A stretch of DNA of 64,000 nt from Brevibacillus brevis (lineage in GTDB: Bacteria > Bacillota > Bacilli > Brevibacillales > Brevibacillaceae). The stretch lies in contig NZ_CP041767.1 in the NCBI RefSeq assembly GCF_022026395.1, forward strand, positions 5,210,001 to 5,274,000, written 5' to 3'. Under the pieces are notes generated by a model. The model made no database searches. It saw only the letters and a list, made by a program, of their open reading frames with translations, and was not told the DNA's origin. Below are positions 1-64,000 of the stretch, piece after piece; position 1 is the stretch's first letter, and every line of letters begins with the position of its first letter. The translations under genes and the position numbers were made by a program.

Positions 1-645
1 ACCAAAGGTAGGCAAAGCGGGCACTTGATCGCGCACCAGCGTATGCCTCGTCCGCACCTGTGGCCAGTCAAAGGACTTTCCATTAAAGGTCACCAGATGC
101 GAGGACTTCTGTGCTTGCTCCAAAAACGATTGGTACAAGGTCACCTCTGCATGCGGGCCTGGGAGAAAATGCTGGCGCACCACGACATGCTCCCCCTCGA
201 AACGACTGTACCCCAAAAGAAAAATCGCATTGCCTGCCCCACCTGACAGCCCTGTCGTCTCCGTATCGAAAAACAGCAAGTCTTCTGGCTTCCTGCCCGC
301 AGCGGACAGCGGATGCTCTCGACCAGCCGCTTCCCACATACGGATCGCCTCATGCAGCTCAGAAAAGGCGTAAGCCCCATGCCGCTGATTGATCGGATAG
401 CGAACCTCGCGAATCATGACGTACTCGTCATCCCAGATGTAGGGCGATGCCTGCATTTCCTTCCACTTATCGGCAAAAGGTATCTGTAGCTCGGCGTTGC
501 TATCCGCTGGTACAGCCGCCCTCGTCTCTTCCATCGACTCTTCCTTGCGAATGGGCGTTTCCGATTCGACTGCTGGCGCTACCGCTTTGTCCGTTTCCAG
601 CGAGAGATGTCCCTTCATCCGTTGCAGCTTGGATTTAAGAGACAT
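1..645 (-). CDS. mrfB: MrfB/YprB-like DEDDh exonuclease (3' end outside window)
   Basis: The N-terminal 215 residues of a ribonuclease-H-like exonuclease are visible; the gene runs off the left edge. A poorly conserved region of about 120 residues precedes the motif FFDTETTGL (Asp127, Glu129), and a second acidic motif, FNGKSFDWP (Asp193), follows. These are the first catalytic acids of the DEDD family; the last motifs lie outside the window. The ATG at 645 has a GGGGGAAG-type ribosome site and overlaps the end of mrfA by 11 bases, so the two genes are translationally coupled. In Bacillus subtilis MrfA and MrfB act together in repair of mitomycin C adducts independently of UvrABC; that role here is inferred from family and gene order. 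Confidence 0.9.
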   Translation of the reverse strand, partial: MSLKSKLQRMKGHLSLETDKAVAPAVESETPIRKEESMEETRAAVPADSNAELQIPFADKWKEMQASPYIWDDEYVMIREVRYPINQRHGAYAFSELHEAIRMWEAAGREHPLSAAGRKPEDLLFFDTETTGLSGGAGNAIFLLGYSRFEGEHVVVRQHFLPGPHAEVTLYQSFLEQAQKSSHLVTFNGKSFDWPQVRTRHTLVRDQVPALPTFG

Positions 646-2917
646 AAGTGCTTCCCCCTTGCGCGATTCGCAGCAAGGTCATGGCTAGCCCTTTGCTGCC
701 GTCATCTGTCGCTCCCACACAAGATGGACAGCCTGACTCACACGGGCAAGAGACAATCATCCGCTCTGCCTGCGTTAAAATCGTCTCCATTTCCTTATAC
801 ACTTGCTCGCTCAAGCCGATGCCTCCCGGATAACGGTCGTACAGAAAAATCGTCGGCTCCTGCGAATGAACGGCCTTTCGTTGCGGTATCACGTGCAGGT
901 CCATCGGGTCGCACATGACAAACAGCGGAGCTACGTGCTGCAAAACATGAGCCAAACCGACCAAGCCACGCTCCACATCCTCTGTCCCGATCTCGCCGAG
1001 CAACGCTTCCGAAAAGCCGATCCACGCCGCATTTGTATGCAGTTCCTCTTCCGGCAAATGAATCGGCCCCGAGCCGATGTTTTCGTGCGTTTCGAACTTG
1101 ATTTTCTTAAAGATCGTCGCCATTGCATTCACTGCCACTTCGCCATAAGCCAACGTGCTCTGCGCATGACGACGGGACTGATCCTGCTCCAATACCTTCA
1201 GCGAGACAGCCAGGTTGGCATCCGTGTAATAATCGACCTGCACTTCCCGGACATACGCCTTCTTTTCCTCGTAGTCCAGCTTTTCCACCTGGAATTGCGT
1301 CCCCTGATGCAGGTAAATGGCTTCGTCATGCAAAAGCGTCATGGAGCTAAAACGGTCCATTTCTCCGATAACACGCTCATTTCCCCGTTCACTAATGTCG
1401 ATAATCACAACATTTTCCTGCGAAGCTGACCGTAGACTGATGTTGTGGGCCGGGAATGAATCGTTCATCCAGAACCACTTGCCCCGCGAGTAATGAAGCA
1501 CCTGCTCCTCGGTCAAGAACTCCAGAATTTCCACGATTTCCGCACGTCCGAATGTATCTCCCTCCCGAAACGGCAGCTCGTACGCCGCACATTTGAGATG
1601 ATCCACCAAAATAATCAGGTTATCGGGATTGATCCGCGCTGTCTCAGGACTGCGGTCGAAAAAGTACTCCGGATTGGCGATCACATACTGATCCAATGGT
1701 GTGGAGCTACCGACCATAACGACGACGGATTCCCCCTGCCTTCTTCCCGCCCGTCCTGCCTGCTGCCATGTGCTTGCGACCGAGCCTGGATAGCCAGTAA
1801 TGACACACGCTTGAAGCTGCCCGATATCTACCCCGAGCTCCAGCGCATTGGTGCTGACCACGCCCATAATGTCGCCATTGCGCAAGCCGCGCTCGATCTC
1901 TCTGCGCTGGCTCGGCAAATAGCCGCCGCGATACCCTTGGATCGTTTTTGGTCCAAGCTTGCGGCGAATCAGCTCCTGCAAATACGTGAGCAATATCTCT
2001 ACTCGTACGCGGCTTCTCGCAAACAGAATCGTCTGAATGCCATTGGTAAGAAACTGCTCGGTAATGTCCCGCGCCTCCAATGTAGCACTCCGTCTAATAT
2101 TGAGCTGCTTGTTGACCACAGGCGGATTGTAGAAAAGGAAATGCTTGATGCCCGACGGAGCACCATTGTTATTGACCAGCTCTACCTCTTCTTCTGTCAG
2201 GGCTTCCGCCAATTGTTTCGGGTTGGCGATGGTCGCCGATGTGCAAATAAATTGCGGGTGGCTCCCATAAAAAGCGCAAATACGCTTCAACCTCCGAATG
2301 ACATTGGCGACATGACTGCCAAAAACGCCGCGATATGTATGCAACTCGTCAATTACGATGTATTTGAGATGCTCGAAAAAGGACACCCACTTGGTGTGAT
2401 GGGGCAAAATGGCGGAGTGCAGCATGTCTGGGTTGGTGATGACGATATTTCCTGCCTTGCGCACCATCTGCCGGATATTTGCAGGTGTATCACCATCATA
2501 CGTTTCCGATTTGATGGAGAAGCCCATTTCCGTAATCAACTCGTGCAGTTCGGACTTTTGATCCTGTGCCAAGGCCTTGGTTGGGAACAAGTAAAGTGCC
2601 CGCGCTTGCGAGTCTTCCGATAACGTCTGGAGGATCGGCAAATGATAGCACATGCTTTTGCCAGAAGCCGTGGGCGTAACCGCTACGATGTGTTTACCTT
2701 CGCGCACATGGCGAAAAGACGTTTCTTGATGCGTGTATAAGGAGGGAATGCCTCTATTTATTAGGGCATCTCGAATTCGTCCATCCAGCTCACTTGGAAA
2801 TGGAACGGACTTTGCTTCACGAGCAGGAATGACCCTCCAATGCGCAATGTTATCGCGAAATCGTTCATCTGTTTTTATGTGATCCAATATGGCTGCGATA
2901 TTTTTTTTCACATTCAT
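635..2917 (-). CDS. mrfA: MrfA/YprA-like DEAD/DEAH helicase with C-terminal cysteine cluster
   Basis: A superfamily 2 helicase of about 760 residues. Motif I is seen as TPTASGKS, motif II as DELH (VIDELHTY), motif III as SATIANP and motif VI as QQAGRAGRR. The C-terminal DUF1998-type domain ends with four closely spaced cysteines, CPCESGCPSC, the metal-binding cluster known in MrfA. The ATG at 2917 is preferred because AAGGTG lies seven bases upstream; a GTG at 2926 in the same frame is too close to that site. It lies directly upstream of mrfB and overlaps it, forming a two-gene mitomycin-repair operon. The promoter upstream contains a LexA-like box. Function follows from the family; identification is secure from motifs and neighbour. 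Confidence 0.93.
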   Translation of the reverse strand: MNVKKNIAAILDHIKTDERFRDNIAHWRVIPAREAKSVPFPSELDGRIRDALINRGIPSLYTHQETSFRHVREGKHIVAVTPTASGKSMCYHLPILQTLSEDSQARALYLFPTKALAQDQKSELHELITEMGFSIKSETYDGDTPANIRQMVRKAGNIVITNPDMLHSAILPHHTKWVSFFEHLKYIVIDELHTYRGVFGSHVANVIRRLKRICAFYGSHPQFICTSATIANPKQLAEALTEEEVELVNNNGAPSGIKHFLFYNPPVVNKQLNIRRSATLEARDITEQFLTNGIQTILFARSRVRVEILLTYLQELIRRKLGPKTIQGYRGGYLPSQRREIERGLRNGDIMGVVSTNALELGVDIGQLQACVITGYPGSVASTWQQAGRAGRRQGESVVVMVGSSTPLDQYVIANPEYFFDRSPETARINPDNLIILVDHLKCAAYELPFREGDTFGRAEIVEILEFLTEEQVLHYSRGKWFWMNDSFPAHNISLRSASQENVVIIDISERGNERVIGEMDRFSSMTLLHDEAIYLHQGTQFQVEKLDYEEKKAYVREVQVDYYTDANLAVSLKVLEQDQSRRHAQSTLAYGEVAVNAMATIFKKIKFETHENIGSGPIHLPEEELHTNAAWIGFSEALLGEIGTEDVERGLVGLAHVLQHVAPLFVMCDPMDLHVIPQRKAVHSQEPTIFLYDRYPGGIGLSEQVYKEMETILTQAERMIVSCPCESGCPSCVGATDDGSKGLAMTLLRIAQGGSTYVS

Positions 2918-2938
2918 TTTCGTCACCTTCTTGCTACC

Positions 2939-2967
2939 ATTTTACGAATGGACGTTCGGTATGTAAA
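2939..2967 (-). promoter_or_regulatory. mrfA promoter with LexA/DinR-like operator
   Basis: On the minus strand TTTACA (2967-2962) and TAAAAT (2944-2939) are separated by exactly 17 bases, a good sigma-A promoter for mrfA. The spacer holds CGAATGGACGTTCG (2945-2958, plus-strand reading). It fits the Bacillus DinR/LexA consensus CGAACRNRYGTTYC apart from T at position 5 and the final G; from memory the recA box shares the T5 deviation. An operator between -35 and -10 would block RNA polymerase. Confidence 0.6.
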
Positions 2968-2985
2968 CATGGAATAAAGATCCAC
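2947..2985. repeat. Direct repeat, left copy (39 bp)
   Basis: This 39-bp stretch recurs at 4298-4336 in the same orientation with a single mismatch (T at 2960, C at 4311). The left copy contains most of the mrfA operator and its -35 element. The two copies bound a 1.3 kb module that carries the bacteriocin-like gene. Confidence 0.9.
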
Positions 2986-3145
2986 ATTAGATGAAACCGA
3001 TCCTCGATTATGAAAACTCGTAACTCGAGGAAATGTGGGTGGACGACATGGAGAAGTATAGTTGCTGAAAAAGTAGGCTATTTAAATTATTCAAAATTCT
3101 AAAGTCGAGGTAAATTTATATTTTTTTGATTTTGGCAGGAAAATT

Positions 3146-3973
3146 TTGAAACTTTTCAAAAACAGACTTTATAAGCTTGGTTCCATGCTACTATTAGGGA
3201 CTTTAACGTTTACTTCTGTAGTTTCTCCAACCTCCGCTACCGAGCCTATTAACATTGAGTATAAAAACTCCATGAATGAGGCCTTACAAGAAATAGATGA
3301 ATTTGCACACGAAAATATACACATTGATTATATTAAAGAAGATGATCAATTTAGAGAAACTAAGATTATTAGTAACACCGAACAAGTAATTACTCGATTA
3401 AATAAAGAAACAAATCAATTGGAAATCATTACTGACAATAAGGAAGCATTCACCATAAACCTGGATGAAAACCGAAATAACGAAAAGAAAAAAGGCTTAA
3501 TGGCTGCAAGACCTAATGAAAGAGGATCTTCCTTACTTTATGACGGTGAATATAGAGGATGATATAATTACTCTAATGGAAAAGACTTTTGGGCTCTCGA
3601 ATGGGAAGGTAATACCAAAAGTACCTTTGAAAACAATAAGAACTCTAGCAATATCAAAGATTTTATTCAGGCAATTGACGCGCTTGAAAATAAAGAAGAT
3701 AATCTTGCTACCGCTCTCGCTGTCGGTGTTCCTAGTATAGGCGTTTCAGTAGTTGTCACTGCTATTACTGCAACACCAGCAGCGAAGTTAACATTATCTA
3801 TTTTGGCTGGAATTGCAGCTACTCTTGCATTAACTGCAACTTGCTTAACGATTATGAATGACATGCTACCGACTGTAAGAATAGCAAACAGGACCTTCTA
3901 TAAGATTTCTATAGAAACACCAAAAATTGCTCCTCTTTCTAACGATTCTTTTGAAGAAATTTTAACTCAGTAG
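3146..3973 (+). pseudogene. Secreted bacteriocin-like protein interrupted by an in-frame TGA
   Basis: The TTG at 3146 follows GGCAGGAAAAT. The first 138 codons give a signal peptide (MKLFKNRLYKLGSMLLLGTL, Ala-type cleavage near residue 31) and a charged region. TGA at 3560-3562 then stops the frame, but the same frame continues open for 136 more codons to TAG at 3971. The continuation starts YNYSNGKDFWALEW and ends in a long hydrophobic stretch (VGVPSIGVSVVV onward) typical of a pore-forming or membrane-anchored tail. TGG (Trp) to TGA is the simplest reading, since TGG codons occur just downstream. The layout resembles the geobacillin-26 type of large Bacillus bacteriocin, but this is only a resemblance. 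It may be a recent pseudogene, a read-through gene, or two split products. Confidence 0.65.
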
Positions 3974-3980
3974 AATTGTA

Positions 3981-4016
3981 AATCCGCCTTTCTTTTAAGG
4001 CGGATTAGCTTTTTCA
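3981..4016 (+). terminator. Intrinsic terminator after the bacteriocin-like gene
   Basis: Perfect 10-bp arms AATCCGCCTT (3981-3990) and AAGGCGGATT (3997-4006) are followed by AGCTTTTT. It ends the transcript eight bases after the TAG at 3973, which supports the TAG, not the TGA, as the original gene end. Confidence 0.85.
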
Positions 4017-4049
4017 AAATATGTAAAGTTTAATTGGAGGTGATTACCT

Positions 4050-4298
4050 TTGATCTTAGAATCAATATTTCTTCCTTTGATAGTTGCTTTGCTCTTGCCA
4101 ATCGCATTCAGTCTCAAAAAAATAGCAGTGCAAAATGATAAAATAATTGAACTTCTTGAGGAATTGAAAAGCGTTAGCCAAAGCAGCTTCTTCATCCTTG
4201 GTCAGTATAAATACCCTATAAGTATACAAAAGCCACGAAAAGAAGATTCGTGGCTTTTGTGTCTTTCATTCATTATTCTACTTCCTACGTTATTATAA
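4050..4298 (+). CDS. Small membrane protein, possible immunity protein
   Basis: A near-perfect ribosome site GGAGGTGATTACC precedes the TTG at 4050. The product (82 residues as annotated) begins with one strongly hydrophobic segment, LESIFLPLIVALLLPIAFSL, followed by a charged helix (QNDKIIELLEELKSV). The last 25 or so codons overlap a perfect terminator hairpin, so the ancestral stop may have been nearer residue 55-60 and lost by a small mutation. I do not recognise the family. Lying just after a bacteriocin-like gene inside the same repeat-bounded module, it could be an immunity protein; a small membrane toxin is another option. Both are guesses from position and topology. Confidence 0.6.
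   Translation: MILESIFLPLIVALLLPIAFSLKKIAVQNDKIIELLEELKSVSQSSFFILGQYKYPISIQKPRKEDSWLLCLSFIILLPTLL
4227..4263 (+). terminator. Terminator hairpin overlapping the end of the small membrane protein
   Basis: Perfect 13-bp arms CAAAAGCCACGAA (4227-4239) and TTCGTGGCTTTTG (4247-4259) surround a 7-base loop. It lies inside the annotated reading frame, which is unusual and suggests the frame has been extended by mutation. Confidence 0.75.
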
Positions 4299-4336
4299 AT
4301 GGACGTTCGGCATGTAAACATGGAATAAAGATCCAC
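4298..4336. repeat. Direct repeat, right copy (39 bp)
   Basis: Second copy of the 2947-2985 repeat, 38 of 39 bases identical. It keeps TTTACA and a TATAAT-like element on the minus strand, but the left half of the LexA-like box has decayed (TAAAT in place of CGAAT). It marks the right border of the inserted module. Confidence 0.9.
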
Positions 4337-4419
4337 TTTGAACAGATACTACTACCACCCCAAGTACGTAGAGGTATGTTCATGAAAGACGCTACTTTAA
4401 CCTTTTTCAGGTAGTTTGT

Positions 4420-4557
4420 ATGCTGAGGCTCACCATTGGCTTAATGAATCATGTAATTGTCATCCCGATTTTGAGGGATGCCGCAAAACGGGATGCCTGG
4501 ATTTCCGTTATTTTGGCCGTTATCTTCTTCATCGTATGGATTTGTCTTCTCTATTAG
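4420..4557 (+). pseudogene. Remnant of a GerAB-type spore germination permease
   Basis: A 45-codon frame (ATG 4420, TAG 4555) encodes HVIVIPILRDAAKRDAWISV followed by a hydrophobic segment. This matches the start of GerAB/endospore germination permeases (about 360 residues), which open with a first membrane segment, an ILRDAAK-like motif and then the second segment. Everything after the second segment is missing, and no ribosome site precedes the ATG. It is a truncated fossil, not a working gene. Confidence 0.6.
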
Positions 4558-4559
4558 GC

Positions 4560-4711
4560 TTTTGCGAAAACAACAGGCATCTCGAGATGGAAAGTTAAGT
4601 TACGCAGTAAATCTCCTAGCTGAAGGAACTTATGTTCTTTACATTAATCCTTATACAGACCCAATTCAAAAACCAGTTCCTTACGCATTTAAAGCGATCT
4701 TTAATCAGTAA
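4560..4711 (+). pseudogene. Remnant C-terminus of an unidentified, probably secreted protein
   Basis: Directly after the GerAB fossil another frame carries about 45 codons including LLAEGTYVLYINPYTDPIQK and ending at TAA 4709-4711. The pattern (GTYVLYINP, then a Tyr-Ala-Phe strand) is like the last beta strands of pre-peptidase C-terminal type domains. No start or ribosome site belongs to it. The join of two unrelated fragments points to past deletion or recombination here. Confidence 0.4.
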
Positions 4712-5035
4712 ACTTCATTCGCTAAATAAACTTACGACAAATGGCTCCTTTTTGGGGCTTTTTTGCATGATGATACCGAGCAACCCGGGACCAGTCGGCG
4801 TCCAATCCCGATTTGTTATCTCAATCCTTGCTTACTGAAGTTGATTTAAATGGTTATGCGGCGTCAAAACTACATTTTTCAAAATCACGCAGCTCACTGT
4901 GAACACATCGAGGCAGGCTTCAACAATGACATTGTTTTTCAGTGCTTCGATCAAACCCTCTTAAACTGCTTGTTCACTAGATGTCTTGTGGATTCGTTCT
5001 GAATCTTGTTCGTTCCCATGTGCGTGCCGACGAAA

Positions 5036-5076
5036 AAAAGCAATCAGATCAACCTTCCCACGATCCGATTGCTTTT
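5036..5076 (-). terminator. Terminator of the PksA-like tetR gene
   Basis: Arms 5036-5050 and 5062-5076 pair over 15 positions with one mismatch. On the minus strand the second arm runs into a T stretch. It lies about 40 bases after the tetR stop codon. Confidence 0.8.
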
Positions 5077-5114
5077 CTTTATAAGAGTATGGGTATGTGT
5101 TTCTTAATAGTCCG

Positions 5115-5702
5115 TTAATGAAACAAGGATGCCAGATGATGCTCCAGCACTTTCGTAATCCGTTCCCCATCGACACGCTGCGGTTCGAGATAGGCATGCA
5201 GGGCCAGACCGTCGATGACGGCATAGAGCTTTTCTGCTTCCAGCTCTTTGTCCAGCTCTTTGCGTAATAAATTCAGTTGGTCGGCAGAATCCAACAGCTT
5301 GTGGACGCCGGCATAGATTCCGTCATGCTGTGCGTCAAAGCCTTCTTTCTTGTGTCGGAAGTACACGGTAAAAGCAAACCAAACTTCCATTTCGACCATC
5401 TTTTCTTGATTCGTAGGGAGAAGCTCCAAAAAGATTTTGGTGATTTTCTCTTTTGGCGCCAACTCTTCATTCGCGTGAATTTCTGCAATTCGAGCTATTG
5501 CCCTCTCTTTTACGAGCTGCATGGCATACATTAGCAGTTCATCCTGTGTTGCGAAGTAATGTCGCAGAGCACCTAATGAAAGTCCTGCTTCTTTTGCAAT
5601 GCCCCTTACCGTCGCTCCCTCCATTCCTTGCTCAACAATGACACGCCACGTTGCTTCTGCTATTTGTTGTCTTCTTTTCTCATGATCGATTATTTTCGGC
5701 AT
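5115..5702 (-). CDS. TetR/AcrR-family repressor, PksA-like
   Basis: A 195-residue TetR regulator. The N-terminal helix-turn-helix covers about residues 8-55 (AKEAGLSLGALRHYFATQDE), and a BetI/PksA-type C-terminal ligand domain follows. It is divergent from a YmcC-like membrane protein, the same pairing as pksA/ymcC in Bacillus subtilis. The ATG at 5702 lies only about six bases after a TAAAAT -10 box and has no ribosome site, so the message is probably leaderless. Palindromic sites over both divergent promoters suggest it represses itself and the membrane gene. The ligand is unknown. Confidence 0.85.
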   Translation of the reverse strand: MPKIIDHEKRRQQIAEATWRVIVEQGMEGATVRGIAKEAGLSLGALRHYFATQDELLMYAMQLVKERAIARIAEIHANEELAPKEKITKIFLELLPTNQEKMVEMEVWFAFTVYFRHKKEGFDAQHDGIYAGVHKLLDSADQLNLLRKELDKELEAEKLYAVIDGLALHAYLEPQRVDGERITKVLEHHLASLFH

Positions 5703-5782
5703 AGTTGTATTTTAACAAGATTGGCAAGGGACAAGCAACCTTTAACAATACAGTTGTATTATTTAACTGCCGATGTTAAAAT
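5703..5782. promoter_or_regulatory. Divergent promoters and TetR operator candidates
   Basis: Rightward: TTGTAT (5754-5759), 17-base spacer, TAAAAT (5777-5782). Leftward: TTGCTT, 18-base spacer, TAAAAT ending a few bases before the tetR ATG. AATACAGTTGTATT (5747-5760) has 6-bp inverted arms and covers the rightward -35. A related AGTTGTATTTTAAC covers the leftward -10. The two related sites suit a repressor acting on both genes. Confidence 0.55.
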
Positions 5783-5858
5783 CCTTTTTGTTAGCACGAT
5801 CGTATTAAAAAAACTCCTCATGCAGGAGAAGAAACTTCCGAAAAGGGGACCTATAATA

Positions 5859-6422
5859 GTGAATTTTGTTGCATGGATGATTGTCGCGTGCGAAATCGCC
5901 TTTTGGGTGGTCATTGTACTTGGCCTTTTCACAAGGTACGTACTCAAACAAAAAAAGGCCGGGCTTTTACTTCTCGCCCTGACGCCTGTTGTTGATGTGG
6001 TTTTGCTCGTTGTCACGAGCGTGGATTTGTATCGTGGAGCTACCGCAACGATTCCTCATGCGCTGGCTGCCGTCTATATTGGGGTATCACTTGCGTTTGG
6101 GAAAAGCATGATTCAATGGGCCGATGAAAAATTTCAGCAATACGTCACCAAGGAAGGCACACCTAAACCCAAACTATACGGCATGGAGTACGCCAAGCAT
6201 TACGCAAAAAGCTGGTTTAGACATCTCTTCGCCTATGTCATTGGGGCGGCCCTCTTAGCCGGGACCGTCTACTTTATCAATGATGCAGAACGAACTGCTT
6301 CTTTATGGTATATTCTTCGGCTATGGACCGTTGTACTGGGGGTTGATCTGTTGTTTACAGCCAGCTATTTTCTCTTCCCAAAGAAAGATAAGCGGGGCAC
6401 CGTTTCCAAAAAGGATTGGTGA
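5859..6422 (+). CDS. YmcC-like integral membrane protein
   Basis: A 187-residue protein from the GTG at 5859, chosen because AAGGGGA lies eight bases upstream and because the length fits YmcC (about 186 residues). The frame is open further upstream, but without ribosome sites. At least four hydrophobic segments are visible (near residues 5-25, 33-53, 60-80, 115-135), with a loop EYAKHYAKSWFRHL between. It is divergently transcribed from the PksA-like regulator and probably under its control. The molecular function of this family is unknown. Confidence 0.75.
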   Translation: MNFVAWMIVACEIAFWVVIVLGLFTRYVLKQKKAGLLLLALTPVVDVVLLVVTSVDLYRGATATIPHALAAVYIGVSLAFGKSMIQWADEKFQQYVTKEGTPKPKLYGMEYAKHYAKSWFRHLFAYVIGAALLAGTVYFINDAERTASLWYILRLWTVVLGVDLLFTASYFLFPKKDKRGTVSKKDW

Positions 6423-6434
6423 GAGGCTTTTCTA

Positions 6435-7202
6435 CTAGCTTTCGTCTTCGTTATCATCCTCACCAAATGCAAGCTCAATGCAAATAAATTGAATCACCAG
6501 CTGGCATATTTGCTCGTTTTCATCTAACCCAAAATAGACAGGATAGGCTCCATCTCCAAATCCGGTCTGAATCATCGGAATCGATAAATCCGTGCCTGGT
6601 ATCGTCCAGTTTATATAATCTCCAGCGCTTCTTTGGTATTTTGGACGGTCTTTGTAACTTTGTGCAAAAACTTCCGCGAAATAATCATCGTAAATATTGC
6701 CGTCTGGATTCTCTTTTTTCCAGCTATCATAAAAATCCAGATAAGCATCCCTCGTTTTGACATCTACCACAGTAGCAAGGCCTGCATCCACATTAAAGCC
6801 AAAATATTCGCCTTCCCCAAGATTTTCGAGATCCTCGTCTCCTATGAGGGCTTCCGTAAATCTTTGGGGAGTTTTATCTGTGAACTCTACCTTCGCAGCT
6901 GCATAACGGTAATGGTCTTCTTCGACTGTTACCACACAAACGGTTAATGGGAAGGTTCCTGTAGGGACTTTTCGAAAATATGGGGCACACTCTCTCTCCA
7001 GATACACAAGCGGATCACGAACCATGATGTCTCCAGTGGGAATCGTGATTTCTCCCAAAGAAAGCAGGTTGATTGGCTTCCCACTGATGTTCGTTGATGT
7101 GAAATAGGTGTGTAAATCACCAAGGGGCGCTAACATCTGTTCTTTTTGTTCATATCGTGCTAACCATTGATCGTCTGGAATTTTCGTCATCCTTATACCC
7201 AT
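6435..7202 (-). CDS. DUF4241-type protein
   Basis: A 255-residue soluble, acidic protein without signal peptide or membrane segments. It has the layout of DUF4241 proteins: an N-terminal GDLHTYF-like segment, a central FPLTVCVVTVEEDHYRYAAA strand pair, then a conserved GFNVDAGLATVVD and a C-terminal GFGDGAYPVYFGLD motif. The last is the clearest family mark. The start may be 7202 or the ATG at 7190, as both have only weak ribosome sites. The function of the family is not known. It stands alone, convergent with the YmcC-like gene 13 bases away. Confidence 0.65.
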   Translation of the reverse strand: MGIRMTKIPDDQWLARYEQKEQMLAPLGDLHTYFTSTNISGKPINLLSLGEITIPTGDIMVRDPLVYLERECAPYFRKVPTGTFPLTVCVVTVEEDHYRYAAAKVEFTDKTPQRFTEALIGDEDLENLGEGEYFGFNVDAGLATVVDVKTRDAYLDFYDSWKKENPDGNIYDDYFAEVFAQSYKDRPKYQRSAGDYINWTIPGTDLSIPMIQTGFGDGAYPVYFGLDENEQICQLVIQFICIELAFGEDDNEDES

Positions 7203-7371
7203 CCTACTATTATCAATTTGTCAATCACTCCTAAAATTATACAAAATCACCCATAGAAACGATAGTACGGCTTGGATGTTTGCATAACGGGCAAGCCGAT
7301 GCATAGTCATGGTTAGTGGATGAAGTCCGACCAAATCTATGCATGTCCAAGGATGAAGGAGGTTGCCCCAA

Positions 7372-8550
7372 ATGAATCCACCAGACAAAGGGAATCAGAT
7401 TCCTCAGCCGATGAGAAGTGACGGGACCGGATGGGTCGATCTCGGCCCACGGAACGTCATGCGTGATCGGCAAAATCCGAATATGCTCGTTCCTCCCGTC
7501 ACAGATGCGGGCTTGCTGCCCAATCTGAAATTTTCCTTTTCAGATGCCTTCATGACGTTAAATCACGGCGGTTGGTCCCGGGAAGTCACCATTCGCGAGC
7601 TGCCAATCGCCACTACACTTGCGGGTGTAAACATGAGCCTGACGCCAGGCGGGGTTCGCGAGCTGCATTGGCATCAGCAGGCGGAATGGGCTTACATGCT
7701 GCTTGGTCGTGCACGAATTACGTCCGTTGACCAACGCGGACGAAATTTTATCGCAGATATCGGCAAAGGCGATCTGTGGTATTTCCCACCTGGCATCCCC
7801 CACTCGATTCAGGGACTAGAGGAAGGCTGCGAATTTTTGCTCGTTTTCGACGATGGACATTTTTCCGATCTGAATACACTATCGATCTCCGATTGGTTTG
7901 CTCATACGCCAACAGATGTGCTTTCCGCAAATTTTGGTGTGCCTGAATCAGCCTTTGCCGACATTCCTTGCGAGCAAGTGTACATTTATCAGGACGAGAT
8001 TCCCAGTCCCGTAGAAGAAGATGAGGTAGAATCCCCGTACGGAACCGTCCCCCTTCCCTTTACCCATCGCTTACTTGCGCAACGACCACTGATTACACCT
8101 GGCGGCAGTGTGCGCATCGTCGATTCCCGCAACTTCCCGATCTCCAAAACAATCGCGGCAGCACTCGTAGAACTACGTCCCGGTGCCATGAGAGAGTTGC
8201 ATTGGCATCCCAATAACGACGAGTGGCAATATTATATTTCTGGCCAAGCGCGGATGACCGTTTTCACCGGAAATGGAAACGCCCGAACCTTTGACTACCA
8301 AGCAGGTGATGTCGGTTACGTTCCTTTTGCGACGGGGCATTATATTCAAAATACCGGGACGGAAACGGTGTGGTTTTTGGAAATGTTCAAGAGCGACCGC
8401 TTTGTCGATGTGTCGCTGAATCAATGGATGGCACTTACCCCGCATGAACTCGTCGCTTCCAACCTGTGTGTAGGTCCTGAACTATTAGATGCTTTACGCA
8501 AGGATAAATGGCCCGTTGTCAAATATCCTGGATATGGCTATGTCCCGTGA
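7372..8550 (+). CDS. oxdC: Oxalate decarboxylase family bicupin
   Basis: A 392-residue bicupin. The ATG at 7372 is preferred because AAGGAGG lies nine bases upstream. Cupin 1 carries the Mn ligands His99, His101, Glu105 and His144 after Arg96; cupin 2 carries His277, His279, Glu284 and His323 after Arg274, and the cupin-2 glutamate in FLEMF is kept. Oxalate decarboxylases turn oxalate into formate and CO2 and consume a proton. The flexible lid that holds the catalytic glutamate in B. subtilis OxdC (SENST, Glu162) reads SDLNT here, with Asp166 in its place. This lid decides between decarboxylase and oxidase chemistry, so the exact reaction is uncertain. There is no signal peptide. A terminator follows. 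Confidence 0.85.
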
Positions 8551-8560
8551 ATGCCAGAAA

Positions 8561-8591
8561 AGACCAGCCCGAATGGACTGGTCTGTTTTTT
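8561..8591 (+). terminator. Terminator of the bicupin gene
   Basis: AGACCAG (8561-8567) pairs with CTGGTCT (8578-8584) and a T run follows to 8591. It overlaps the last codons of the convergent phosphodiesterase gene. Confidence 0.85.
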
Positions 8592-9663
8592 ACTTCTCTT
8601 TTTTAGGAGCCTTGTAGCTCTTCGGTTGCTTCAGACCACGCTGCTCCATGACCTCACGCAGACGGTCCGGGTAATCCGTAATGATCCCGTCTACGCCATC
8701 GTCGATCAGCTTGTTCATCGTAGGTGCGTCGTTGACCGTCCACGGAATCACCTTCATCCCAACCTTGTGTGCGTCCTCTACCATTTTCTTCGTGACATAG
8801 GGCACATAATTCTCGTCGGTGACTTTGCCATTTTGTGGAGAGCCATGCACCGGAGAGATAGCGTCTGCACCAAATGCGTATGCTGCCGCCACGAGGTCTC
8901 CTCCAAAGTCGTCAATGTCAATTCCGCCCAACCATGGTGAAGCTCCTGGTTGACCTGGCTGCAAGAATTGCGCACCGTTCGTTAGGGCCACAATCGGCAA
9001 TTGCGGCTCAACCTCTTTCATGCGCATGAGCGCTCCCCAGTCAAAGCTTTGGATCGATACCCGATCAAGCATTCCGGCATCGCGCACTTCACGAGCGACG
9101 ATCTGCACGAAATCTTCACGCGGAGCGGTTTGCTCTGGTGCTCCCGCCTCTACCTTCGTTTCGATATTCATCCATACATGGTTAGCCTTGTAGTCCTTGA
9201 CGAGGTCAAATACTTCGCTCAACAGCGGCATCCTAGCACCTGGGCTTGGACGCTGCCCTGGGTATTGCGGCAATGTCTGTGTACCACAGTCCAGCGTGCG
9301 AACTTGGTCGAGAGTCAGGTCCTTTATGTACTTGCCAACGTACGGATACTCAGGATCGCCAGCGAAAAGTGGGCCAGTATCTCGACACTTGGCACCGGAA
9401 ATCTTGCGGTCATGCGTAATAACCGCCTGCTTGTCTTCTGTGATTTGCACGTCGAGCTCGAGTGTGCTCACTCCTAATTCAAGGGCGTGGGAGAACGACG
9501 CCAATGTGGACTCTACCGTGAGCCCGATTCCGCCGCGGTGAGCTTGAAGATCGAACTCTTTTGGAGAGGTTTTTGACCAGTGCGGATTGCCAGCGGCAGA
9601 AGCAATTGGTGCTACACACACCATAAGGGCAGCAGTTGCTATCATTACCTTGTTTCTCATCAT
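8590..9663 (-). CDS. glpQ: Secreted glycerophosphodiester phosphodiesterase
   Basis: A 357-residue protein from the ATG at 9663, eight bases after AAGGAG; a GTG at 9672 sits right against that site. A signal peptide ends in PIASAAG. The GDPD barrel begins with QAHRGGIGLTVESTLASF (the HRG..x..EN/ES signature) and LELDVQITEDKQAVITHD, giving the usual His, Glu, Asp and His catalytic set. Near the C-terminus VIPWTVND and GVDGIITDYP are typical of the fold. The enzyme hydrolyses glycerophosphodiesters, released from phospholipids or teichoic acid, to glycerol-3-phosphate and an alcohol outside the membrane. It stands alone. Confidence 0.9.
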   Translation of the reverse strand: MMRNKVMIATAALMVCVAPIASAAGNPHWSKTSPKEFDLQAHRGGIGLTVESTLASFSHALELGVSTLELDVQITEDKQAVITHDRKISGAKCRDTGPLFAGDPEYPYVGKYIKDLTLDQVRTLDCGTQTLPQYPGQRPSPGARMPLLSEVFDLVKDYKANHVWMNIETKVEAGAPEQTAPREDFVQIVAREVRDAGMLDRVSIQSFDWGALMRMKEVEPQLPIVALTNGAQFLQPGQPGASPWLGGIDIDDFGGDLVAAAYAFGADAISPVHGSPQNGKVTDENYVPYVTKKMVEDAHKVGMKVIPWTVNDAPTMNKLIDDGVDGIITDYPDRLREVMEQRGLKQPKSYKAPKKEK

Positions 9664-9777
9664 TTGCTTCACTCCTTAAAGTATGGCTTACCGTAATCAC
9701 TATAAATGAATGATGTAAATTTCTTTTCCCATCTCTATTAAGTAATCATGAAAGTTTTATTTGCCCAAATAATGGAA

Positions 9778-9823
9778 CAGCGGCGAACTAAGACCTAAAC
9801 ATAAAATCTTAGACTCGCCGCTG
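9778..9823. terminator. Hairpin between glpQ and the MFS gene
   Basis: Two stacked stems: CAGCGGCGA (9778-9786) with TCGCCGCTG (9815-9823), and inside them CTAAGA (9788-9793) with TCTTAG (9807-9812). Its position just after the efflux gene suggests a terminator. The T run is short. Confidence 0.6.
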
Positions 9824-9854
9824 CTTTATTCAGCTATCGTATCCCTTCACTTCA

Positions 9855-11084
9855 TCATCCATGAATGGACGCTTGACTGGAAGCCGCATTGGCATCCTTC
9901 AGATTGCGGTTTTTAACTCCTAGTGATAAGACGAAACAGATAAGCAAAATCAAACAAGCTAGCGCATACGGATAGTTGATATCTATATCGAATAAAAATC
10001 CTGCTACGATAGGTCCTGCAATATTGCCAAGACTCGTGAAGGCTGAGTTAAGACCTGCAACATATCCTTGTTGATCCTTTGCGAGCATCGACATTTGGGT
10101 ACTTATGGCCGGACGCAAAATATCGATCGCCAAAAATACGATAAAGGTAACGGCAAAAATCATCCAAAATCCGTGAACAAATAGCGTCAACACAATAAAC
10201 AAACCAGCAAAGAGCAGACAGACTGAGATGACCCTTTTCTCGCCAAAGCGATTCATGATCCAGCTAAAGGCAGTAAGCTGGACCACTGCGCCTGCTATTG
10301 ACCCGAATGTAATGATAAACGCGATATCTTTTGGCTCAAATCCAAACTTATGGTCGACAAACAATGAAAAGACCGTTTCAAAATTAGCCAGTCCGAAAGA
10401 CATGACAAACACAATGATCAAACTGAAAAAATAAGGCTCCCGATACGAGTGCATTAACTGGGAAAGGAGACTGCTTCGTTGTTTTTCGCTAGAATGCGAG
10501 TCAGCCAATGCTTCTTCCGTCGGTTTCGATTCCTTGAGGATCAACAACGTGATGCATGCAGCAATCAGTCCCGCAATTCCTGCGGTATAAAAAGGTGCGC
10601 GAATACCAAATTCAGCAATGTATCCTCCAATCCCTGGACCGATAATAAAACCAGTTGTAATGGCTGCCGTAATATACCCCATCCCGGCCGCTCGTTCTTC
10701 ATTCGTTGTAATATCTGCCGAGTAAGCCATTACGGCTGGCATAATCAGTGCGGCACTGATGCCGCCTAACAACCTAGAAACAAACAGCAGGACTGGAGAA
10801 TTCGCTATACCGAACAGCCCTTCTGAGATAGCAAATACGATCAAGCCAATCACAATGATCTTTTTTCTTCCGAATGAATCAGCCCATCGCCCGGCAATAG
10901 GGGAAAAAAGAAGCTGCGTCAGCGAAAAGGCTGCCACTAACAGACCAATGGTTCCCCCGGTAATTCCCAAACTCTCCATGTACTTCGGCATAATCGGTAT
11001 AACAAGCCCGATCCCCGTAAAGACAAGGAAAATATTGAACATCAGAATCAATAGGGCTCCCTGATTTTTTAATAATAAAGCCAC
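9855..11084 (-). CDS. MFS multidrug efflux transporter (Bmr/NorA/TetA type)
   Basis: A 409-residue DHA1-family transporter with 12 predicted membrane segments. Motif A after segment 2 reads GRWADSFGRKK, and the antiporter motif C in segment 5 reads GFIIGPGIGGYIAE; together these mark a drug/proton antiporter. The central cytoplasmic loop (about residues 188-212) is charged. It follows a TetR gene by 65 bases on the same strand, and the two are likely co-transcribed from the operator-covered promoter upstream of tetR. Substrates cannot be read from the sequence. Confidence 0.88.
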   Translation of the reverse strand: MALLLKNQGALLILMFNIFLVFTGIGLVIPIMPKYMESLGITGGTIGLLVAAFSLTQLLFSPIAGRWADSFGRKKIIVIGLIVFAISEGLFGIANSPVLLFVSRLLGGISAALIMPAVMAYSADITTNEERAAGMGYITAAITTGFIIGPGIGGYIAEFGIRAPFYTAGIAGLIAACITLLILKESKPTEEALADSHSSEKQRSSLLSQLMHSYREPYFFSLIIVFVMSFGLANFETVFSLFVDHKFGFEPKDIAFIITFGSIAGAVVQLTAFSWIMNRFGEKRVISVCLLFAGLFIVLTLFVHGFWMIFAVTFIVFLAIDILRPAISTQMSMLAKDQQGYVAGLNSAFTSLGNIAGPIVAGFLFDIDINYPYALACLILLICFVLSLGVKNRNLKDANAASSQASIHG

Positions 11085-11149
11085 TTCCTATTCCTCCAAT
11101 CCGTTACCAAAACACTGAATATCCATTCTAAATCATTACGTAAAAAAAG

Positions 11150-11761
11150 CTAGCGGGATGGTTTGACAATGCCAAATAAAAACACATCCATCGCTAAGCG
11201 AAAGGTTGCCAGCGCTTCCTCGCGTTCCATTCGTCGCGAGTGTTGATTTAAACCAAACATCAGGCTGTCCAGGATCATGGCGACTCCGGTTACATTCGTC
11301 ATTTCAAATTCGCCGTTATCGATCCCCTTCTGGAGCAACTGTTGATTAAAGTCAATATAGCCTTTGATCATTTTGTTGATACGCTCCTCCACATCGGAAG
11401 GCTTCTCCGACATGTCGAAAAATTCATCAGCAGCCTTGGTCAGAGGATGGTTCATGAAATCGGTCGCAAAATGTTCAGCCATTCCATACAATTTATCGAT
11501 CGAGGTCGTGTAGAGATGTTCCTTGGCTAGCCATTCCTCTTCCCATTCGCTATTCCAAGCTTCAATCAGATGCAAGAACAGCCCTTCCTTGCTCTTGAAA
11601 TGATAATAAATGTTACCGCCGCTGTATCCAGTAGCTTTCACGATATCATCTATTGATGTGGCCTTGTAGCCTTTTTGCATAAATAAAATTCTGGCCGCAT
11701 CCGCTATTTTTTTCTTGGTCTGCTCCGTTTGCTGCTTCTTTTTATTCAATGCTCCCACCAA
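11150..11761 (-). CDS. TetR-family repressor of the efflux operon
   Basis: A 203-residue TetR regulator. The helix-turn-helix ends with the canonical TGYSGGNIYYHFKSKEGLF at about residues 45-63, and the ligand-binding half is all-helical. The start may be the TTG at 11761 (AGGA seven bases upstream) or the adjacent GTG at 11758. It is the first gene of an operon with the MFS transporter. A perfect 24-bp palindrome overlaps its -10 region, so it is expected to repress itself and the pump and be released by a pump substrate. Confidence 0.88.
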   Translation of the reverse strand: MVGALNKKKQQTEQTKKKIADAARILFMQKGYKATSIDDIVKATGYSGGNIYYHFKSKEGLFLHLIEAWNSEWEEEWLAKEHLYTTSIDKLYGMAEHFATDFMNHPLTKAADEFFDMSEKPSDVEERINKMIKGYIDFNQQLLQKGIDNGEFEMTNVTGVAMILDSLMFGLNQHSRRMEREEALATFRLAMDVFLFGIVKPSR

Positions 11762-11774
11762 CTTCCCATCCTAC

Positions 11775-11824
11775 AATACTGAACTTTCATTCAGTATTAT
11801 AAGCGTTACCTACATAGTTGGCAA
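11775..11824 (-). promoter_or_regulatory. Promoter and palindromic operator of the tetR-MFS operon
   Basis: On the minus strand TTGCCA (11824-11819), 17-base spacer, TATAAT (11801-11796). AATACTGAA (11775-11783) and TTCAGTATT (11790-11798) form perfect 9-bp arms around six bases. The operator overlaps the -10 box. Confidence 0.8.
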
Positions 11825-11855
11825 ACTTTCTTTGGTTTGGGTCAACATAGTGGAG

Positions 11856-11938
11856 GAGAAGAAAAAGCACAGGTCTCTACGACTCTGACACCCCAGCAGG
11901 CGTTGTCAAGGTCTATGAGCTCTGTGCTTTTTCTTCTC
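11856..11938. repeat. Perfect 17-bp inverted repeat with nested hairpin
   Basis: The arms 11856-11872 and 11922-11938 (GAGAAGAAAAAGCACAG and its complement) are identical over 17 bases and surround 49 bases. Inside, TGACA and TGTCA form a further stem. It lies between the end of the chromate transporter gene and the tetR promoter. It could be a terminator, a small structured RNA or a MITE-like remnant; no target duplication was seen. Confidence 0.7.
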
Positions 11939-12001
11939 ACCAGCCTTATTGGTTCGTTTGAGACCTTTTAAAACTAAGGATGATAATGACTGCCTATCAG
12001 T

Positions 12002-13207
12002 CTAAGACAGCAACAGACCGTACGAAACCCCTGTAACCACAACCAGCCATGGCGGCAGCTTCCAGTGCTCCAGCATGATAAACAAAATAGCCGCTGCGAT
12101 AAAATCCAATGGAGCAAGGATCGTACTCGTCCAAATCGGATCGTACAGGGCTGCGAGTAAAATACCGACGACTGCTGCATTCACACCTACCAGCATTCCT
12201 TTGATTTTGGAATTTCTCCTCAAGGAATCCCAGAACGGCAATGCGCCGATGACGAGTAAAAAGGCCGGTAGAAAAATGGCAATCGTAGCTACTGCTGCAC
12301 CGATTCCTCCTGCAATCATCGCTCCCAAATAAGCGGCAAACGTAAACAATGGCCCCGGTACTGCTTGTGTTGCGCCGTAGCCCGTCAGAAAAGCTTCTTG
12401 CGTTACCCAGCCTGTCGGGATCACTTCCCTCTCAAGCAAAGGCAATACAACATGACCTCCGCCAAAAACAAGAGAACCTGCACGGTAAAAGCTCTCAAAC
12501 AGTGCTAGTAAGGAGAAGCCTGTGCTCTCTCGGAGGATGGGCAGCACAAGCAAAAGTCCGAAGAAAGTGATCCAGCACATAATGGCTAGTGCTCGACTGA
12601 TTGGCACACGAAATTCAGGGAAATCCGAAACTTTTTGCTGCCGGAAGAACAGCAATCCTGTAATCCCCGCTAGAATCATAATTGTGATCTGACTCCATGC
12701 AGAATGCCACAATAACGTGATGGCAGCCGCGAGAATCGCAATCGTCACCCGTGCTCGATCCGGGGCCAGCTTTTGTCCCATTCCCCATACAGCATGAGCA
12801 ACAATCGCGACAGCTACTAATTTTAGACCGTGAATCCAAGAAGCACTTCCACTGTCCAGTCCTTGTAAAGTGAACGCAAATATCAGGAGCGCCAATACCG
12901 AAGGCAGAGTGAAGCCGATCCATGCAGCAACCCCTCCCAACAATCCGGCTCGCATGATTCCAATACCGATCCCTACCTGACTGCTTGCGGGACCGGGGAG
13001 GAACTGACAAAGCGCAACCAAATCTGCGTAGCTTTGCTCATCCAGCCATTTTCTACGTCGAATGTATTCGTTGTGAAAATAACCGAGATGCGCGATGGGA
13101 CCGCCGAATGAAGTAACACCCAGCTTGGCAGAAACGAGCAAAACTTCAAACACAGACTCCCATCTACTTTTTTGGTGTCCTGTTTCTTCTCGGAGATTAT
13201 TCTTCAC
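12002..13207 (-). CDS. chrA: Chromate transporter (ChrA, two-domain type)
   Basis: A membrane protein of about 401 residues with two homologous CHR halves. Each half opens with the family signature: KLGVTSFGGPIAHLGYFHNE in the first half, and a second GGGHVVLPLLERE-containing motif after residue 220. FLPGPASSQVGIGIG and GATQAVPGPLFTFAAYLG are the matching PGP motifs. CHR proteins export chromate, probably by exchange with protons. The GTG at 13207 is favoured, with AGAGGTG about nine bases upstream; 13219 is the other in-frame option. Single gene, transcribed leftward. Confidence 0.9.
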   Translation of the reverse strand: MKNNLREETGHQKSRWESVFEVLLVSAKLGVTSFGGPIAHLGYFHNEYIRRRKWLDEQSYADLVALCQFLPGPASSQVGIGIGIMRAGLLGGVAAWIGFTLPSVLALLIFAFTLQGLDSGSASWIHGLKLVAVAIVAHAVWGMGQKLAPDRARVTIAILAAAITLLWHSAWSQITIMILAGITGLLFFRQQKVSDFPEFRVPISRALAIMCWITFFGLLLVLPILRESTGFSLLALFESFYRAGSLVFGGGHVVLPLLEREVIPTGWVTQEAFLTGYGATQAVPGPLFTFAAYLGAMIAGGIGAAVATIAIFLPAFLLVIGALPFWDSLRRNSKIKGMLVGVNAAVVGILLAALYDPIWTSTILAPLDFIAAAILFIMLEHWKLPPWLVVVTGVSYGLLLS

Positions 13208-13289
13208 TAAGCTGTACACCTCTCCGCTTCATCATATAAGCTATTTTATCGCTTTTCCTACCCTTTCATTGTAAAAAGATCATGAAGAG

Positions 13290-13311
13290 GGCTCCGCATC
13301 GATACGGAGCC
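13290..13311 (-). terminator. Terminator-like hairpin after the VWA/metallopeptidase gene
   Basis: GGCTCCG (13290-13296) pairs with CGGAGCC (13305-13311). It lies ten bases after the stop of the leftward gene; the following T stretch is interrupted. Confidence 0.6.
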
Positions 13312-13320
13312 TAAACACGG

Positions 13321-15120
13321 CTATTCCATTCGAAATACTGGTCCTCGCGCTACGAATGGCAGATTACTCCCCTTCGGCAGCATGATGGCATGACTACGAG
13401 TTACTTTGATCCGATCACATTCCCCATCGGTAATGATCAAAATCGGCCCGTCCTTTGGAAAATCGGTTGCTTTCTCCAGCATGTCAATGCCCGGCTGCAG
13501 GATCGTTCCCCCGCGTCCTTTTACTTTGACGCGACCTGCAATGTCCTCGGGAGAAAGGTAGCCCGCATCATACGCCTGCGCATCACAAAAGACCACGCGC
13601 GCATACGGAACATCTCGGGCTTCACTGTAGCTCGCAATCGCCCCCAATGCTTTGCCGAGCAGCTTGGTATCCATCGAGCCGGATGTATCAATCACGACGC
13701 CAAATGTACGTGCCAGCCGATCCGTTTCCCGAAAGCTCCAGGCAGGACGGGCAATATCGGGTGTTGAGGACTGTCTGCGGCTTGCCCTTGCATACGTGCG
13801 ACTCTTTTCCAATGGGGGAAAATGCTCGTCGAACCAACGGGCAAGCTGAACATCCCATGGGATCGGCGGTTGCCCCAAGGCGCGAATCTCTTCTACCAAA
13901 CCCGCAGGCAAAAGCCCTCGTCCCCTCTCCTGGTGATAGATCAAACCTTGCGACATCGCATTGCGATAAAAGTCATCCAGCGTCGTTCCCGGACCCTTTT
14001 CCCAAAAACGCGGATCATCGCCATCCAGAATATCGCCCATGCCGACTCCACGTAAGGTGTACAGCTTGCGATACGTACGCATGTCCGTCACGATTCGATC
14101 ATAAATCGCCTCCGCCGACAGTCCCTTCAGGTCTGGGTCGTAAAGTCCGCCAATTTGCGGAAAACGTCCGATACCGATCTCCATCAGCCATTGATTAATC
14201 ACGTAATCACAGCTGACATTCCAGTAATACGGGTCTCGGCCTTGGCAACGCTCATGGTGGCGAAGCCCTGCGTGCAACAGCTCGTGTGCCATTACGAATT
14301 TGCATTCCTCTTCATCCAAGCCCGCCGCAGGATTGATGAAGATTTCGTTGGCTGTTACATCAATGGCTGCCACCGAGATTTGCAGCCGCTGACAGAGCTG
14401 TGAATCCTCGATAATCGTGAAATGACTCGCTAAGGAAGCCAGTAATGGAAAATGATTAATGAACCAGCGCTTGGCCTTTTGTGCTTCGGACAGCTGGTTC
14501 TCTTCATTCCCGAGAGCATCGGAATAACCGCCCGCTACGCTGACAGCACTTTGCACCGCTTGTGCCAGCCCGATCCCCAAGAGACGCTCCCACTTCACAT
14601 CCCGATTGTAGGTGTACCTGACGTATTTATCCGAGAAAAGCATATCTGCCTGTTTTTCCCCGCCCGTTCCAAACAGCTTCAAATGCTCCGGCACCCCATG
14701 CTTCACGAACCAGTCATACAGCTCTTCTTCGCTCTTTCCCGATTTATCTAGCTCAAAGGCCATTTCCGCAGGAGGCTTCCCCAGCTTCATATCTCTCAAG
14801 AAGCGCGTAATATAACAATCGCATGCGATGTTCCACAATATCGGCTGCTCTTTTTCCACAAAATGACCGAAGCCCAAATGCAAGAGCGCGTGTGCGAGAA
14901 CATAAATCCATTCCCCGACTTCCCCTCTGCGCTTCGGATGCGCGTACAAGCTGCCTTCCCGGGTCACGACTACCCAACCGTTATCCGGACAAATACTTCG
15001 CTCGGAACGGATAAAGTGCGCTCGCGATGACAGTGGACCAAACATCGGGTGATGACTCAAAAAATGGACGGCCTGCTCGTAGTTTTGCGTCGACGGGTCG
15101 GTTTGAACTCCTCTGGCCAT
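13321..15120 (-). CDS. DUF2201-type metallopeptidase/VWA protein, MoxR partner
   Basis: A 599-residue protein with two related zinc-peptidase-like segments and a C-terminal von Willebrand A domain. Segment 1 (residues 74-108) reads AHALLHLGFGHF then WNIACDCYI; segment 2 (276-312) reads AHELLHAGLRHHE then WNVSCDYVI. The second keeps HExxH (His279, Glu280, His283); in the first the glutamate is alanine, so it is probably not catalytic. The VWA domain carries the MIDAS start DTSGS (478-482) and ITDGECD. It follows the MoxR ATPase gene by two bases and is certainly co-transcribed. MoxR-VWA pairs usually act as chaperone-like complexes that remodel or activate targets; the target here is unknown. 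Confidence 0.85.
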   Translation of the reverse strand: MARGVQTDPSTQNYEQAVHFLSHHPMFGPLSSRAHFIRSERSICPDNGWVVVTREGSLYAHPKRRGEVGEWIYVLAHALLHLGFGHFVEKEQPILWNIACDCYITRFLRDMKLGKPPAEMAFELDKSGKSEEELYDWFVKHGVPEHLKLFGTGGEKQADMLFSDKYVRYTYNRDVKWERLLGIGLAQAVQSAVSVAGGYSDALGNEENQLSEAQKAKRWFINHFPLLASLASHFTIIEDSQLCQRLQISVAAIDVTANEIFINPAAGLDEEECKFVMAHELLHAGLRHHERCQGRDPYYWNVSCDYVINQWLMEIGIGRFPQIGGLYDPDLKGLSAEAIYDRIVTDMRTYRKLYTLRGVGMGDILDGDDPRFWEKGPGTTLDDFYRNAMSQGLIYHQERGRGLLPAGLVEEIRALGQPPIPWDVQLARWFDEHFPPLEKSRTYARASRRQSSTPDIARPAWSFRETDRLARTFGVVIDTSGSMDTKLLGKALGAIASYSEARDVPYARVVFCDAQAYDAGYLSPEDIAGRVKVKGRGGTILQPGIDMLEKATDFPKDGPILIITDGECDRIKVTRSHAIMLPKGSNLPFVARGPVFRME

Positions 15121-15122
15121 TG

Positions 15123-16187
15123 CTATTTGCCCTTCCTGTCCATCGCCAATCGCGGTAAATCACGAATGACCTCCACAACAAACCAGTCTGGCAATCCGTC
15201 GCCATCCTCGTGCCGCGCCACTACCATCTGCGCCATTTCCAGTGAGATAGAAGCCAGCTCCTTCAAGAGAGCCTTCGCTCGGTGGGCAAACCGTTTATGC
15301 TGCTCCCCCACGGAGGCTTTATCCGCTGGCAGTTCTTTTTTGATCTGCGAACGGAAAGAATCGGCCAGAAAATACAGTACGTCTCGATCCTCTGGAGCTG
15401 TCGGGAAAGAAGCCTCTCCCTCCAAAATACGGTTGAGCTGGTATTTGCCTTGAATGTTCTTGTGAAAAGCCCGAAATTGAGCCGCATGCTGAGGCGTCAA
15501 GCATCCGTAGACCAGTACCCCCACCATCTCCGTCGTCAAGTTCTCACCGAATTCGTTCAGGGCATCCGAGAGCATGTGCCAGGAACGCGGAGTAGAAAAC
15601 GGTTCCTCGCTCTTCGGTGGCTGCGACCACAAATAGTCCGGGCGCACCTCCAAAAATTGCAGCACGTAGGAATGGATGCCGTTGCTGTACGCCCAATTCA
15701 TCCATTGTTCATACGAAACTAGCAATTGGACATGGAACATCCGGTTGATCAGAGCAGACGACATCGGTTTGACAATCGCGCTATCCTGCGCGCGGTTTCC
15801 TGCTCCAATCACAATGGACCCTTCTGGCAGATGGTAATCCCCGATTCTCCGCTCATGAATCAAACTGTAAAACGCCTTTTGCACTTCTTGCGAGCATGCA
15901 TTCAATTCGTCAAGAAACAAGCAGTACGGTTCTTCTCGCGCAATTTGCGCAGGTGGGCAAAATCTGCTTTTCCCATCTACAATCTGTGGGACACCAATAA
16001 TATCCTCCGGTGCCAGCTGACTACCCAATAACGATACGCAAGGCAGGCCCACCTGCTCGGCAAATGCCTCGACGAGAGACGATTTGCCGATTCCCGGTGC
16101 GCCCCAAATAAATACTGGACGAGCTACTGCAACGTTTAGCAGCACATCCATCAGTTGATTTTGCGTCACTTGAATTCCTAGATTCAT
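15123..16187 (-). CDS. MoxR-family AAA+ ATPase
   Basis: A 354-residue AAA+ protein. Walker A is GAPGIGKSS (residues 29-37) and Walker B is FLDE (91-94); sensor 1 appears as IGAGNRA and an arginine-finger candidate as LINRMFH. The C-terminal helical lid runs to the end. The ATG at 16187 is chosen because AGAGAGGTT lies seven to eight bases upstream, while the frame open to 16271 has no ribosome site. Directly downstream lies the DUF2201-type metallopeptidase/VWA gene, the standard MoxR-VWA arrangement. It is probably a chaperone-type ATPase working on or through that protein. Confidence 0.88.
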   Translation of the reverse strand: MNLGIQVTQNQLMDVLLNVAVARPVFIWGAPGIGKSSLVEAFAEQVGLPCVSLLGSQLAPEDIIGVPQIVDGKSRFCPPAQIAREEPYCLFLDELNACSQEVQKAFYSLIHERRIGDYHLPEGSIVIGAGNRAQDSAIVKPMSSALINRMFHVQLLVSYEQWMNWAYSNGIHSYVLQFLEVRPDYLWSQPPKSEEPFSTPRSWHMLSDALNEFGENLTTEMVGVLVYGCLTPQHAAQFRAFHKNIQGKYQLNRILEGEASFPTAPEDRDVLYFLADSFRSQIKKELPADKASVGEQHKRFAHRAKALLKELASISLEMAQMVVARHEDGDGLPDWFVVEVIRDLPRLAMDRKGK

Positions 16188-16431
16188 TTCATAACCTCTC
16201 TTGTTTGATTGATTTTTGCAGCAATCTACCTCTTTCCATGATTGATTTCCATTGACTAGAGCGACCGTCACACCACAAATATTTCCTAATATTACAAGAA
16301 GATTGAATAACGGGCAAGAAAGAAGGCATCACATGGTAAGCCGTGCCCGAATAAAAACATAAACCGACGAATTCCCTTATGTATGATATCGGAATAGGAT
16401 GAAACGACATAAATAAAGGAGGACGTTTTAT

Positions 16432-17370
<939 letters not shown>

Positions 17371-17519
17371 ACCAAACATATATCATGACGCCACTCGAAG
17401 CACAGCTACCCCGGCTGTCGTTGCGAGTGAAGCTCTTGCTGCGGACAAGCCTACTTCTACTCTTTATGTAACATTCCTTTTTTTACCACGTCACATAGGC
17501 AAAGGGGGAATAACAAAAG

Positions 17520-19055
17520 ATGAGAAAAATCGTGAAAACCAGTGGCATTACCATATTGGTTGCATCCCTGATCGGATGCAGCTCAAGCGTACAGTTCGTA
17601 TCAAGAAGTGAAAGCGAAAATAAACCAGCAGCAGAGCAAGGTCAAAGCAATCAAGTAGCCTCCAGTCCAAGTCCTCCCAGCCAACTAGCTGATTATGCGC
17701 TGAAAAAATCGGTCAATCCCCTCCCCAATGACATGTACTTCAAAGATTACGGCACCAACCAATTTGTTTCTACAGCGAAGGACCGTCTGTCTACTTTTGC
17801 CGCTGATGTGGACACTGCCTCTTACACCATAATGCGCAATTTTATTAAAGACGGGAATCTCCCGCCAGCAGAAGCCATTCGGGTGGAGGAATTCATCAAC
17901 TTCTTCCCCACTTCGTATCCTGTGCCAACCGATCAGACATTTGCGATCCAGGCCGAAAGTGGCCCCTCTCCTTTTCAAACAAATCTTCAAGTAGTCCGAA
18001 TCGGGATCAAAGGAAAGGAATTACGCGCAGAAGAGCGCAAACCCGCTCATCTCGTTTTTGTCATTGACGTATCTGGCTCGATGAATCGCGAAAACCGATT
18101 AGAGCTGGTGAAAAAAAGCTTACATGTTCTCGTTGATCAACTCCAACCTACAGATTCAGTAGGGATCGTCGTCTATGGATCAGAGGGACGCGTTCTTTTG
18201 CCCCCAACCTCTACCGAAGACAAACAGGCGATTTTATCAGCCATCGAAAATCTGCAGCCCGAAGGCTCCACCAATGCAGAAGAGGGGCTGGTGCTCGGTT
18301 ATGAAATGGCGGCCCGTTCCTTCAAGCCTACTACCATTAACAGGGTGATTTTATGCTCCGACGGAGTAGCCAATGTAGGCGAAACAGGAGCCGAGGGCAT
18401 TTTGCGATCAATCGAGGACTATGCGCGAAAAGACATTTACTTGAGCACCTTTGGCTTTGGCATGGGGAATTACAACGATGTCCTGATGGAGCAGCTAGCG
18501 AACAAAGGAGAGGGCAACTACGCCTACATCGATACGTTCTCCGAGGCGCGCCGCATTTTTACGGAATCATTGACGAGCACCCTCCAAACGATCGCTCGTG
18601 ACGTAAAAATCCAAGTAGAATTCGATCCTAAGAAGGTAGATTCGTATCGCTTGATCGGTTATGAGAACCGCGATGTCCGCGACAAAGATTTTCGCAACGA
18701 CAAGACAGATGCAGGCGAGATCGGCGCAGGCCATAGTGTGACCGCTCTTTATGAAGTGAAGCTTGCTTCCCCTGCCCATACAGATCTCGGGACGGTTCGC
18801 GTGCGCTATCATAATGCCTCTTCCCAAAAAGTAGAGGAAATCTCCGAACCCGTAAAGGTGCAAAATGTCTTGTCTCCTGAGGTGACGTTCCTTGCTGCTG
18901 TAGCAGAATACGGGGAAATATTGCGGAAGAGTCCGCATGCCGAAAGAAGCTCCCTTGCCGATGTTCTCAAACTGGCGGAAGCCACAGCCACTGGAGAGGA
19001 ACAGCTCGAATTTGTCCGCTTGGTTAAAGACAGCATGGCAATCAGCAGGAACTAA
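17520..19055 (+). CDS. VWA-domain lipoprotein (YfbK type)
   Basis: A 511-residue lipoprotein. The signal peptide ends with the lipobox LIGC (Cys20). The N-terminal YfbK-type domain carries NQFVSTAKDRLSTFAADVD and IRVEEFINFFPTSYP (about residues 80-140). The VWA domain begins with FVIDVSGSMNRENRLELVKK, an intact MIDAS motif, and has LCSDGVANVG. A C-terminal DUF3520-like region follows (about 360-505). It should sit on the outer face of the membrane as a metal-dependent adhesion or scaffold protein. It reads in the same direction as the collagen-like gene but 149 bases away, so co-transcription is uncertain. The specific role is unknown. Confidence 0.88.
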   Translation: MRKIVKTSGITILVASLIGCSSSVQFVSRSESENKPAAEQGQSNQVASSPSPPSQLADYALKKSVNPLPNDMYFKDYGTNQFVSTAKDRLSTFAADVDTASYTIMRNFIKDGNLPPAEAIRVEEFINFFPTSYPVPTDQTFAIQAESGPSPFQTNLQVVRIGIKGKELRAEERKPAHLVFVIDVSGSMNRENRLELVKKSLHVLVDQLQPTDSVGIVVYGSEGRVLLPPTSTEDKQAILSAIENLQPEGSTNAEEGLVLGYEMAARSFKPTTINRVILCSDGVANVGETGAEGILRSIEDYARKDIYLSTFGFGMGNYNDVLMEQLANKGEGNYAYIDTFSEARRIFTESLTSTLQTIARDVKIQVEFDPKKVDSYRLIGYENRDVRDKDFRNDKTDAGEIGAGHSVTALYEVKLASPAHTDLGTVRVRYHNASSQKVEEISEPVKVQNVLSPEVTFLAAVAEYGEILRKSPHAERSSLADVLKLAEATATGEEQLEFVRLVKDSMAISRN

Positions 19056-19064
19056 TGCCTGTTC

Positions 19065-19664
19065 CTATGCTTTAGTGTCTCGCCTGTACCTCATCCAAAT
19101 ATAAACCATCATTCCAATCGCCGAACCGATTAGCAAAAATGTGATGCCATAATGACGTATATAAACGACGACCTTGAGCCACTCTTTCTCAAGCGCCCGT
19201 CCCAGCAGTAAAAAAGTGACACTCCAAAGAAATGCACCAGCGTAAGCAAATAAAGCGAATCGTCGAAACCCCATCGTAGAGACTCCTGCCAAATAGGCGG
19301 TAATATGGCGGACACCAGGCAAAAAATAGCCGATGAGTAACAAGTATGGACCGTACTTGGCAAACAGCTTTTGGGTCGACTCTATTCTTTTCGGCGTAAT
19401 ATGCAAGTACGGTCCAACCTTCATAAGCAAAGGCAGCCCCCACTTCCACGCGATGGTATAGCTGATCGTAATCCCTACTGCCGCTCCCAAAAAGGCACTC
19501 AGCACCGTCAACGGCATGTGCAAAACACCGCGGGAAACTGCATAGCCAGCGTACGTCATGAGTACCTCATCGGGTATGGGGAGCCCTACAACACCGAGTG
19601 TGAGCGAAAAAAAGATGCCGACATATCCATATTTCATTAAAAAAAGATCCAAATGCTGCTCCAC
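19065..19664 (-). CDS. DedA-family membrane protein
   Basis: A 199-residue DedA (SNARE-associated/VTT) protein with about five hydrophobic segments. The family motif GVVGLPIPDEVLMTYAGY is near the N-terminus, and the conserved F..R.LPGVRH-like block reads YFLPGVRHITAYLAGVSTMG. The GTG at 19664 has TGGAGG five bases upstream. DedA proteins are membrane transporters, several of which flip undecaprenyl phosphate or phospholipids; which substrate is used here cannot be told. The stop lies nine bases from the stop of the convergent VWA lipoprotein gene, with no terminator between. Confidence 0.9.
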   Translation of the reverse strand: MEQHLDLFLMKYGYVGIFFSLTLGVVGLPIPDEVLMTYAGYAVSRGVLHMPLTVLSAFLGAAVGITISYTIAWKWGLPLLMKVGPYLHITPKRIESTQKLFAKYGPYLLLIGYFLPGVRHITAYLAGVSTMGFRRFALFAYAGAFLWSVTFLLLGRALEKEWLKVVVYIRHYGITFLLIGSAIGMMVYIWMRYRRDTKA

Positions 19665-19799
19665 GTCTACCTCCAGAAATGTTGTCCTATTTCATTGTAT
19701 TCTCTCCCTATTCTTTGACATTCTGGCTTTTTTACAAAAATGCATCCCAAAGCGTATGGTATCCTTAAAAAAATCTTATTTCCTTTTTCAGGTGATGCC

Positions 19800-20657
19800 A
19801 TGAACTATATGGAGCAAATAACTTATGCCCTCTCTTTTATCGAAAAGCAGTTAACGGAAAAAGTCACTCTTGATGAAGTGGCATCAGCCGCTGGATATTC
19901 CAAGTATCATTTTCAACGCTTGTTCTTTCACGTGACAGGAGAAACTGTGGGCCAATACATTTCGAAGAGACGCTTGACTGAGGCTGCCAAAACGCTGTTA
20001 CTGGAACAAAAGAGCGTAACGGAGGTCGCCTTTACATATGGCTTTGATTCCCACGAAGCCTTTACTCGTGCTTTTACCAAACGCTTTGGTCTTCCTCCTT
20101 CTGCCCTCCGTCGATCTGGAAAAATGCCGCGGTACACCATGCTGGAGCGTATTGAGCTATCATATTTGGAAAATATTCAGCTGCAATCGATTGAGCCCGT
20201 CTATGTCCCTGCCCACGAAGAATTGACCCTGATAGGCTGCTCCTCGGCTACCCGTTCGACCACAGATATTGTCCATTGCTGGAACCGACTGGGACAGAAA
20301 ATCGCCATGCAGAAAAACCAGAAGCGTTATGGGGTTATTCGCTACCCGGACGCTTTCGGGCTTTCGTTGAACTTCGCCTATTTTGCTGGCATAAACAGTA
20401 CGGAGCATGTTGGCTCAGACGGATTGGAATCGCTCACTCTGCCTGCATCTGGTTATCTTGTCTTCCCTCACAGAGGATCGGTGCAAAATCTCAAGCTGAC
20501 GTATCAGTATATATACGGGAGCTGGATGACACACGCATCCGCATCCGATCAGCTTTATGCCCGATACGATTTTGAATATTATGATCATCGCTTTCTCGGG
20601 AATAACCATCCTGATTCGCTTTGTTTCATTTATATACCCGTTCTTGCACGAGAATAG
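19800..20657 (+). CDS. AraC-family regulator with GyrI-like C-terminal domain
   Basis: A 285-residue regulator. Two AraC helix-turn-helix units occupy residues 8-105 (VASAAGYSKYHFQRLFFHVT and VTEVAFTYGFDSHEAFTRAF). The rest is a GyrI/SbmC-like effector domain typical of Rob/MarA-type drug-sensing regulators. The ATG at 19800 has AGGTGATG directly upstream; the frame open to 19740 lacks a site. It may regulate neighbours or itself. No operator was identified. Confidence 0.88.
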   Translation: MNYMEQITYALSFIEKQLTEKVTLDEVASAAGYSKYHFQRLFFHVTGETVGQYISKRRLTEAAKTLLLEQKSVTEVAFTYGFDSHEAFTRAFTKRFGLPPSALRRSGKMPRYTMLERIELSYLENIQLQSIEPVYVPAHEELTLIGCSSATRSTTDIVHCWNRLGQKIAMQKNQKRYGVIRYPDAFGLSLNFAYFAGINSTEHVGSDGLESLTLPASGYLVFPHRGSVQNLKLTYQYIYGSWMTHASASDQLYARYDFEYYDHRFLGNNHPDSLCFIYIPVLARE

Positions 20658-20736
20658 TCAGTAGCGATTCGCATTTTCGATCAAGTTTTCCTCGTTTTCC
20701 TGTCGTACGCTGGACGTGTGAAAAGGAGTGAATCGA

Positions 20737-22221
20737 ATGAAAGAACTGACCTATTTGACAGCAACGGAGATGGGCACTTGGATTCGCGAGCGGAAAATAA
20801 GCGCCGAGGAAGTTACCCGGCATACCTTTACAAGAATCGGCTCGCTTAATGGCAAAATAAACGCTATCGTCGCTTATGACGAGCAGGCTGCTCTCGAATC
20901 TGCGAAGCAAGCGGACAAAGAAATGGCGGAAGGCAACATTCGGGGGCCCCTTCACGGGGTGCCGATCACAATCAAGGATTCCTTTGCCACAGCCGGACTC
21001 CCCACTACTTCTGGCTTCCCCCCACTAAAAGGCTACATTCCGCAGTATGACGCAGCCATCGTCCGCAGACTGAAGCAGGCAGGAGCCGTTTTGATTGGCA
21101 AAACGAATGTTTCTACCCTGCTCATGGATCTCCAAACAGACAACGATATTTACGGCAGGACAAATAATCCGTGGAATACGGAGAGGACTTCGGGAGGGAG
21201 CAGCGGAGGCTCGGCAGCCGCAGTTGCCGCAGGACTTTCTTATTTGGATATCGGGAGTGACATCGGGGGATCGTTGCGCGTTCCCGCTCATTATTGTGGT
21301 GTGTTCAGCTTGAAGCCAACAGAAGGAGCCGTTCCGGCAACAGGACACATGCCCGGCTTTGAGGGAATGTCTGATTATACCTCGTCCCGACACTTGGCCT
21401 GCTACGGCCCTGTAGCCCGTTCGATCGAAGACTTGGAAGTGGCGTTTTCCATCATGAGTGGTGGAAACAGCAACGCTGGCTTGCCTCATGGACCACAAGT
21501 CTTGCCCCCTTCCCTCAAGGAACAGCCCCTGCACATTCGCTGGATGGAGGAGCTGCCCGGCTACCCGACGAGTCGAGCCATTCGCGATCAGTTGCGTCGC
21601 TTTGTCAAAGCACTGGAGCAACAAGGCATGCGCGTAGAACAAGTCACGGTACCACCTTTGGATGTACGCAAAGCTTGGGAAACATGGGGAAAAATCATCG
21701 ACGCGGAGTTAAACTCCACGACGCCTACCCTTATGAGAGGATTGGCTCATCTCCTCACCATGCCGATCTATCGCCAGGTTCCCACGGCTACCATGCTCAT
21801 CCCGCTGACGTTCAAAAACTACATGCGTGTCTTAACCATTCGGGAGCAGCTCATTCGCAGCTTCGAGCAATTTATGGCCGACTGTGACTTGTTCTTGTGT
21901 CCGGTCAGCTGCACGACAGCTTTCCCACATATGGCAAAATCGAAAATGTGGGGCTACAAGCCGCTTTACAACAAACCGCTGTACGTAGACGAGAACCCGC
22001 AAAACTACTGGGTCGCTACGACTTTTTATACGAATCTGTTTAATGTCACTGGAAGTCCGATCGTGACGATGCCAATTGGTTTTGATGAGCAAGGTCTTCC
22101 TATTGGCATACAGTGTGTGGGAAAGCGATGGCGTGATAGGGAATTACTACAGGGAGCGTCAAAATTGTATGCGACCTGCCCAGAGTGGCGGGCGCCTGAA
22201 ATTTCTGTGGAGCCGCATTAA
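20737..22221 (+). CDS. Amidase-signature family amidase
   Basis: A 494-residue enzyme of the amidase-signature family. The Ser-Ser-Lys catalytic triad is complete: Lys80 in ITIKDSF, Ser155 in SGGSSGGSAAAVAAG and the nucleophile Ser179 in GSDIGGSLRVPA. The ATG at 20737 lies eight bases after AAAAGGAG, which is better than the adjacent GTG at 20728. It hydrolyses a carboxamide to acid and ammonia. It has no GatC/GatB neighbours and lacks the extra features of GatA, so it is not the tRNA amidotransferase subunit. The substrate is not predictable. No signal peptide. Confidence 0.9.
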   Translation: MKELTYLTATEMGTWIRERKISAEEVTRHTFTRIGSLNGKINAIVAYDEQAALESAKQADKEMAEGNIRGPLHGVPITIKDSFATAGLPTTSGFPPLKGYIPQYDAAIVRRLKQAGAVLIGKTNVSTLLMDLQTDNDIYGRTNNPWNTERTSGGSSGGSAAAVAAGLSYLDIGSDIGGSLRVPAHYCGVFSLKPTEGAVPATGHMPGFEGMSDYTSSRHLACYGPVARSIEDLEVAFSIMSGGNSNAGLPHGPQVLPPSLKEQPLHIRWMEELPGYPTSRAIRDQLRRFVKALEQQGMRVEQVTVPPLDVRKAWETWGKIIDAELNSTTPTLMRGLAHLLTMPIYRQVPTATMLIPLTFKNYMRVLTIREQLIRSFEQFMADCDLFLCPVSCTTAFPHMAKSKMWGYKPLYNKPLYVDENPQNYWVATTFYTNLFNVTGSPIVTMPIGFDEQGLPIGIQCVGKRWRDRELLQGASKLYATCPEWRAPEISVEPH

Positions 22222-22313
22222 GAACAAATATTCCAGTCCAACTTGCATAAAGCCCCTTTCCTATGAAGAAAACTACCAGTGCGAACCCCATTTCTGGTAA
22301 TGAGGAGGGCTTT

Positions 22314-23735
22314 ATGCTTCCATTATTGAAAAAGCGCCTGACACTGATGCTTTCCCTGCTTTGTATGATGCTTCACCTGTCCGGCCTGTCCTATGCAAAA
22401 GAGACAGCAAACCCTCCATCTGTTCAACAGTCACCTCTCCTCCAATCGAAGTCGTTTCTTCAATCGCAGGAGAGGCTTGCCTATTCGCTTGGCATTCAAG
22501 CATACATCTACGGCTATCCATTAGTGATGTCCGCCAAAACGATGGAAGCCATGGTTAAAAGTCGTGCTCCGATCAACCAGTTTTACTATGCGGACACACT
22601 CGCTTCCCCAGCTTATCGGGATATTGTGACGCCGAACTCCGATACATTGTATATGAGCGCGTGGCTGGATTTGTCGGAGACGCCCGTCCGTTTGACTGTC
22701 CCTGCCAATCCGCAAAACCGCTACTATACCGTGCAAATGCTGGATGCGTACACGAATACGTTTCGCAATGTCTCCAATCGTTCCACCAAGCAGCAGGCCG
22801 GGCAATATATCATTGCAAGCCCACAATGGAAAGGGCCTACCCCTGCCCATATACCTGTGATCTACGCCCCTACGAATACCGTCTGGCTCATTGGTCGTGT
22901 CGAGGTAAAGGGTGAAGCTGATTTGCCGCAGGCTGTCTCGTTCGAAAAACAAATTGCGATTGCCCCTGTCCACCCAAAATTGCAAACGGCACATGTTCCC
23001 GAAACGCTTCCCCCAGATGTGCTGTCGTCCCTTTCCTTTTTTCAAGTCATGACGAAATGGATCCAGAGCAATCCTCCGCCCGAATGTGATCGCGTCTTGC
23101 TCGATCAATTTGCTCAAGTCGGGATCGATGTCCAAAAAGGCTTTGATCCTTCCGCACTCGGTCCAGCCAAACTTGCCGGCCTACAGCGTGCCTTGCGGGA
23201 TACACCGTCTATTGTACAAAATGGCTTTCCCGGTTACGCCACCTTCCGTAATGGATGGGGCTCCTTTTCCCCCATCGGCACATATGGAAACCAGTTTCTC
23301 GCTCGTTCTTTTATCGCCTATTCCGGCATAGGGGCCAATGTGCCGAGCGAGGAAGCTTATTATCGCGCATTGACAGATGGCTCCGGAAAACCACTTACGG
23401 GAGCCAAAAGCTACACGTTGCATTTTACAAAGGAACAGCTTCCCAAGACGTCTGCTTTCTGGTCGATCAACGTCTATGACAACCAGTTGTTTTTAGCCAA
23501 AACAGCGGCTGATCGCGCATCGGTTCGCAGCAATACAGGAACGCTTGCGTACAATCCGGATGGTTCCCTTGACCTGTATTTGCAACAGCAACCGCCCAAA
23601 GGCAAGGAAGGCAACTGGCTCCCTCTCCCGGAAGGAGAGTTCAATCTCGTTTTGCGGATATTTGCACCGGAGCCTGCAACGCTAGACAATCAGCACGCTT
23701 GGCCCGCTGTCATGGAAAGCAACCCAATACCGTAA
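22314..23735 (+). CDS. Secreted DUF1254/DUF1214 protein
   Basis: A 473-residue protein with a cleavable signal peptide (KKRLTLMLSLLCMMLHL, cleavage near SYA). The N-terminal half is DUF1254 (AYIYGYPLVMSAKTMEAM, and IVTPNSDTLYMSAWLDL at about 100-120). The C-terminal half is DUF1214 (FWSINVYDNQLFL and NWLPLPEGEFNLVLRIFAPE). The ATG at 22314 follows GAGGAGG. The family is widespread in cell envelopes and its chemistry is not established. It is 92 bases after the amidase gene on the same strand and could share its transcript. Confidence 0.88.
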   Translation: MLPLLKKRLTLMLSLLCMMLHLSGLSYAKETANPPSVQQSPLLQSKSFLQSQERLAYSLGIQAYIYGYPLVMSAKTMEAMVKSRAPINQFYYADTLASPAYRDIVTPNSDTLYMSAWLDLSETPVRLTVPANPQNRYYTVQMLDAYTNTFRNVSNRSTKQQAGQYIIASPQWKGPTPAHIPVIYAPTNTVWLIGRVEVKGEADLPQAVSFEKQIAIAPVHPKLQTAHVPETLPPDVLSSLSFFQVMTKWIQSNPPPECDRVLLDQFAQVGIDVQKGFDPSALGPAKLAGLQRALRDTPSIVQNGFPGYATFRNGWGSFSPIGTYGNQFLARSFIAYSGIGANVPSEEAYYRALTDGSGKPLTGAKSYTLHFTKEQLPKTSAFWSINVYDNQLFLAKTAADRASVRSNTGTLAYNPDGSLDLYLQQQPPKGKEGNWLPLPEGEFNLVLRIFAPEPATLDNQHAWPAVMESNPIP

Positions 23736-23746
23736 CAGAACGCAAA

Positions 23747-23774
23747 AGGCACCGCCCCATCGTGAGCGGTGCCT
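23747..23774. terminator. Terminator between the DUF1254 gene and opuAC
   Basis: Perfect 9-bp arms AGGCACCGC (23747-23755) and GCGGTGCCT (23766-23774). On the minus strand it is followed by TTTTGCG, so it mainly ends the opuA operon and may work both ways. Confidence 0.8.
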
Positions 23775-23789
23775 ACTATATTGAGTCTG

Positions 23790-24722
23790 TTACTTCTTCA
23801 AATCTTCAATGGAATTGATCTCCATGTAGGTTGGAACAGCCAATCCCAACTTGGTTCCTTGCAGGTTCGGACCGAGGTCCTCTACGTCTTTCCCCAGCTT
23901 TTCCATGTAGTCTGCGTGCGTCGTTGGCAGCCAAGCTGCTACCATTCCATCCACATCGCCGTTCGATACACCGACCCACATTGGTCCAGCTTCTACTTGG
24001 CTCATTTCCACCTTGTATTTCAACTTTTGCTCCAGGACCGTCTTCACCACATTCGTACTGGCGATCTCAGAATCCCACGCGACATAGGCGAGCGTCAATT
24101 TTTTGCCTTCTGCTGGCTGGATGCCTTCTACCCACTTGTTGACGGTAGCCTCATTATTTTTCACCCATTCGGCTGCTGCCTCTTCCGGCTTTTTGCCGCT
24201 CTCAATATCGAGCATCACTTTTTCCATGTCCGCAGGTGTCCATGAAAACTTGTCGAGGAACGCATACGCGCTTGGGTGTTCCTCCTTCAGTCCTTTGCGC
24301 ACGATGGTATGAATTTGTTCATCCTTCCCGAAGACGCCTTTCGGGTCGTCGAGGTATTTCATTTCGAACTTAGAGAACATCCAGTGCGGTGTCCAACCAG
24401 TTACAATAATTGGCTTTTTGTCTTTGTAGGCTTGTGTCAGAGCTGCCGTCATCGCTGCGCTGGAACCCTCCACCAGTTCCCAATCTTTCAGATCGTAGTC
24501 TTTCATGGCTTTTTCCGTTGCTTTCATCAGACCAGCGCCAGGATCGATTCCGATAATTTTATGATCCACTTGTGCTCCAACGCTATTTGGTGCAGACGTA
24601 CCCGTATTGCCCTCGGCAGGCTGATTTCCCTGCGGTGTTCCCGCGTTTGAACATCCTGCCATCACCATACTGAGTCCGAGTGCGACTGCCAGCCCTTTCA
24701 AGGCACCTTTTTTCATTTTCAT
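23790..24722 (-). CDS. opuAC: Glycine betaine-binding lipoprotein of the OpuA importer
   Basis: A 310-residue substrate-binding lipoprotein. The signal peptide ends in the lipobox VMAGC (Cys24). The mature part has the OpuAC fold, with GIDPGAGLM and WTPHWMFSKFEMKYLDDPK, whose tryptophans would cage the quaternary ammonium group. It is third in the operon after the ATPase and permease, 11 bases from the permease gene, and a terminator follows. It captures glycine betaine or proline betaine outside the membrane during osmotic stress. Confidence 0.92.
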   Translation of the reverse strand: MKMKKGALKGLAVALGLSMVMAGCSNAGTPQGNQPAEGNTGTSAPNSVGAQVDHKIIGIDPGAGLMKATEKAMKDYDLKDWELVEGSSAAMTAALTQAYKDKKPIIVTGWTPHWMFSKFEMKYLDDPKGVFGKDEQIHTIVRKGLKEEHPSAYAFLDKFSWTPADMEKVMLDIESGKKPEEAAAEWVKNNEATVNKWVEGIQPAEGKKLTLAYVAWDSEIASTNVVKTVLEQKLKYKVEMSQVEAGPMWVGVSNGDVDGMVAAWLPTTHADYMEKLGKDVEDLGPNLQGTKLGLAVPTYMEINSIEDLKK

Positions 24723-24733
24723 GAAAACCCCTC

Positions 24734-25579
24734 CTACGCGTTTTTTCTCTTTCCAACACTTTGCGTGAGTCGATCCAGCAGAATCGCCAAAATAACGATG
24801 GCCAGCCCCGCCTCAAAACCTTCACCGATCTTGATCTGCGTTACGGCACGATACACGTCCGCCCCCAAGCCTTTCGCCCCAATCATGGAGGCAATCACGA
24901 CCATGGACAGCGCGAGCATAATGCTCTGGTTAATCCCGGCCATCATTGTCGTCTTGGCAATCGGCAGTTGTACCTTCGTCAGCTTTTGCCAGTAGGTAGA
25001 ACCGAACGCTTCAGAAGCCTCGATCAGATCGGCAGGAACTTGACGAATTCCCAGGTTGGTCAGACGGATTGTCGGTGGCATCGCAAAAATGACAGAAGCG
25101 ATAACCCCTGGTACTTTACCGAGTCCGAAGAAAAAGATGGCAGGAATCAAGTACACAAACGCCGGCATCGTCTGCATGAAATCAAGCAGCGGTGTGACGA
25201 CCTTTTGCACAGAATCATTCTTCGCGCACCAGACACCGACCGGAATCCCGATAATCACCGAGATCAACCCTGCCGTCAATACTAGCGCAAGTGTTTCCAT
25301 TGAGTGCTCCCAATAACCCAAATTCTGAATCAGAAGAAGTCCAATGAAGGTAAAAAGAGCAATTGCCACTTTGCCAGCGCGATACGCCAACAGCGTAAAC
25401 AAAATGATCAAGACCCAAAACGGGATTCCTGTTAGAATCCATGAAAACAAGTCAACGGTTCCACCGATTCCAGCTGATATGAAGTCGAACAAGAAGCCCA
25501 AATTCTCTTCCAGTCCATCTACAATTGCCTCTACCCAACTGTCGAGCGGCAGCTTTGGAAATAGTTGGTTTTGACTCAT
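24734..25579 (-). CDS. opuAB: Glycine betaine ABC transporter permease
   Basis: A 281-residue ProW/OpuAB-type permease. The N-terminal 50 residues are amphipathic; at least six membrane segments follow. The ATPase-coupling loop near residues 185-205 contains EASEAFGSTYWQKLTKVQLP, the EAA motif. The ATG overlaps the end of the ATPase gene by four bases, so the two are coupled. Together with OpuAA and OpuAC it makes an OpuA-type osmoprotectant importer. Confidence 0.92.
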   Translation of the reverse strand: MSQNQLFPKLPLDSWVEAIVDGLEENLGFLFDFISAGIGGTVDLFSWILTGIPFWVLIILFTLLAYRAGKVAIALFTFIGLLLIQNLGYWEHSMETLALVLTAGLISVIIGIPVGVWCAKNDSVQKVVTPLLDFMQTMPAFVYLIPAIFFFGLGKVPGVIASVIFAMPPTIRLTNLGIRQVPADLIEASEAFGSTYWQKLTKVQLPIAKTTMMAGINQSIMLALSMVVIASMIGAKGLGADVYRAVTQIKIGEGFEAGLAIVILAILLDRLTQSVGKRKNA

Positions 25580-26802
25580 GATGGATTCACCTGCCCCTCT
25601 TCATTCGTTGCCTCCGGAACTTGTTGATTTACTTTTCCAGCCAATCCACCCAGGACGGCACCTTTTACAATCACGCCCAACAGACGATTTTGTTCCCCGG
25701 TAACCGCCACAGGAATATCTGAAAACGCAACAAGGTCAAACATCTCATTGAGCAGTGTCTGCGGTCCGACAGTCGGTACCTCTGTTCGCAGTACGGATTC
25801 CAGCGACTGTCCTGCTTCCTTGGCTCCGTTTACCGCGTCTGCCGTTAGCACACCCAGCAATGTTTTTCGTTTATCCACTACGTACAGACTTGATACACCG
25901 CGCTCACGCATCATTTGCAGTGCGACGCGAGGTCCTCTGTCCAGTGTGATCGTCTCCGCTCGCTTCATGACTTTTTCAGCGGACAACACCTTGGAACGAT
26001 CCACATCCTCTACGAAGCGTTCTACGTATTCGTTTGCTGGATTGGTCATGATTTCTTCCGGCGAGCCGATCTGCACGATCGCACCGTCTTTCATCAGAGC
26101 AATTCGATCCCCGATCTTCAATGCTTCGTCCAGATCATGCGTAATGAAAATAATGGTCTTCTGCATGGTGCTCTGCAGTTCCAACAGCTCATCCTGCATG
26201 TCCTTGCGAATTAACGGGTCCAAGGCACTGAACGCCTCATCCATCAACAGCACATCAGGTTCATTCGCGAGTGCACGAGCGAGACCCACACGCTGCTGCA
26301 TCCCGCCACTCAGCTGATCCGGGTAGCTTGCTTCCCAACCGCCGAGTCCGACGAGTGCGAGTGACTTTTTCGCTTTTGCCTCACGCTCGGCTTTTGGCAT
26401 TCCTTGAATCTCCAGGCCGTACTCCGCATTTTCAAGTACTGTCCTGTGCGGGAACAAGGCGAACTTTTGAAATACCATGCCCAGCTTCTTTCTTCTTACG
26501 TCCTGTAACTGCTCGGTGTTCATACTGACGATATCCGTACCGTCAATCAGGATTTTGCCTTCTGTTGGTTCAATCAACCGGTTCAACAATCGAACCAAGG
26601 TCGACTTCCCGCTTCCCGAAAGCCCCATGATGACGAAAATTTCGCCTGCATGCACCTCAAAACTCGCTTGATTCACCCCAAGGGTAAGACCCGTTTCCTT
26701 CAAGATTTCTTGCTTGGTCTTCCCCTGCTTCACCTGGGACAATGCGCGTTGGGGTTGGCGTCCAAAGATTTTGGTCAAATTCTCTACTTTGATCTTGGGC
26801 AT
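25576..26802 (-). CDS. opuAA: Glycine betaine ABC transporter ATPase with CBS domains
   Basis: A 408-residue ProV/OpuAA-type ATPase. Walker A is GLSGSGKST, the signature is LSGGMQQR and Walker B is VLLMDEAFSALD. Two CBS domains follow (about residues 270-390; VMKRAETITLDRGPRVALQM and the block after TEVPTVGPQTLLN), which in OpuA-type systems sense ionic strength or cyclic di-AMP. The ATG at 26802 is preceded by GGAGGTG; the frame open to 26832 is not needed. First gene of opuAA-AB-AC, divergent from the gbsR-like repressor gene. Confidence 0.93.
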   Translation of the reverse strand: MPKIKVENLTKIFGRQPQRALSQVKQGKTKQEILKETGLTLGVNQASFEVHAGEIFVIMGLSGSGKSTLVRLLNRLIEPTEGKILIDGTDIVSMNTEQLQDVRRKKLGMVFQKFALFPHRTVLENAEYGLEIQGMPKAEREAKAKKSLALVGLGGWEASYPDQLSGGMQQRVGLARALANEPDVLLMDEAFSALDPLIRKDMQDELLELQSTMQKTIIFITHDLDEALKIGDRIALMKDGAIVQIGSPEEIMTNPANEYVERFVEDVDRSKVLSAEKVMKRAETITLDRGPRVALQMMRERGVSSLYVVDKRKTLLGVLTADAVNGAKEAGQSLESVLRTEVPTVGPQTLLNEMFDLVAFSDIPVAVTGEQNRLLGVIVKGAVLGGLAGKVNQQVPEATNEEGQVNPS

Positions 26803-27020
26803 ATGGTCACCTCCAACTATTACGCCCGGCATCCGGACTGTTCTTTACCCTTACAATTGTAACCAGCCAATTTTTTTACCTCAAACTGGGTGAGGCATGA
26901 TAATCCGTCATTTTCAGCGTTCAGAAAAAACTTTACGTACTTTACTTCCTGTATTCTCAGTTTATCACGTATATACTGTACAACATCTCCATTTACTTTT
27001 TTCTTTTGGAGACGTACAAT

Positions 27021-27044
27021 TCTAGTCAGGTTACTAAGACTAGA
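27021..27044 (+). promoter_or_regulatory. Inverted repeat in the gbsR leader
   Basis: TCTAGTC (27021-27027) and GACTAGA (27038-27044) are perfect 7-bp arms around ten bases, about 20 bases before the gbsR ATG. The right arm runs into GAGGAG, the likely ribosome region. It may be an operator for GbsR or a hairpin that limits translation. Confidence 0.5.
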
Positions 27045-27062
27045 GGAGCTGCTTTTTTCAAA

Positions 27063-27611
27063 ATGGATACCAATCAGGAAAAAATCCTCGAAAAAGCTCA
27101 GGAACGCGTGATTGAAACGCTCGCTCGCAACATGGATCTGTATGGAATCACCATGTCAACGGGATTGCTGTATGGCACATTGCTCTTTCAGGACAAGTCA
27201 ATGACACTCGATGAGATGGGCGAAGCACTGGGCATGAGCAAAACCAGCATGAGCACCGGCGTCCGCACATTGATGGACTTAAATATGGTAGAAAAGATAT
27301 GGAAAAAAGGGACGCGGAAAGATCATTACGAGGTCAATCTGGACTGGTACCAAAACTTCATCGACCTCTTTTCCGTGAAGTGGCGACACGCCTGCGAACA
27401 TAATGTACACGCCTTGAAAAAGTCGCTCCTGGAGCTTCGCGCTCTTCAGCAATCAGAAGAGCTTTCGGAAGAAGTCAGCGAGCGTGTGGAGCTCAGTATC
27501 AAGCGCATTGAAAATGGGTTGGAGTATTATTTGTGGCTGTCCCGTTTGATCGACTCCTTCGAATCACATGATATCTTTCAGTTTGTACCGAAAAAGGAAA
27601 ATGAATCATAA
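27063..27611 (+). CDS. gbsR: GbsR/OpcR-family repressor
   Basis: A 182-residue MarR-like regulator of the GbsR family, with a winged helix centred on TLDEMGEALGMSKTSMSTGV and a long C-terminal helix pair. The ATG at 27063 fits the family start; a TTG at 27006 in the same frame is possible but has no ribosome site. It is divergent from opuAA-AB-AC. GbsR-type proteins sense choline, and OpcR-type proteins repress osmoprotectant uptake genes, so it probably controls this importer. A strong terminator follows. Confidence 0.88.
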   Translation: MDTNQEKILEKAQERVIETLARNMDLYGITMSTGLLYGTLLFQDKSMTLDEMGEALGMSKTSMSTGVRTLMDLNMVEKIWKKGTRKDHYEVNLDWYQNFIDLFSVKWRHACEHNVHALKKSLLELRALQQSEELSEEVSERVELSIKRIENGLEYYLWLSRLIDSFESHDIFQFVPKKENES

Positions 27612-27625
27612 GACGTTCTCAATTG

Positions 27626-27666
27626 AAAAAGACTCGTTCCTTGCAATAGGAATGAGTCTTTTTTGT
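27626..27666 (+). terminator. Terminator of gbsR
   Basis: Fifteen-base arms AAAAAGACTCGTTCC (27626-27640) and GGAATGAGTCTTTTT (27649-27663) pair with one G-U, followed by T. Confidence 0.9.
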
Positions 27667-27722
27667 GGTACAATTATCCAAAGCGGATTCACGCTCTTCT
27701 AAGATGAAAGGAGTGGTCAGTT

Positions 27723-27800
27723 ATGAAAAAGGACAGAAATCAACGTTCTTATAAAGCTGTGCGTGTACCAAACAACCAAAAAGGGGAACACCAACGCTAA
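27723..27800 (+). CDS. Very small basic protein (25 residues)
   Basis: ATG at 27723 is preceded by GAAAGGAGTGG at the proper distance; the frame ends with TAA at 27798. The product MKKDRNQRSYKAVRVPNNQK plus GEHQR is strongly basic and hydrophilic, with no membrane segment. It lies 27 bases before the isochorismatase-like gene, which has its own ribosome site, so both may share a message. I do not recognise the family. The well-placed ribosome site and position make it a real candidate, but a regulatory leader peptide is also possible. Confidence 0.55.
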   Translation: MKKDRNQRSYKAVRVPNNQKGEHQR

Positions 27801-27826
27801 CCCCCTTTCACCTAGGAGGAAATGGA

Positions 27827-28384
27827 TTGATTCGGAAAACAGCTCTGCTGATTATTGATGCACAGGTAGGTATTATCGAAGGGCAATTTGGTCCTGTTTT
27901 TCAGCCGGCTACACTTGTCCAAACATTGAAAAAAGTAAGAGAAGATGCCTATAGCAAGGATATTCCTGTGCTGTACGTTCAGGATGCGGATGTCGGAGAA
28001 GTCGGTTCAGACGACTTTGCCATCCACCCTGAGATCGCACCTCTGCCATCAGAAACAGTGATTCAAAAACTAGCGACAGACTCGTTTCACGGAACAGACC
28101 TGCACGAAAAGCTACAAGCACTCGGGATTAACCACCTAGTCATCATGGGATGCAAAACCGAGTTTTGTATCGACAGCGCCTGCCGCAAAGCGACGACACT
28201 CGGCTATGATGTAACGCTCGTCAAAGACGGGCATTCTACATCGGACAATAAGGTATTGTCAGCGGAACAAATCATCGCCCATCACAATACTTGCTTGCAT
28301 GGATTGGGAAATATTGAGCCATTTATTTTGGTGCGGGAATCTACGGAAGATGTCTTCGCCCCTACCCATGATACTTACCGCTAA
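27827..28384 (+). CDS. Isochorismatase-family cysteine hydrolase
   Basis: A 185-residue cysteine hydrolase. The catalytic set is visible: Asp11 (LLIIDAQVG), Lys81 (IQKLATDSF) and Cys114 in MGCKTEFCIDSACRKA; a conserved cis-peptide precedes it. The TTG at 27827 has AGGAGG eight bases upstream. Members hydrolyse nicotinamide, N-carbamoyl compounds, isochorismate or related amides; the substrate is not clear from the residues seen, and the nicotinamidase metal-binding His/Asp set is not evident. Confidence 0.88.
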   Translation: MIRKTALLIIDAQVGIIEGQFGPVFQPATLVQTLKKVREDAYSKDIPVLYVQDADVGEVGSDDFAIHPEIAPLPSETVIQKLATDSFHGTDLHEKLQALGINHLVIMGCKTEFCIDSACRKATTLGYDVTLVKDGHSTSDNKVLSAEQIIAHHNTCLHGLGNIEPFILVRESTEDVFAPTHDTYR

Positions 28385-28498
28385 TATTTTGCTGAATTTC
28401 TCGAAACCGTCTATTCAGGCGGTTTCTTGTTTTGTTCTGCTTGCGATTGGGCCTTGCTATAATGAAAGAAATGAATCAGCCTAATTAAAGGAGAAACC

Positions 28499-28924
28499 AT
28501 GTCGACGACTATCGCTATACCAAGATTGGGAGTAGGAGCTGTCATCCTAAACGACAAGAATGAGATTTTGCTGGTTTTACGAAACAGAGATCCAGAAAAG
28601 AATACGTGGAGTATTCCCGGGGGAAAAGTTGATCCCTATGAACAGCTAGAGACGAGTGTCATCCGGGAAATCAAAGAAGAAGTCAATCTCGATGTCGAGG
28701 TAAAGGCTCTGCTTTGTACCGCAGAAACCATCCGCCCGGAAAGTGCCGAGCATTGGGTTTCAGTTATTTACGAGGTCACGATCCTGAGTGGAGAAGCACG
28801 CAATTTAGAGGAAGGCGGGGCGATTGGAGACATGCGCTGGTTTTCGTTCGATGCCCTTCCGTCGAATCTGGCTTGCTTCGCCGTACCAGCTATTGAGCAT
28901 TTGCAAAACCGGAACCGTTCATAA
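28499..28924 (+). CDS. Nudix hydrolase
   Basis: A 141-residue Nudix protein. The Nudix box starts at Gly42 (GKVDPYEQLETSVIREIKEE), followed by VNL; the G-x5-E-x7-RE-U-x-EE core is intact, but the usual Gly after EE-x is Asn (EEVN). AAAGGAG precedes the ATG. Nudix enzymes cleave nucleoside diphosphates linked to another group. The upstream ADP-ribose-specific or MutT-specific residues are not diagnostic. It stands alone with a terminator downstream. Confidence 0.9.
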   Translation: MSTTIAIPRLGVGAVILNDKNEILLVLRNRDPEKNTWSIPGGKVDPYEQLETSVIREIKEEVNLDVEVKALLCTAETIRPESAEHWVSVIYEVTILSGEARNLEEGGAIGDMRWFSFDALPSNLACFAVPAIEHLQNRNRS

Positions 28925-28930
28925 AAAGCA

Positions 28931-28966
28931 AAACGGACAGTTGCCCCTGTGGCCTGTCCGTTTTTT
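28931..28966. terminator. Bidirectional terminator between the Nudix and ywbE genes
   Basis: AAACGGACAG (28931-28940) pairs with CTGTCCGTTT (28954-28963), with T runs on both strands. It serves two convergent genes. Confidence 0.9.
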
Positions 28967-28978
28967 CTGAAGAAGATT

Positions 28979-29182
28979 TTATTCCCCTTTTCGGATGATC
29001 TCTTGCACTCTCCCAACCTGTCCATCCGTCAAACGAACCTTGATTCCATGTGGATGAGTACTGGAGTTCGTCAAGATATCCTTAACGATCCCGCTGGTGC
29101 GCTTGCCTGTGCGTTGGTCCTGCTTCAATACAATCTCGACTTCAAGCCCCGCTGCGATATCTTTTCGATTTTTTCCGTTCAT
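28979..29182 (-). CDS. ywbE: YwbE-family protein
   Basis: A 67-residue protein matching the YwbE/DUF2196 family over its whole length, including GLEVEIVLKQDQRTGKRTSG and IVKDILTNSSTHPHGIKVRL. It is a small basic beta-barrel-like protein, conserved in Bacilli, of unknown role. AAGGAGAAGGG precedes the ATG. It is convergent with the Nudix gene and shares the terminator. Confidence 0.88.
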   Translation of the reverse strand: MNGKNRKDIAAGLEVEIVLKQDQRTGKRTSGIVKDILTNSSTHPHGIKVRLTDGQVGRVQEIIRKGE

Positions 29183-29259
29183 TTTTCCCTTCTCCTTTTT
29201 TCGTTCTATGTCCCGCTATGATATAATCGACAAACAAATCCATCTCACCGGAGGAATCC

Positions 29260-29739
29260 ATGCTTACTTTTGAAGAAAAACTAGCGATTATTGAATCTTT
29301 TCCACAACTGACTCGGAATGACGTCTCCCTGAAACGGGTTAATTTTCATTATGAGGAAAGCCTTCATGACAAAAAGACGGTGGTCTATCATCTGCATCCG
29401 AACGGCAACGGGTTTGTGTTTGCCGCGTTTTTGAAGGGCTACCAAAAAGACGACAAGGGCTATGTCAACATCCGTGATTTCTCGGCGGACGAGCTGCGCA
29501 AGGTAGTGGAGGCTTCAATCCAATCCCTCTCTGTGAAACGTGAACCAGCTCCAAAAGCTACCAGTTCAGCTGAACAATTGGAGCAAACATGGGTTGACAA
29601 GCAAAACCGCACGCTCTTGTTGCAACAGGAAGACGCGCTGTGGAACGTATACCACGGAATGAATCTGGAAGCTTCCTTTGAATCGTACGTAGAAGCGGAG
29701 CAGTATCTGATTGAAGAAGGATTTTCCCTACAACAATAA
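29260..29739 (+). CDS. Conserved hypothetical protein (159 aa)
   Basis: ATG with a good CCGGAGGAA site. The N-terminal half (1-85) looks like a compact alpha/beta domain with YEESLHDKKTVVYHLHPNGN and FVFAAFLKGY. A short linker rich in Ala, Pro and Ser follows, then a C-terminal domain of about 50 residues (TWVDKQNRTLLLQQEDALWN) that may be a small beta sheet. There is no signal peptide or membrane segment. I do not recognise the family. It lies 112 bases upstream of the signalling operon on the same strand, without clear linkage to it. Confidence 0.7.
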   Translation: MLTFEEKLAIIESFPQLTRNDVSLKRVNFHYEESLHDKKTVVYHLHPNGNGFVFAAFLKGYQKDDKGYVNIRDFSADELRKVVEASIQSLSVKREPAPKATSSAEQLEQTWVDKQNRTLLLQQEDALWNVYHGMNLEASFESYVEAEQYLIEEGFSLQQ

Positions 29740-29850
29740 GCCTTTCCTCCTCCCTGCTACATGTACCATACCAAATCGTAGACGTTTTGATCAAATCGGC
29801 GCAGGCGATCCGACTGCTTGCGCCATCCCAACACAGGGAGGCGATACTTC

Positions 29851-31473
29851 ATGATCAAGTACAGAGAAACGCTTCTTGCAAATATCCATAAACAGATTGA
29901 GACGTGGTACGACCAGGAGGTTCCCGTCCCTCATGATGATCTTTATCGATTTCTCCATTCGTTGAAGGGAACTGCGGGGACGATTGGATTGAACGACCTA
30001 TCTGATCTGTCTCAACTCCTTCTGGGTCAAATGGATGACATGCCTGCCAAGGATTGGTCGCTCGGTGAATGGCGATTGTTTTTGCAAGAGTTGATCAGCT
30101 TGTGTTACGAACAGCAGCCGGAACAGGAAGTTTTTATCGAGAACTCCACTCTCCAACTGGAATCCCCTTGTGAGCAACAGCCTTTGGTCCTCATCCTGGA
30201 TGATGACGTCACCCTGCTGATGTATCTAAAGGAATATTTAGAAAACCACAATTGGTCTGTCATCGCAACGGTCTATCCTCATAAGGCTCTCGACTATTTT
30301 CACGACATGAACCCTGACTGCTTCATTCTGGATTTGAACATCCCGGAAACGGGCGGCTTCCAAGTGATGCAGACGATTAGCGAAAAAATTAAGAAGCAAT
30401 ACGTGCCTACGACCATCATCAGCATTGATTGCGAACGGGAGACCCGTCTGAATGCCTATCGTTTGGGCGCAGATGACGTCATGAGCAAACCGCTTGATAT
30501 GGAAGAGTTGGTCGTACGCCTCGAACGCCAGCTTCGCCGGAAGCGCTGGATGAACAGCATCTTGTTTTTGGACGAGCTCACGGGTGTCAACAATCGGAAT
30601 TCTTTTGTTGATACGTACCAACGGCTTCTTTCTGATGCCCAGCGAACCAACACCCCCTTCTCTCTGGCATTTTTAGATATCGATTTTTTCAAAGGGGTCA
30701 ATGATACATACGGTCATCTGATTGGAGACGAGGTTCTGACTCGTTTTGCTGCTTTCATTGGGCAGAGCGCGGAAAAACATGATGTAATATTCCGGTACGG
30801 CGGAGAGGAATTCATCCTGCTGATGCCACGTACGACTGTAGAGACAGGAAAGATGCGCCTGGAGCAGATGCTCTCTGCTTTTTGTTCGCTTACGTTTGAG
30901 GCTTCTGGAGGAACGTTTTCTTTGAGCTTTTCCGGTGGAATCGTACAAGTAGATGATCCTCATAAACCGCATACGTATTGGGTAGAAGCTGCAGACACTG
31001 CTTTGTATGCGGCCAAAAATGCGGGGCGGCGCCGGATAGAAACCGCTCAAATCACAGAGACGCATGATCCCCCTAAGGTAAAACTGAAGGTCGCGATTAT
31101 CGATGACGATCCGATGATTCGCGTGATGCTTGCCGATTCCATCCAAACCTGTTTTGACGGTTGGATGCACGTCGACATCCAGACTTTCGAAGAAGGAGCA
31201 GCTTTCTTTGACTCCTCTTGGCATCAGGGACAAGAGCCTTATCTCGTCATTTTAGACGGGATGATGCCACAGATGGATGGCCTCGAGGTTCTAAAGAAAA
31301 TCCGGAATTTGCCGAATGCCAAGAAATATACGGTGATCATGCTAACAGGCCGTACGGAAGAGCAAGACATAGTCCGTGCCCTTCAGCTCGGTGCTGACGA
31401 CTATATGACCAAGCCATTTCGTACGCGCGAACTGGATGCTCGCATCACACGACTGGTTAAGCGAATGTTGTAA
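29851..31473 (+). CDS. HPt-receiver-GGDEF-receiver signalling protein
   Basis: A 540-residue protein. A histidine phosphotransfer (HPt) domain with His36 in RFLHSLKGTAGTIGL comes first. Then follow a receiver with Asp161 (ILDLNIPETGG), a GGDEF domain with intact GGEEF (317-321) and a second receiver with Asp469 (VILDGMMPQMDG). The ATG at 29851 follows GGGAGG. The GGDEF core predicts cyclic di-GMP synthesis; the inhibitory RxxD site five residues before GGEEF is absent, so product feedback may be lacking. It is first of a three-gene operon with a stand-alone receiver and a hybrid kinase, suggesting a phosphorelay that sets cyclic di-GMP levels. Confidence 0.9.
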   Translation: MIKYRETLLANIHKQIETWYDQEVPVPHDDLYRFLHSLKGTAGTIGLNDLSDLSQLLLGQMDDMPAKDWSLGEWRLFLQELISLCYEQQPEQEVFIENSTLQLESPCEQQPLVLILDDDVTLLMYLKEYLENHNWSVIATVYPHKALDYFHDMNPDCFILDLNIPETGGFQVMQTISEKIKKQYVPTTIISIDCERETRLNAYRLGADDVMSKPLDMEELVVRLERQLRRKRWMNSILFLDELTGVNNRNSFVDTYQRLLSDAQRTNTPFSLAFLDIDFFKGVNDTYGHLIGDEVLTRFAAFIGQSAEKHDVIFRYGGEEFILLMPRTTVETGKMRLEQMLSAFCSLTFEASGGTFSLSFSGGIVQVDDPHKPHTYWVEAADTALYAAKNAGRRRIETAQITETHDPPKVKLKVAIIDDDPMIRVMLADSIQTCFDGWMHVDIQTFEEGAAFFDSSWHQGQEPYLVILDGMMPQMDGLEVLKKIRNLPNAKKYTVIMLTGRTEEQDIVRALQLGADDYMTKPFRTRELDARITRLVKRML

Positions 31474-31485
31474 GGAGGTAGCTAG

Positions 31486-31848
31486 ATGGCAACCATTATG
31501 CTGGCCGAAGACGAAGCCGTGTTACGCATGTTAATTGGCGACACACTCGAAGACGAGGGACACGAGCTCGACATCGCTTGCGATGGAGAGGAAGCTCTGC
31601 AAAAAATCGGCCAAAATGAGTACGACTTGATTATTTTAGATTATATGATGCCAAGGCTGACAGGCTTTGAAGTATTGCAGCAGCTCAAACAGATGGACGA
31701 TAAAAAGGCAGTCAAGGTCCTGATCCTCTCAGCAAAAAGTCAACATGCCGAACAGGAGAAAATGCGTGCAGCTGGTGCTGATGACTTCATGCCGAAGCCC
31801 TTTAGCCCGATGGATCTTGTGCGGAAAGTGGAGGAAATGCTCGCATGA
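31486..31848 (+). CDS. Single-domain response regulator
   Basis: A 120-residue CheY-like receiver without an output domain. The acidic pair is LAEDEA, the phosphorylated aspartate is in LIILDYMMPRLTG, and the conserved Thr/Ser and Lys are in ILSAKS and PKPFSP. AAGGAGG precedes the ATG. It is twelve bases after the GGDEF protein gene and overlaps the hybrid kinase gene by four bases. It is probably a phosphate shuttle or sink between the kinase and the multidomain protein. Confidence 0.92.
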   Translation: MATIMLAEDEAVLRMLIGDTLEDEGHELDIACDGEEALQKIGQNEYDLIILDYMMPRLTGFEVLQQLKQMDDKKAVKVLILSAKSQHAEQEKMRAAGADDFMPKPFSPMDLVRKVEEMLA

Positions 31849-34733
31849 CGGGGTTCTTGGCGTTTATCAGAAAAAGCATCACACGTCGCTTCATAGCGAT
31901 GATGCTTCTTTTTCTGTTACTTCTGATTGCGGGCGCTGGCATCGTTCAAGATTTGAATAGCAACGCATTAACCCATTATCAGACGGAGATATACAATACC
32001 AAGGAAAAACAAAATTTGGTCGCAGACATCGCTGAGCACACGAACCAGATCTTTTTTCGCGCAAGGGGTTATTACGCTTTTTTGAGCCCATCTGAATACA
32101 ATGAGCTATTTGTTGAAAAAAAGAAGCTGGAACAAGCGCTGGATGAATTTAAGAAGCTCCCGCTCAATGATGAGGAGAAAGCGCTTGTCGCTTCGATCGA
32201 ATCTTTCTTCACGAACTTTTTTGCCAATGTGTTTCCTACTTTTTCGAGTTATGCAAAGAACGGAGACTTTGAATCCCTGCGAAAAGCTTCGGCCAGTGGC
32301 GTGAATCAGGAAGTAAACAACCTGCTTAAATACGCCGGGCGGTATCAGGAAGAGCACGATCAGCTTTTGTATACGAAAAACCAACTACTGTTCGAAGAGT
32401 TGTCACAGCTAAGCACCTGGTTTCTCGTGTACTCGCTGATGGTGCTGGTGATCATGATAGTAGTCACCATTCAAACTACGCGGGATATCGGCAGGCCGTT
32501 GGTTCGTCTATCCCAAAATGCTGAACAGTTCGCTAATGGCGGTACACCTCTTTTGCAGGATTTGAACAGGATTGACGAAATTGGTAGACTCTCCCGCTCC
32601 CTCGACTATTTGATCAGGCAAATTCAAGCCAAAGAAGAAGTGCTCATGGCGCAAAACGAAGAGCTGCAAGCCCAGCAGGATGAACTGATGATGCAGCAAG
32701 AAGAGTTACAAGAAGCATTGGGCAAGATGGAGGAAAACGAACGGTACTTGGAAAAGAAAAACCGTTTCATCCTCTCTTTGTCGAATACGCTGGATAAAGA
32801 TGAGCTGCTGTCCAGTATCATTTGCAATATAACTGAAGTCATGGATGCCGATAAAGGTGTCATCGTCATGTTGAACACTGACAGGGACGCAGCTAGCTTT
32901 GGCGTTTCCCAAAACGGTCTGGAGCAATTGCGCAAAGGAATGGATGATGGTCCATTCGTGCGAATCAGGGAAACGGGCCTGCCGTATGTCCTGATTCGCG
33001 AAAGTACTGACGCTGAGCGCGGCTACACGGAGGAAATGTCACAAACATTTGAGCTTTACCTCCCAGTATTAGATGCCCAGCAAACAATCGTTGCATGTAT
33101 CATCATCTCCCGGATCGGTCGAAAATTCACGAATCAGGAGCTACAAGTCATCATCGGAATAGCCAAGCAGATTTCCTTGGCACTCGACAAGCTCGCGATG
33201 TACGAGGAGACAGAACGGCAACGTAAAATGACGCAGGATATGCTCGATTCTGTTCAAGAAGGCATTCAGCTTATTGATCTGAGTGGAGAAACACTTCAGG
33301 TGAACTGGAATTTTTGTGAGCTCTTGTGTTACGACCATCAACTCGCTTCGCAAGGGTTTGACTTGGAACAGTTCCTTTCCCATCTACAGAGTCGAACCTC
33401 TGAGCCTGATCGGCTGATTCAATATGTCAAATCTGTCGTTTTAGACGAAGGTGCCGTTCCTTCAGGCAGTATTGTGTTTCAGATAACCGGACCGCAAGTA
33501 CGCTACATTCAGCTCTATGCAGAGCCACTGTACCGGAACCAAGAGAAATGGAGTACCTTGCTCGTTTATCGTGACTTCACCAAGGAATACGAGATCGACC
33601 AAATGAAATCGGAATTCGTCAGTACGGTCAGCCATGAGCTGCGTACTCCTCTCGCCAGCGTACTTGGCTTTGCGGAGCTGCTGTTAACGAAAAAGCTCAA
33701 GCCGGAACGTCAACAGCGGTACATAGCGACCATTTATCAAGAAGCTACTCGCCTGACTGCACTAATCAACGATTTCTTGGATTTGCAACGCATGGAATCC
33801 GGCAGACAGACTTATGAGCTAGAGAATGTTGCCATTGATCAAGTGATTCGGGATATTTTCGAACTTCATCGAGTCCAGTCCCCTCTCCATCGGTTTGAAC
33901 TCGATTTGCAAACGGAGCAAACCGTTGTTTATGGAGACCAAGCCAAGTTGCATCAAGTATTTTTGAATCTAATCAGTAATGCCGTCAAATACTCCCCGCA
34001 TGGTGGTCATATCCGGGTGGGTTGTCGACAAGATGGCAATCGCTTGCTCGTGGAGGTCCAGGATGACGGGCTAGGCATTCCTTCCGAAGCCATCCCTCAC
34101 CTGTTTACCAAATTTTATCGCGTAGATAACTCGGATCGTCGCGAGATTGGCGGTACTGGATTGGGTCTCGCCATTGTTCAGGAGATCGTCCATATGCACC
34201 ATGGAGAAGTTTCCGTTACGTCCGAATCGGGTAAGGGTAGTACATTTACGGTTACTCTTCCATTGGCTGAGCACGCTTTGTCCCCTGGCTATCCAGCGGG
34301 AAGTGAGGAGGCAGTTTCTCCAACTGGTCAATGCAAAGGAAACGTTGTGATCGTCGAGGACGATTTAAACTTAACCGAACTGCTGCGTCATGAGTTAACA
34401 TGCTCTGGATTCAGCGTCAATTCCTTCTCTACGGCGTCTGAGGCCGTAGCAGCAATCGAGGAGCTGCGACCGGATGCTGTCGTGCTTGACCTAAACTTGA
34501 AGGATGGCGAGAGTGGTTGGAAGGTCATTGAGGAGATACGCAACAACCCGGATTTACGAACCATTCCGATCGTGATCTCCAGTGCTTTTGAGGAAAAGAA
34601 AAAGGCATTTGATCTGGGGGCAACTGGTTATCTGATCAAGCCTTATCATCCAGATACCTTGTCTAAAGCGATTTTGCTGGCTATCACGAATCAAGAAGCC
34701 ACAGGACAGATCTTCATTCCTGACGAACAGTAA
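31845..34733 (+). CDS. Membrane hybrid histidine kinase with GAF, PAS and receiver domains
   Basis: A 962-residue kinase. A transmembrane helix (about 18-36) and an extracellular helical sensor come first, then a second membrane helix (about 188-210) and HAMP. A coiled coil with repeated EELQAQQDELMMQQEE follows, then a GAF domain (about 310-450), a PAS-like domain (about 460-570), HisKA with His597 in STVSHELRTPLASVLGFAEL, and HATPase (NLISNAVKYSPHGG, DDGLGIPSE, GGTGLGLAI). The C-terminal receiver has Asp882 (VVLDLNLKDGESG). It overlaps the receiver gene upstream. The signal is not predictable; the outer helical sensor resembles four-helix-bundle types. A terminator follows. Confidence 0.92.
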   Translation: MTGFLAFIRKSITRRFIAMMLLFLLLLIAGAGIVQDLNSNALTHYQTEIYNTKEKQNLVADIAEHTNQIFFRARGYYAFLSPSEYNELFVEKKKLEQALDEFKKLPLNDEEKALVASIESFFTNFFANVFPTFSSYAKNGDFESLRKASASGVNQEVNNLLKYAGRYQEEHDQLLYTKNQLLFEELSQLSTWFLVYSLMVLVIMIVVTIQTTRDIGRPLVRLSQNAEQFANGGTPLLQDLNRIDEIGRLSRSLDYLIRQIQAKEEVLMAQNEELQAQQDELMMQQEELQEALGKMEENERYLEKKNRFILSLSNTLDKDELLSSIICNITEVMDADKGVIVMLNTDRDAASFGVSQNGLEQLRKGMDDGPFVRIRETGLPYVLIRESTDAERGYTEEMSQTFELYLPVLDAQQTIVACIIISRIGRKFTNQELQVIIGIAKQISLALDKLAMYEETERQRKMTQDMLDSVQEGIQLIDLSGETLQVNWNFCELLCYDHQLASQGFDLEQFLSHLQSRTSEPDRLIQYVKSVVLDEGAVPSGSIVFQITGPQVRYIQLYAEPLYRNQEKWSTLLVYRDFTKEYEIDQMKSEFVSTVSHELRTPLASVLGFAELLLTKKLKPERQQRYIATIYQEATRLTALINDFLDLQRMESGRQTYELENVAIDQVIRDIFELHRVQSPLHRFELDLQTEQTVVYGDQAKLHQVFLNLISNAVKYSPHGGHIRVGCRQDGNRLLVEVQDDGLGIPSEAIPHLFTKFYRVDNSDRREIGGTGLGLAIVQEIVHMHHGEVSVTSESGKGSTFTVTLPLAEHALSPGYPAGSEEAVSPTGQCKGNVVIVEDDLNLTELLRHELTCSGFSVNSFSTASEAVAAIEELRPDAVVLDLNLKDGESGWKVIEEIRNNPDLRTIPIVISSAFEEKKKAFDLGATGYLIKPYHPDTLSKAILLAITNQEATGQIFIPDEQ

Positions 34734-34747
34734 AGATGGCCATGGGC

Positions 34748-34787
34748 AAAAGAGGCTGCGACGATGAAAGCGCGGCCTCTTTTTTTT
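34748..34787 (+). terminator. Terminator of the signalling operon
   Basis: AAAAGAGGC (34748-34756) pairs with GCCTCTTTT (34775-34783), with an inner GCG/CGC extension and an eight-base T run. Confidence 0.92.
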
Positions 34788-34886
34788 ACCTTCTACCAAA
34801 GAAAATCTTGGTATATTCATGCGCTTTCCATCACACATTAATAGAGGTTACTTTGTGCACTTTTGCCCTGCAAAGGAGGAGTTCAT

Positions 34887-35093
34887 GTGTATTTCTCAAA
34901 AAAAGCAGTCGTTCCAATCGAAGAAGAGGAAACAGATGTATGGACGTGCAGTAACGAGGGCTGTACGTGCTGGATGAGAGATAACTTTTCCTTTGATAAG
35001 AGCCCGAACTGCCCCTTTTGCCATTCCAGTATGGTAAAGGACACGCGCATGCTACCGGTCCTAACCAATCACAGCAGCAAACGGAACTCGTAA
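34887..35093 (+). CDS. ydjO: YdjO-like cold-inducible zinc-finger protein
   Basis: A 68-residue protein from the GTG at 34887 (AAAGGAGG seven bases upstream; an ATG two bases earlier is out of frame). It begins MYFSKKAVVPIEEEETDVWT and has two CxxxxC/CxxC-type pairs, CSNEGC and CPFC, likely binding zinc, then MVKDTRMLPVL. These are the marks of the YdjO family, named for cold induction in Bacillus subtilis. The biochemical role is not known. Confidence 0.88.
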   Translation: MYFSKKAVVPIEEEETDVWTCSNEGCTCWMRDNFSFDKSPNCPFCHSSMVKDTRMLPVLTNHSSKRNS

Positions 35094-35177
35094 GCCCTTC
35101 TTTTCTTTTTTCTTGCGGGTACTCTTCCTCTTCTCTACAATAAGCTCATGACGTACGAATGTTAGAGGAGTATGCCC

Positions 35178-35486
35178 ATGAACCGAAAAGAAATGGAAGA
35201 TCAAGTGATCCAAGCCTACCAGCGCGACGAGGGCATGATGATTCTTGTTTTTGCCCAATGGTGTGTGAATCACGGTCTAGATGCACGCGAATTATACCGC
35301 CGCGCTTATCCCGCTCAAGGGGAAAATGCGTTACTCGCTCAAATGCTGGACAATACCGTACCAAAGGAAGAAGCAGAGGACATTCCTGATGCGACTCTCC
35401 TTGGTGTATTGTCGCTGTTTGGCAATGACGATTTGGCGTTTGTGGTCAATGAAACCATCAATGAAATGAAAAAGAATCCGAAATAA
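35178..35486 (+). CDS. Conserved hypothetical protein (102 aa)
   Basis: ATG at 35178 after GAGGAG. The product is small, acidic and helical, with AYQRDEGMMILVFAQWCVNH and LLGVLSLFGNDDLAFVVNE as hydrophobic helices, but no clear membrane segment. It is followed immediately by a strong terminator. I do not recognise the family; nothing in the neighbourhood shows its role. Confidence 0.7.
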   Translation: MNRKEMEDQVIQAYQRDEGMMILVFAQWCVNHGLDARELYRRAYPAQGENALLAQMLDNTVPKEEAEDIPDATLLGVLSLFGNDDLAFVVNETINEMKKNPK

Positions 35487-35491
35487 TGTAT

Positions 35492-35545
35492 GAAAGCCAT
35501 ACTCGCGCGAAAGCTACACGCGCGGGTGTGGCTTTCTTTCTTTTT
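35492..35545 (+). terminator. Terminator with 18-bp stem
   Basis: Arms 35492-35509 and 35519-35536 pair over 18 positions with G-U pairs only, followed by TTTCTTTTT. It shows that the next gene must start downstream of it, not at 35486. Confidence 0.92.
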
Positions 35546-35674
35546 ATCTTTTCCAGAATTCCCCTCCCCTGTCCAAATACGAATCAAAGAAAACTTTATT
35601 ATCATAAATCCATTCACAGGTTATTGTTTGAGCGACAACGTCAGCCGACAAACGATGAAATGGAGAATATCGAA

Positions 35675-36715
35675 ATGTATACAGATTCAAAAATCTTGAA
35701 ATCTCTGTTTTACATCCAGCTCTTCTCAAGTTTTCTCGTTGTAGTCGGTCATTTCACGGCTTCTGCACTTTCTTTTACAGATCCGTTTTGGATCGTGGCC
35801 CTCAATCAGATCAGTCGCTACGGCACTGTCCTGTTGACGATCGCCACCGGTTATTTGACTGCTTATTCTTTTGAAGCCAAGAGCCCTACTGCTCGCGAGT
35901 TTTTTTCAGGGAAGCTTCTGTATATTTTTGTTCCCTATTTAGTATCTGGTGTCCTGTATCATTACTTGTTGAAAAAAGGGATGCCTGATACTGCCCAGGA
36001 CTTTACGAACATTGTTTTAGGCAAAACGGGTGACCATCTGTACTTTGTGTTTATGATTTGTCAGTATTACGTTTTTGCCTATCTGTTTCGACGTGTGATC
36101 ACGAAGCGCAACATTTTGTATGCTATTTGGATTCTGCTCGGTATTCAATACGTCTACATCAACTACATCCATCAGGGCTGGTTCGGGCTCACTACGCGTC
36201 ATATGCTCCCGAGCTGGATTTTTACCCTGTACATGGGGCATATGTTGTATTGGTACCGTGAATCGATCCTTTCCTTTTTGCGAAACAACCGCTCGATCCT
36301 GACGCTGATGACGGGTGTTTCCACTGCGGCTGCGATGTTTTTTGTTGTCTCAAACAAGCTGTATGTGGCTGTGCATTTGACTTTTGTCTTCGCTACGCTT
36401 TTGTCGTTTCTCGTGCTCATGATCTTCTTTTTGGAACGCGTCGATCGTTTGCACATCAAGTTTCGAAAAGGGCTGACGTATTTTATTTTCTTGTTCCACT
36501 CTGCTTTTTTGATCATGTTCAAAGATTATTTGTTTGCGAAATACGGCGAGGTCGCTTGGCTGTTTGAAAACACGTGGTACTCGCTGTTGTACTTGCTCCT
36601 GATTATCGGCTGCAGTTGTCTGTTGGCACTCATGCTGGTCTGGCTGGTCAACAAGCTGGAGCGTATCTCCAAAACCATACGACAAACAAGCAGTCAGCTT
36701 TCCACTGGCAAATAA
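35675..36715 (+). CDS. Acyltransferase-3 family membrane protein
   Basis: A 346-residue integral membrane protein from the ATG at 35675 (GGAG nine bases upstream; the longer frame runs through a terminator). Ten or so hydrophobic segments are seen, with QLFSSFLVVVGHFTASALSF in the first, carrying the His of the acyltransferase-3 family. VPYLVSGVLYHYLLKKGMPD and the later YYVFAYLFRR block are typical. Members move acyl groups onto extracellular polysaccharides or lipids. The substrate is unknown. It stands alone. Confidence 0.82.
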   Translation: MYTDSKILKSLFYIQLFSSFLVVVGHFTASALSFTDPFWIVALNQISRYGTVLLTIATGYLTAYSFEAKSPTAREFFSGKLLYIFVPYLVSGVLYHYLLKKGMPDTAQDFTNIVLGKTGDHLYFVFMICQYYVFAYLFRRVITKRNILYAIWILLGIQYVYINYIHQGWFGLTTRHMLPSWIFTLYMGHMLYWYRESILSFLRNNRSILTLMTGVSTAAAMFFVVSNKLYVAVHLTFVFATLLSFLVLMIFFLERVDRLHIKFRKGLTYFIFLFHSAFLIMFKDYLFAKYGEVAWLFENTWYSLLYLLLIIGCSCLLALMLVWLVNKLERISKTIRQTSSQLSTGK

Positions 36716-36736
36716 ACAGTCACGTCCTTTTTCACA

Positions 36737-36801
36737 AAAAAATGACCTATTCATGATGCACGTCTGCTATCGCGCGTGCCTTCATGGATAGGTCGTTTTT
36801 T
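36737..36801. terminator. Bidirectional terminator between the acyltransferase and kinase genes
   Basis: AAAATGACCTATTCATGA pairs with TTCATGGATAGGTCGTTTT at 36739-36756 and 36781-36799, with A and T runs on the outside. It serves both convergent genes. Confidence 0.88.
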
Positions 36802-36806
36802 GTGCA

Positions 36807-37949
36807 TTAGATATGATGGCTCATCGACATCGAGCCATTCGTACATATGTCGCAGGGTCTGAATTTCATGGAAAATTTCGTCTGCTGATCAGTAGACTCG
36901 CATGTAATCTTTCCTCCGTGCCGCTCAATGATTTCTTTGCAGACATATAAGCCAATTCCAGTACCGAGCTCCTTCGTCGTGAAAAACGGTTCAAAGATAA
37001 CCGAGAGCAGGTCAGGTGGAATTGGCGATCCATTGTTGGAAACGGTAATCAAGGAACTGTCAGGCGTTTGGGACACGTCAATGATGATCTCCTTATCGCC
37101 TGTTTTTTTATGTAACGCATCCAGCGCATTCGAAATGATGTTGATAAACACCTGCTTCATCTCATCCTTGTAGCCTTTTAGTTGAAAGGTAGGATCGATA
37201 CTGCATTGGATATCCACATTCACGTCAACGATATTCGGATAGAGGAAGGACAGAATCTCATCAAACAACTCCCAAACGCTAAAAACCTCCATTTGCTTAT
37301 AGACCGCTCCCTTTTTCGAGACCAGCAAAAACTGCGAAACCCGGTAATTCAATTGCCGCAGCTCATTTTCAATAATTTCTACGTAAGGGAGATTCGGGTA
37401 ATCTTCTTTTAACAAACGAGAGAATCCCATAATGGAAGTAAGCGGATTTCGGAATTCATGGACGAAGCTGGACGCCATTTGCCCCAGAATCGTGAGCCTG
37501 TCTTTGTGAGAACGCTCGATAAATAGCTTCTTCTCTTCCAAATCGTTGTCTTTGAGGTCGGTGTATTTGAAAACAGCGTGTACCAAAAAGACATCAAAGC
37601 ATTCGTTTATTTTCAATAGGGCAGGCATTAAAGTGGCAGGCGTAAACGGACCTTTTTGGAGAAGATCGATAACCATTGCCCGGCCCATGCACACGTTGGA
37701 AACAAAATCGCCAATGTTGGTCTCTGCCCGGTTTCGTTCATATGCGACCTTGTAAGCCAATTCTTTAATATCCTCAAGAGTGATTTCCGAACGAAAATAT
37801 TCAATAACCATACGATACAGTGCTTGGCCATTCAGATGGATCAATCCCTTGTATTGATCACTGTCCGAAACGGCAATTCGTCGCTTGAATTCTTTTACGA
37901 TCATTGCCTCGTGCTCGTCCAAATATACTGCCAAGTCATCCATCGGCAT
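36807..37949 (-). CDS. Cytosolic sporulation-type sensor histidine kinase
   Basis: A 380-residue kinase with no membrane segment. The first 140 residues form a helical sensor-like domain (LIHLNGQALYRMVIEYFRSE, VSNVCMGRAMVIDLLQKG). HisKA has His164 in SSFVHEFRNPLTSIMGFSRL, and HATPase has NIISNALDALHKKTGD and GTGIGLYVCKEI. The HEFRNPLTSI(M)GF phosphorylation site is typical of kinases feeding the Spo0F phosphorelay in Bacilli and Brevibacilli. No receiver gene is next to it, so it is an orphan kinase; a role in sporulation is inferred from the motif only. Confidence 0.85.
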   Translation of the reverse strand: MPMDDLAVYLDEHEAMIVKEFKRRIAVSDSDQYKGLIHLNGQALYRMVIEYFRSEITLEDIKELAYKVAYERNRAETNIGDFVSNVCMGRAMVIDLLQKGPFTPATLMPALLKINECFDVFLVHAVFKYTDLKDNDLEEKKLFIERSHKDRLTILGQMASSFVHEFRNPLTSIMGFSRLLKEDYPNLPYVEIIENELRQLNYRVSQFLLVSKKGAVYKQMEVFSVWELFDEILSFLYPNIVDVNVDIQCSIDPTFQLKGYKDEMKQVFINIISNALDALHKKTGDKEIIIDVSQTPDSSLITVSNNGSPIPPDLLSVIFEPFFTTKELGTGIGLYVCKEIIERHGGKITCESTDQQTKFSMKFRPCDICTNGSMSMSHHI

Positions 37950-38058
37950 CTATCCCCACTCCGAATAATAGGGCAAATCCCCTTCCAAGCTATTATACTA
38001 TCATCATCATTAATTAACTAAATATTTTTACTACTTTAACAAAAAGAAATAACAAGGG

Positions 38059-38092
38059 AAAAGGAACTACTTGTCATCGTAGCTCCTTTTTG
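38059..38092 (-). terminator. Terminator of the giant collagen gene
   Basis: AAAAGGA-x-CTAC (38059-38070) pairs with GTAG-x-TCCTTTT (38079-38090), with one mismatch. It lies just after the stop codon of the leftward gene. Confidence 0.8.
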
Positions 38093-38096
38093 CCTA

Positions 38097-44663
<6,567 letters not shown>

Positions 44664-45752
44664 CTATTGTTCCACCGAATCCAATTGCTCCAGTCTTGCA
44701 AAATAAGCTTCGTTGTACGCTACACTTGGATGTGTCGGGTAAAATAGCTTTGCCATGTCGTGATGAATTTTAGCCTTTCGCTGATCCCCGATCCGATCGT
44801 AGCAGTAGCATAGCTGTATATGAGGCAGCCACGTCCATGCCGATTCATCTACCTTCCCCATGGAATCTTGTGGCCGCTCCAATAATGTCGCTTGCCGGTA
44901 CCAGTAAATAGCCTTTGGGAAATCCTGCTTTTCCACAAAAAAAGCCCCCATCCTGCAGCAAATCTCCGCACGCGGAAGGTCAATCGCAAGTGTCCTGGTC
45001 AAGGATTGGATCTGTTTTTCAGGCTGTTTCAAGTGAGCGTAACACTCTGACTGCTTCTGGCACGCCCATATTTGATCCTCGATCCAGCCCAAGCCTCCGT
45101 CCAAAAATAACTGATACTGCTCAGCCGCCTCTTCGTACCTCGCATGATCGAACAGTTCATTTGCAAAATAAAATTGGTCACGCGGTTCAAAAACCTCGCC
45201 TTTTTCCTTGCGCTTTACATAAATTTGCAAATTCCGGTCTGTGTACGGCTTATTTTTTTGGTGAGTAATGGCGATTTCGCTGTGCAGAATATCCCCCGCA
45301 ACAGCCAAATACTCGTGAACTGCCCCATGCCAAACAAAGTTACACTTCCTTTTGACGAGGCGATTTCTCCGCAAATAGTGAACCGGCTTCCCTCGTTCAT
45401 CTACCGTTAAGTGGTACGTCATCGAGACACTGTCGTAATCGAAATTGTCCGAGGCCTTCAGTGCTGCAAAACGTTCCCGATCCGCTTCCAAAAGCACATC
45501 GTCCGCATCCAGCCAAAAAATGTACGTCATCTTGGCTTGCGCAAAAGCAAAGTTACGAGCTGCTGAAAAATCGTCCACCCAGGTAAAATCAAACAGTTGT
45601 GCACCATAGGTCAATGCAATTTCTTTGGTCCGATCTATCGACCCTGTATCGACAATGATAATTTCATCCACCAAATCGTAGACCGTCGACAAGCATCGAC
45701 CGAGTGATTCTTCCTCATCCCGAACGATCATGCACAAGCTAACCGTGAACAT
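44664..45752 (-). CDS. Family 2 glycosyltransferase with TPR-like C-terminus
   Basis: A 362-residue protein. The GT-A domain is N-terminal: LCMIVRDEEESLGRCL, IIIVDTGSIDRTKEIA and the metal-binding DAD in FWLDADDVLL. The C-terminal half (about 210-355) is a run of TPR-like helical pairs (FYFANELFDHARYEEAAEQY and later). This layout is common in glycosyltransferases that modify surface proteins. GGAGGGGG lies before the ATG. It reads in the same direction as the giant collagen gene and is divergent from two further glycosyltransferase genes. A role in glycosylating the collagen Thr residues is inferred from position. Confidence 0.88.
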   Translation of the reverse strand: MFTVSLCMIVRDEEESLGRCLSTVYDLVDEIIIVDTGSIDRTKEIALTYGAQLFDFTWVDDFSAARNFAFAQAKMTYIFWLDADDVLLEADRERFAALKASDNFDYDSVSMTYHLTVDERGKPVHYLRRNRLVKRKCNFVWHGAVHEYLAVAGDILHSEIAITHQKNKPYTDRNLQIYVKRKEKGEVFEPRDQFYFANELFDHARYEEAAEQYQLFLDGGLGWIEDQIWACQKQSECYAHLKQPEKQIQSLTRTLAIDLPRAEICCRMGAFFVEKQDFPKAIYWYRQATLLERPQDSMGKVDESAWTWLPHIQLCYCYDRIGDQRKAKIHHDMAKLFYPTHPSVAYNEAYFARLEQLDSVEQ

Positions 45753-45901
45753 GCAGATCGCCCCCTCCCCAGAAAATCATTTTCTCAACATCCTATTTCC
45801 TTCCATCCCCCTTTATGTATCCGTACTTTCATAACCATCTCCCCGCACGAATATGGTGTAACAATATGTTCTGACAACACCGAAAAGAAGGTGATCATCA
45901 A

Positions 45902-47005
45902 ATGAGCCCGCCTCTCCTTTCCCTATGCATGATCGTCAAAGACGAAGCAGACCAGATCGAAGCATGCCTGTCCAGCGTGCATATGGTGGCAGACGAGATC
46001 ATTGTTATCGATACAGGATCAACCGATGGTACACAGGATATTTGTCGGAAATACGGGGCGAAAGTTCTGGAGATTCCTTGGGAAAACAGCTTTGCGAAAG
46101 CGAGAAACGCCGGATTGGAGGTTGCCAAGGGAGAGTGGATTTTATGGCTGGATGCAGATGAAATCGTACAAGAAGAAAAGCCGGGGGTGCTTCGTCAAGC
46201 TATAAGTGCCAGCAAAAGCGACGCCTTTTTTATGAAAATGATCCATTACACTGGCTCGCAAAAGGAGCAAGCTTCGCGCCACTCCGCCTACCGATCCGGG
46301 CAAGTCCGCTTATTTCGCAACAAAAAAGGATTTCGATTTGTGCGCGACATACACGAAATTCTTCAATGGCCGACCACCGCTTCGAGAGATATCGCTATCC
46401 CTTTGCTACCTGTACATATTCACCATCTCGGATATATGGACGATGCCGTTCAACGAAAACAAAAAGCTTTGCGCAACTTGAGGCTCTTACGTCATGAAAG
46501 AAAGAAATCCAAGCAAGACCCGTGGTGCGATTACCATCTCGCAAACGAATTTTTTCGCGCCAAACAATTTGAATATGCATTTACACTGGTGAATCAAGCA
46601 ATGAAAGGCTTTTTAACCACCCAAAAACCTCCCCCGTCCATTTGCTACAAGCTGAAATTCGATATTCTTTTCCAGCATGGCAGCATGCGCGGAGCATGGC
46701 CGGGGATTGCACGAGCTATTCAAATCTACCCCAATTACGTAGACCTTCATTTTTACAAAGGCGTTTTCCTGATGGAGCATGGTCTGTATGCCGAGGCGGT
46801 AAAAGCTTTTGAGTATTGCTTGGAGATCGGGGACAATCAGTGGGAGCATTTTAGTGAGCAAGGAATGGGGAGCTTTTACGCTTTTCACTTTTTGGGACGA
46901 TGCATGGAGCGCATGGGCAAGACACATGAATCCCTTGTCTACGATTACACAGCGAGCTCCATACATGCTTCGCACTTCGGAAAAAAGCGAGAGGTGGTGC
47001 TATGA
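45902..47005 (+). CDS. Family 2 glycosyltransferase with TPR-like C-terminus
   Basis: A 367-residue paralogue of the divergent neighbour. It has LCMIVKDEADQIEACLSSV, IIVIDTGSTDGTQDI and the DAD motif in ILWLDADEIV, then a helical TPR-like second half (FFRAKQFEYAFTLVNQAMKG, YKGVFLMEHGLYAEAVKAFE). The ATG follows AAGGTGATC. It overlaps the next glycosyltransferase gene by four bases, so the two are coupled. It likely adds one sugar in a short chain on spore-surface collagen; the acceptor is inferred from the locus. Confidence 0.88.
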   Translation: MSPPLLSLCMIVKDEADQIEACLSSVHMVADEIIVIDTGSTDGTQDICRKYGAKVLEIPWENSFAKARNAGLEVAKGEWILWLDADEIVQEEKPGVLRQAISASKSDAFFMKMIHYTGSQKEQASRHSAYRSGQVRLFRNKKGFRFVRDIHEILQWPTTASRDIAIPLLPVHIHHLGYMDDAVQRKQKALRNLRLLRHERKKSKQDPWCDYHLANEFFRAKQFEYAFTLVNQAMKGFLTTQKPPPSICYKLKFDILFQHGSMRGAWPGIARAIQIYPNYVDLHFYKGVFLMEHGLYAEAVKAFEYCLEIGDNQWEHFSEQGMGSFYAFHFLGRCMERMGKTHESLVYDYTASSIHASHFGKKREVVL

Positions 47006-47886
47006 GCGTGAAAACAAGCGTGCTAATTGGCAGTCCAGTTTGTCAGAAACCAGATGTTCTCCGGATGTTTTTGTTTTCGTTAGAAAGGTTGTCGACCTCA
47101 AACTTGACGTTGCATTATTTGTTCGTCGATGACAATAACGATCCGCATTCGAGCAATATCCTTCAAAACTTTGCAGACAAACACACGGGCCAGGTCGACA
47201 TTATCCCCGCTGCTAGCAACCTCCATCCTTACACATGCGATGAGAGGGCCCATTACTGGAGCGAAGCACTCGTATGGAAGGTCGCTGGATTCAAAGACGA
47301 AATGATCGCCCGCGCCAAACACCAAGATTACGATGCCCTCTTCCTCATCGATTCGGATTTGCTTCTCCAGCCAGCCACTTTGGAAGTTTTGCTCGCCTCT
47401 GACAAAGAGATCATATCTGAAATCTTCTGGACGAGCTGGACACCAGATACCGTCCCCGTCCCTCAGGTGTGGCTCAAAGACGAATACACCCAATTCGAAT
47501 GCGCACGCCATGAACAAATTTCCTTGGAAGAACAGTACCTGCGGAAATACGCTTTCTACGGACAACTTCGTGTCCCCGGCGTATATGAGGTAGGTGGTTT
47601 GGGAGCCTGCACCCTCATCCGCAGAAAAGCGCTGCAAGCTGGCGTCAGCTTTAGGCAAATTTCAAACCTGAGCTTCTGGGGAGAGGACCGTCATTTCTGC
47701 GTCCGGGCGCAGGCTTTGGGTTTGTCCCTTTTTGTGGATACACACCATCCCGCTTTTCATCTCTATCGGGAGAGTGACTTTGCGGAAGCGCGAACCTGGA
47801 TGAAGCAAATCTATGGCTCCGCTCCTTTACGCGTGAAAACCACTCGTCCTCCTGTCATCAACAATACGATCCCCCTTGGAAATTAA
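47002..47886 (+). CDS. GT-A fold glycosyltransferase
   Basis: A 294-residue protein of the GT-A type. It begins TSVLIGSPVCQKPDVLRMFL, has a DxD motif in ALFLIDSDLLLQPATLEVLL, and a GGLGACTLIRRKALQAGVSF block and GEDRHFC near residues 195-235 that fit the acceptor and catalytic-base region. No membrane segment. Its ATG overlaps the stop of the upstream glycosyltransferase gene (ATGA). It is the last gene of the two-gene unit; the promoter of the structured RNA begins within its last codons. Probably a partner in the same spore-surface glycosylation pathway. Confidence 0.82.
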   Translation: MSVKTSVLIGSPVCQKPDVLRMFLFSLERLSTSNLTLHYLFVDDNNDPHSSNILQNFADKHTGQVDIIPAASNLHPYTCDERAHYWSEALVWKVAGFKDEMIARAKHQDYDALFLIDSDLLLQPATLEVLLASDKEIISEIFWTSWTPDTVPVPQVWLKDEYTQFECARHEQISLEEQYLRKYAFYGQLRVPGVYEVGGLGACTLIRRKALQAGVSFRQISNLSFWGEDRHFCVRAQALGLSLFVDTHHPAFHLYRESDFAEARTWMKQIYGSAPLRVKTTRPPVINNTIPLGN

Positions 47887-47904
47887 CCTATTATATGGTA
47901 TGCT
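47876..47904 (+). promoter_or_regulatory. Promoter of the structured leader RNA
   Basis: TTGGAA (47876-47881), 17-base spacer, TATGCT (47899-47904). Transcription would start near 47911, just before the closing stem of the RNA. It overlaps the end of the glycosyltransferase gene. Confidence 0.6.
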
Positions 47905-47910
47905 GGCGAC

Positions 47911-48198
47911 ACGTCTATTTGGATGGAAAGGTACGGTAACTACGTATGCCAACAACTACTTTGTAATGGCCTAAAAAACTGGATAGCTTGCCCTTCGGAA
48001 AACAAACGGTTTTTCGCACAGGTGCAGTCTGCCCTTTTTTCCCATTACAAAGGAACGTAACGAAATCTGTAGGTGTATATCCTAACGGAGGTTCGCTATG
48101 GGGAATCTCCGTTTTTTTGTGTTCAAAAACAGGCCTGCCCTACAGGACATCCAAATAGAAGATGCGTTCCTTTCACTTTTTAGACGAGGTGAAGGACC
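47911..48198 (+). ncRNA. Structured leader RNA / candidate riboregulator of the S4-domain gene
   Basis: Several long perfect helices are nested without conflict. P1 is TCTATTTGGATG (47914-47925) with 48148-48159 (12 bp). P2 is CTTTGTAATGG (47959-47969) with 48042-48052 (11 bp), containing a further 8-bp hairpin (47996-48003 with 48009-48016). P3 is CTGTAGG (48067-48073) with 48139-48145, enclosing an intrinsic terminator. A small hairpin lies at 47930-47950. After P1 another hairpin (48168-48176 with 48189-48196) pairs with the ribosome site of the S4 gene. The motifs of the common riboswitch classes were not recognised. It may be a cis-regulator (by ligand, or by the S4 protein itself) or a trans-acting RNA of about 210 nt ending at the terminator. 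Confidence 0.65.
48084..48118 (+). terminator. Intrinsic terminator inside the leader RNA
   Basis: Stem 48084-48094 with 48103-48113 (11 pairs, one G-U), 8-base loop, then seven T. It lies 81 bases before the S4 gene, so most transcripts may stop here unless read-through is allowed. Confidence 0.88.
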
Positions 48199-48705
48199 AT
48201 GCATACCATCGAGCATACGTGGGTATTACGTGAAAATCATGAGAATCAGCCAGTGCGGCGATATTGCAGCAATTGTGGGCGAACCGTTCTCTTCTTCGAT
48301 ACAAACATCCGCCGCCACAACGCAAACGGCAAAAACATCTATCGCTTCGCTATCTATAAATGCGAAAAAAATCATACGTGGAACGAAAAGCTCGCCATCT
48401 ATAAAGCCTTTACAGATCATCGGGAGGTGCCGGATACGGAGTTCAGTGAAGAGATCGCGCCCCTCCTCCCTATGCTCCCCTTGCATGAATACCAGGAAAA
48501 GGGCGTTCAGAAAGTGACGATTCGAATTGAGAGCGCAGAGGCCCGCTTCCGCCTCGACAAACTGCTGTCCGAACAGATAGAAGGTTGGAGCCGCAGCCAG
48601 ATTGTCCGCAAGATCAAGGACGGGCATATTCGCCTGAATGAGCAGGAGACGAAGCCAAGCGCTGTCTTGAGTGCAGCGGATATTATTCAGATTTTGATTA
48701 GGTAA
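48199..48705 (+). CDS. Zinc-ribbon plus S4-domain RNA-binding protein
   Basis: A 168-residue protein. The N-terminal half looks like a small zinc-binding module (Cys23, Cys26 in YCSNCGR; Cys55, His59 in YKCEKNH). The C-terminal 55 residues are an S4 domain: FRLDKLLSEQIEGWSRSQIV, then a KIKDGHIRLNEQETKPSAVL strand pair. S4 domains bind structured RNA, often rRNA. The ribosome site GAGGTG before the ATG is part of a hairpin and is preceded by a large folded leader with a terminator, so expression is probably controlled at the RNA level. The target RNA is unknown; autoregulation through the leader is a possibility, as for ribosomal protein S4. Confidence 0.75.
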   Translation: MHTIEHTWVLRENHENQPVRRYCSNCGRTVLFFDTNIRRHNANGKNIYRFAIYKCEKNHTWNEKLAIYKAFTDHREVPDTEFSEEIAPLLPMLPLHEYQEKGVQKVTIRIESAEARFRLDKLLSEQIEGWSRSQIVRKIKDGHIRLNEQETKPSAVLSAADIIQILIR

Positions 48706-48718
48706 CAGTATGTATGGA

Positions 48719-48750
48719 AAAAGTCGCAGACGGAATCTGCGGCTTTTCTT
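48719..48750. terminator. Bidirectional terminator between the S4 gene and the phage amidase gene
   Basis: AAAAGTCGCAGA (48719-48730) pairs with TCTGCGGCTTTT (48736-48747), and T follows on both strands. It is the left border of the tail-cluster transcript. Confidence 0.88.
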
Positions 48751-49587
48751 TTATTTCTTCAATACGACCGCTTTTCTCGGCTCGTCCCACTCCACTTGCA
48801 GTCCTAGTAAGGCAGCAAGCTCTCTTGTTTTCGCAAAAGCAGTTCCCTGGTCGTTTACATAGGAGACTTCCTGTCCGTTCACGGTCACTTTTTGCGTGGA
48901 AGGCTCCCATTCCACTGCTCCACCCACTGCCTCCGCAATCATTCGGATGGGTACATAGGAAACATCATCGATTAGTTTTCCTGTGGAGGTAAGTTTCAGT
49001 TCAACTGCGCACTTATCCACATCAGGCTGTGGTTTTTGTGGATAAGCTGTGAGAAACCTGTGGACATCCTGTTGAAACTTTGCCCATGCGTCCTTCGCTG
49101 GCATTCCCGTATAGGTTTGCGCGGTCGTATTGACGACAAAAAAGGCCGGGCAGTTTTTCCCCGTAATGTCGTAATGACGCCACAGGTGCTCGACTCCCCA
49201 GCCATGTCGCTTCAAGATATCCGCGGTCAGTGCCACTGTTTGCTCGTACATTTTCGCAAAGCTTCCATCTGCATTGACGCACATTTCAATCCCAATCGTG
49301 CAGTTGTTCGGGTAGTTGCTCAATTTGGTCAAGGCGGCCTGTGAATAAGTCTGCGCCCCGACGTGGTAGCCCATCTCGTCCTCGGGTAGACAGCGAATGA
49401 TTTGCTTGTCGTCCACGATGTAATGAGCACTAGCTACTGTCGTTGGTTTGTTGAAGTAGTTTCGGTTTGCCACGGCATTTGCGCCGCTGCGTTCGTTGGC
49501 CGTCCAGTGGATGACGACTCCTTTTGGGACGATCTTCTTTTTGGGGCGGGAATTTACGTTGGTCAAAAGCATCTCGGTGATATTCAT
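48751..49587 (-). CDS. N-acetylmuramoyl-L-alanine amidase (endolysin)
   Basis: A 278-residue Amidase_2 protein. The zinc site is visible as GVVIHWTANERS (His), RHYDITGKNCPAFF (His and Cys), with the usual YHVGAQTYSQ and GIEMCVNADGSF between (residues 1-185). The C-terminal 80 residues are a copper-amine-oxidase N-terminal-like (stalk) domain, VSYVPIRMIAEAVGGAVEWE, in place of the usual SH3 or LysM wall binders. It cuts the amide between muramic acid and L-alanine. Without a signal peptide it depends on the holin encoded next to it. XlyA is the PBSX counterpart. Confidence 0.9.
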   Translation of the reverse strand: MNITEMLLTNVNSRPKKKIVPKGVVIHWTANERSGANAVANRNYFNKPTTVASAHYIVDDKQIIRCLPEDEMGYHVGAQTYSQAALTKLSNYPNNCTIGIEMCVNADGSFAKMYEQTVALTADILKRHGWGVEHLWRHYDITGKNCPAFFVVNTTAQTYTGMPAKDAWAKFQQDVHRFLTAYPQKPQPDVDKCAVELKLTSTGKLIDDVSYVPIRMIAEAVGGAVEWEPSTQKVTVNGQEVSYVNDQGTAFAKTRELAALLGLQVEWDEPRKAVVLKK

Positions 49588-49593
49588 CGTTTA

Positions 49594-50049
49594 CTAGGAC
49601 TCCTTTCGTTTGGCACGCTCTGCCTTTGCCTTAATTTCGGCGCTGACTAATCTCTCGATGGATTTGGGCATTGGCCAGCCTGCGCGGTGGGCATTGGCGG
49701 TCAGGCTTGTCCAGGTGTGGTAGATGAGGCCGAAGGTGACGCCGTAGAACAAGAAGCCCGGGGTGCCCATGACGCGGTCCAGGAGATTGGCTACGGCTGG
49801 TAGGGCCATGAGGAATAAGGTGCGGGGGATTCGGGACAGGCCGTAGTCGGAGGAGTAGGATTGGTCTTTTTTGGCGGCGGAGATGCCTGTGATCCAGTCG
49901 AGGACGATCATGAAGAAGAGGACGATGAGGATGTCTTGGCGGTTGGTGCCGTATAGATAGTGAAAGGCGGGCGACACGATTGCACCTGCTGTGGTCGCCC
50001 AGGCGTTTGCTGGGGTTGCGATGCTTTCTAGGCTGTGTAGGGGTTTCAT
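49594..50049 (-). CDS. Phage holin (holin_4/toxin-secretion family)
   Basis: A 151-residue membrane protein with three or four hydrophobic segments (ILIVLFFMIVLDWITGISAA, the RTLFLMALPAVANLLD block, and GFLFYGVTFGLIYHTWTSLT). The DWITGI motif is typical of the holin_4_1 family. The C-terminus is basic (KAKAERAKRKES). It forms the pore through which the amidase, encoded six bases downstream, reaches the wall. A hairpin terminator lies upstream, between it and xkdX. Confidence 0.88.
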   Translation of the reverse strand: MKPLHSLESIATPANAWATTAGAIVSPAFHYLYGTNRQDILIVLFFMIVLDWITGISAAKKDQSYSSDYGLSRIPRTLFLMALPAVANLLDRVMGTPGFLFYGVTFGLIYHTWTSLTANAHRAGWPMPKSIERLVSAEIKAKAERAKRKES

Positions 50050-50086
50050 AGCTTCGTACCTCCTCGCCCCTTAAGGGAATAAAAAT

Positions 50087-50107
50087 AGCCCCGCTAGGTA
50101 CGGGGCT
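50087..50107 (-). terminator. Terminator-like hairpin between xkdX and the holin gene
   Basis: AGCCCCG (50087-50093) pairs with CGGGGCT (50101-50107); on the minus strand ATTTTTATT follows. It would lower lysis-gene transcription relative to tail genes. Confidence 0.75.
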
Positions 50108-50142
50108 GACTTAATTTCTCTGAGTATGAAGAATTAGTAGCT

Positions 50143-50280
50143 TTAAAAATCTTGGTTAGTAATTTGCTTGAATTCCTTTGGAGAAATTTCTCCAAAAGGA
50201 TTGGTTGTTGTTTTTACTGCTAGCCGCAGCTTTTCTACTGTGACCCAATTCATGCTAAATGCCAACTTCCAAAATGCCAT
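50143..50280 (-). CDS. xkdX: XkdX-family small phage protein
   Basis: A 45-residue protein starting MAFWKLAFSMNWVTVEKLRL and ending with NPFGEISPKEFKQITNQDF, which is the XkdX pattern over its whole length. The start overlaps the stop of the upstream small gene (TGATG). XkdX-type proteins sit between the tail fibre and lysis genes in PBSX-like clusters; their role is not known. Confidence 0.88.
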   Translation of the reverse strand: MAFWKLAFSMNWVTVEKLRLAVKTTTNPFGEISPKEFKQITNQDF

Positions 50281-50474
50281 CAGTTAGCACCTCCTTTTAA
50301 TTGGATGAGCTCAAGCTTAACCTGGGCTAGCTGTTCGCCCATTGTCTGGATTAACGCATCCTTTTGGATGTTGCTAATTTTGAGTGAGGAAAGCTCTTGT
50401 CCCATTGTCATTACTGGATCTGTTTGTTGCTGTTTTCTAATCTCTGAAATAGCTTCTTTATTTTGCATTTTCAT
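50280..50474 (-). CDS. Small phage protein with coiled-coil character
   Basis: A 64-residue protein from the ATG at 50474, which overlaps the stop of the giant fibre gene (TAATG), with a G-rich ribosome region upstream. The second half (LSSLKISNIQKDALIQTMGE) has a heptad pattern and no membrane segment. It occupies the xkdW position. Its stop overlaps the XkdX start, so the three genes are translationally linked. Function unknown. Confidence 0.7.
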   Translation of the reverse strand: MKMQNKEAISEIRKQQQTDPVMTMGQELSSLKISNIQKDALIQTMGEQLAQVKLELIQLKGGAN

Positions 50475-53400
50475 TAATCGAACGCCCCCCCATAACCATT
50501 TAGAAGTACACGTTCCTTCGCTGTTCCTTTGTCGATTGTCACCCATAGATTAATAGCCCACTCGGGAGCTGTTTTATTCTTATTGGTGAACAAATAGCCT
50601 CGATTTCCCTTTACTGCCCCTGTGCAATCTTCCCATGTAGGTACATCATCTAAGTAGTTATTGCAGACTTTCACACTTTCAATGGACGAGCCTTCTGGCA
50701 AGTATCTTTCAAGTGTCACTAATACACGTAATGGCATACCGTCCAATGTGAAGTCTGCTTTAATATCTGGATTTCCGTACTCTAGCATAAATTCGATATG
50801 GGTCTCTTTTCGGGTGAATGTGTAGATCCGTTCGGATGAGATTCCCGCGCTGTCCGTGGGAACGATCTTGATTTGATGCTGAACGTCCAAGTCCAATCGA
50901 ATCCAAGCGTCATGGCTAATTTCAACTGTGTATACCTGTCCGGCTACGCCTGCAAACGACCTGATTTGTTTGCCGTTCAGATACTCGGTAAAAGTGAAAG
51001 TGTTGCCCTCTGGATCAGTGGCATGGTAGTTCACTGTTGGAGGTTGCATGAAGACGCCCAGGTCTTTATTCTCGTCATCAATAACTGGTGGGCGGTTCCA
51101 GACGACTCGGAACTTGCGTGTGACCTCCAAACTCTTACCCTGTTTATTGTCCTCTGCCCAAACTGTAAGGATGTGGTCAGTATTCTCGGCAAGGTCTATC
51201 CCATTAAGATCAGTTGTGCCAAGGTAAATACGCTTGTTTTTGTAAGTAAGAGTCTTATCAAACAAAATAGGCGTGCTACCATCCGATATGCTGGATGCAG
51301 CCGCCTGAGCAGGTCCATTATTCACTTTGTACCATACAGTGATGACGTTTCCTGCGTCCTCGTCTACAGTCTGACCGGATACCATGAGTGTCTTGTTTTC
51401 TGTCAGAGTTTGATTGTCAGGCGTGTTAAGTGTGACGGCAGGACGCTTATTGAGATTAAGCACTCCACGATACTTGACTGCATCTGTTGTCTGATAGATC
51501 GTCGGAGGAATGCTGAAATCAGTTGCAAACGACTGGTCATAGAACGTTGCTGGATTGGTGCCTACACGGTCGATAAATGGTCCGCTGAAAGACGTGAAAT
51601 CGTTGGTTGACTCGATCCGCTTAATGTAGCCGCCGTCTTCGTAGATGATAGTCAGCTTTCCGTTTTTGTCGGAAGTAATGCTGGGGTTTTTACCTGCGAC
51701 AAGTATCTTATGTGTTGCCCATTGAGAGCTATCTACAGAACTGGAATAACGAATCATTTCTGAAGGACTCGTAAAATCCGTACCATGCCATACGGCGTGT
51801 AGTTTTCCATTTGGTGATTTGATGACTTCTGGAGATGCCTGCGTGTGGGAAACACTATTATAAATAGAAAATGAATCACCCCAGTTAGTTCCATTGAACA
51901 ATCGCCCTTGCACATGTACCGATGCGAACACATAAGCTATTACAGGTCGTCCGTTTTTGTCAAAACACAAACTAGGAGATGTGTGGTCATATCCAGAAGC
52001 ATTGGTTGATGTTACCTGCACCGTTGCACTTGGTGTGCCCAGAGTTCCATCGGTGTTGATTGGAATGGAACCCGCGCGAACGTTGAAGCTGTCGGGATAG
52101 GTGACATTTTTTGTAGTATCTGACCACAACAATTTAGTTCCATCTGGACTTATAATGGTACTCACAGAAGCAATGGCGTTTTGTCCAGACTCGACCAACA
52201 CTTCTCCTGCATAGGTGAAGTTATCATAGGCGTAAATCCTTACATACTGGTTGTTGAAAGCAACCGCTAAGTAAATGAAGTTTCCAAACGCGGACAAAGA
52301 AATGCCTTGGATCGATGTGAAATTGAAGGAAAAAGCCAGAGACCACGTTGCTCCATTATCAAGCGACTGATACAAGTACCACTTATTAGAATCCCTAGAC
52401 AATCCCGCCATTTTTCCATTGGCAAGTCTCGAAGGTCTTGCCATTTTTGAAACAAGGTACCCTGAAGATACCACATTGACGGGTACGTAAATCTTTCCGT
52501 CCTCTTGTTGAAGCTTGAAGTTCCTCGTCTGCTTAGCTGAATCGTCCGTCCCGTCATTCGCCCAAACCAAAATCGATGACGCATCTGCTGGTAGCAAACC
52601 GGATACATCCGTCTGACCATCCCAGAAACGACCTTGTGAATAGGTCAGCGTCTTGCTAAATGGATTCGGATTTGAACCGTCAGATGTGCCAATGGCGATT
52701 GTCTGGGTTGGTCCACCGGCTATGGAGTATTTGACGGATAGTGCGCTCCCTGCCTCTACATCAGATACAGTGCCCTCCAGCTTGTACACGCTACCTTCCG
52801 CCAATGTTTGATTATTGGCAGGTGACGTGAGCGTCAGTGTTGGCGGGTTATTGACGATTGGTTCGAGTGCAACAAACATTGAAGAACCTGCACTAGCGCC
52901 AGATAGGGTACTCGTTGTCTCTTCCATCGTTTGTGTCCTGAGCATGTGCATATAGCGATATGCCGCTTGCTGTCTGTATCCCGAACTTATGTCATCGTAC
53001 GGCTCTGCATAGGAAAGTGGTTGCGTGAAGGTATTTGCTGTCCCTGCGTAAAAGTTGAACAATAACATCATAGCCTTGTCAACGCTCAGTGTTTTGGATG
53101 TTCCAGCATCGAACGGGTAATAGGCTGTTTGATCGGCAATTCCTCTGTAAGAGCTTTCTTTGATCGCTTTTACGTTTCTCAAAATCAAAGTCTTGGAATG
53201 CCATCCAATTGAAGAAGGCGAAGACAAGGCGACACTAGCCACTTCGGATGCAGCAAGGAATTTATATGCAAGTGTATACCTATGCCCGGATGGAGCTACA
53301 GCCTGCCTGATTATCTGCCAACCATTCGTTGGAGTAACTGTATAATCATATGTGATTACATGAATCAGCGCTAAATCCCCAGCCTGCGCTTGATATCCCG

Positions 53401-55339
53401 CGGGGAAATTAGGTATATGAGCAGAGGATTGGTTAGTCTGGTTGTTTGATGCATTACCCAAAAGCTCGACCTGTTTTTTGCCTGTTGTCGGGATGGAGTA
53501 GTCGATAGTGAGGGTTGGTTGGTTTCCTGTGCTGTCAAATGAATTATAAGTCGCGAGGGTGCTTAAAGTCGTCTCGTTCGCATCTTTCAAAAGTAACCCG
53601 TTATTCGCTGAACCGCTAACCCACGCCTGCACTAATGTTTTTACATCAAATGTTTTCCAATCGTTGCTCGGACCTAATGCTAATGAAGATGCGACTGTCG
53701 GATTGAAAGTAGGTGCTGTGTTCCATGTGGTCACGCCATCCCAAGGAGAAGTGACTTCGTGAATATTATGAGTCCTTGAAGGCGCGTTTCCGCCACCCTT
53801 ATATAGTCGCAGAGTTGCGCTATTGATAATAGCGTCGTTTGGTATTAATCCGAGATCAAATTTTAACAACGCTCGCTGTGTGGAACCCGAAGTGGTGTCA
53901 GACCCCACATATAAAACACCAGAACCACCGATGGCTGTTGTTGGATAATCTTGTTTGATGAAAGTGTCTACAGTAACAGAATTACTTTTCGTTAACATAA
54001 CAAGGTTTCCTTGTGCAAGGCCGAACACACCTTCAGTAGATGTTGTAACTCCACCTTTTCCGTCATTTGCAACGACTCTCCAATAGTACAAGCCAACCGC
54101 CCAGGATGTGCTGATTCCCTGCTTTGACGTTGCGCTTCCTACGCTGGCATTGTAGATATTCGATGCTCCTGCTGATGTGCCGACCTGCAAAGTATATGTG
54201 AGTGCGTCACCGTCAGTATCGCTTCCTGACCACTTGAAGTCAATGTCTGTGCCTTGCTTGATTGTTTGATTATTGGTAGGGCTGGTCAGTGTTAACGTTG
54301 GTGTTGAATTGTGTGAAATGGTAAACGAACCATTTGATTCATCCCAGAGGCTGTAATCAATGCCATCAAAAGCACGAATGCGTACATATGCTTGACTTGT
54401 TTGGGGTTCATTTGAAAAATCATAAGCATAAGAAGTAACGCCAGCACCAGTTAGTGAAATTAAATCCTTCCACGTAACCTTATTGTTCGTAGTAAGTTGT
54501 ATTTGGTACTTCAATCCTTCCGGAGCTACGTTACCTTCGTAAGTTATGGAGACTCTGCCAGTGACGGTTTGTTTCTTGCCTTGATGATCGATCACGTACC
54601 CACTTGGATATGTGGTTGTCAAACTTCCTTTGAGTAGTATGGGATATTGGTTAGTAGTTGATGCAACGATTGCCAATTTTGTTCCTTTGGCCAATTTGAC
54701 TGTAGGCGAAAGAGATATTGAGTACCATTGTGGAGACTCTGTTATGGTGACTGTTGTTTGTTTGTAAATTGTTGAATTAGGCAGTCCATCTGCTCCTACA
54801 CCCGTCAACATCAGTGTTGCAGAATTTTGACTGATACCATTGCTTGCAAGTAGCATTGCTACACTTTTAATACCGTACCAGTCATAATCAAAAGTGAACA
54901 CTTGGCCTACCAATGTTTCATTTGCAACATTAGCTGACTCTGACGTAGTAGTAAAAATTTCGAAATTACCTACAGGGTCACTTGAAGGGCTCCAGGTAAT
55001 TGTGTGTTGCTTGTTGATGACTTCTCCACCGTTCGGAGACATAACTACTGGAACTGTTGGCGCTAGATTTTTTAGTTGTCTATCGATATAAATAGTTGTA
55101 CTAGCGTTTTGTATTTGGAAATATTTGTACGTTGGATCAATCGGAATACTTAACTGATTGCTAGCAACGTCACTATAAACATAACGTACGTAATTTGGGG
55201 CTTCTCCATAGATTCCGTACGCAGCATAAAAAGCGCCGCTTCTAAGTTGGTACTGGTACTTCGTATGGTCTAAAGCAGGAAAAGCCACCATTGTGTTAGC
55301 AGATGCTCCAGTAGACCACCAGTTTAACTCCCAAGCCAT
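50474..55339 (-). CDS. Giant tail fibre / adhesin-like protein (1621 aa)
   Basis: The N-terminal 90 residues fit a tail-attachment region. A fibronectin/Ig-like domain follows (PTVPVVMSPNGGEVINKQHT), and the same Ig-like start (PTLTLTSPTNNQTI, PTLTLTSPANNQTL, PAVTLNTPDNQTL) occurs three more times. A DNRLRE domain lies at about 455-615 (VTVDTFIKQDYPTTAIGGSG, RALLKFDLG). A sialidase/BNR-like beta-propeller region occupies about 970-1270 (YQSLDNGATW, SPDGTKLLW). It holds the place of XkdV and probably recognises the target-cell surface. AT-rich codon use differs from the baseplate genes, suggesting separate acquisition. No signal peptide. Confidence 0.82.
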   Translation of the reverse strand: MAWELNWWSTGASANTMVAFPALDHTKYQYQLRSGAFYAAYGIYGEAPNYVRYVYSDVASNQLSIPIDPTYKYFQIQNASTTIYIDRQLKNLAPTVPVVMSPNGGEVINKQHTITWSPSSDPVGNFEIFTTTSESANVANETLVGQVFTFDYDWYGIKSVAMLLASNGISQNSATLMLTGVGADGLPNSTIYKQTTVTITESPQWYSISLSPTVKLAKGTKLAIVASTTNQYPILLKGSLTTTYPSGYVIDHQGKKQTVTGRVSITYEGNVAPEGLKYQIQLTTNNKVTWKDLISLTGAGVTSYAYDFSNEPQTSQAYVRIRAFDGIDYSLWDESNGSFTISHNSTPTLTLTSPTNNQTIKQGTDIDFKWSGSDTDGDALTYTLQVGTSAGASNIYNASVGSATSKQGISTSWAVGLYYWRVVANDGKGGVTTSTEGVFGLAQGNLVMLTKSNSVTVDTFIKQDYPTTAIGGSGVLYVGSDTTSGSTQRALLKFDLGLIPNDAIINSATLRLYKGGGNAPSRTHNIHEVTSPWDGVTTWNTAPTFNPTVASSLALGPSNDWKTFDVKTLVQAWVSGSANNGLLLKDANETTLSTLATYNSFDSTGNQPTLTIDYSIPTTGKKQVELLGNASNNQTNQSSAHIPNFPAGYQAQAGDLALIHVITYDYTVTPTNGWQIIRQAVAPSGHRYTLAYKFLAASEVASVALSSPSSIGWHSKTLILRNVKAIKESSYRGIADQTAYYPFDAGTSKTLSVDKAMMLLFNFYAGTANTFTQPLSYAEPYDDISSGYRQQAAYRYMHMLRTQTMEETTSTLSGASAGSSMFVALEPIVNNPPTLTLTSPANNQTLAEGSVYKLEGTVSDVEAGSALSVKYSIAGGPTQTIAIGTSDGSNPNPFSKTLTYSQGRFWDGQTDVSGLLPADASSILVWANDGTDDSAKQTRNFKLQQEDGKIYVPVNVVSSGYLVSKMARPSRLANGKMAGLSRDSNKWYLYQSLDNGATWSLAFSFNFTSIQGISLSAFGNFIYLAVAFNNQYVRIYAYDNFTYAGEVLVESGQNAIASVSTIISPDGTKLLWSDTTKNVTYPDSFNVRAGSIPINTDGTLGTPSATVQVTSTNASGYDHTSPSLCFDKNGRPVIAYVFASVHVQGRLFNGTNWGDSFSIYNSVSHTQASPEVIKSPNGKLHAVWHGTDFTSPSEMIRYSSSVDSSQWATHKILVAGKNPSITSDKNGKLTIIYEDGGYIKRIESTNDFTSFSGPFIDRVGTNPATFYDQSFATDFSIPPTIYQTTDAVKYRGVLNLNKRPAVTLNTPDNQTLTENKTLMVSGQTVDEDAGNVITVWYKVNNGPAQAAASSISDGSTPILFDKTLTYKNKRIYLGTTDLNGIDLAENTDHILTVWAEDNKQGKSLEVTRKFRVVWNRPPVIDDENKDLGVFMQPPTVNYHATDPEGNTFTFTEYLNGKQIRSFAGVAGQVYTVEISHDAWIRLDLDVQHQIKIVPTDSAGISSERIYTFTRKETHIEFMLEYGNPDIKADFTLDGMPLRVLVTLERYLPEGSSIESVKVCNNYLDDVPTWEDCTGAVKGNRGYLFTNKNKTAPEWAINLWVTIDKGTAKERVLLNGYGGAFD

Positions 55340-55398
55340 ACCCCTACCCCTTCCTTCCGCAAATGGCCGTTATTGCGACCGATTCCTGTTTCCACCAT

Positions 55399-55671
55399 TT
55401 ATACCTCCAACCGACTCTGAGCCTCGTTATAGTAACCCCGAATCACCCTGATAAAGCTAATAGTAGACAGGTCATCGTTGAAATTGTTGTGTACAAAACC
55501 GTCCGGCAAGGTAGATTCGATTGTATTCACTCGCACTTTCAGGTTCGAGACATCCGCTTTCAACACAGCTAGCTCCGCGTGGGCATCCGCAATACCTCGC
55601 TCCCAACGGTTAATGTCGTGTTCGGTAACCGGATCATCCTGCTTCCAGTCCGTTTTAGCTACATAAGACAC
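55399..55671 (-). CDS. Small tail-associated protein
   Basis: A 90-residue protein. It begins MSYVAKTDWKQDDPVTEHDI and has a central heptad segment (AHAELAVLKADVSNLKVRVN) that would form a coiled coil. The TDWKQDDPVTEHDINRWE start is common in proteins encoded beside phage tail-fibre genes of Bacilli. It probably joins fibre to baseplate. It begins one base after the stop of the preceding gene. Confidence 0.7.
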   Translation of the reverse strand: MSYVAKTDWKQDDPVTEHDINRWERGIADAHAELAVLKADVSNLKVRVNTIESTLPDGFVHNNFNDDLSTISFIRVIRGYYNEAQSRLEV

Positions 55672-55989
55672 TTACACCCCTCCTCTCGTTTCGATAACAA
55701 AGGTCAGGTTTACGAACTGCGCCCCGTTCATCTCAATGTTTCCTGTCTTCTCAGCAACGACCGCTCCCGTTCTGGTCCTCAACTTTGCGCTCGTGATGAC
55801 TGGCACACTGGCAACATGCTGGGCAGATACTTGTAATGCAATTCCGTCTTTTATGCCTGCAATCGGATGCGAAGTAATCTCCACAGCCTGGACAGGCACT
55901 GAAACTGAGCCGTTTATCAAAATGTCGCCACCCGACACCCTAGCCAGCAAGTCATTCCGGACGGTTTGAAGATAGCTTGGCAGGATCAT
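55672..55989 (-). CDS. Phage baseplate-region hypothetical protein (105 aa)
   Basis: A small protein predicted to be mostly beta strand (SVPVQAVEITSHPIAGIKDG, IALQVSAQHVASVPVITSAK). It overlaps the XkdU gene by four bases and touches the next gene, so it is part of the tail operon. I do not recognise the family. Confidence 0.65.
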   Translation of the reverse strand: MILPSYLQTVRNDLLARVSGGDILINGSVSVPVQAVEITSHPIAGIKDGIALQVSAQHVASVPVITSAKLRTRTGAVVAEKTGNIEMNGAQFVNLTFVIETRGGV

Positions 55990-56558
55990 TTCACGACCTC
56001 CTCGTAACGCTTGATTGGTGTCATCCCGACACGAAATTCACTGACCTTGTTATACTCCTTTATCCCGACGACTAATACATCTCGCAGCACGATCTTCTCC
56101 GACACAACAGGTTCAAAAGCGACTCCATTACAATGAACTGGCCTGATTCTCTCAACAGCTTGAACAGCATTCTTTGTATCGAATCGATCCTCAATCGGGT
56201 AGACGTACCGAATCACCTTTTTGCCGTAATCCTCGACCATCTGGACATGCTTGAATGACGAGGAACTCAAGCCAATTGCACGCAGCACGCTTGGGGTAAA
56301 TCCAAGATACGACCAGTGCTTTTGCTGGATATTCTTTCGCCGTTCCTCCACACTCAGCAATTGCTTTCTCCCGAAATAAATCCAATCCCAGACATCCAGC
56401 CCCCAAGTAGCTGACCATGGGCTAAACTGCTGTAGGATGTCCTCACGCTCCAAATTGAAAGCATCTACAACTGTCCCTGCACCTTCAAAGTGATATTCCG
56501 CCACTTTATTCTCGTACCATTGCGGCGGCAGCATCCGCCGATAGCGTTCTGGAATCAT
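55986..56558 (-). CDS. xkdU: XkdU/YmfQ-like baseplate protein (DUF2313)
   Basis: A 190-residue protein of the YmfQ (DUF2313) family, with the characteristic N-terminal helical region (RYRRMLPPQWYENKVAEYHF, then REDILQQFSPWSATWGLDVW) and a more variable C-terminus. It overlaps baseplate J by four bases. YmfQ-type proteins complete the baseplate wedge and carry the fibre. Confidence 0.82.
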   Translation of the reverse strand: MIPERYRRMLPPQWYENKVAEYHFEGAGTVVDAFNLEREDILQQFSPWSATWGLDVWDWIYFGRKQLLSVEERRKNIQQKHWSYLGFTPSVLRAIGLSSSSFKHVQMVEDYGKKVIRYVYPIEDRFDTKNAVQAVERIRPVHCNGVAFEPVVSEKIVLRDVLVVGIKEYNKVSEFRVGMTPIKRYEEVVK

Positions 56559-57370
56559 GTTGTCACCGCCATGGTTAGAGTCGATACAGAGTCAGCAGGC
56601 ACCGTCACATTCAATTCCGCGCCGTTTAAGGTGTAGCCCGTGAAATCTATTACACCATCCACGAAAAAGAGCGCTCCGATCTGCTGGTACACGATCTGGG
56701 AACGCCCTTTTAGGTAGGTTTTGATTTGTGTAGTAATTTGGTCTTTGATCTTCTCGAATTCCGCATCTGGTCGCAAAGCAAGTTTTACAGCGATAGTCAC
56801 CGGATAAACGTTCGCCGGCAGTACCTGCAAGTCGTGCAAGGCCTTACGTTTGTCTTCCAGCTTAGTTCGTACAATTGTAGCTAATTCCTGCCCCGCTGGG
56901 TTTCCTGACAGGTCAGTAATGTACACGTCGATGGATAGGTCGTGTCTCGTCTTTTCGATGGCGACGGCTCCGCCTACCCCGTCAACATTTCGTGCCCACC
57001 GCTCGTAATCTTGGCGTCTGCCGTCTCCTTCTTCTGTGCGGGCTCGATCAATGAGGCGTTGTCGGTAAGCATCGTCTGTCTCTCCCTCATTGCGAGACAA
57101 GCCGAAGAATACGCCCGTAGCATCCAGAAATTCCCCGTCTGCCCAGGGTAGAAACCGCTGGAGAAAACCGTACTCAAATAACTGCTGCTGATCGCTGATC
57201 TCCTCTGCGATCGGATAACCGAGGTCATAAAAGATTTCTCCCTCTTCCGTCGCTGGTGGCGTCTCTCCACGCTTTTGTGCTATCAACGCCATCCGATTTG
57301 CCATCCGCTGATAAATCTGATCCGGGGTTTCCCTGAGAATCGGCATTTCTGGTTTGTCTAACGTTGCCAT
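56555..57370 (-). CDS. xkdT: Baseplate J-like protein (XkdT)
   Basis: A 271-residue baseplate J (gpJ/gp6-like) protein. It has the N-terminal PDQIYQRMANRMALIAQKRG, a FLPWADGEFLDATGVFFGL block and the ANVYPVTIAVKLALRPDAEF region. It starts inside the XkdS gene (13-base overlap) and ends inside XkdU. It is the main wedge component. Confidence 0.9.
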   Translation of the reverse strand: MATLDKPEMPILRETPDQIYQRMANRMALIAQKRGETPPATEEGEIFYDLGYPIAEEISDQQQLFEYGFLQRFLPWADGEFLDATGVFFGLSRNEGETDDAYRQRLIDRARTEEGDGRRQDYERWARNVDGVGGAVAIEKTRHDLSIDVYITDLSGNPAGQELATIVRTKLEDKRKALHDLQVLPANVYPVTIAVKLALRPDAEFEKIKDQITTQIKTYLKGRSQIVYQQIGALFFVDGVIDFTGYTLNGAELNVTVPADSVSTLTMAVTT

Positions 57371-57792
57371 GTACTCACCTCCGTCCTAGTTGTCCCTCTC
57401 ATGCCCTCAATTTCGAGCGAAAAAATGACCCCATTGTTCTCAAACCGAATGTCTACCACTTCCGCACGCTCTATCTCATTGTGAGCCTCTAGCGCCTCTT
57501 GTGCTTGCGTCTTAATTGCTGGCAATGAAATGTCCGAGCGCATCCTTCCAGTATCGTATAGAAAGTCTACGCCGTATCGTTCCGAGTAAATCTCATACCG
57601 GAAACGACGCGTATTCAGGATTTTCTTTGCTGTCTCTTCCAAATACTCCGCATAGGTAGTCGTCCGCAAATAACGACCATCTGGCCCCTGCATCAATTGT
57701 TTAGTGGTCCAGTCGAATTTATATGTCCATGGAATCGGGTTATCTGGAGATTGAACCAGTTGTATTTCGTCTCCGTTCAGCTCTGGAAACAT
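57358..57792 (-). CDS. xkdS: XkdS-like baseplate protein (DUF2634)
   Basis: A 144-residue protein of the DUF2634 family from the ATG at 57792 (TAATG overlap with xkdR and GGTGG upstream). It has a FDWTTKQLMQGPDGRYLRTT motif and an RFRYEIYSERYGVDFLYDTG block, typical of gp25/lysozyme-like wedge proteins. Confidence 0.88.
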   Translation of the reverse strand: MFPELNGDEIQLVQSPDNPIPWTYKFDWTTKQLMQGPDGRYLRTTTYAEYLEETAKKILNTRRFRYEIYSERYGVDFLYDTGRMRSDISLPAIKTQAQEALEAHNEIERAEVVDIRFENNGVIFSLEIEGMRGTTRTEVSTWQR

Positions 57793-58040
57793 TACTCCAC
57801 CACCCCAAGCAGGAGGTATTGTTCGTTGTTGCATCGCAACAAGGCTACTTTTTTGCCCACATCTTCTGGCAACAATCGGGCAGAACGCAGTACAGACAGC
57901 TCATACGGCTCCAAGGGTGTAGGGTCCTCGTCCAACTTTACAGACAGAGGCGACAGCGACAAAAGCTTGCCAAACTCCCCTTGCGTATTCTCAATGCCGT
58001 CCTGCGCGTGCCCTCTCAGTTTTGCAATAACGGAATGCAT
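57792..58040 (-). CDS. xkdR: XkdR-like baseplate protein (DUF2577)
   Basis: An 82-residue DUF2577 protein: residues 30-45 (LSPLSVKLDEDPTPLE) form the first strands of a small barrel, and KVALLRCNNEQYLLLGVVE ends it. It sits between XkdQ and XkdS, as in PBSX. Confidence 0.88.
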   Translation of the reverse strand: MHSVIAKLRGHAQDGIENTQGEFGKLLSLSPLSVKLDEDPTPLEPYELSVLRSARLLPEDVGKKVALLRCNNEQYLLLGVVE

Positions 58041-58043
58041 CCC

Positions 58044-58997
58044 TTACGTCCTCCTTTCCAATTGGAGATCCATTGTGTATTGACCGCCCTGCCAGCGTAC
58101 CTGGCAGTTAGTGACGATCCAATCTGTGATGGTTTTATTGTCTTTTTCCATGATTTTTATGAGCCAACCAGCGCGTAGTCTAGCAGCATTCTCATCCTCG
58201 TGCCTAACCGAAATGGAGCGTGTCTTGGGAATTTTGGACAACTCTGCAAGCTGCTTGGCTGCCATTCCCGCTACATTTTTGTCCTCACCTGCGTCGATGA
58301 CTTTTTGCATGCGACCGATTTGTTTGACCAAGCTATCATTAGATTTCGTTGCACTGCTCACGACCCGATCATCCCGGTAGCGCTCTACTGTTACAACGGT
58401 GTATACATCCTCGATACTCTCTCCCGTCGAGCTACTTGCGAGTAAACTAGCCTTGAACATCGGGATAATACTGTTTTTCCCCTCAGGCAGTACCGTCAGC
58501 TTATCGCGCTGGTATTGCACGAAATAGCGGATGCCCGTCTTTTCATAGGCTTGCTCTGTCAGTGATGTAAAGAGAGACGTGTATGATTGTGATGAGATTC
58601 TCTCTTTGACCGTAAAGCCGAACGCCGGGCAGCTAAAATTGATACCTGCCGACTTGATAATTCGCGCAAGCTCTGTCCCTGCATCCCCGTCCAGCTTGAG
58701 TCTGGAAATTTCGTTTTTTTGCAAATACCAGCCGAGCTCGTATGCTGTTGCGGATAAATCTCCTGTCCGATCATCCCGGTCAAAACGAACGAGCGGGCCA
58801 TGGAAAAGCTGCTGGGATTCTTTTAGCTCTGCACCTGCAAAGAGCATCAAAAAACCCGCCGATTGCAACGGCGGGCCTTCCTTGATTCTCACATCACAGT
58901 TTTGAGCAATTTGTCCCCTGGCCGAGGACCAGGAGAGCTCGGTAACGGCTGGGGTCAGGTCATAGCGGGTCTGTTCTTTTCCGTAAATGACTTTCAT
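58044..58997 (-). CDS. xkdQ: XkdQ-like tail hub protein
   Basis: A 317-residue protein of the XkdQ/YqbQ family, equivalent to the tail hub (gp27/gpD-like). It has ELSWSSARGQIAQNCDVRIK near the N-terminus, HGPLVRFDRDDRTGDLSATA, and a C-terminal GWLIKIMEKDNKTITDWIVT barrel. The XkdR gene follows after three bases. Confidence 0.88.
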   Translation of the reverse strand: MKVIYGKEQTRYDLTPAVTELSWSSARGQIAQNCDVRIKEGPPLQSAGFLMLFAGAELKESQQLFHGPLVRFDRDDRTGDLSATAYELGWYLQKNEISRLKLDGDAGTELARIIKSAGINFSCPAFGFTVKERISSQSYTSLFTSLTEQAYEKTGIRYFVQYQRDKLTVLPEGKNSIIPMFKASLLASSSTGESIEDVYTVVTVERYRDDRVVSSATKSNDSLVKQIGRMQKVIDAGEDKNVAGMAAKQLAELSKIPKTRSISVRHEDENAARLRAGWLIKIMEKDNKTITDWIVTNCQVRWQGGQYTMDLQLERRT

Positions 58998-59012
58998 TTC
59001 GTCTGCCCTCCG

Positions 59013-59603
59013 TTACATTCTGTTTTCTCTTTCTAGCTTTTCGTGAATCTCTCTTTTCCTATCTTCCAACTTTTTGCTATCTATCCGTGGAGCCGCTTGC
59101 TGCTTCTTCGTCTTCTTTGCTACCTTCCCACTCGTGTTCGGGCGAGCTGGCTGCTGTTTCGTAATGACCGCCCCGGGGGATAGAAGCTGCGTCTGATTGC
59201 TCCACGTAATGAATTCGTCTTTGACAAACAGCGGCAGTTCAATCGTTCCGTGAAAATCGACGTTTTTTCCTTGGAATTTTCCGTCACATTGCCCGATGAG
59301 CACATTCCACGCCAAATCAAGCTCGTCTATAGTCAAAAGCGCTTCAGAGCCCGTTAAGCGATCCAATCCAGCAAGCCACTGTCTAGGCCCTTGATAGCCC
59401 TGTACCTCGATATAGGGAGCCGTGCTGTCTCCGGGTAAGATGAAGTCAAAGGAGATAGACTTTGGGCGTCTGGAAGAGATGCGGTTGCCGGACAATAATG
59501 TAATCGATGTCGTGCTTTCGATGTCGTTGCCATAGCCGCGAAACTGGATTTCCGCAGGTGTGACAGGAAATGTCAGCCTGTATTTGCCTTGAAGGCGGAT
59601 CAT
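59013..59603 (-). CDS. xkdP: XkdP-like tail protein without LysM domain
   Basis: A 196-residue protein. Residues 1-140 fit the N-terminal part of XkdP (LTFPVTPAEIQFRGYGNDIE, SFDFILPGDSTAPYIEVQGY). In XkdP a LysM peptidoglycan-binding domain follows; here the C-terminus is instead a basic, charged tail rich in Lys, Arg and Glu (KKTKKQQAAPRIDSKKLEDR). The ATG overlaps the stop of the tape measure gene (ATGA). Its place in the tail tip is inferred from gene order. Confidence 0.82.
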   Translation of the reverse strand: MIRLQGKYRLTFPVTPAEIQFRGYGNDIESTTSITLLSGNRISSRRPKSISFDFILPGDSTAPYIEVQGYQGPRQWLAGLDRLTGSEALLTIDELDLAWNVLIGQCDGKFQGKNVDFHGTIELPLFVKDEFITWSNQTQLLSPGAVITKQQPARPNTSGKVAKKTKKQQAAPRIDSKKLEDRKREIHEKLERENRM

Positions 59604-61978
59604 GTCGTTACCCCTCCCCTCGTCTCTAGTGCATCCAGCAGGGAGCGCTCGATGATGTCTTTGATTCTCTGCGCGACAGATGGATCGCTGAGCATTTTCA
59701 ACATGGTTGGGATATCCTGTAGTACGCCTTGTACGTGTAATGGGACTGAAATTTGCGGAATGGTGATGGAGACGGGCTGTTTTGGCATGCTGCTAACAGG
59801 TGAACGATTTGGCATCGAAGCAACTGCTGGGATTAAGGGTTGTATACTAACCGGTTGTGGAGGAGACGTGTCCTGCCACCATGATTTGACCCAATCGTAT
59901 AGGGCTCCACCTGCCATTGATCCACCGATATTGCCACCGACACCACCAGCCAAACCGCCGACGAATGAACCAGCTCCAGGTGTAGCGAGTGAACCAAGGG
60001 CTGCTCCGGCGAGCATTCCCACTCTTCCTCCAGCCCAGCCACCGACGGTCTCCGCCCCAAAACGAGCGGCAACGTCAAGTTTGTTGTCCGATGTGAGAAC
60101 TTCTTCGAGACTTGTTAAGGTTCCGAGGTAGGGCACCTTTTTCTGCCCGAAGTTAAACTTGTCCAGAGGCAAACGCTTGAACTGTTCCATAAATTTGTCT
60201 TTGAGTTTACCTGGGTGCAATTCTTCAAGCTTATTCATGAATCCATCCTTGAGTTGGTCGAATGACAAGCCCTTGAACTGCTCCACAAGCTTGTCTTTAC
60301 CCAGCCACAATCCCTCAAGCCCAAGTCCTTTCATGAGTCCATCTTTGAGCTTATTCGGGTGCAATTCTCCAAGCTTATTCATGAACTCACCCTTGAGTTT
60401 GTCTAATGACAAGCTATTAAACTGCTCCATAAGCTTGTCTTTACCCAACCACAGTCCCCCAAGCCCAAGCCCAAGGCCCAACATGATTTTACCTGTCCGC
60501 CCACCTTTGAGCTTCCCCAAAGGAAAGCGTTTCATGAACTGGTCTTTTAACTGATCTGCTAACTGGTCTATGACCTCACTCGTACGTCGTCTCCTAGGAG
60601 TATTCGTGTTACGTCTATTTTTTGAAGAGGAACCTGATTTACGGTTATTACGGTTATTCCCCTTACAACAGCAGCAGTTTTTCCCGTCAGTTGCTCCTTG
60701 AGGAAACTTTTCTATCGTTGTCCGAAGATCTTTGAATTTTTTCAGTTGAGATGTCGTATGAATGTTCAGAGCACTACCAAGGAGTAGTAATCCTCCGGCA
60801 AAAATCGCAGTACCTTTTATCGACTCGTCCAAAGAGTTAAATGAACTCATTACTCCTTCAGCTGCTTCCGAAATCCCTGTATTTATCTCAGACATTTGTT
60901 CAGCGTACAGAGTCGCGATCTCCATGGCCTCGTTTCTCGCCATCGCTTGTGCCTGCCCAGGTTTGAAATAAACATCGTTCTGTGCAGACAGCTTATGCGC
61001 ATTCACTGCTTCATTCCCTACTTTATATGCGCTCTCTTTCCCCATTTCCGGCACAAAAGCCCCTGTAAATATATCTTTTACTTCTCGCAGACCCTTCGCC
61101 ACGTCAACTCCGGCATCGCCTGTCAAAGCATCGAATGCACGTTGTTGTAACGTTTGATCCTGGATGCTAGAAAAAGTCATCAGGAGTTTTCCAAGGGCGA
61201 TATTTATTGTTTCTTTCTCCCCTGTTGCGAGACTTCGATTCAGCGTTGCTATATCTTGGGCGGCCTTGGCCTTTGCATCCTTCTTATTTTGAGCCTTGTA
61301 ATGCTTCTCAAGAATTGCGGCGAGATCACCATTATCCGACATCTTCATTGCATTCTCATACAACGCACCATACGTTTTAAAATCATTCAAAAGGTTCCCT
61401 ATTGAAACATAGGTAGCGGCCATTTTTTCAGGCGTATTCAGCAATTTGCCATTCTGAAGGTTGAAGTGAGCCAGAGACTCCACAAATTTTCCAGTCGCGG
61501 CTCCCCCTCCCTTGTTGCTTAAATACTGAACCGCATTTGACTGCCTAACGGTACTTTCATCACCAGTAGAAATCTCAATGGAGCTCATCATTTTCATGAT
61601 GTCATCTTCCGTAAACCGCGTCGTGTATTTCAGCATGCCTGCTTTTTCTGCATACTTTAAACCATTGGTTGCATGCACAAGTTCAGCTTTGGCCATGAGG
61701 CTGTATGCTTGATCTTTCTTTATATCCGGGTTGAGTTCACGTATTTTTATGGAAGTCTCTTCTATCTTCAGGAGTTGCTCATTACCTTTGCCACCAGCTT
61801 CAAAAAGTGTCTTTTCTCTTTCTGTCGCCTGAGCTTCTTGGGCAACCGAACTCAGCGTTGTTCCAAGAGCTTTTTCGATCATCGGAGTTAGTGAGCCCAG
61901 AAGTCCTTTTTCGAATTCGTCATATTTACCTACTATTCCGCTATAAGCATCAAACGTTTCCATCATTGTTCCTGCCAT
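59600..61978 (-). CDS. Tail tape measure protein
   Basis: A 792-residue protein; AGGAGGTGAAAGA precedes the ATG. The N-terminal half is helical (LLKIEETSIKIRELNPDIKK and many heptads). A hydrophobic segment is at about 395-410, then an odd NCCCCKGNNRNNRKSGSSSK followed by a RNTNTPRRRR stretch. A roughly 48-residue block occurs twice (GLWLGKDKLMEQFNSLSLDK and GLWLGKDKLVEQFKGLSFDQ). Glycine-rich segments such as GGLAGGVGGNIGGSMAGG come near the C-terminus. It sets the tail length and lies between the tail chaperone and XkdP. XkdO of PBSX is longer. Confidence 0.85.
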   Translation of the reverse strand: MAGTMMETFDAYSGIVGKYDEFEKGLLGSLTPMIEKALGTTLSSVAQEAQATEREKTLFEAGGKGNEQLLKIEETSIKIRELNPDIKKDQAYSLMAKAELVHATNGLKYAEKAGMLKYTTRFTEDDIMKMMSSIEISTGDESTVRQSNAVQYLSNKGGGAATGKFVESLAHFNLQNGKLLNTPEKMAATYVSIGNLLNDFKTYGALYENAMKMSDNGDLAAILEKHYKAQNKKDAKAKAAQDIATLNRSLATGEKETINIALGKLLMTFSSIQDQTLQQRAFDALTGDAGVDVAKGLREVKDIFTGAFVPEMGKESAYKVGNEAVNAHKLSAQNDVYFKPGQAQAMARNEAMEIATLYAEQMSEINTGISEAAEGVMSSFNSLDESIKGTAIFAGGLLLLGSALNIHTTSQLKKFKDLRTTIEKFPQGATDGKNCCCCKGNNRNNRKSGSSSKNRRNTNTPRRRRTSEVIDQLADQLKDQFMKRFPLGKLKGGRTGKIMLGLGLGLGGLWLGKDKLMEQFNSLSLDKLKGEFMNKLGELHPNKLKDGLMKGLGLEGLWLGKDKLVEQFKGLSFDQLKDGFMNKLEELHPGKLKDKFMEQFKRLPLDKFNFGQKKVPYLGTLTSLEEVLTSDNKLDVAARFGAETVGGWAGGRVGMLAGAALGSLATPGAGSFVGGLAGGVGGNIGGSMAGGALYDWVKSWWQDTSPPQPVSIQPLIPAVASMPNRSPVSSMPKQPVSITIPQISVPLHVQGVLQDIPTMLKMLSDPSVAQRIKDIIERSLLDALETRGGVTT

Positions 61979-62041
61979 TCTTTCACCTCCTTGTCCTCTC
62001 AGATGTCTACGCCCAGCAGAACCCGAAAAAAGCCGGGAGAC

Positions 62042-62592
62042 CTACCCCCCAGCTCTTTCCTCATCCTCCGCCTCAATCATCTGACAAGCAAAAATAAACA
62101 GCTTCTGCTTGTACAAATCGACTTCGTACTCGAGTAGATCCGACGGGCGGCCTCGGCCTTTTAGAAAAGCGCGGCAAATATGCCAAGCCTCCCCGTCAGA
62201 TCGGATTAGTTTTTTGCTTCTTCAATGGCTTCTTCTTCCGTCTGGGTTGCATTCACTTCACGGACCGCATTGAGCAGCTTGGTGTAGCCTTCTGGATTGT
62301 CGCGGAAAATTTTCTCGACGAGCTCGTACTTGGTGCCGACCTTGTACGCTTTCTTGAGCTCTTCCTGATTCCAAGGGAAATCGTGCTCGGTGGCTTTCAC
62401 CAGACGTGCATCGTTGTACAGGAACCAGTCGGTTTTCTCGCCTTTGTCAGCCATGCGTTCGCAATCGCGCAGCTCGGACAAATTCAGTTGACGCACCTTC
62501 CACTCGTCACCGTCGATGGTTACGGTAATTTCTTTTCGCGGAGCTTGTTCATTAGCCTTGGCCAAAAATTTCTCGAGTTTGTTTTTGTTCAT
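62042..62592 (-). CDS. Tail chaperone -1 frameshift fusion (gpGT type)
   Basis: A frame open in the -1 position joins the XkdN-like gene at the slippery site and continues to TAG at 62042-62044. It adds about 55 codons: after EAKK it reads LIRSDGEAWHICRAFLKGRG and ends with FIFACQMIEAEDEERAGG. There is no start codon or ribosome site of its own. The position between the chaperone and the tape measure genes is exactly that of the phage lambda gpT part. The fusion of about 183 residues would be made at low frequency and hold the tape measure during tail assembly. The slippery site is read directly; the frameshift frequency is inferred. Confidence 0.82.
62206..62592 (-). CDS. xkdN: XkdN-like tail assembly chaperone
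   Basis: A 128-residue protein of the XkdN-like tail assembly chaperone family: EITVTIDGDEWKVRQLNLSE at about 22-41, then YNDARLVKATEHDFPWN and an acidic C-terminus. AGGAGAG lies upstream. The last codons carry the slippery sequence, so it is also the first part of the fusion product. Confidence 0.88.
   Translation of the reverse strand: MNKNKLEKFLAKANEQAPRKEITVTIDGDEWKVRQLNLSELRDCERMADKGEKTDWFLYNDARLVKATEHDFPWNQEELKKAYKVGTKYELVEKIFRDNPEGYTKLLNAVREVNATQTEEEAIEEAKN
62209..62215 (-). promoter_or_regulatory. Slippery heptamer for -1 ribosomal frameshift
   Basis: On the minus strand A AAA AAC directly precedes the TAA of the XkdN-like frame. It has the X-XXY-YYZ form in the right register. A -1 slip reads AAA AAA CTA and opens the downstream frame. 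Confidence 0.88.
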
Positions 62593-62607
62593 GTGGATTA
62601 AACTCTC

Positions 62608-63060
62608 CTATTCCGTGTAGGTTGGCAATTCATCGAGGTAGTCCGGCTTTTCGATGGACATCCCTTTCAGGTCGTAGGTCGCGTGATCGTTGCCGTCTGC
62701 TTTGGCTTCCCACAGCGTAATTTCGTCTGGGTTCAGCACGATATTGGAAATGCGGACGCGTTCGGAGTTACCGGCTTCCTTGTCCAGCGTCTCGCCGATC
62801 AGGAATGGGAGGACTGGGGTTTTGCCTTGAGTCAATTGATCGACGCAGTAGTATTTCAACGCAGCGTTGGTTGCGGTAATTTTCAATGTCACTTCTACAT
62901 GCCAGTCGTTGACGGTCTGGATTTTTCCTTTTTGCAGGCGATTCGTGTCGCCGTACTCTACCTTGAGCACCATTTTTCCTTCCAGAGTACCGAAGATCGG
63001 GTCTCCGTTTTCATCGTAAATTTGGCAGTTCTTCAGTTTAATATCGCGTGCAATAGCCAA
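62608..63060 (-). CDS. xkdM: Phage tail tube protein (XkdM)
   Basis: A 150-residue XkdM-like core tail protein: IKLKNCQIYDENGDPIFGTL, VEYGDTNRLQKGKIQTVNDW and NIVLNPDEITLWEAKADGND fit the family along its length. The TTG start follows GGGAGGTGCTGTAA and lies directly after the sheath stop. It forms the inner tube of a contractile tail. Confidence 0.9.
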   Translation of the reverse strand: MAIARDIKLKNCQIYDENGDPIFGTLEGKMVLKVEYGDTNRLQKGKIQTVNDWHVEVTLKITATNAALKYYCVDQLTQGKTPVLPFLIGETLDKEAGNSERVRISNIVLNPDEITLWEAKADGNDHATYDLKGMSIEKPDYLDELPTYTE

Positions 63061-64000
63061 TTACAGCACCTCCCAGTCAATGTCAAAGTATTCGATGGCA
63101 TCAAGCGGCTTCGCAGACAAGAGGAAGCCACGGCGATCCCCGATGCCGTTCTTCTTATCCGTAAATGTCCAGCCCGTATCAATGGCGCCCTGCTGCTCGC
63201 GAACGGTCATGTACGCGTTGACGGCAGAGACAAATACCGCCCCGCCCAAATCGTTGTTGCCGAGCTTGCCTTTGTATTTCTTGCCGACTTGGCTGATGTC
63301 GTTGACGATCTGATCCAGCGTCATGCTCACACGGATTTTGCCGTAGTCCTCGCGCTCATGCGTACCAAGGACCGCCAGCGTATTGACGGCGCTCTCGATG
63401 ATGTACACATCCCCGTCGCGGGTTGCGATCAGCGTACCGGAGCCGAGCGCACTCAAAATATCGGTGTGGCCCCAATCCTTGAGCGCTTTTTTCAATGGAA
63501 CGACGACAGCCGTCAGCGATTCATGCGCAGGTGTCGCGGCGATCATACCCGCCACCCATGCTGCCCACTCCAGACTGCCGTATACTTTTCCGTTGTTGTG
63601 TTGACCAGCGATAGCACTGTTCACAACAAAACGGGCATTTTGCGCCACAGACCGCTCGATGTGCTTCGCCATGTTCTCGTCGTCCGTCGCTTTTCCGCCG
63701 ATTACCAGTGTACTGAGCTTCTTGTTTTGTGTACGACGATCGCTCATGAATTGCTTCGCTGCCGCTTGTACAGCCGCATCGTCAAAAGGCAGATACATCG
63801 TGTCAAAATCAGCACCGGACACAGCCATGAACAGCTTAGTTGAGTCAGCTGCGGTAAGCGCTACTGTGCCACTTTTCGCTCCTGTCAGGGCTGTTTCTGG
63901 CACGATTGTAACGGCAGTCTCGCCCAGTTTTTTCACACGCACATAGTTGGATTGGCTCGTTTTCGCTGCCAACTCATTCGCATCCACAAACGAAAACTTC
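63061..64000 (-). CDS. xkdK: Phage tail sheath protein (XkdK), 5' end outside window
   Basis: The frame is open to the right edge (the residues before GTG 63987 read KFSF), so only the C-terminal 312 or so residues are seen. VDANELAAKTSQSNYVRVKK, the GKVYGSLEWAAWVAGMIAAT block and the TLDQIVNDISQVGKKYKGKL C-terminal domain match contractile sheath proteins of the XkdK type. The sheath shows that the tail is of the contractile (myovirus or R-type) kind. Confidence 0.88.
   Translation of the reverse strand, partial: KFSFVDANELAAKTSQSNYVRVKKLGETAVTIVPETALTGAKSGTVALTAADSTKLFMAVSGADFDTMYLPFDDAAVQAAAKQFMSDRRTQNKKLSTLVIGGKATDDENMAKHIERSVAQNARFVVNSAIAGQHNNGKVYGSLEWAAWVAGMIAATPAHESLTAVVVPLKKALKDWGHTDILSALGSGTLIATRDGDVYIIESAVNTLAVLGTHEREDYGKIRVSMTLDQIVNDISQVGKKYKGKLGNNDLGGAVFVSAVNAYMTVREQQGAIDTGWTFTDKKNGIGDRRGFLLSAKPLDAIEYFDIDWEVL

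Follow-up and report, generated by a model that had tools for sequence, protein, structure and literature searches.

A conserved leader RNA with a short upstream open reading frame before an S4-domain gene of Brevibacillus brevis, a likely sensor of ribosome stalling

In translational attenuators of the ermC type, a ribosome stalled on the leader peptide swaps the 1:2/3:4 pairing of the leader for 2:3 and frees the Shine-Dalgarno (SD) sequence. In the leader of Bacillus subtilis vmlR, an ARE-ABCF gene, the published description (PMC9226507) places a three-codon upstream open reading frame (uORF), MIN, in a first stem that serves as anti-antiterminator, followed by an intrinsic terminator, an SD hairpin, an antiterminator and, in the readthrough RNA, a pairing that frees the SD. 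For the Clostridioides leaders of cplR, VmlR2 and LsaA, PMC10201436 gives the uORF consensus sequences MR[I/M], MK[L/Q] and MAGN.

The window analysed here, a stretch of 64,000 nucleotides of the B. brevis genome (contig NZ_CP041767.1, forward strand, positions 5,210,001 to 5,274,000), holds a leader of comparable layout at 47876-48201, before a gene with an S4 domain. The vmlR leader and this one share a uORF in the first stem, an intrinsic terminator, a hairpin over the SD and alternative pairings by which terminator and hairpin would be opened, the antiterminator of the window leader being a candidate; they differ in the uORF (MIN there, MPTTTL here) and in the gene family, and the window leader has in addition a long arm, P2b, and the framing helices P1 and P3. 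Of the vmlR-kind features, we found a conserved short uORF with its own SD, its location in a 5' stem competing for a switch strand (D), a terminator, and an SD-hiding hairpin (P5, weak in the pairing map) with a competing pairing (P4). The Clostridioides leaders are alike in their conserved short uORFs, which are tied there to antibiotic-induced stalling and attenuation; the consensus of the present uORF, MP..(.)L, is neither MIN nor MR[I/M], MK[L/Q] or MAGN. With the ermC-type attenuators it would share the fold swap by which a stalled ribosome frees the SD, as proposed below, but an intrinsic terminator lies here between strands 2 and 3. No description of the leader was found in the open-access literature searched, judged mostly by titles and the openings of abstracts, and the leader apparently forms an undescribed family of its own, built on an attenuator plan of the vmlR kind that is already known.

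The predicted leader exists and is under selection. The minimum free energy (MFE) of the 326-nt stretch was -105.8 kcal/mol, compared with -80.2 (sd 5.1) in 100 shuffles, none of which was as good (z -5.0), and 10 terminator-like sites were counted on both strands of 47700-48850, compared with a shuffle mean of 1.0. The stems listed in the original prediction were recovered: an inverted-repeat search returned the 12-bp stem (P1) with 100% match, the 7-bp stem (P3), the perfect 11-bp stem (P2) inside an 18-nt pair with 83% match, and the 11-nt arms of the terminator with 91% match, the last also being found in a terminator scan; the 8-bp internal hairpin and the hairpin over the ribosome site were both present in the MFE fold. 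These stems do nest without conflict, as had been stated, but this does not extend to all pairings of the leader, since a perfect 9-bp pair, 48049-48057/48165-48173, belongs to the switch described below and can coexist neither with the 11-bp stem nor with the hairpin over the ribosome site. The promoter had been called good; a sigma-70 scan gave no plus-strand match in 47700-48850, and the candidate in Table 1 was picked out by eye. No family of Rfam 15 (4227 families) reached its gathering score in the window, and a search of 47700-48400 gave a single match with E 4.6, far under its cut-off.

Table 1. Features of the leader and its gene, in positions of the window.
Feature	Start	End	Strand	Basis
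Candidate promoter TTGGAA (47876)-17-TATGCT (47899), extended -10 (TGG)	47876	47904	+	By eye, 8/12, below scan threshold; putative
P1, 5' strand	47914	47925	+	12-bp repeat; covaries, rank 7/2485; 89.1% of cells paired
SD-like GGAAAGG of the uORF, 14 nt from ATG	47925	47931	+	Read from sequence
P2a, 5' strand TACGT, adjoins uORF start; partner 48055-48059	47941	47945	+	Own-versus-permuted pairing; exact window pairs read from sequence
uORF ATG CCA ACA ACT ACT TTG TAA (MPTTTL-stop)	47946	47966	+	M-P uORF conserved in relatives
P2, 5' strand CTTTGTAATGG, contains uORF stop	47959	47969	+	Inverted repeat; compensatory changes
P2b, variable arm atop P2 (47984-47997/48019-48032)	47984	48032	+	Rank 5/2485
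P2, 3' strand CCATTACAAAG	48042	48052	+	Inverted repeat; compensatory changes
Switch strand D AAAGGAACGTAACGAAATCTGTA; partners P2a (uORF start), AT (terminator 5' arm), P4 (anti-SD)	48049	48071	+	Covariation
P3, 5' strand	48067	48073	+	Inverted repeat; rank 10/2485
Intrinsic terminator (T), arms 48084-48094/48103-48113, then T-run	48084	48118	+	Repeat and terminator scans; rank 1/2485
P3, 3' strand	48139	48145	+	Inverted-repeat search
P1, 3' strand	48148	48159	+	Inverted-repeat search
Anti-SD strand TGCGTTCCTTTCAC; with D, P4 (ON); with SD, P5 (OFF)	48163	48176	+	9-bp repeat; covariation
SD region of the S4 gene GAGGTGAAGG, in P5	48186	48195	+	Sequence, fold, pairing test; P5 rank 54
168-aa protein: zinc-ribbon-like N part, S4 domain 118-163, distant DUF1062 relative	48199	48705	+	Pfam, alignment, model
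Terminator-like site 3' of the S4 gene	48719	48747	+	Terminator scan

The first stem was found to hide a six-codon uORF, with both its start and its stop inside the stem, which the original prediction had missed. In relatives, the region just 5' of the 11-bp stem reads SD-n-ATG-CCN-...-TAA. The strict pattern, ATG-CCN upstream of GTAATG, was present at 59 of 68 loci (the window included), and the distance from ATG to TAA was 18 nt in 51 of these, 15 nt in seven and 16 nt in one, so that 58 of the 59 uORFs keep the stop in frame; in the 16-nt case (locus L105) the uORF continues to MPIHTVMG. The Pro codon varied at its third base only (CCA 56, CCG 2, CCC 1), the stop was TAA at all 59 loci and the last codon was Leu at 56 of them (TTG 43, CTG 13), the encoded peptides including MPTFTL (11), MPTTTL (9), MPTFNL (7), MPSSM (2) and MPANL (1). 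Six of the nine remaining loci carried M(T)P uORFs of a wider shape, for example MTPVIKVMDTNR, MTTPNKKVMIKSY and MPSQKTMHSKK, and the pattern, found in 6/6 of these, occurred in 0.26/6 in shuffles. In total, an M(T)P uORF was recognised at 64 of the 67 relatives' loci (63 by the wider pattern and L052 by the strict search); none was found at L108 and L110, and L112 ends at a contig edge. As controls, the wider pattern gave 2/67 on the reverse complement and a mean of 1.98/67, with a maximum of 5, in 50 Markov shuffles. The stop sits in P2, so that uORF conservation could in part mirror RNA pairing. In the window, the 14-nt spacing between SD and ATG exceeds the ideal. Two further frames of the window, one starting at 47922 and one that follows the stop of the uORF, are uninterrupted there and broken or shifted in the relatives that were read, and both were taken as chance.

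Some of the same conservation would also suit a small-molecule riboswitch in which P1-P2-P3-P4 form a ligand-binding fold that includes the uORF-like motif: the fold has several helices, P4 is pseudoknot-like, TATGCC, TGTAATG and CATTAC are highly conserved, and the leader precedes several gene families. However, the conserved letters are those of a start codon, a Pro codon with a free third base and, 5 or 6 codons from the start, a stop in the same frame (58/59), and in two leaders from outside the 68-locus set (L139 and L141) TTG replaces the ATG start with the Pro codon kept. Moreover, six relatives (clostridial records and one Bacillota MAG) retain the M(T)P uORF where the search for the P2 motif fails, and Rfam contains no match. 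A riboswitch is, on these grounds, very improbable.

Homologous loci were collected by scanning one genome per species for 84,980 species, which yielded 67 loci, from Brevibacillus, Bacillus-like genera, Lysinibacillus, Fictibacillus, Lihuaxuella, Shimazuella, Geosporobacter, Clostridium and others. By DNA search, the leader was detected in 17 of 60 genomes (own included), namely in 16 of 26 of the genus and in one of another family; the leaders of one genome of the same genus (G014) and of a Brevibacillus formosus record (L049) are identical over 380 nt. A clear homologue of the protein (E <= 1e-20) was present in 26 of 398 genomes of the class, own included, with weaker protein matches, mostly S4 parts of longer proteins, excluded from the count. 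Using a covariance model of the leader core built from 26 leaders (R1), the leader was found at the homologue in 25 of these 26 genomes; in the exception (G016) the protein matches in two pieces, and neither uORF nor P2 was seen in the preceding 500 nt. In a phylum sample of 299 genomes, the window was joined by one weak match (G446, E 0.004), and a model match with E 0.007 (G139) was dismissed, as no uORF motif was found on reading. It had been considered that 47914-48159 might be a mobile element with inverted ends; the single copy in the own genome and the position at the homologue in 25 of 26 genomes do not support this. As to spread on plasmids or phages, a plasmid search gave no match, and no viral relative was found. 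Neighbouring genes, inspected by eye at 13 loci, showed no constant partner.

Covariation in homologous leaders, which had been named as a check, is present in the relatives. Pairing was mapped without assuming a fold, by comparing, for all pairs of 14-column windows, how well a strand pairs with its own partner and with the partners of other leaders. The alignment for this map held 22 leaders below 88% identity, thinned from 52 by removal of near-identical ones, and gave 2485 window pairs. Nine of the 68 loci, lacking the P2 motif, and two more without a recognised SD were omitted from the pairing tests; the map and the pair counts also exclude five loci that carry insertions or a deletion, and four of them were restored for the 26-leader test and the covariance model.

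The best ranks among the 2485 pairs were 1 for T, 4 for P4, 5 for P2b, 7 for P1, 10 for P3, 23 for P2a, 33 for AT, 36 for P2 and 54 for P5, and the top 50 window pairs all lay inside the first eight of these helices, the boxes of which were drawn after the map had been seen. The background, made up of the 2212 window pairs that lie in none of the nine boxes, had a mean of 0.01, an sd of 0.31 and a maximum of 1.18. AT, with a difference of 1.54, exceeded every background pair and is still modest; it is short in some leaders. P5, with 1.10, falls within the tail of the background, and its support comes from the motif-cut test of 26 leaders and from the fold. P2b was absent from one leader (L106).

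When pairs were counted along the helices, P1, P2, P3 and T together had 83.7% of cells paired and 55 changed on both sides, values that none of 500 shuffles reached; how many pair types occurred was unremarkable (59/500). For P4 in the register of the majority of rows, 77.3% of cells were paired and 30 changed on both sides (each 0/500), with a count of both-side-changed pairs not above that of shuffles (247/500); in the register of the window, where the alignment is shifted by one column, P4 was unsupported, 450 of 500 shuffles being as high. With segments cut by motif from 26 leaders, the own pairing of P4, P2a and P5 exceeded all 20,000 permutations, a set in which the anti-SD segment of L064, wrongly cut from its insertion, was retained. 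The same result was obtained for P4 and P2a with 15 clade representatives, among which the own partner ranked best of 15 in just 6 (P4) and 9 (P2a) cases, and controls with reversed D gave no signal (4058 and 17065 of 20,000 permutations). A clear compensatory case is that of Fictibacillus (L092), where AAAGGAACG/CGTTCCTTT is swapped for AGGAAATACAGC/GTTGTATTTCTT. It follows from the map and these tests that strand D has three mutually exclusive partners, P2a, AT and P4, of which AT is the weakest. A likeness of D to H69-71 of 23S rRNA was not kept in relatives and was dropped.

Conservation was thus observed for the uORF, the helices, the three-way competition for D (more weakly for AT and P5) and the association with the gene. 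We consider it likely that the leader is a ribosome-stalling sensor, in which the uORF MPTTTL-stop controls both antitermination and SD release. In the normal state, the uORF would be finished fast or be unoccupied, so that P2 and P2a close over it and sequester D; the terminator would form, most transcripts would end near 48118, and any readthrough RNA would conceal the SD of the S4 gene in P5. In the induced state, a ribosome translating the uORF would stall on it and keep P2a and P2 open, and D would be released to pair first with the 5' arm of the terminator (AT), causing antitermination, and, once the RNA has grown longer, with the anti-SD strand (P4), whereby the SD would be freed and the S4/zinc-ribbon protein made. 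P1 and P3 would frame the device. In static folds with the uORF held open, P2 and P2a were lost and the terminator was kept, for the window and the other leaders listed; antitermination accordingly draws on the covariation of AT and on the order of folding, and is the weakest link of the model.

Genes of several families follow the leader. Of 34 covariance-model matches in 398 genomes, 25 were at the S4/zinc-ribbon gene and one is the match dismissed above; five precede GNAT genes (two by Pfam, three alike by eye), two precede classic DUF1062 genes (G074 and G341; 127 and 133 bits) and one an ASCH-like gene (G110), recognised by eye with no Pfam match and truncated at a contig end. In one genus, g33, a leader match was found in 16 of 60 genomes, and the eight leaders that were read have the uORFs MPDFS (6), MPDSL (1) and MPDFL (1) before GNAT-like frames. 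Two of the GNAT proteins of this genus, scanned with Pfam, also contain pentapeptide repeats. The leaders read in this genus pair in P2a as ATTTCAGA/TCTGAAAT, with letters unrelated to those of P2a in the window, and showed by eye no clear anti-SD pairing. Among three proteins encoded behind the leader by genes other than the S4 gene (GNAT, ASCH-like; one truncated at the contig end), Pfam revealed no S4 domain. The classic DUF1062 genes of two Brevibacillus genomes (L150 and L153) are without the leader.

Autogenous control had been proposed as an attractive model, the S4 protein binding its own leader; it might bind, for example, at P2/P2b and stabilise the closed form. Ribosomal protein S4 acts in this way on its own mRNA, the protein encoded here carries an S4 domain (PF01479) with RluD, RluF and Hsp15 as structural neighbours, and P2b varies yet retains pairing. 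Such control would need no uORF, the uORF being conserved here, and one leader (L106) does without the P2b arm. Since the leader is not confined to the S4 gene and is common to unrelated genes, GNAT genes and one ASCH-like gene among them, autoregulation is placed second and, as the main mechanism, is improbable; binding of the S4 protein may be an extra layer. Of the proposal of an undescribed regulatory RNA controlled by its own product, the structured, covarying leader outside Rfam was thus retained, and ribosome stalling on the uORF is preferred as the signal.

The switch probably turns on a putative ribosome-binding protein when protein synthesis is impaired, for instance under an antibiotic, and the inducer would be an antibiotic that targets the ribosome, or some comparable block of early elongation. 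As a variant with the mechanism in common, the leader could be a general gauge of slow initiation or termination, such as a recycling or peptidyl-tRNA defect, which the S4 protein repairs. This would agree with a uORF that ends in TAA in 59/59 and has Leu as last codon in 56/59, and with Hsp15, an S4 protein which, by the title of entry 8ap4, is found on the 50S subunit with peptidyl-tRNA. Both the TAA and the last codon are, however, also constrained by pairing in P2, and GNAT enzymes would seem better suited to inactivating a drug; we regard the general gauge as rather unlikely.

A gene that is off until ribosomes stall would likely encode a rescue or resistance factor, and stalling on the uORF would suggest in what setting a so far uncharacterised family of proteins, putatively ribosome-binding, does its work. 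Tentatively, the M-P uORF may be a sequence-specific sensor of a ribosome inhibitor, or of stalled early elongation, for which no dedicated leader is known; the genes behind it (S4/zinc-ribbon, DUF1062, GNAT and ASCH-like) may be an unrecognised resistance regulon of Bacillota, and the S4/zinc-ribbon protein a new large-subunit factor, with a ribbon like that of E-site eL42 and an S4 part like those of RluD and Hsp15. One leader before unrelated genes would then point to intrinsic resistance genes that are invisible to sequence annotation alone, and the conserved MP..(.)L makes the identity of the stalling inhibitor directly testable.

In the 168-aa protein, C23, C26, C55 and H59 are invariant in an alignment of relatives (A3), and Pfam places the S4 domain with E 5.6e-06. 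From a reading of the sequence, the protein is like DUF1062 (PF06353) in having a zinc-ribbon-like N part and an S4-like C part; it differs in matching that family over residues 99-149 only, with 26.4 bits against a cut-off of 23 bits, compared with 127 and 133 bits for two classic members. In the excerpts of open-access articles retrieved, DUF1062 was named merely in expression tables. The profile match of the protein to bL33 was weak (E 0.24).

A structure model of the protein had a mean pLDDT of 82.7, and of the ribbon alone 79.9; neither the whole-protein model nor that of the ribbon had a Foldseek match at E <= 0.001. With VIA-align, the matches listed for the ribbon alone were 50/50 from archaeal or eukaryotic ribosome entries (Z 3.9-4.8), one being labelled L44E, and we take them to be the zinc protein eL42/L44e, which lies at the ribosomal E site; this likeness is a lead only, as Z is under 5, a range about which the tool warns. 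For the S4 part, the matches over 53-68 residues were a chain of a mitoribosome assembly factor (Z 7.3), RluD (6.8), RluF (5.4) and Hsp15 (5.1), and the RluD match was also found on a pre-50S particle.

The genes flanking the leader and the S4 gene in the window are compiled in the table below.

Gene neighbourhood of the leader and the S4 gene
Feature	Coordinates	Position
Two glycosyltransferase-family genes (PF00535)	45902-47886	upstream of leader/S4 gene
N-acetylmuramoyl-L-alanine amidase gene	48751-49587	downstream, convergent

Inspection of the related loci showed that, in Ornithinibacillus bavariensis (L099), a short reading frame, transposase-like by eye, separates the S4 gene from the leader. 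At locus L034 (genome G054), the leader was found to be intact, yet an in-frame TAA interrupts the homolog between its zinc-ribbon half and its S4 half. In Bacillus sp. CH30_1T (L106), the variable P2b arm is wholly absent at its place approximately 250 nt 5' of the gene, and stem P2 is capped by a short loop; the match of the S4 gene is confined to residues 20-124.

Reading of the clostridial sequences L100, L107 and L109 revealed an M(T)TP uORF followed by a second uORF starting with MI.TLP, which occupies the expected position of the strand pairing with the anti-SD. Tandem M-P uORFs (MPSIA and MPANNLSNLN) are present at L115 (Bacillota MAG JPAS_maxbin.115), separated, as judged by eye, by a hairpin and a T-run.

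Within the genus of the window, a distinct uORF, M[KR]RICDNPPFLFP..., common to L150 (G024) and L153 (G017), precedes classic DUF1062 genes and terminates immediately 5' of their SD. Frames near these genes resemble, by eye, an ABC protein of the UvrA type and an enzyme of the rifampin phosphotransferase type.

The gene types found behind the window-type leader include ASCH-like and DUF1062 genes, which may be compared with a pair in Bacteroides thetaiotaomicron, where the ASCH-domain gene BT1423 and the DUF1062 gene BT1426 are near each other in numbering and are both contained in one expression table of the published report (PMC10434189).
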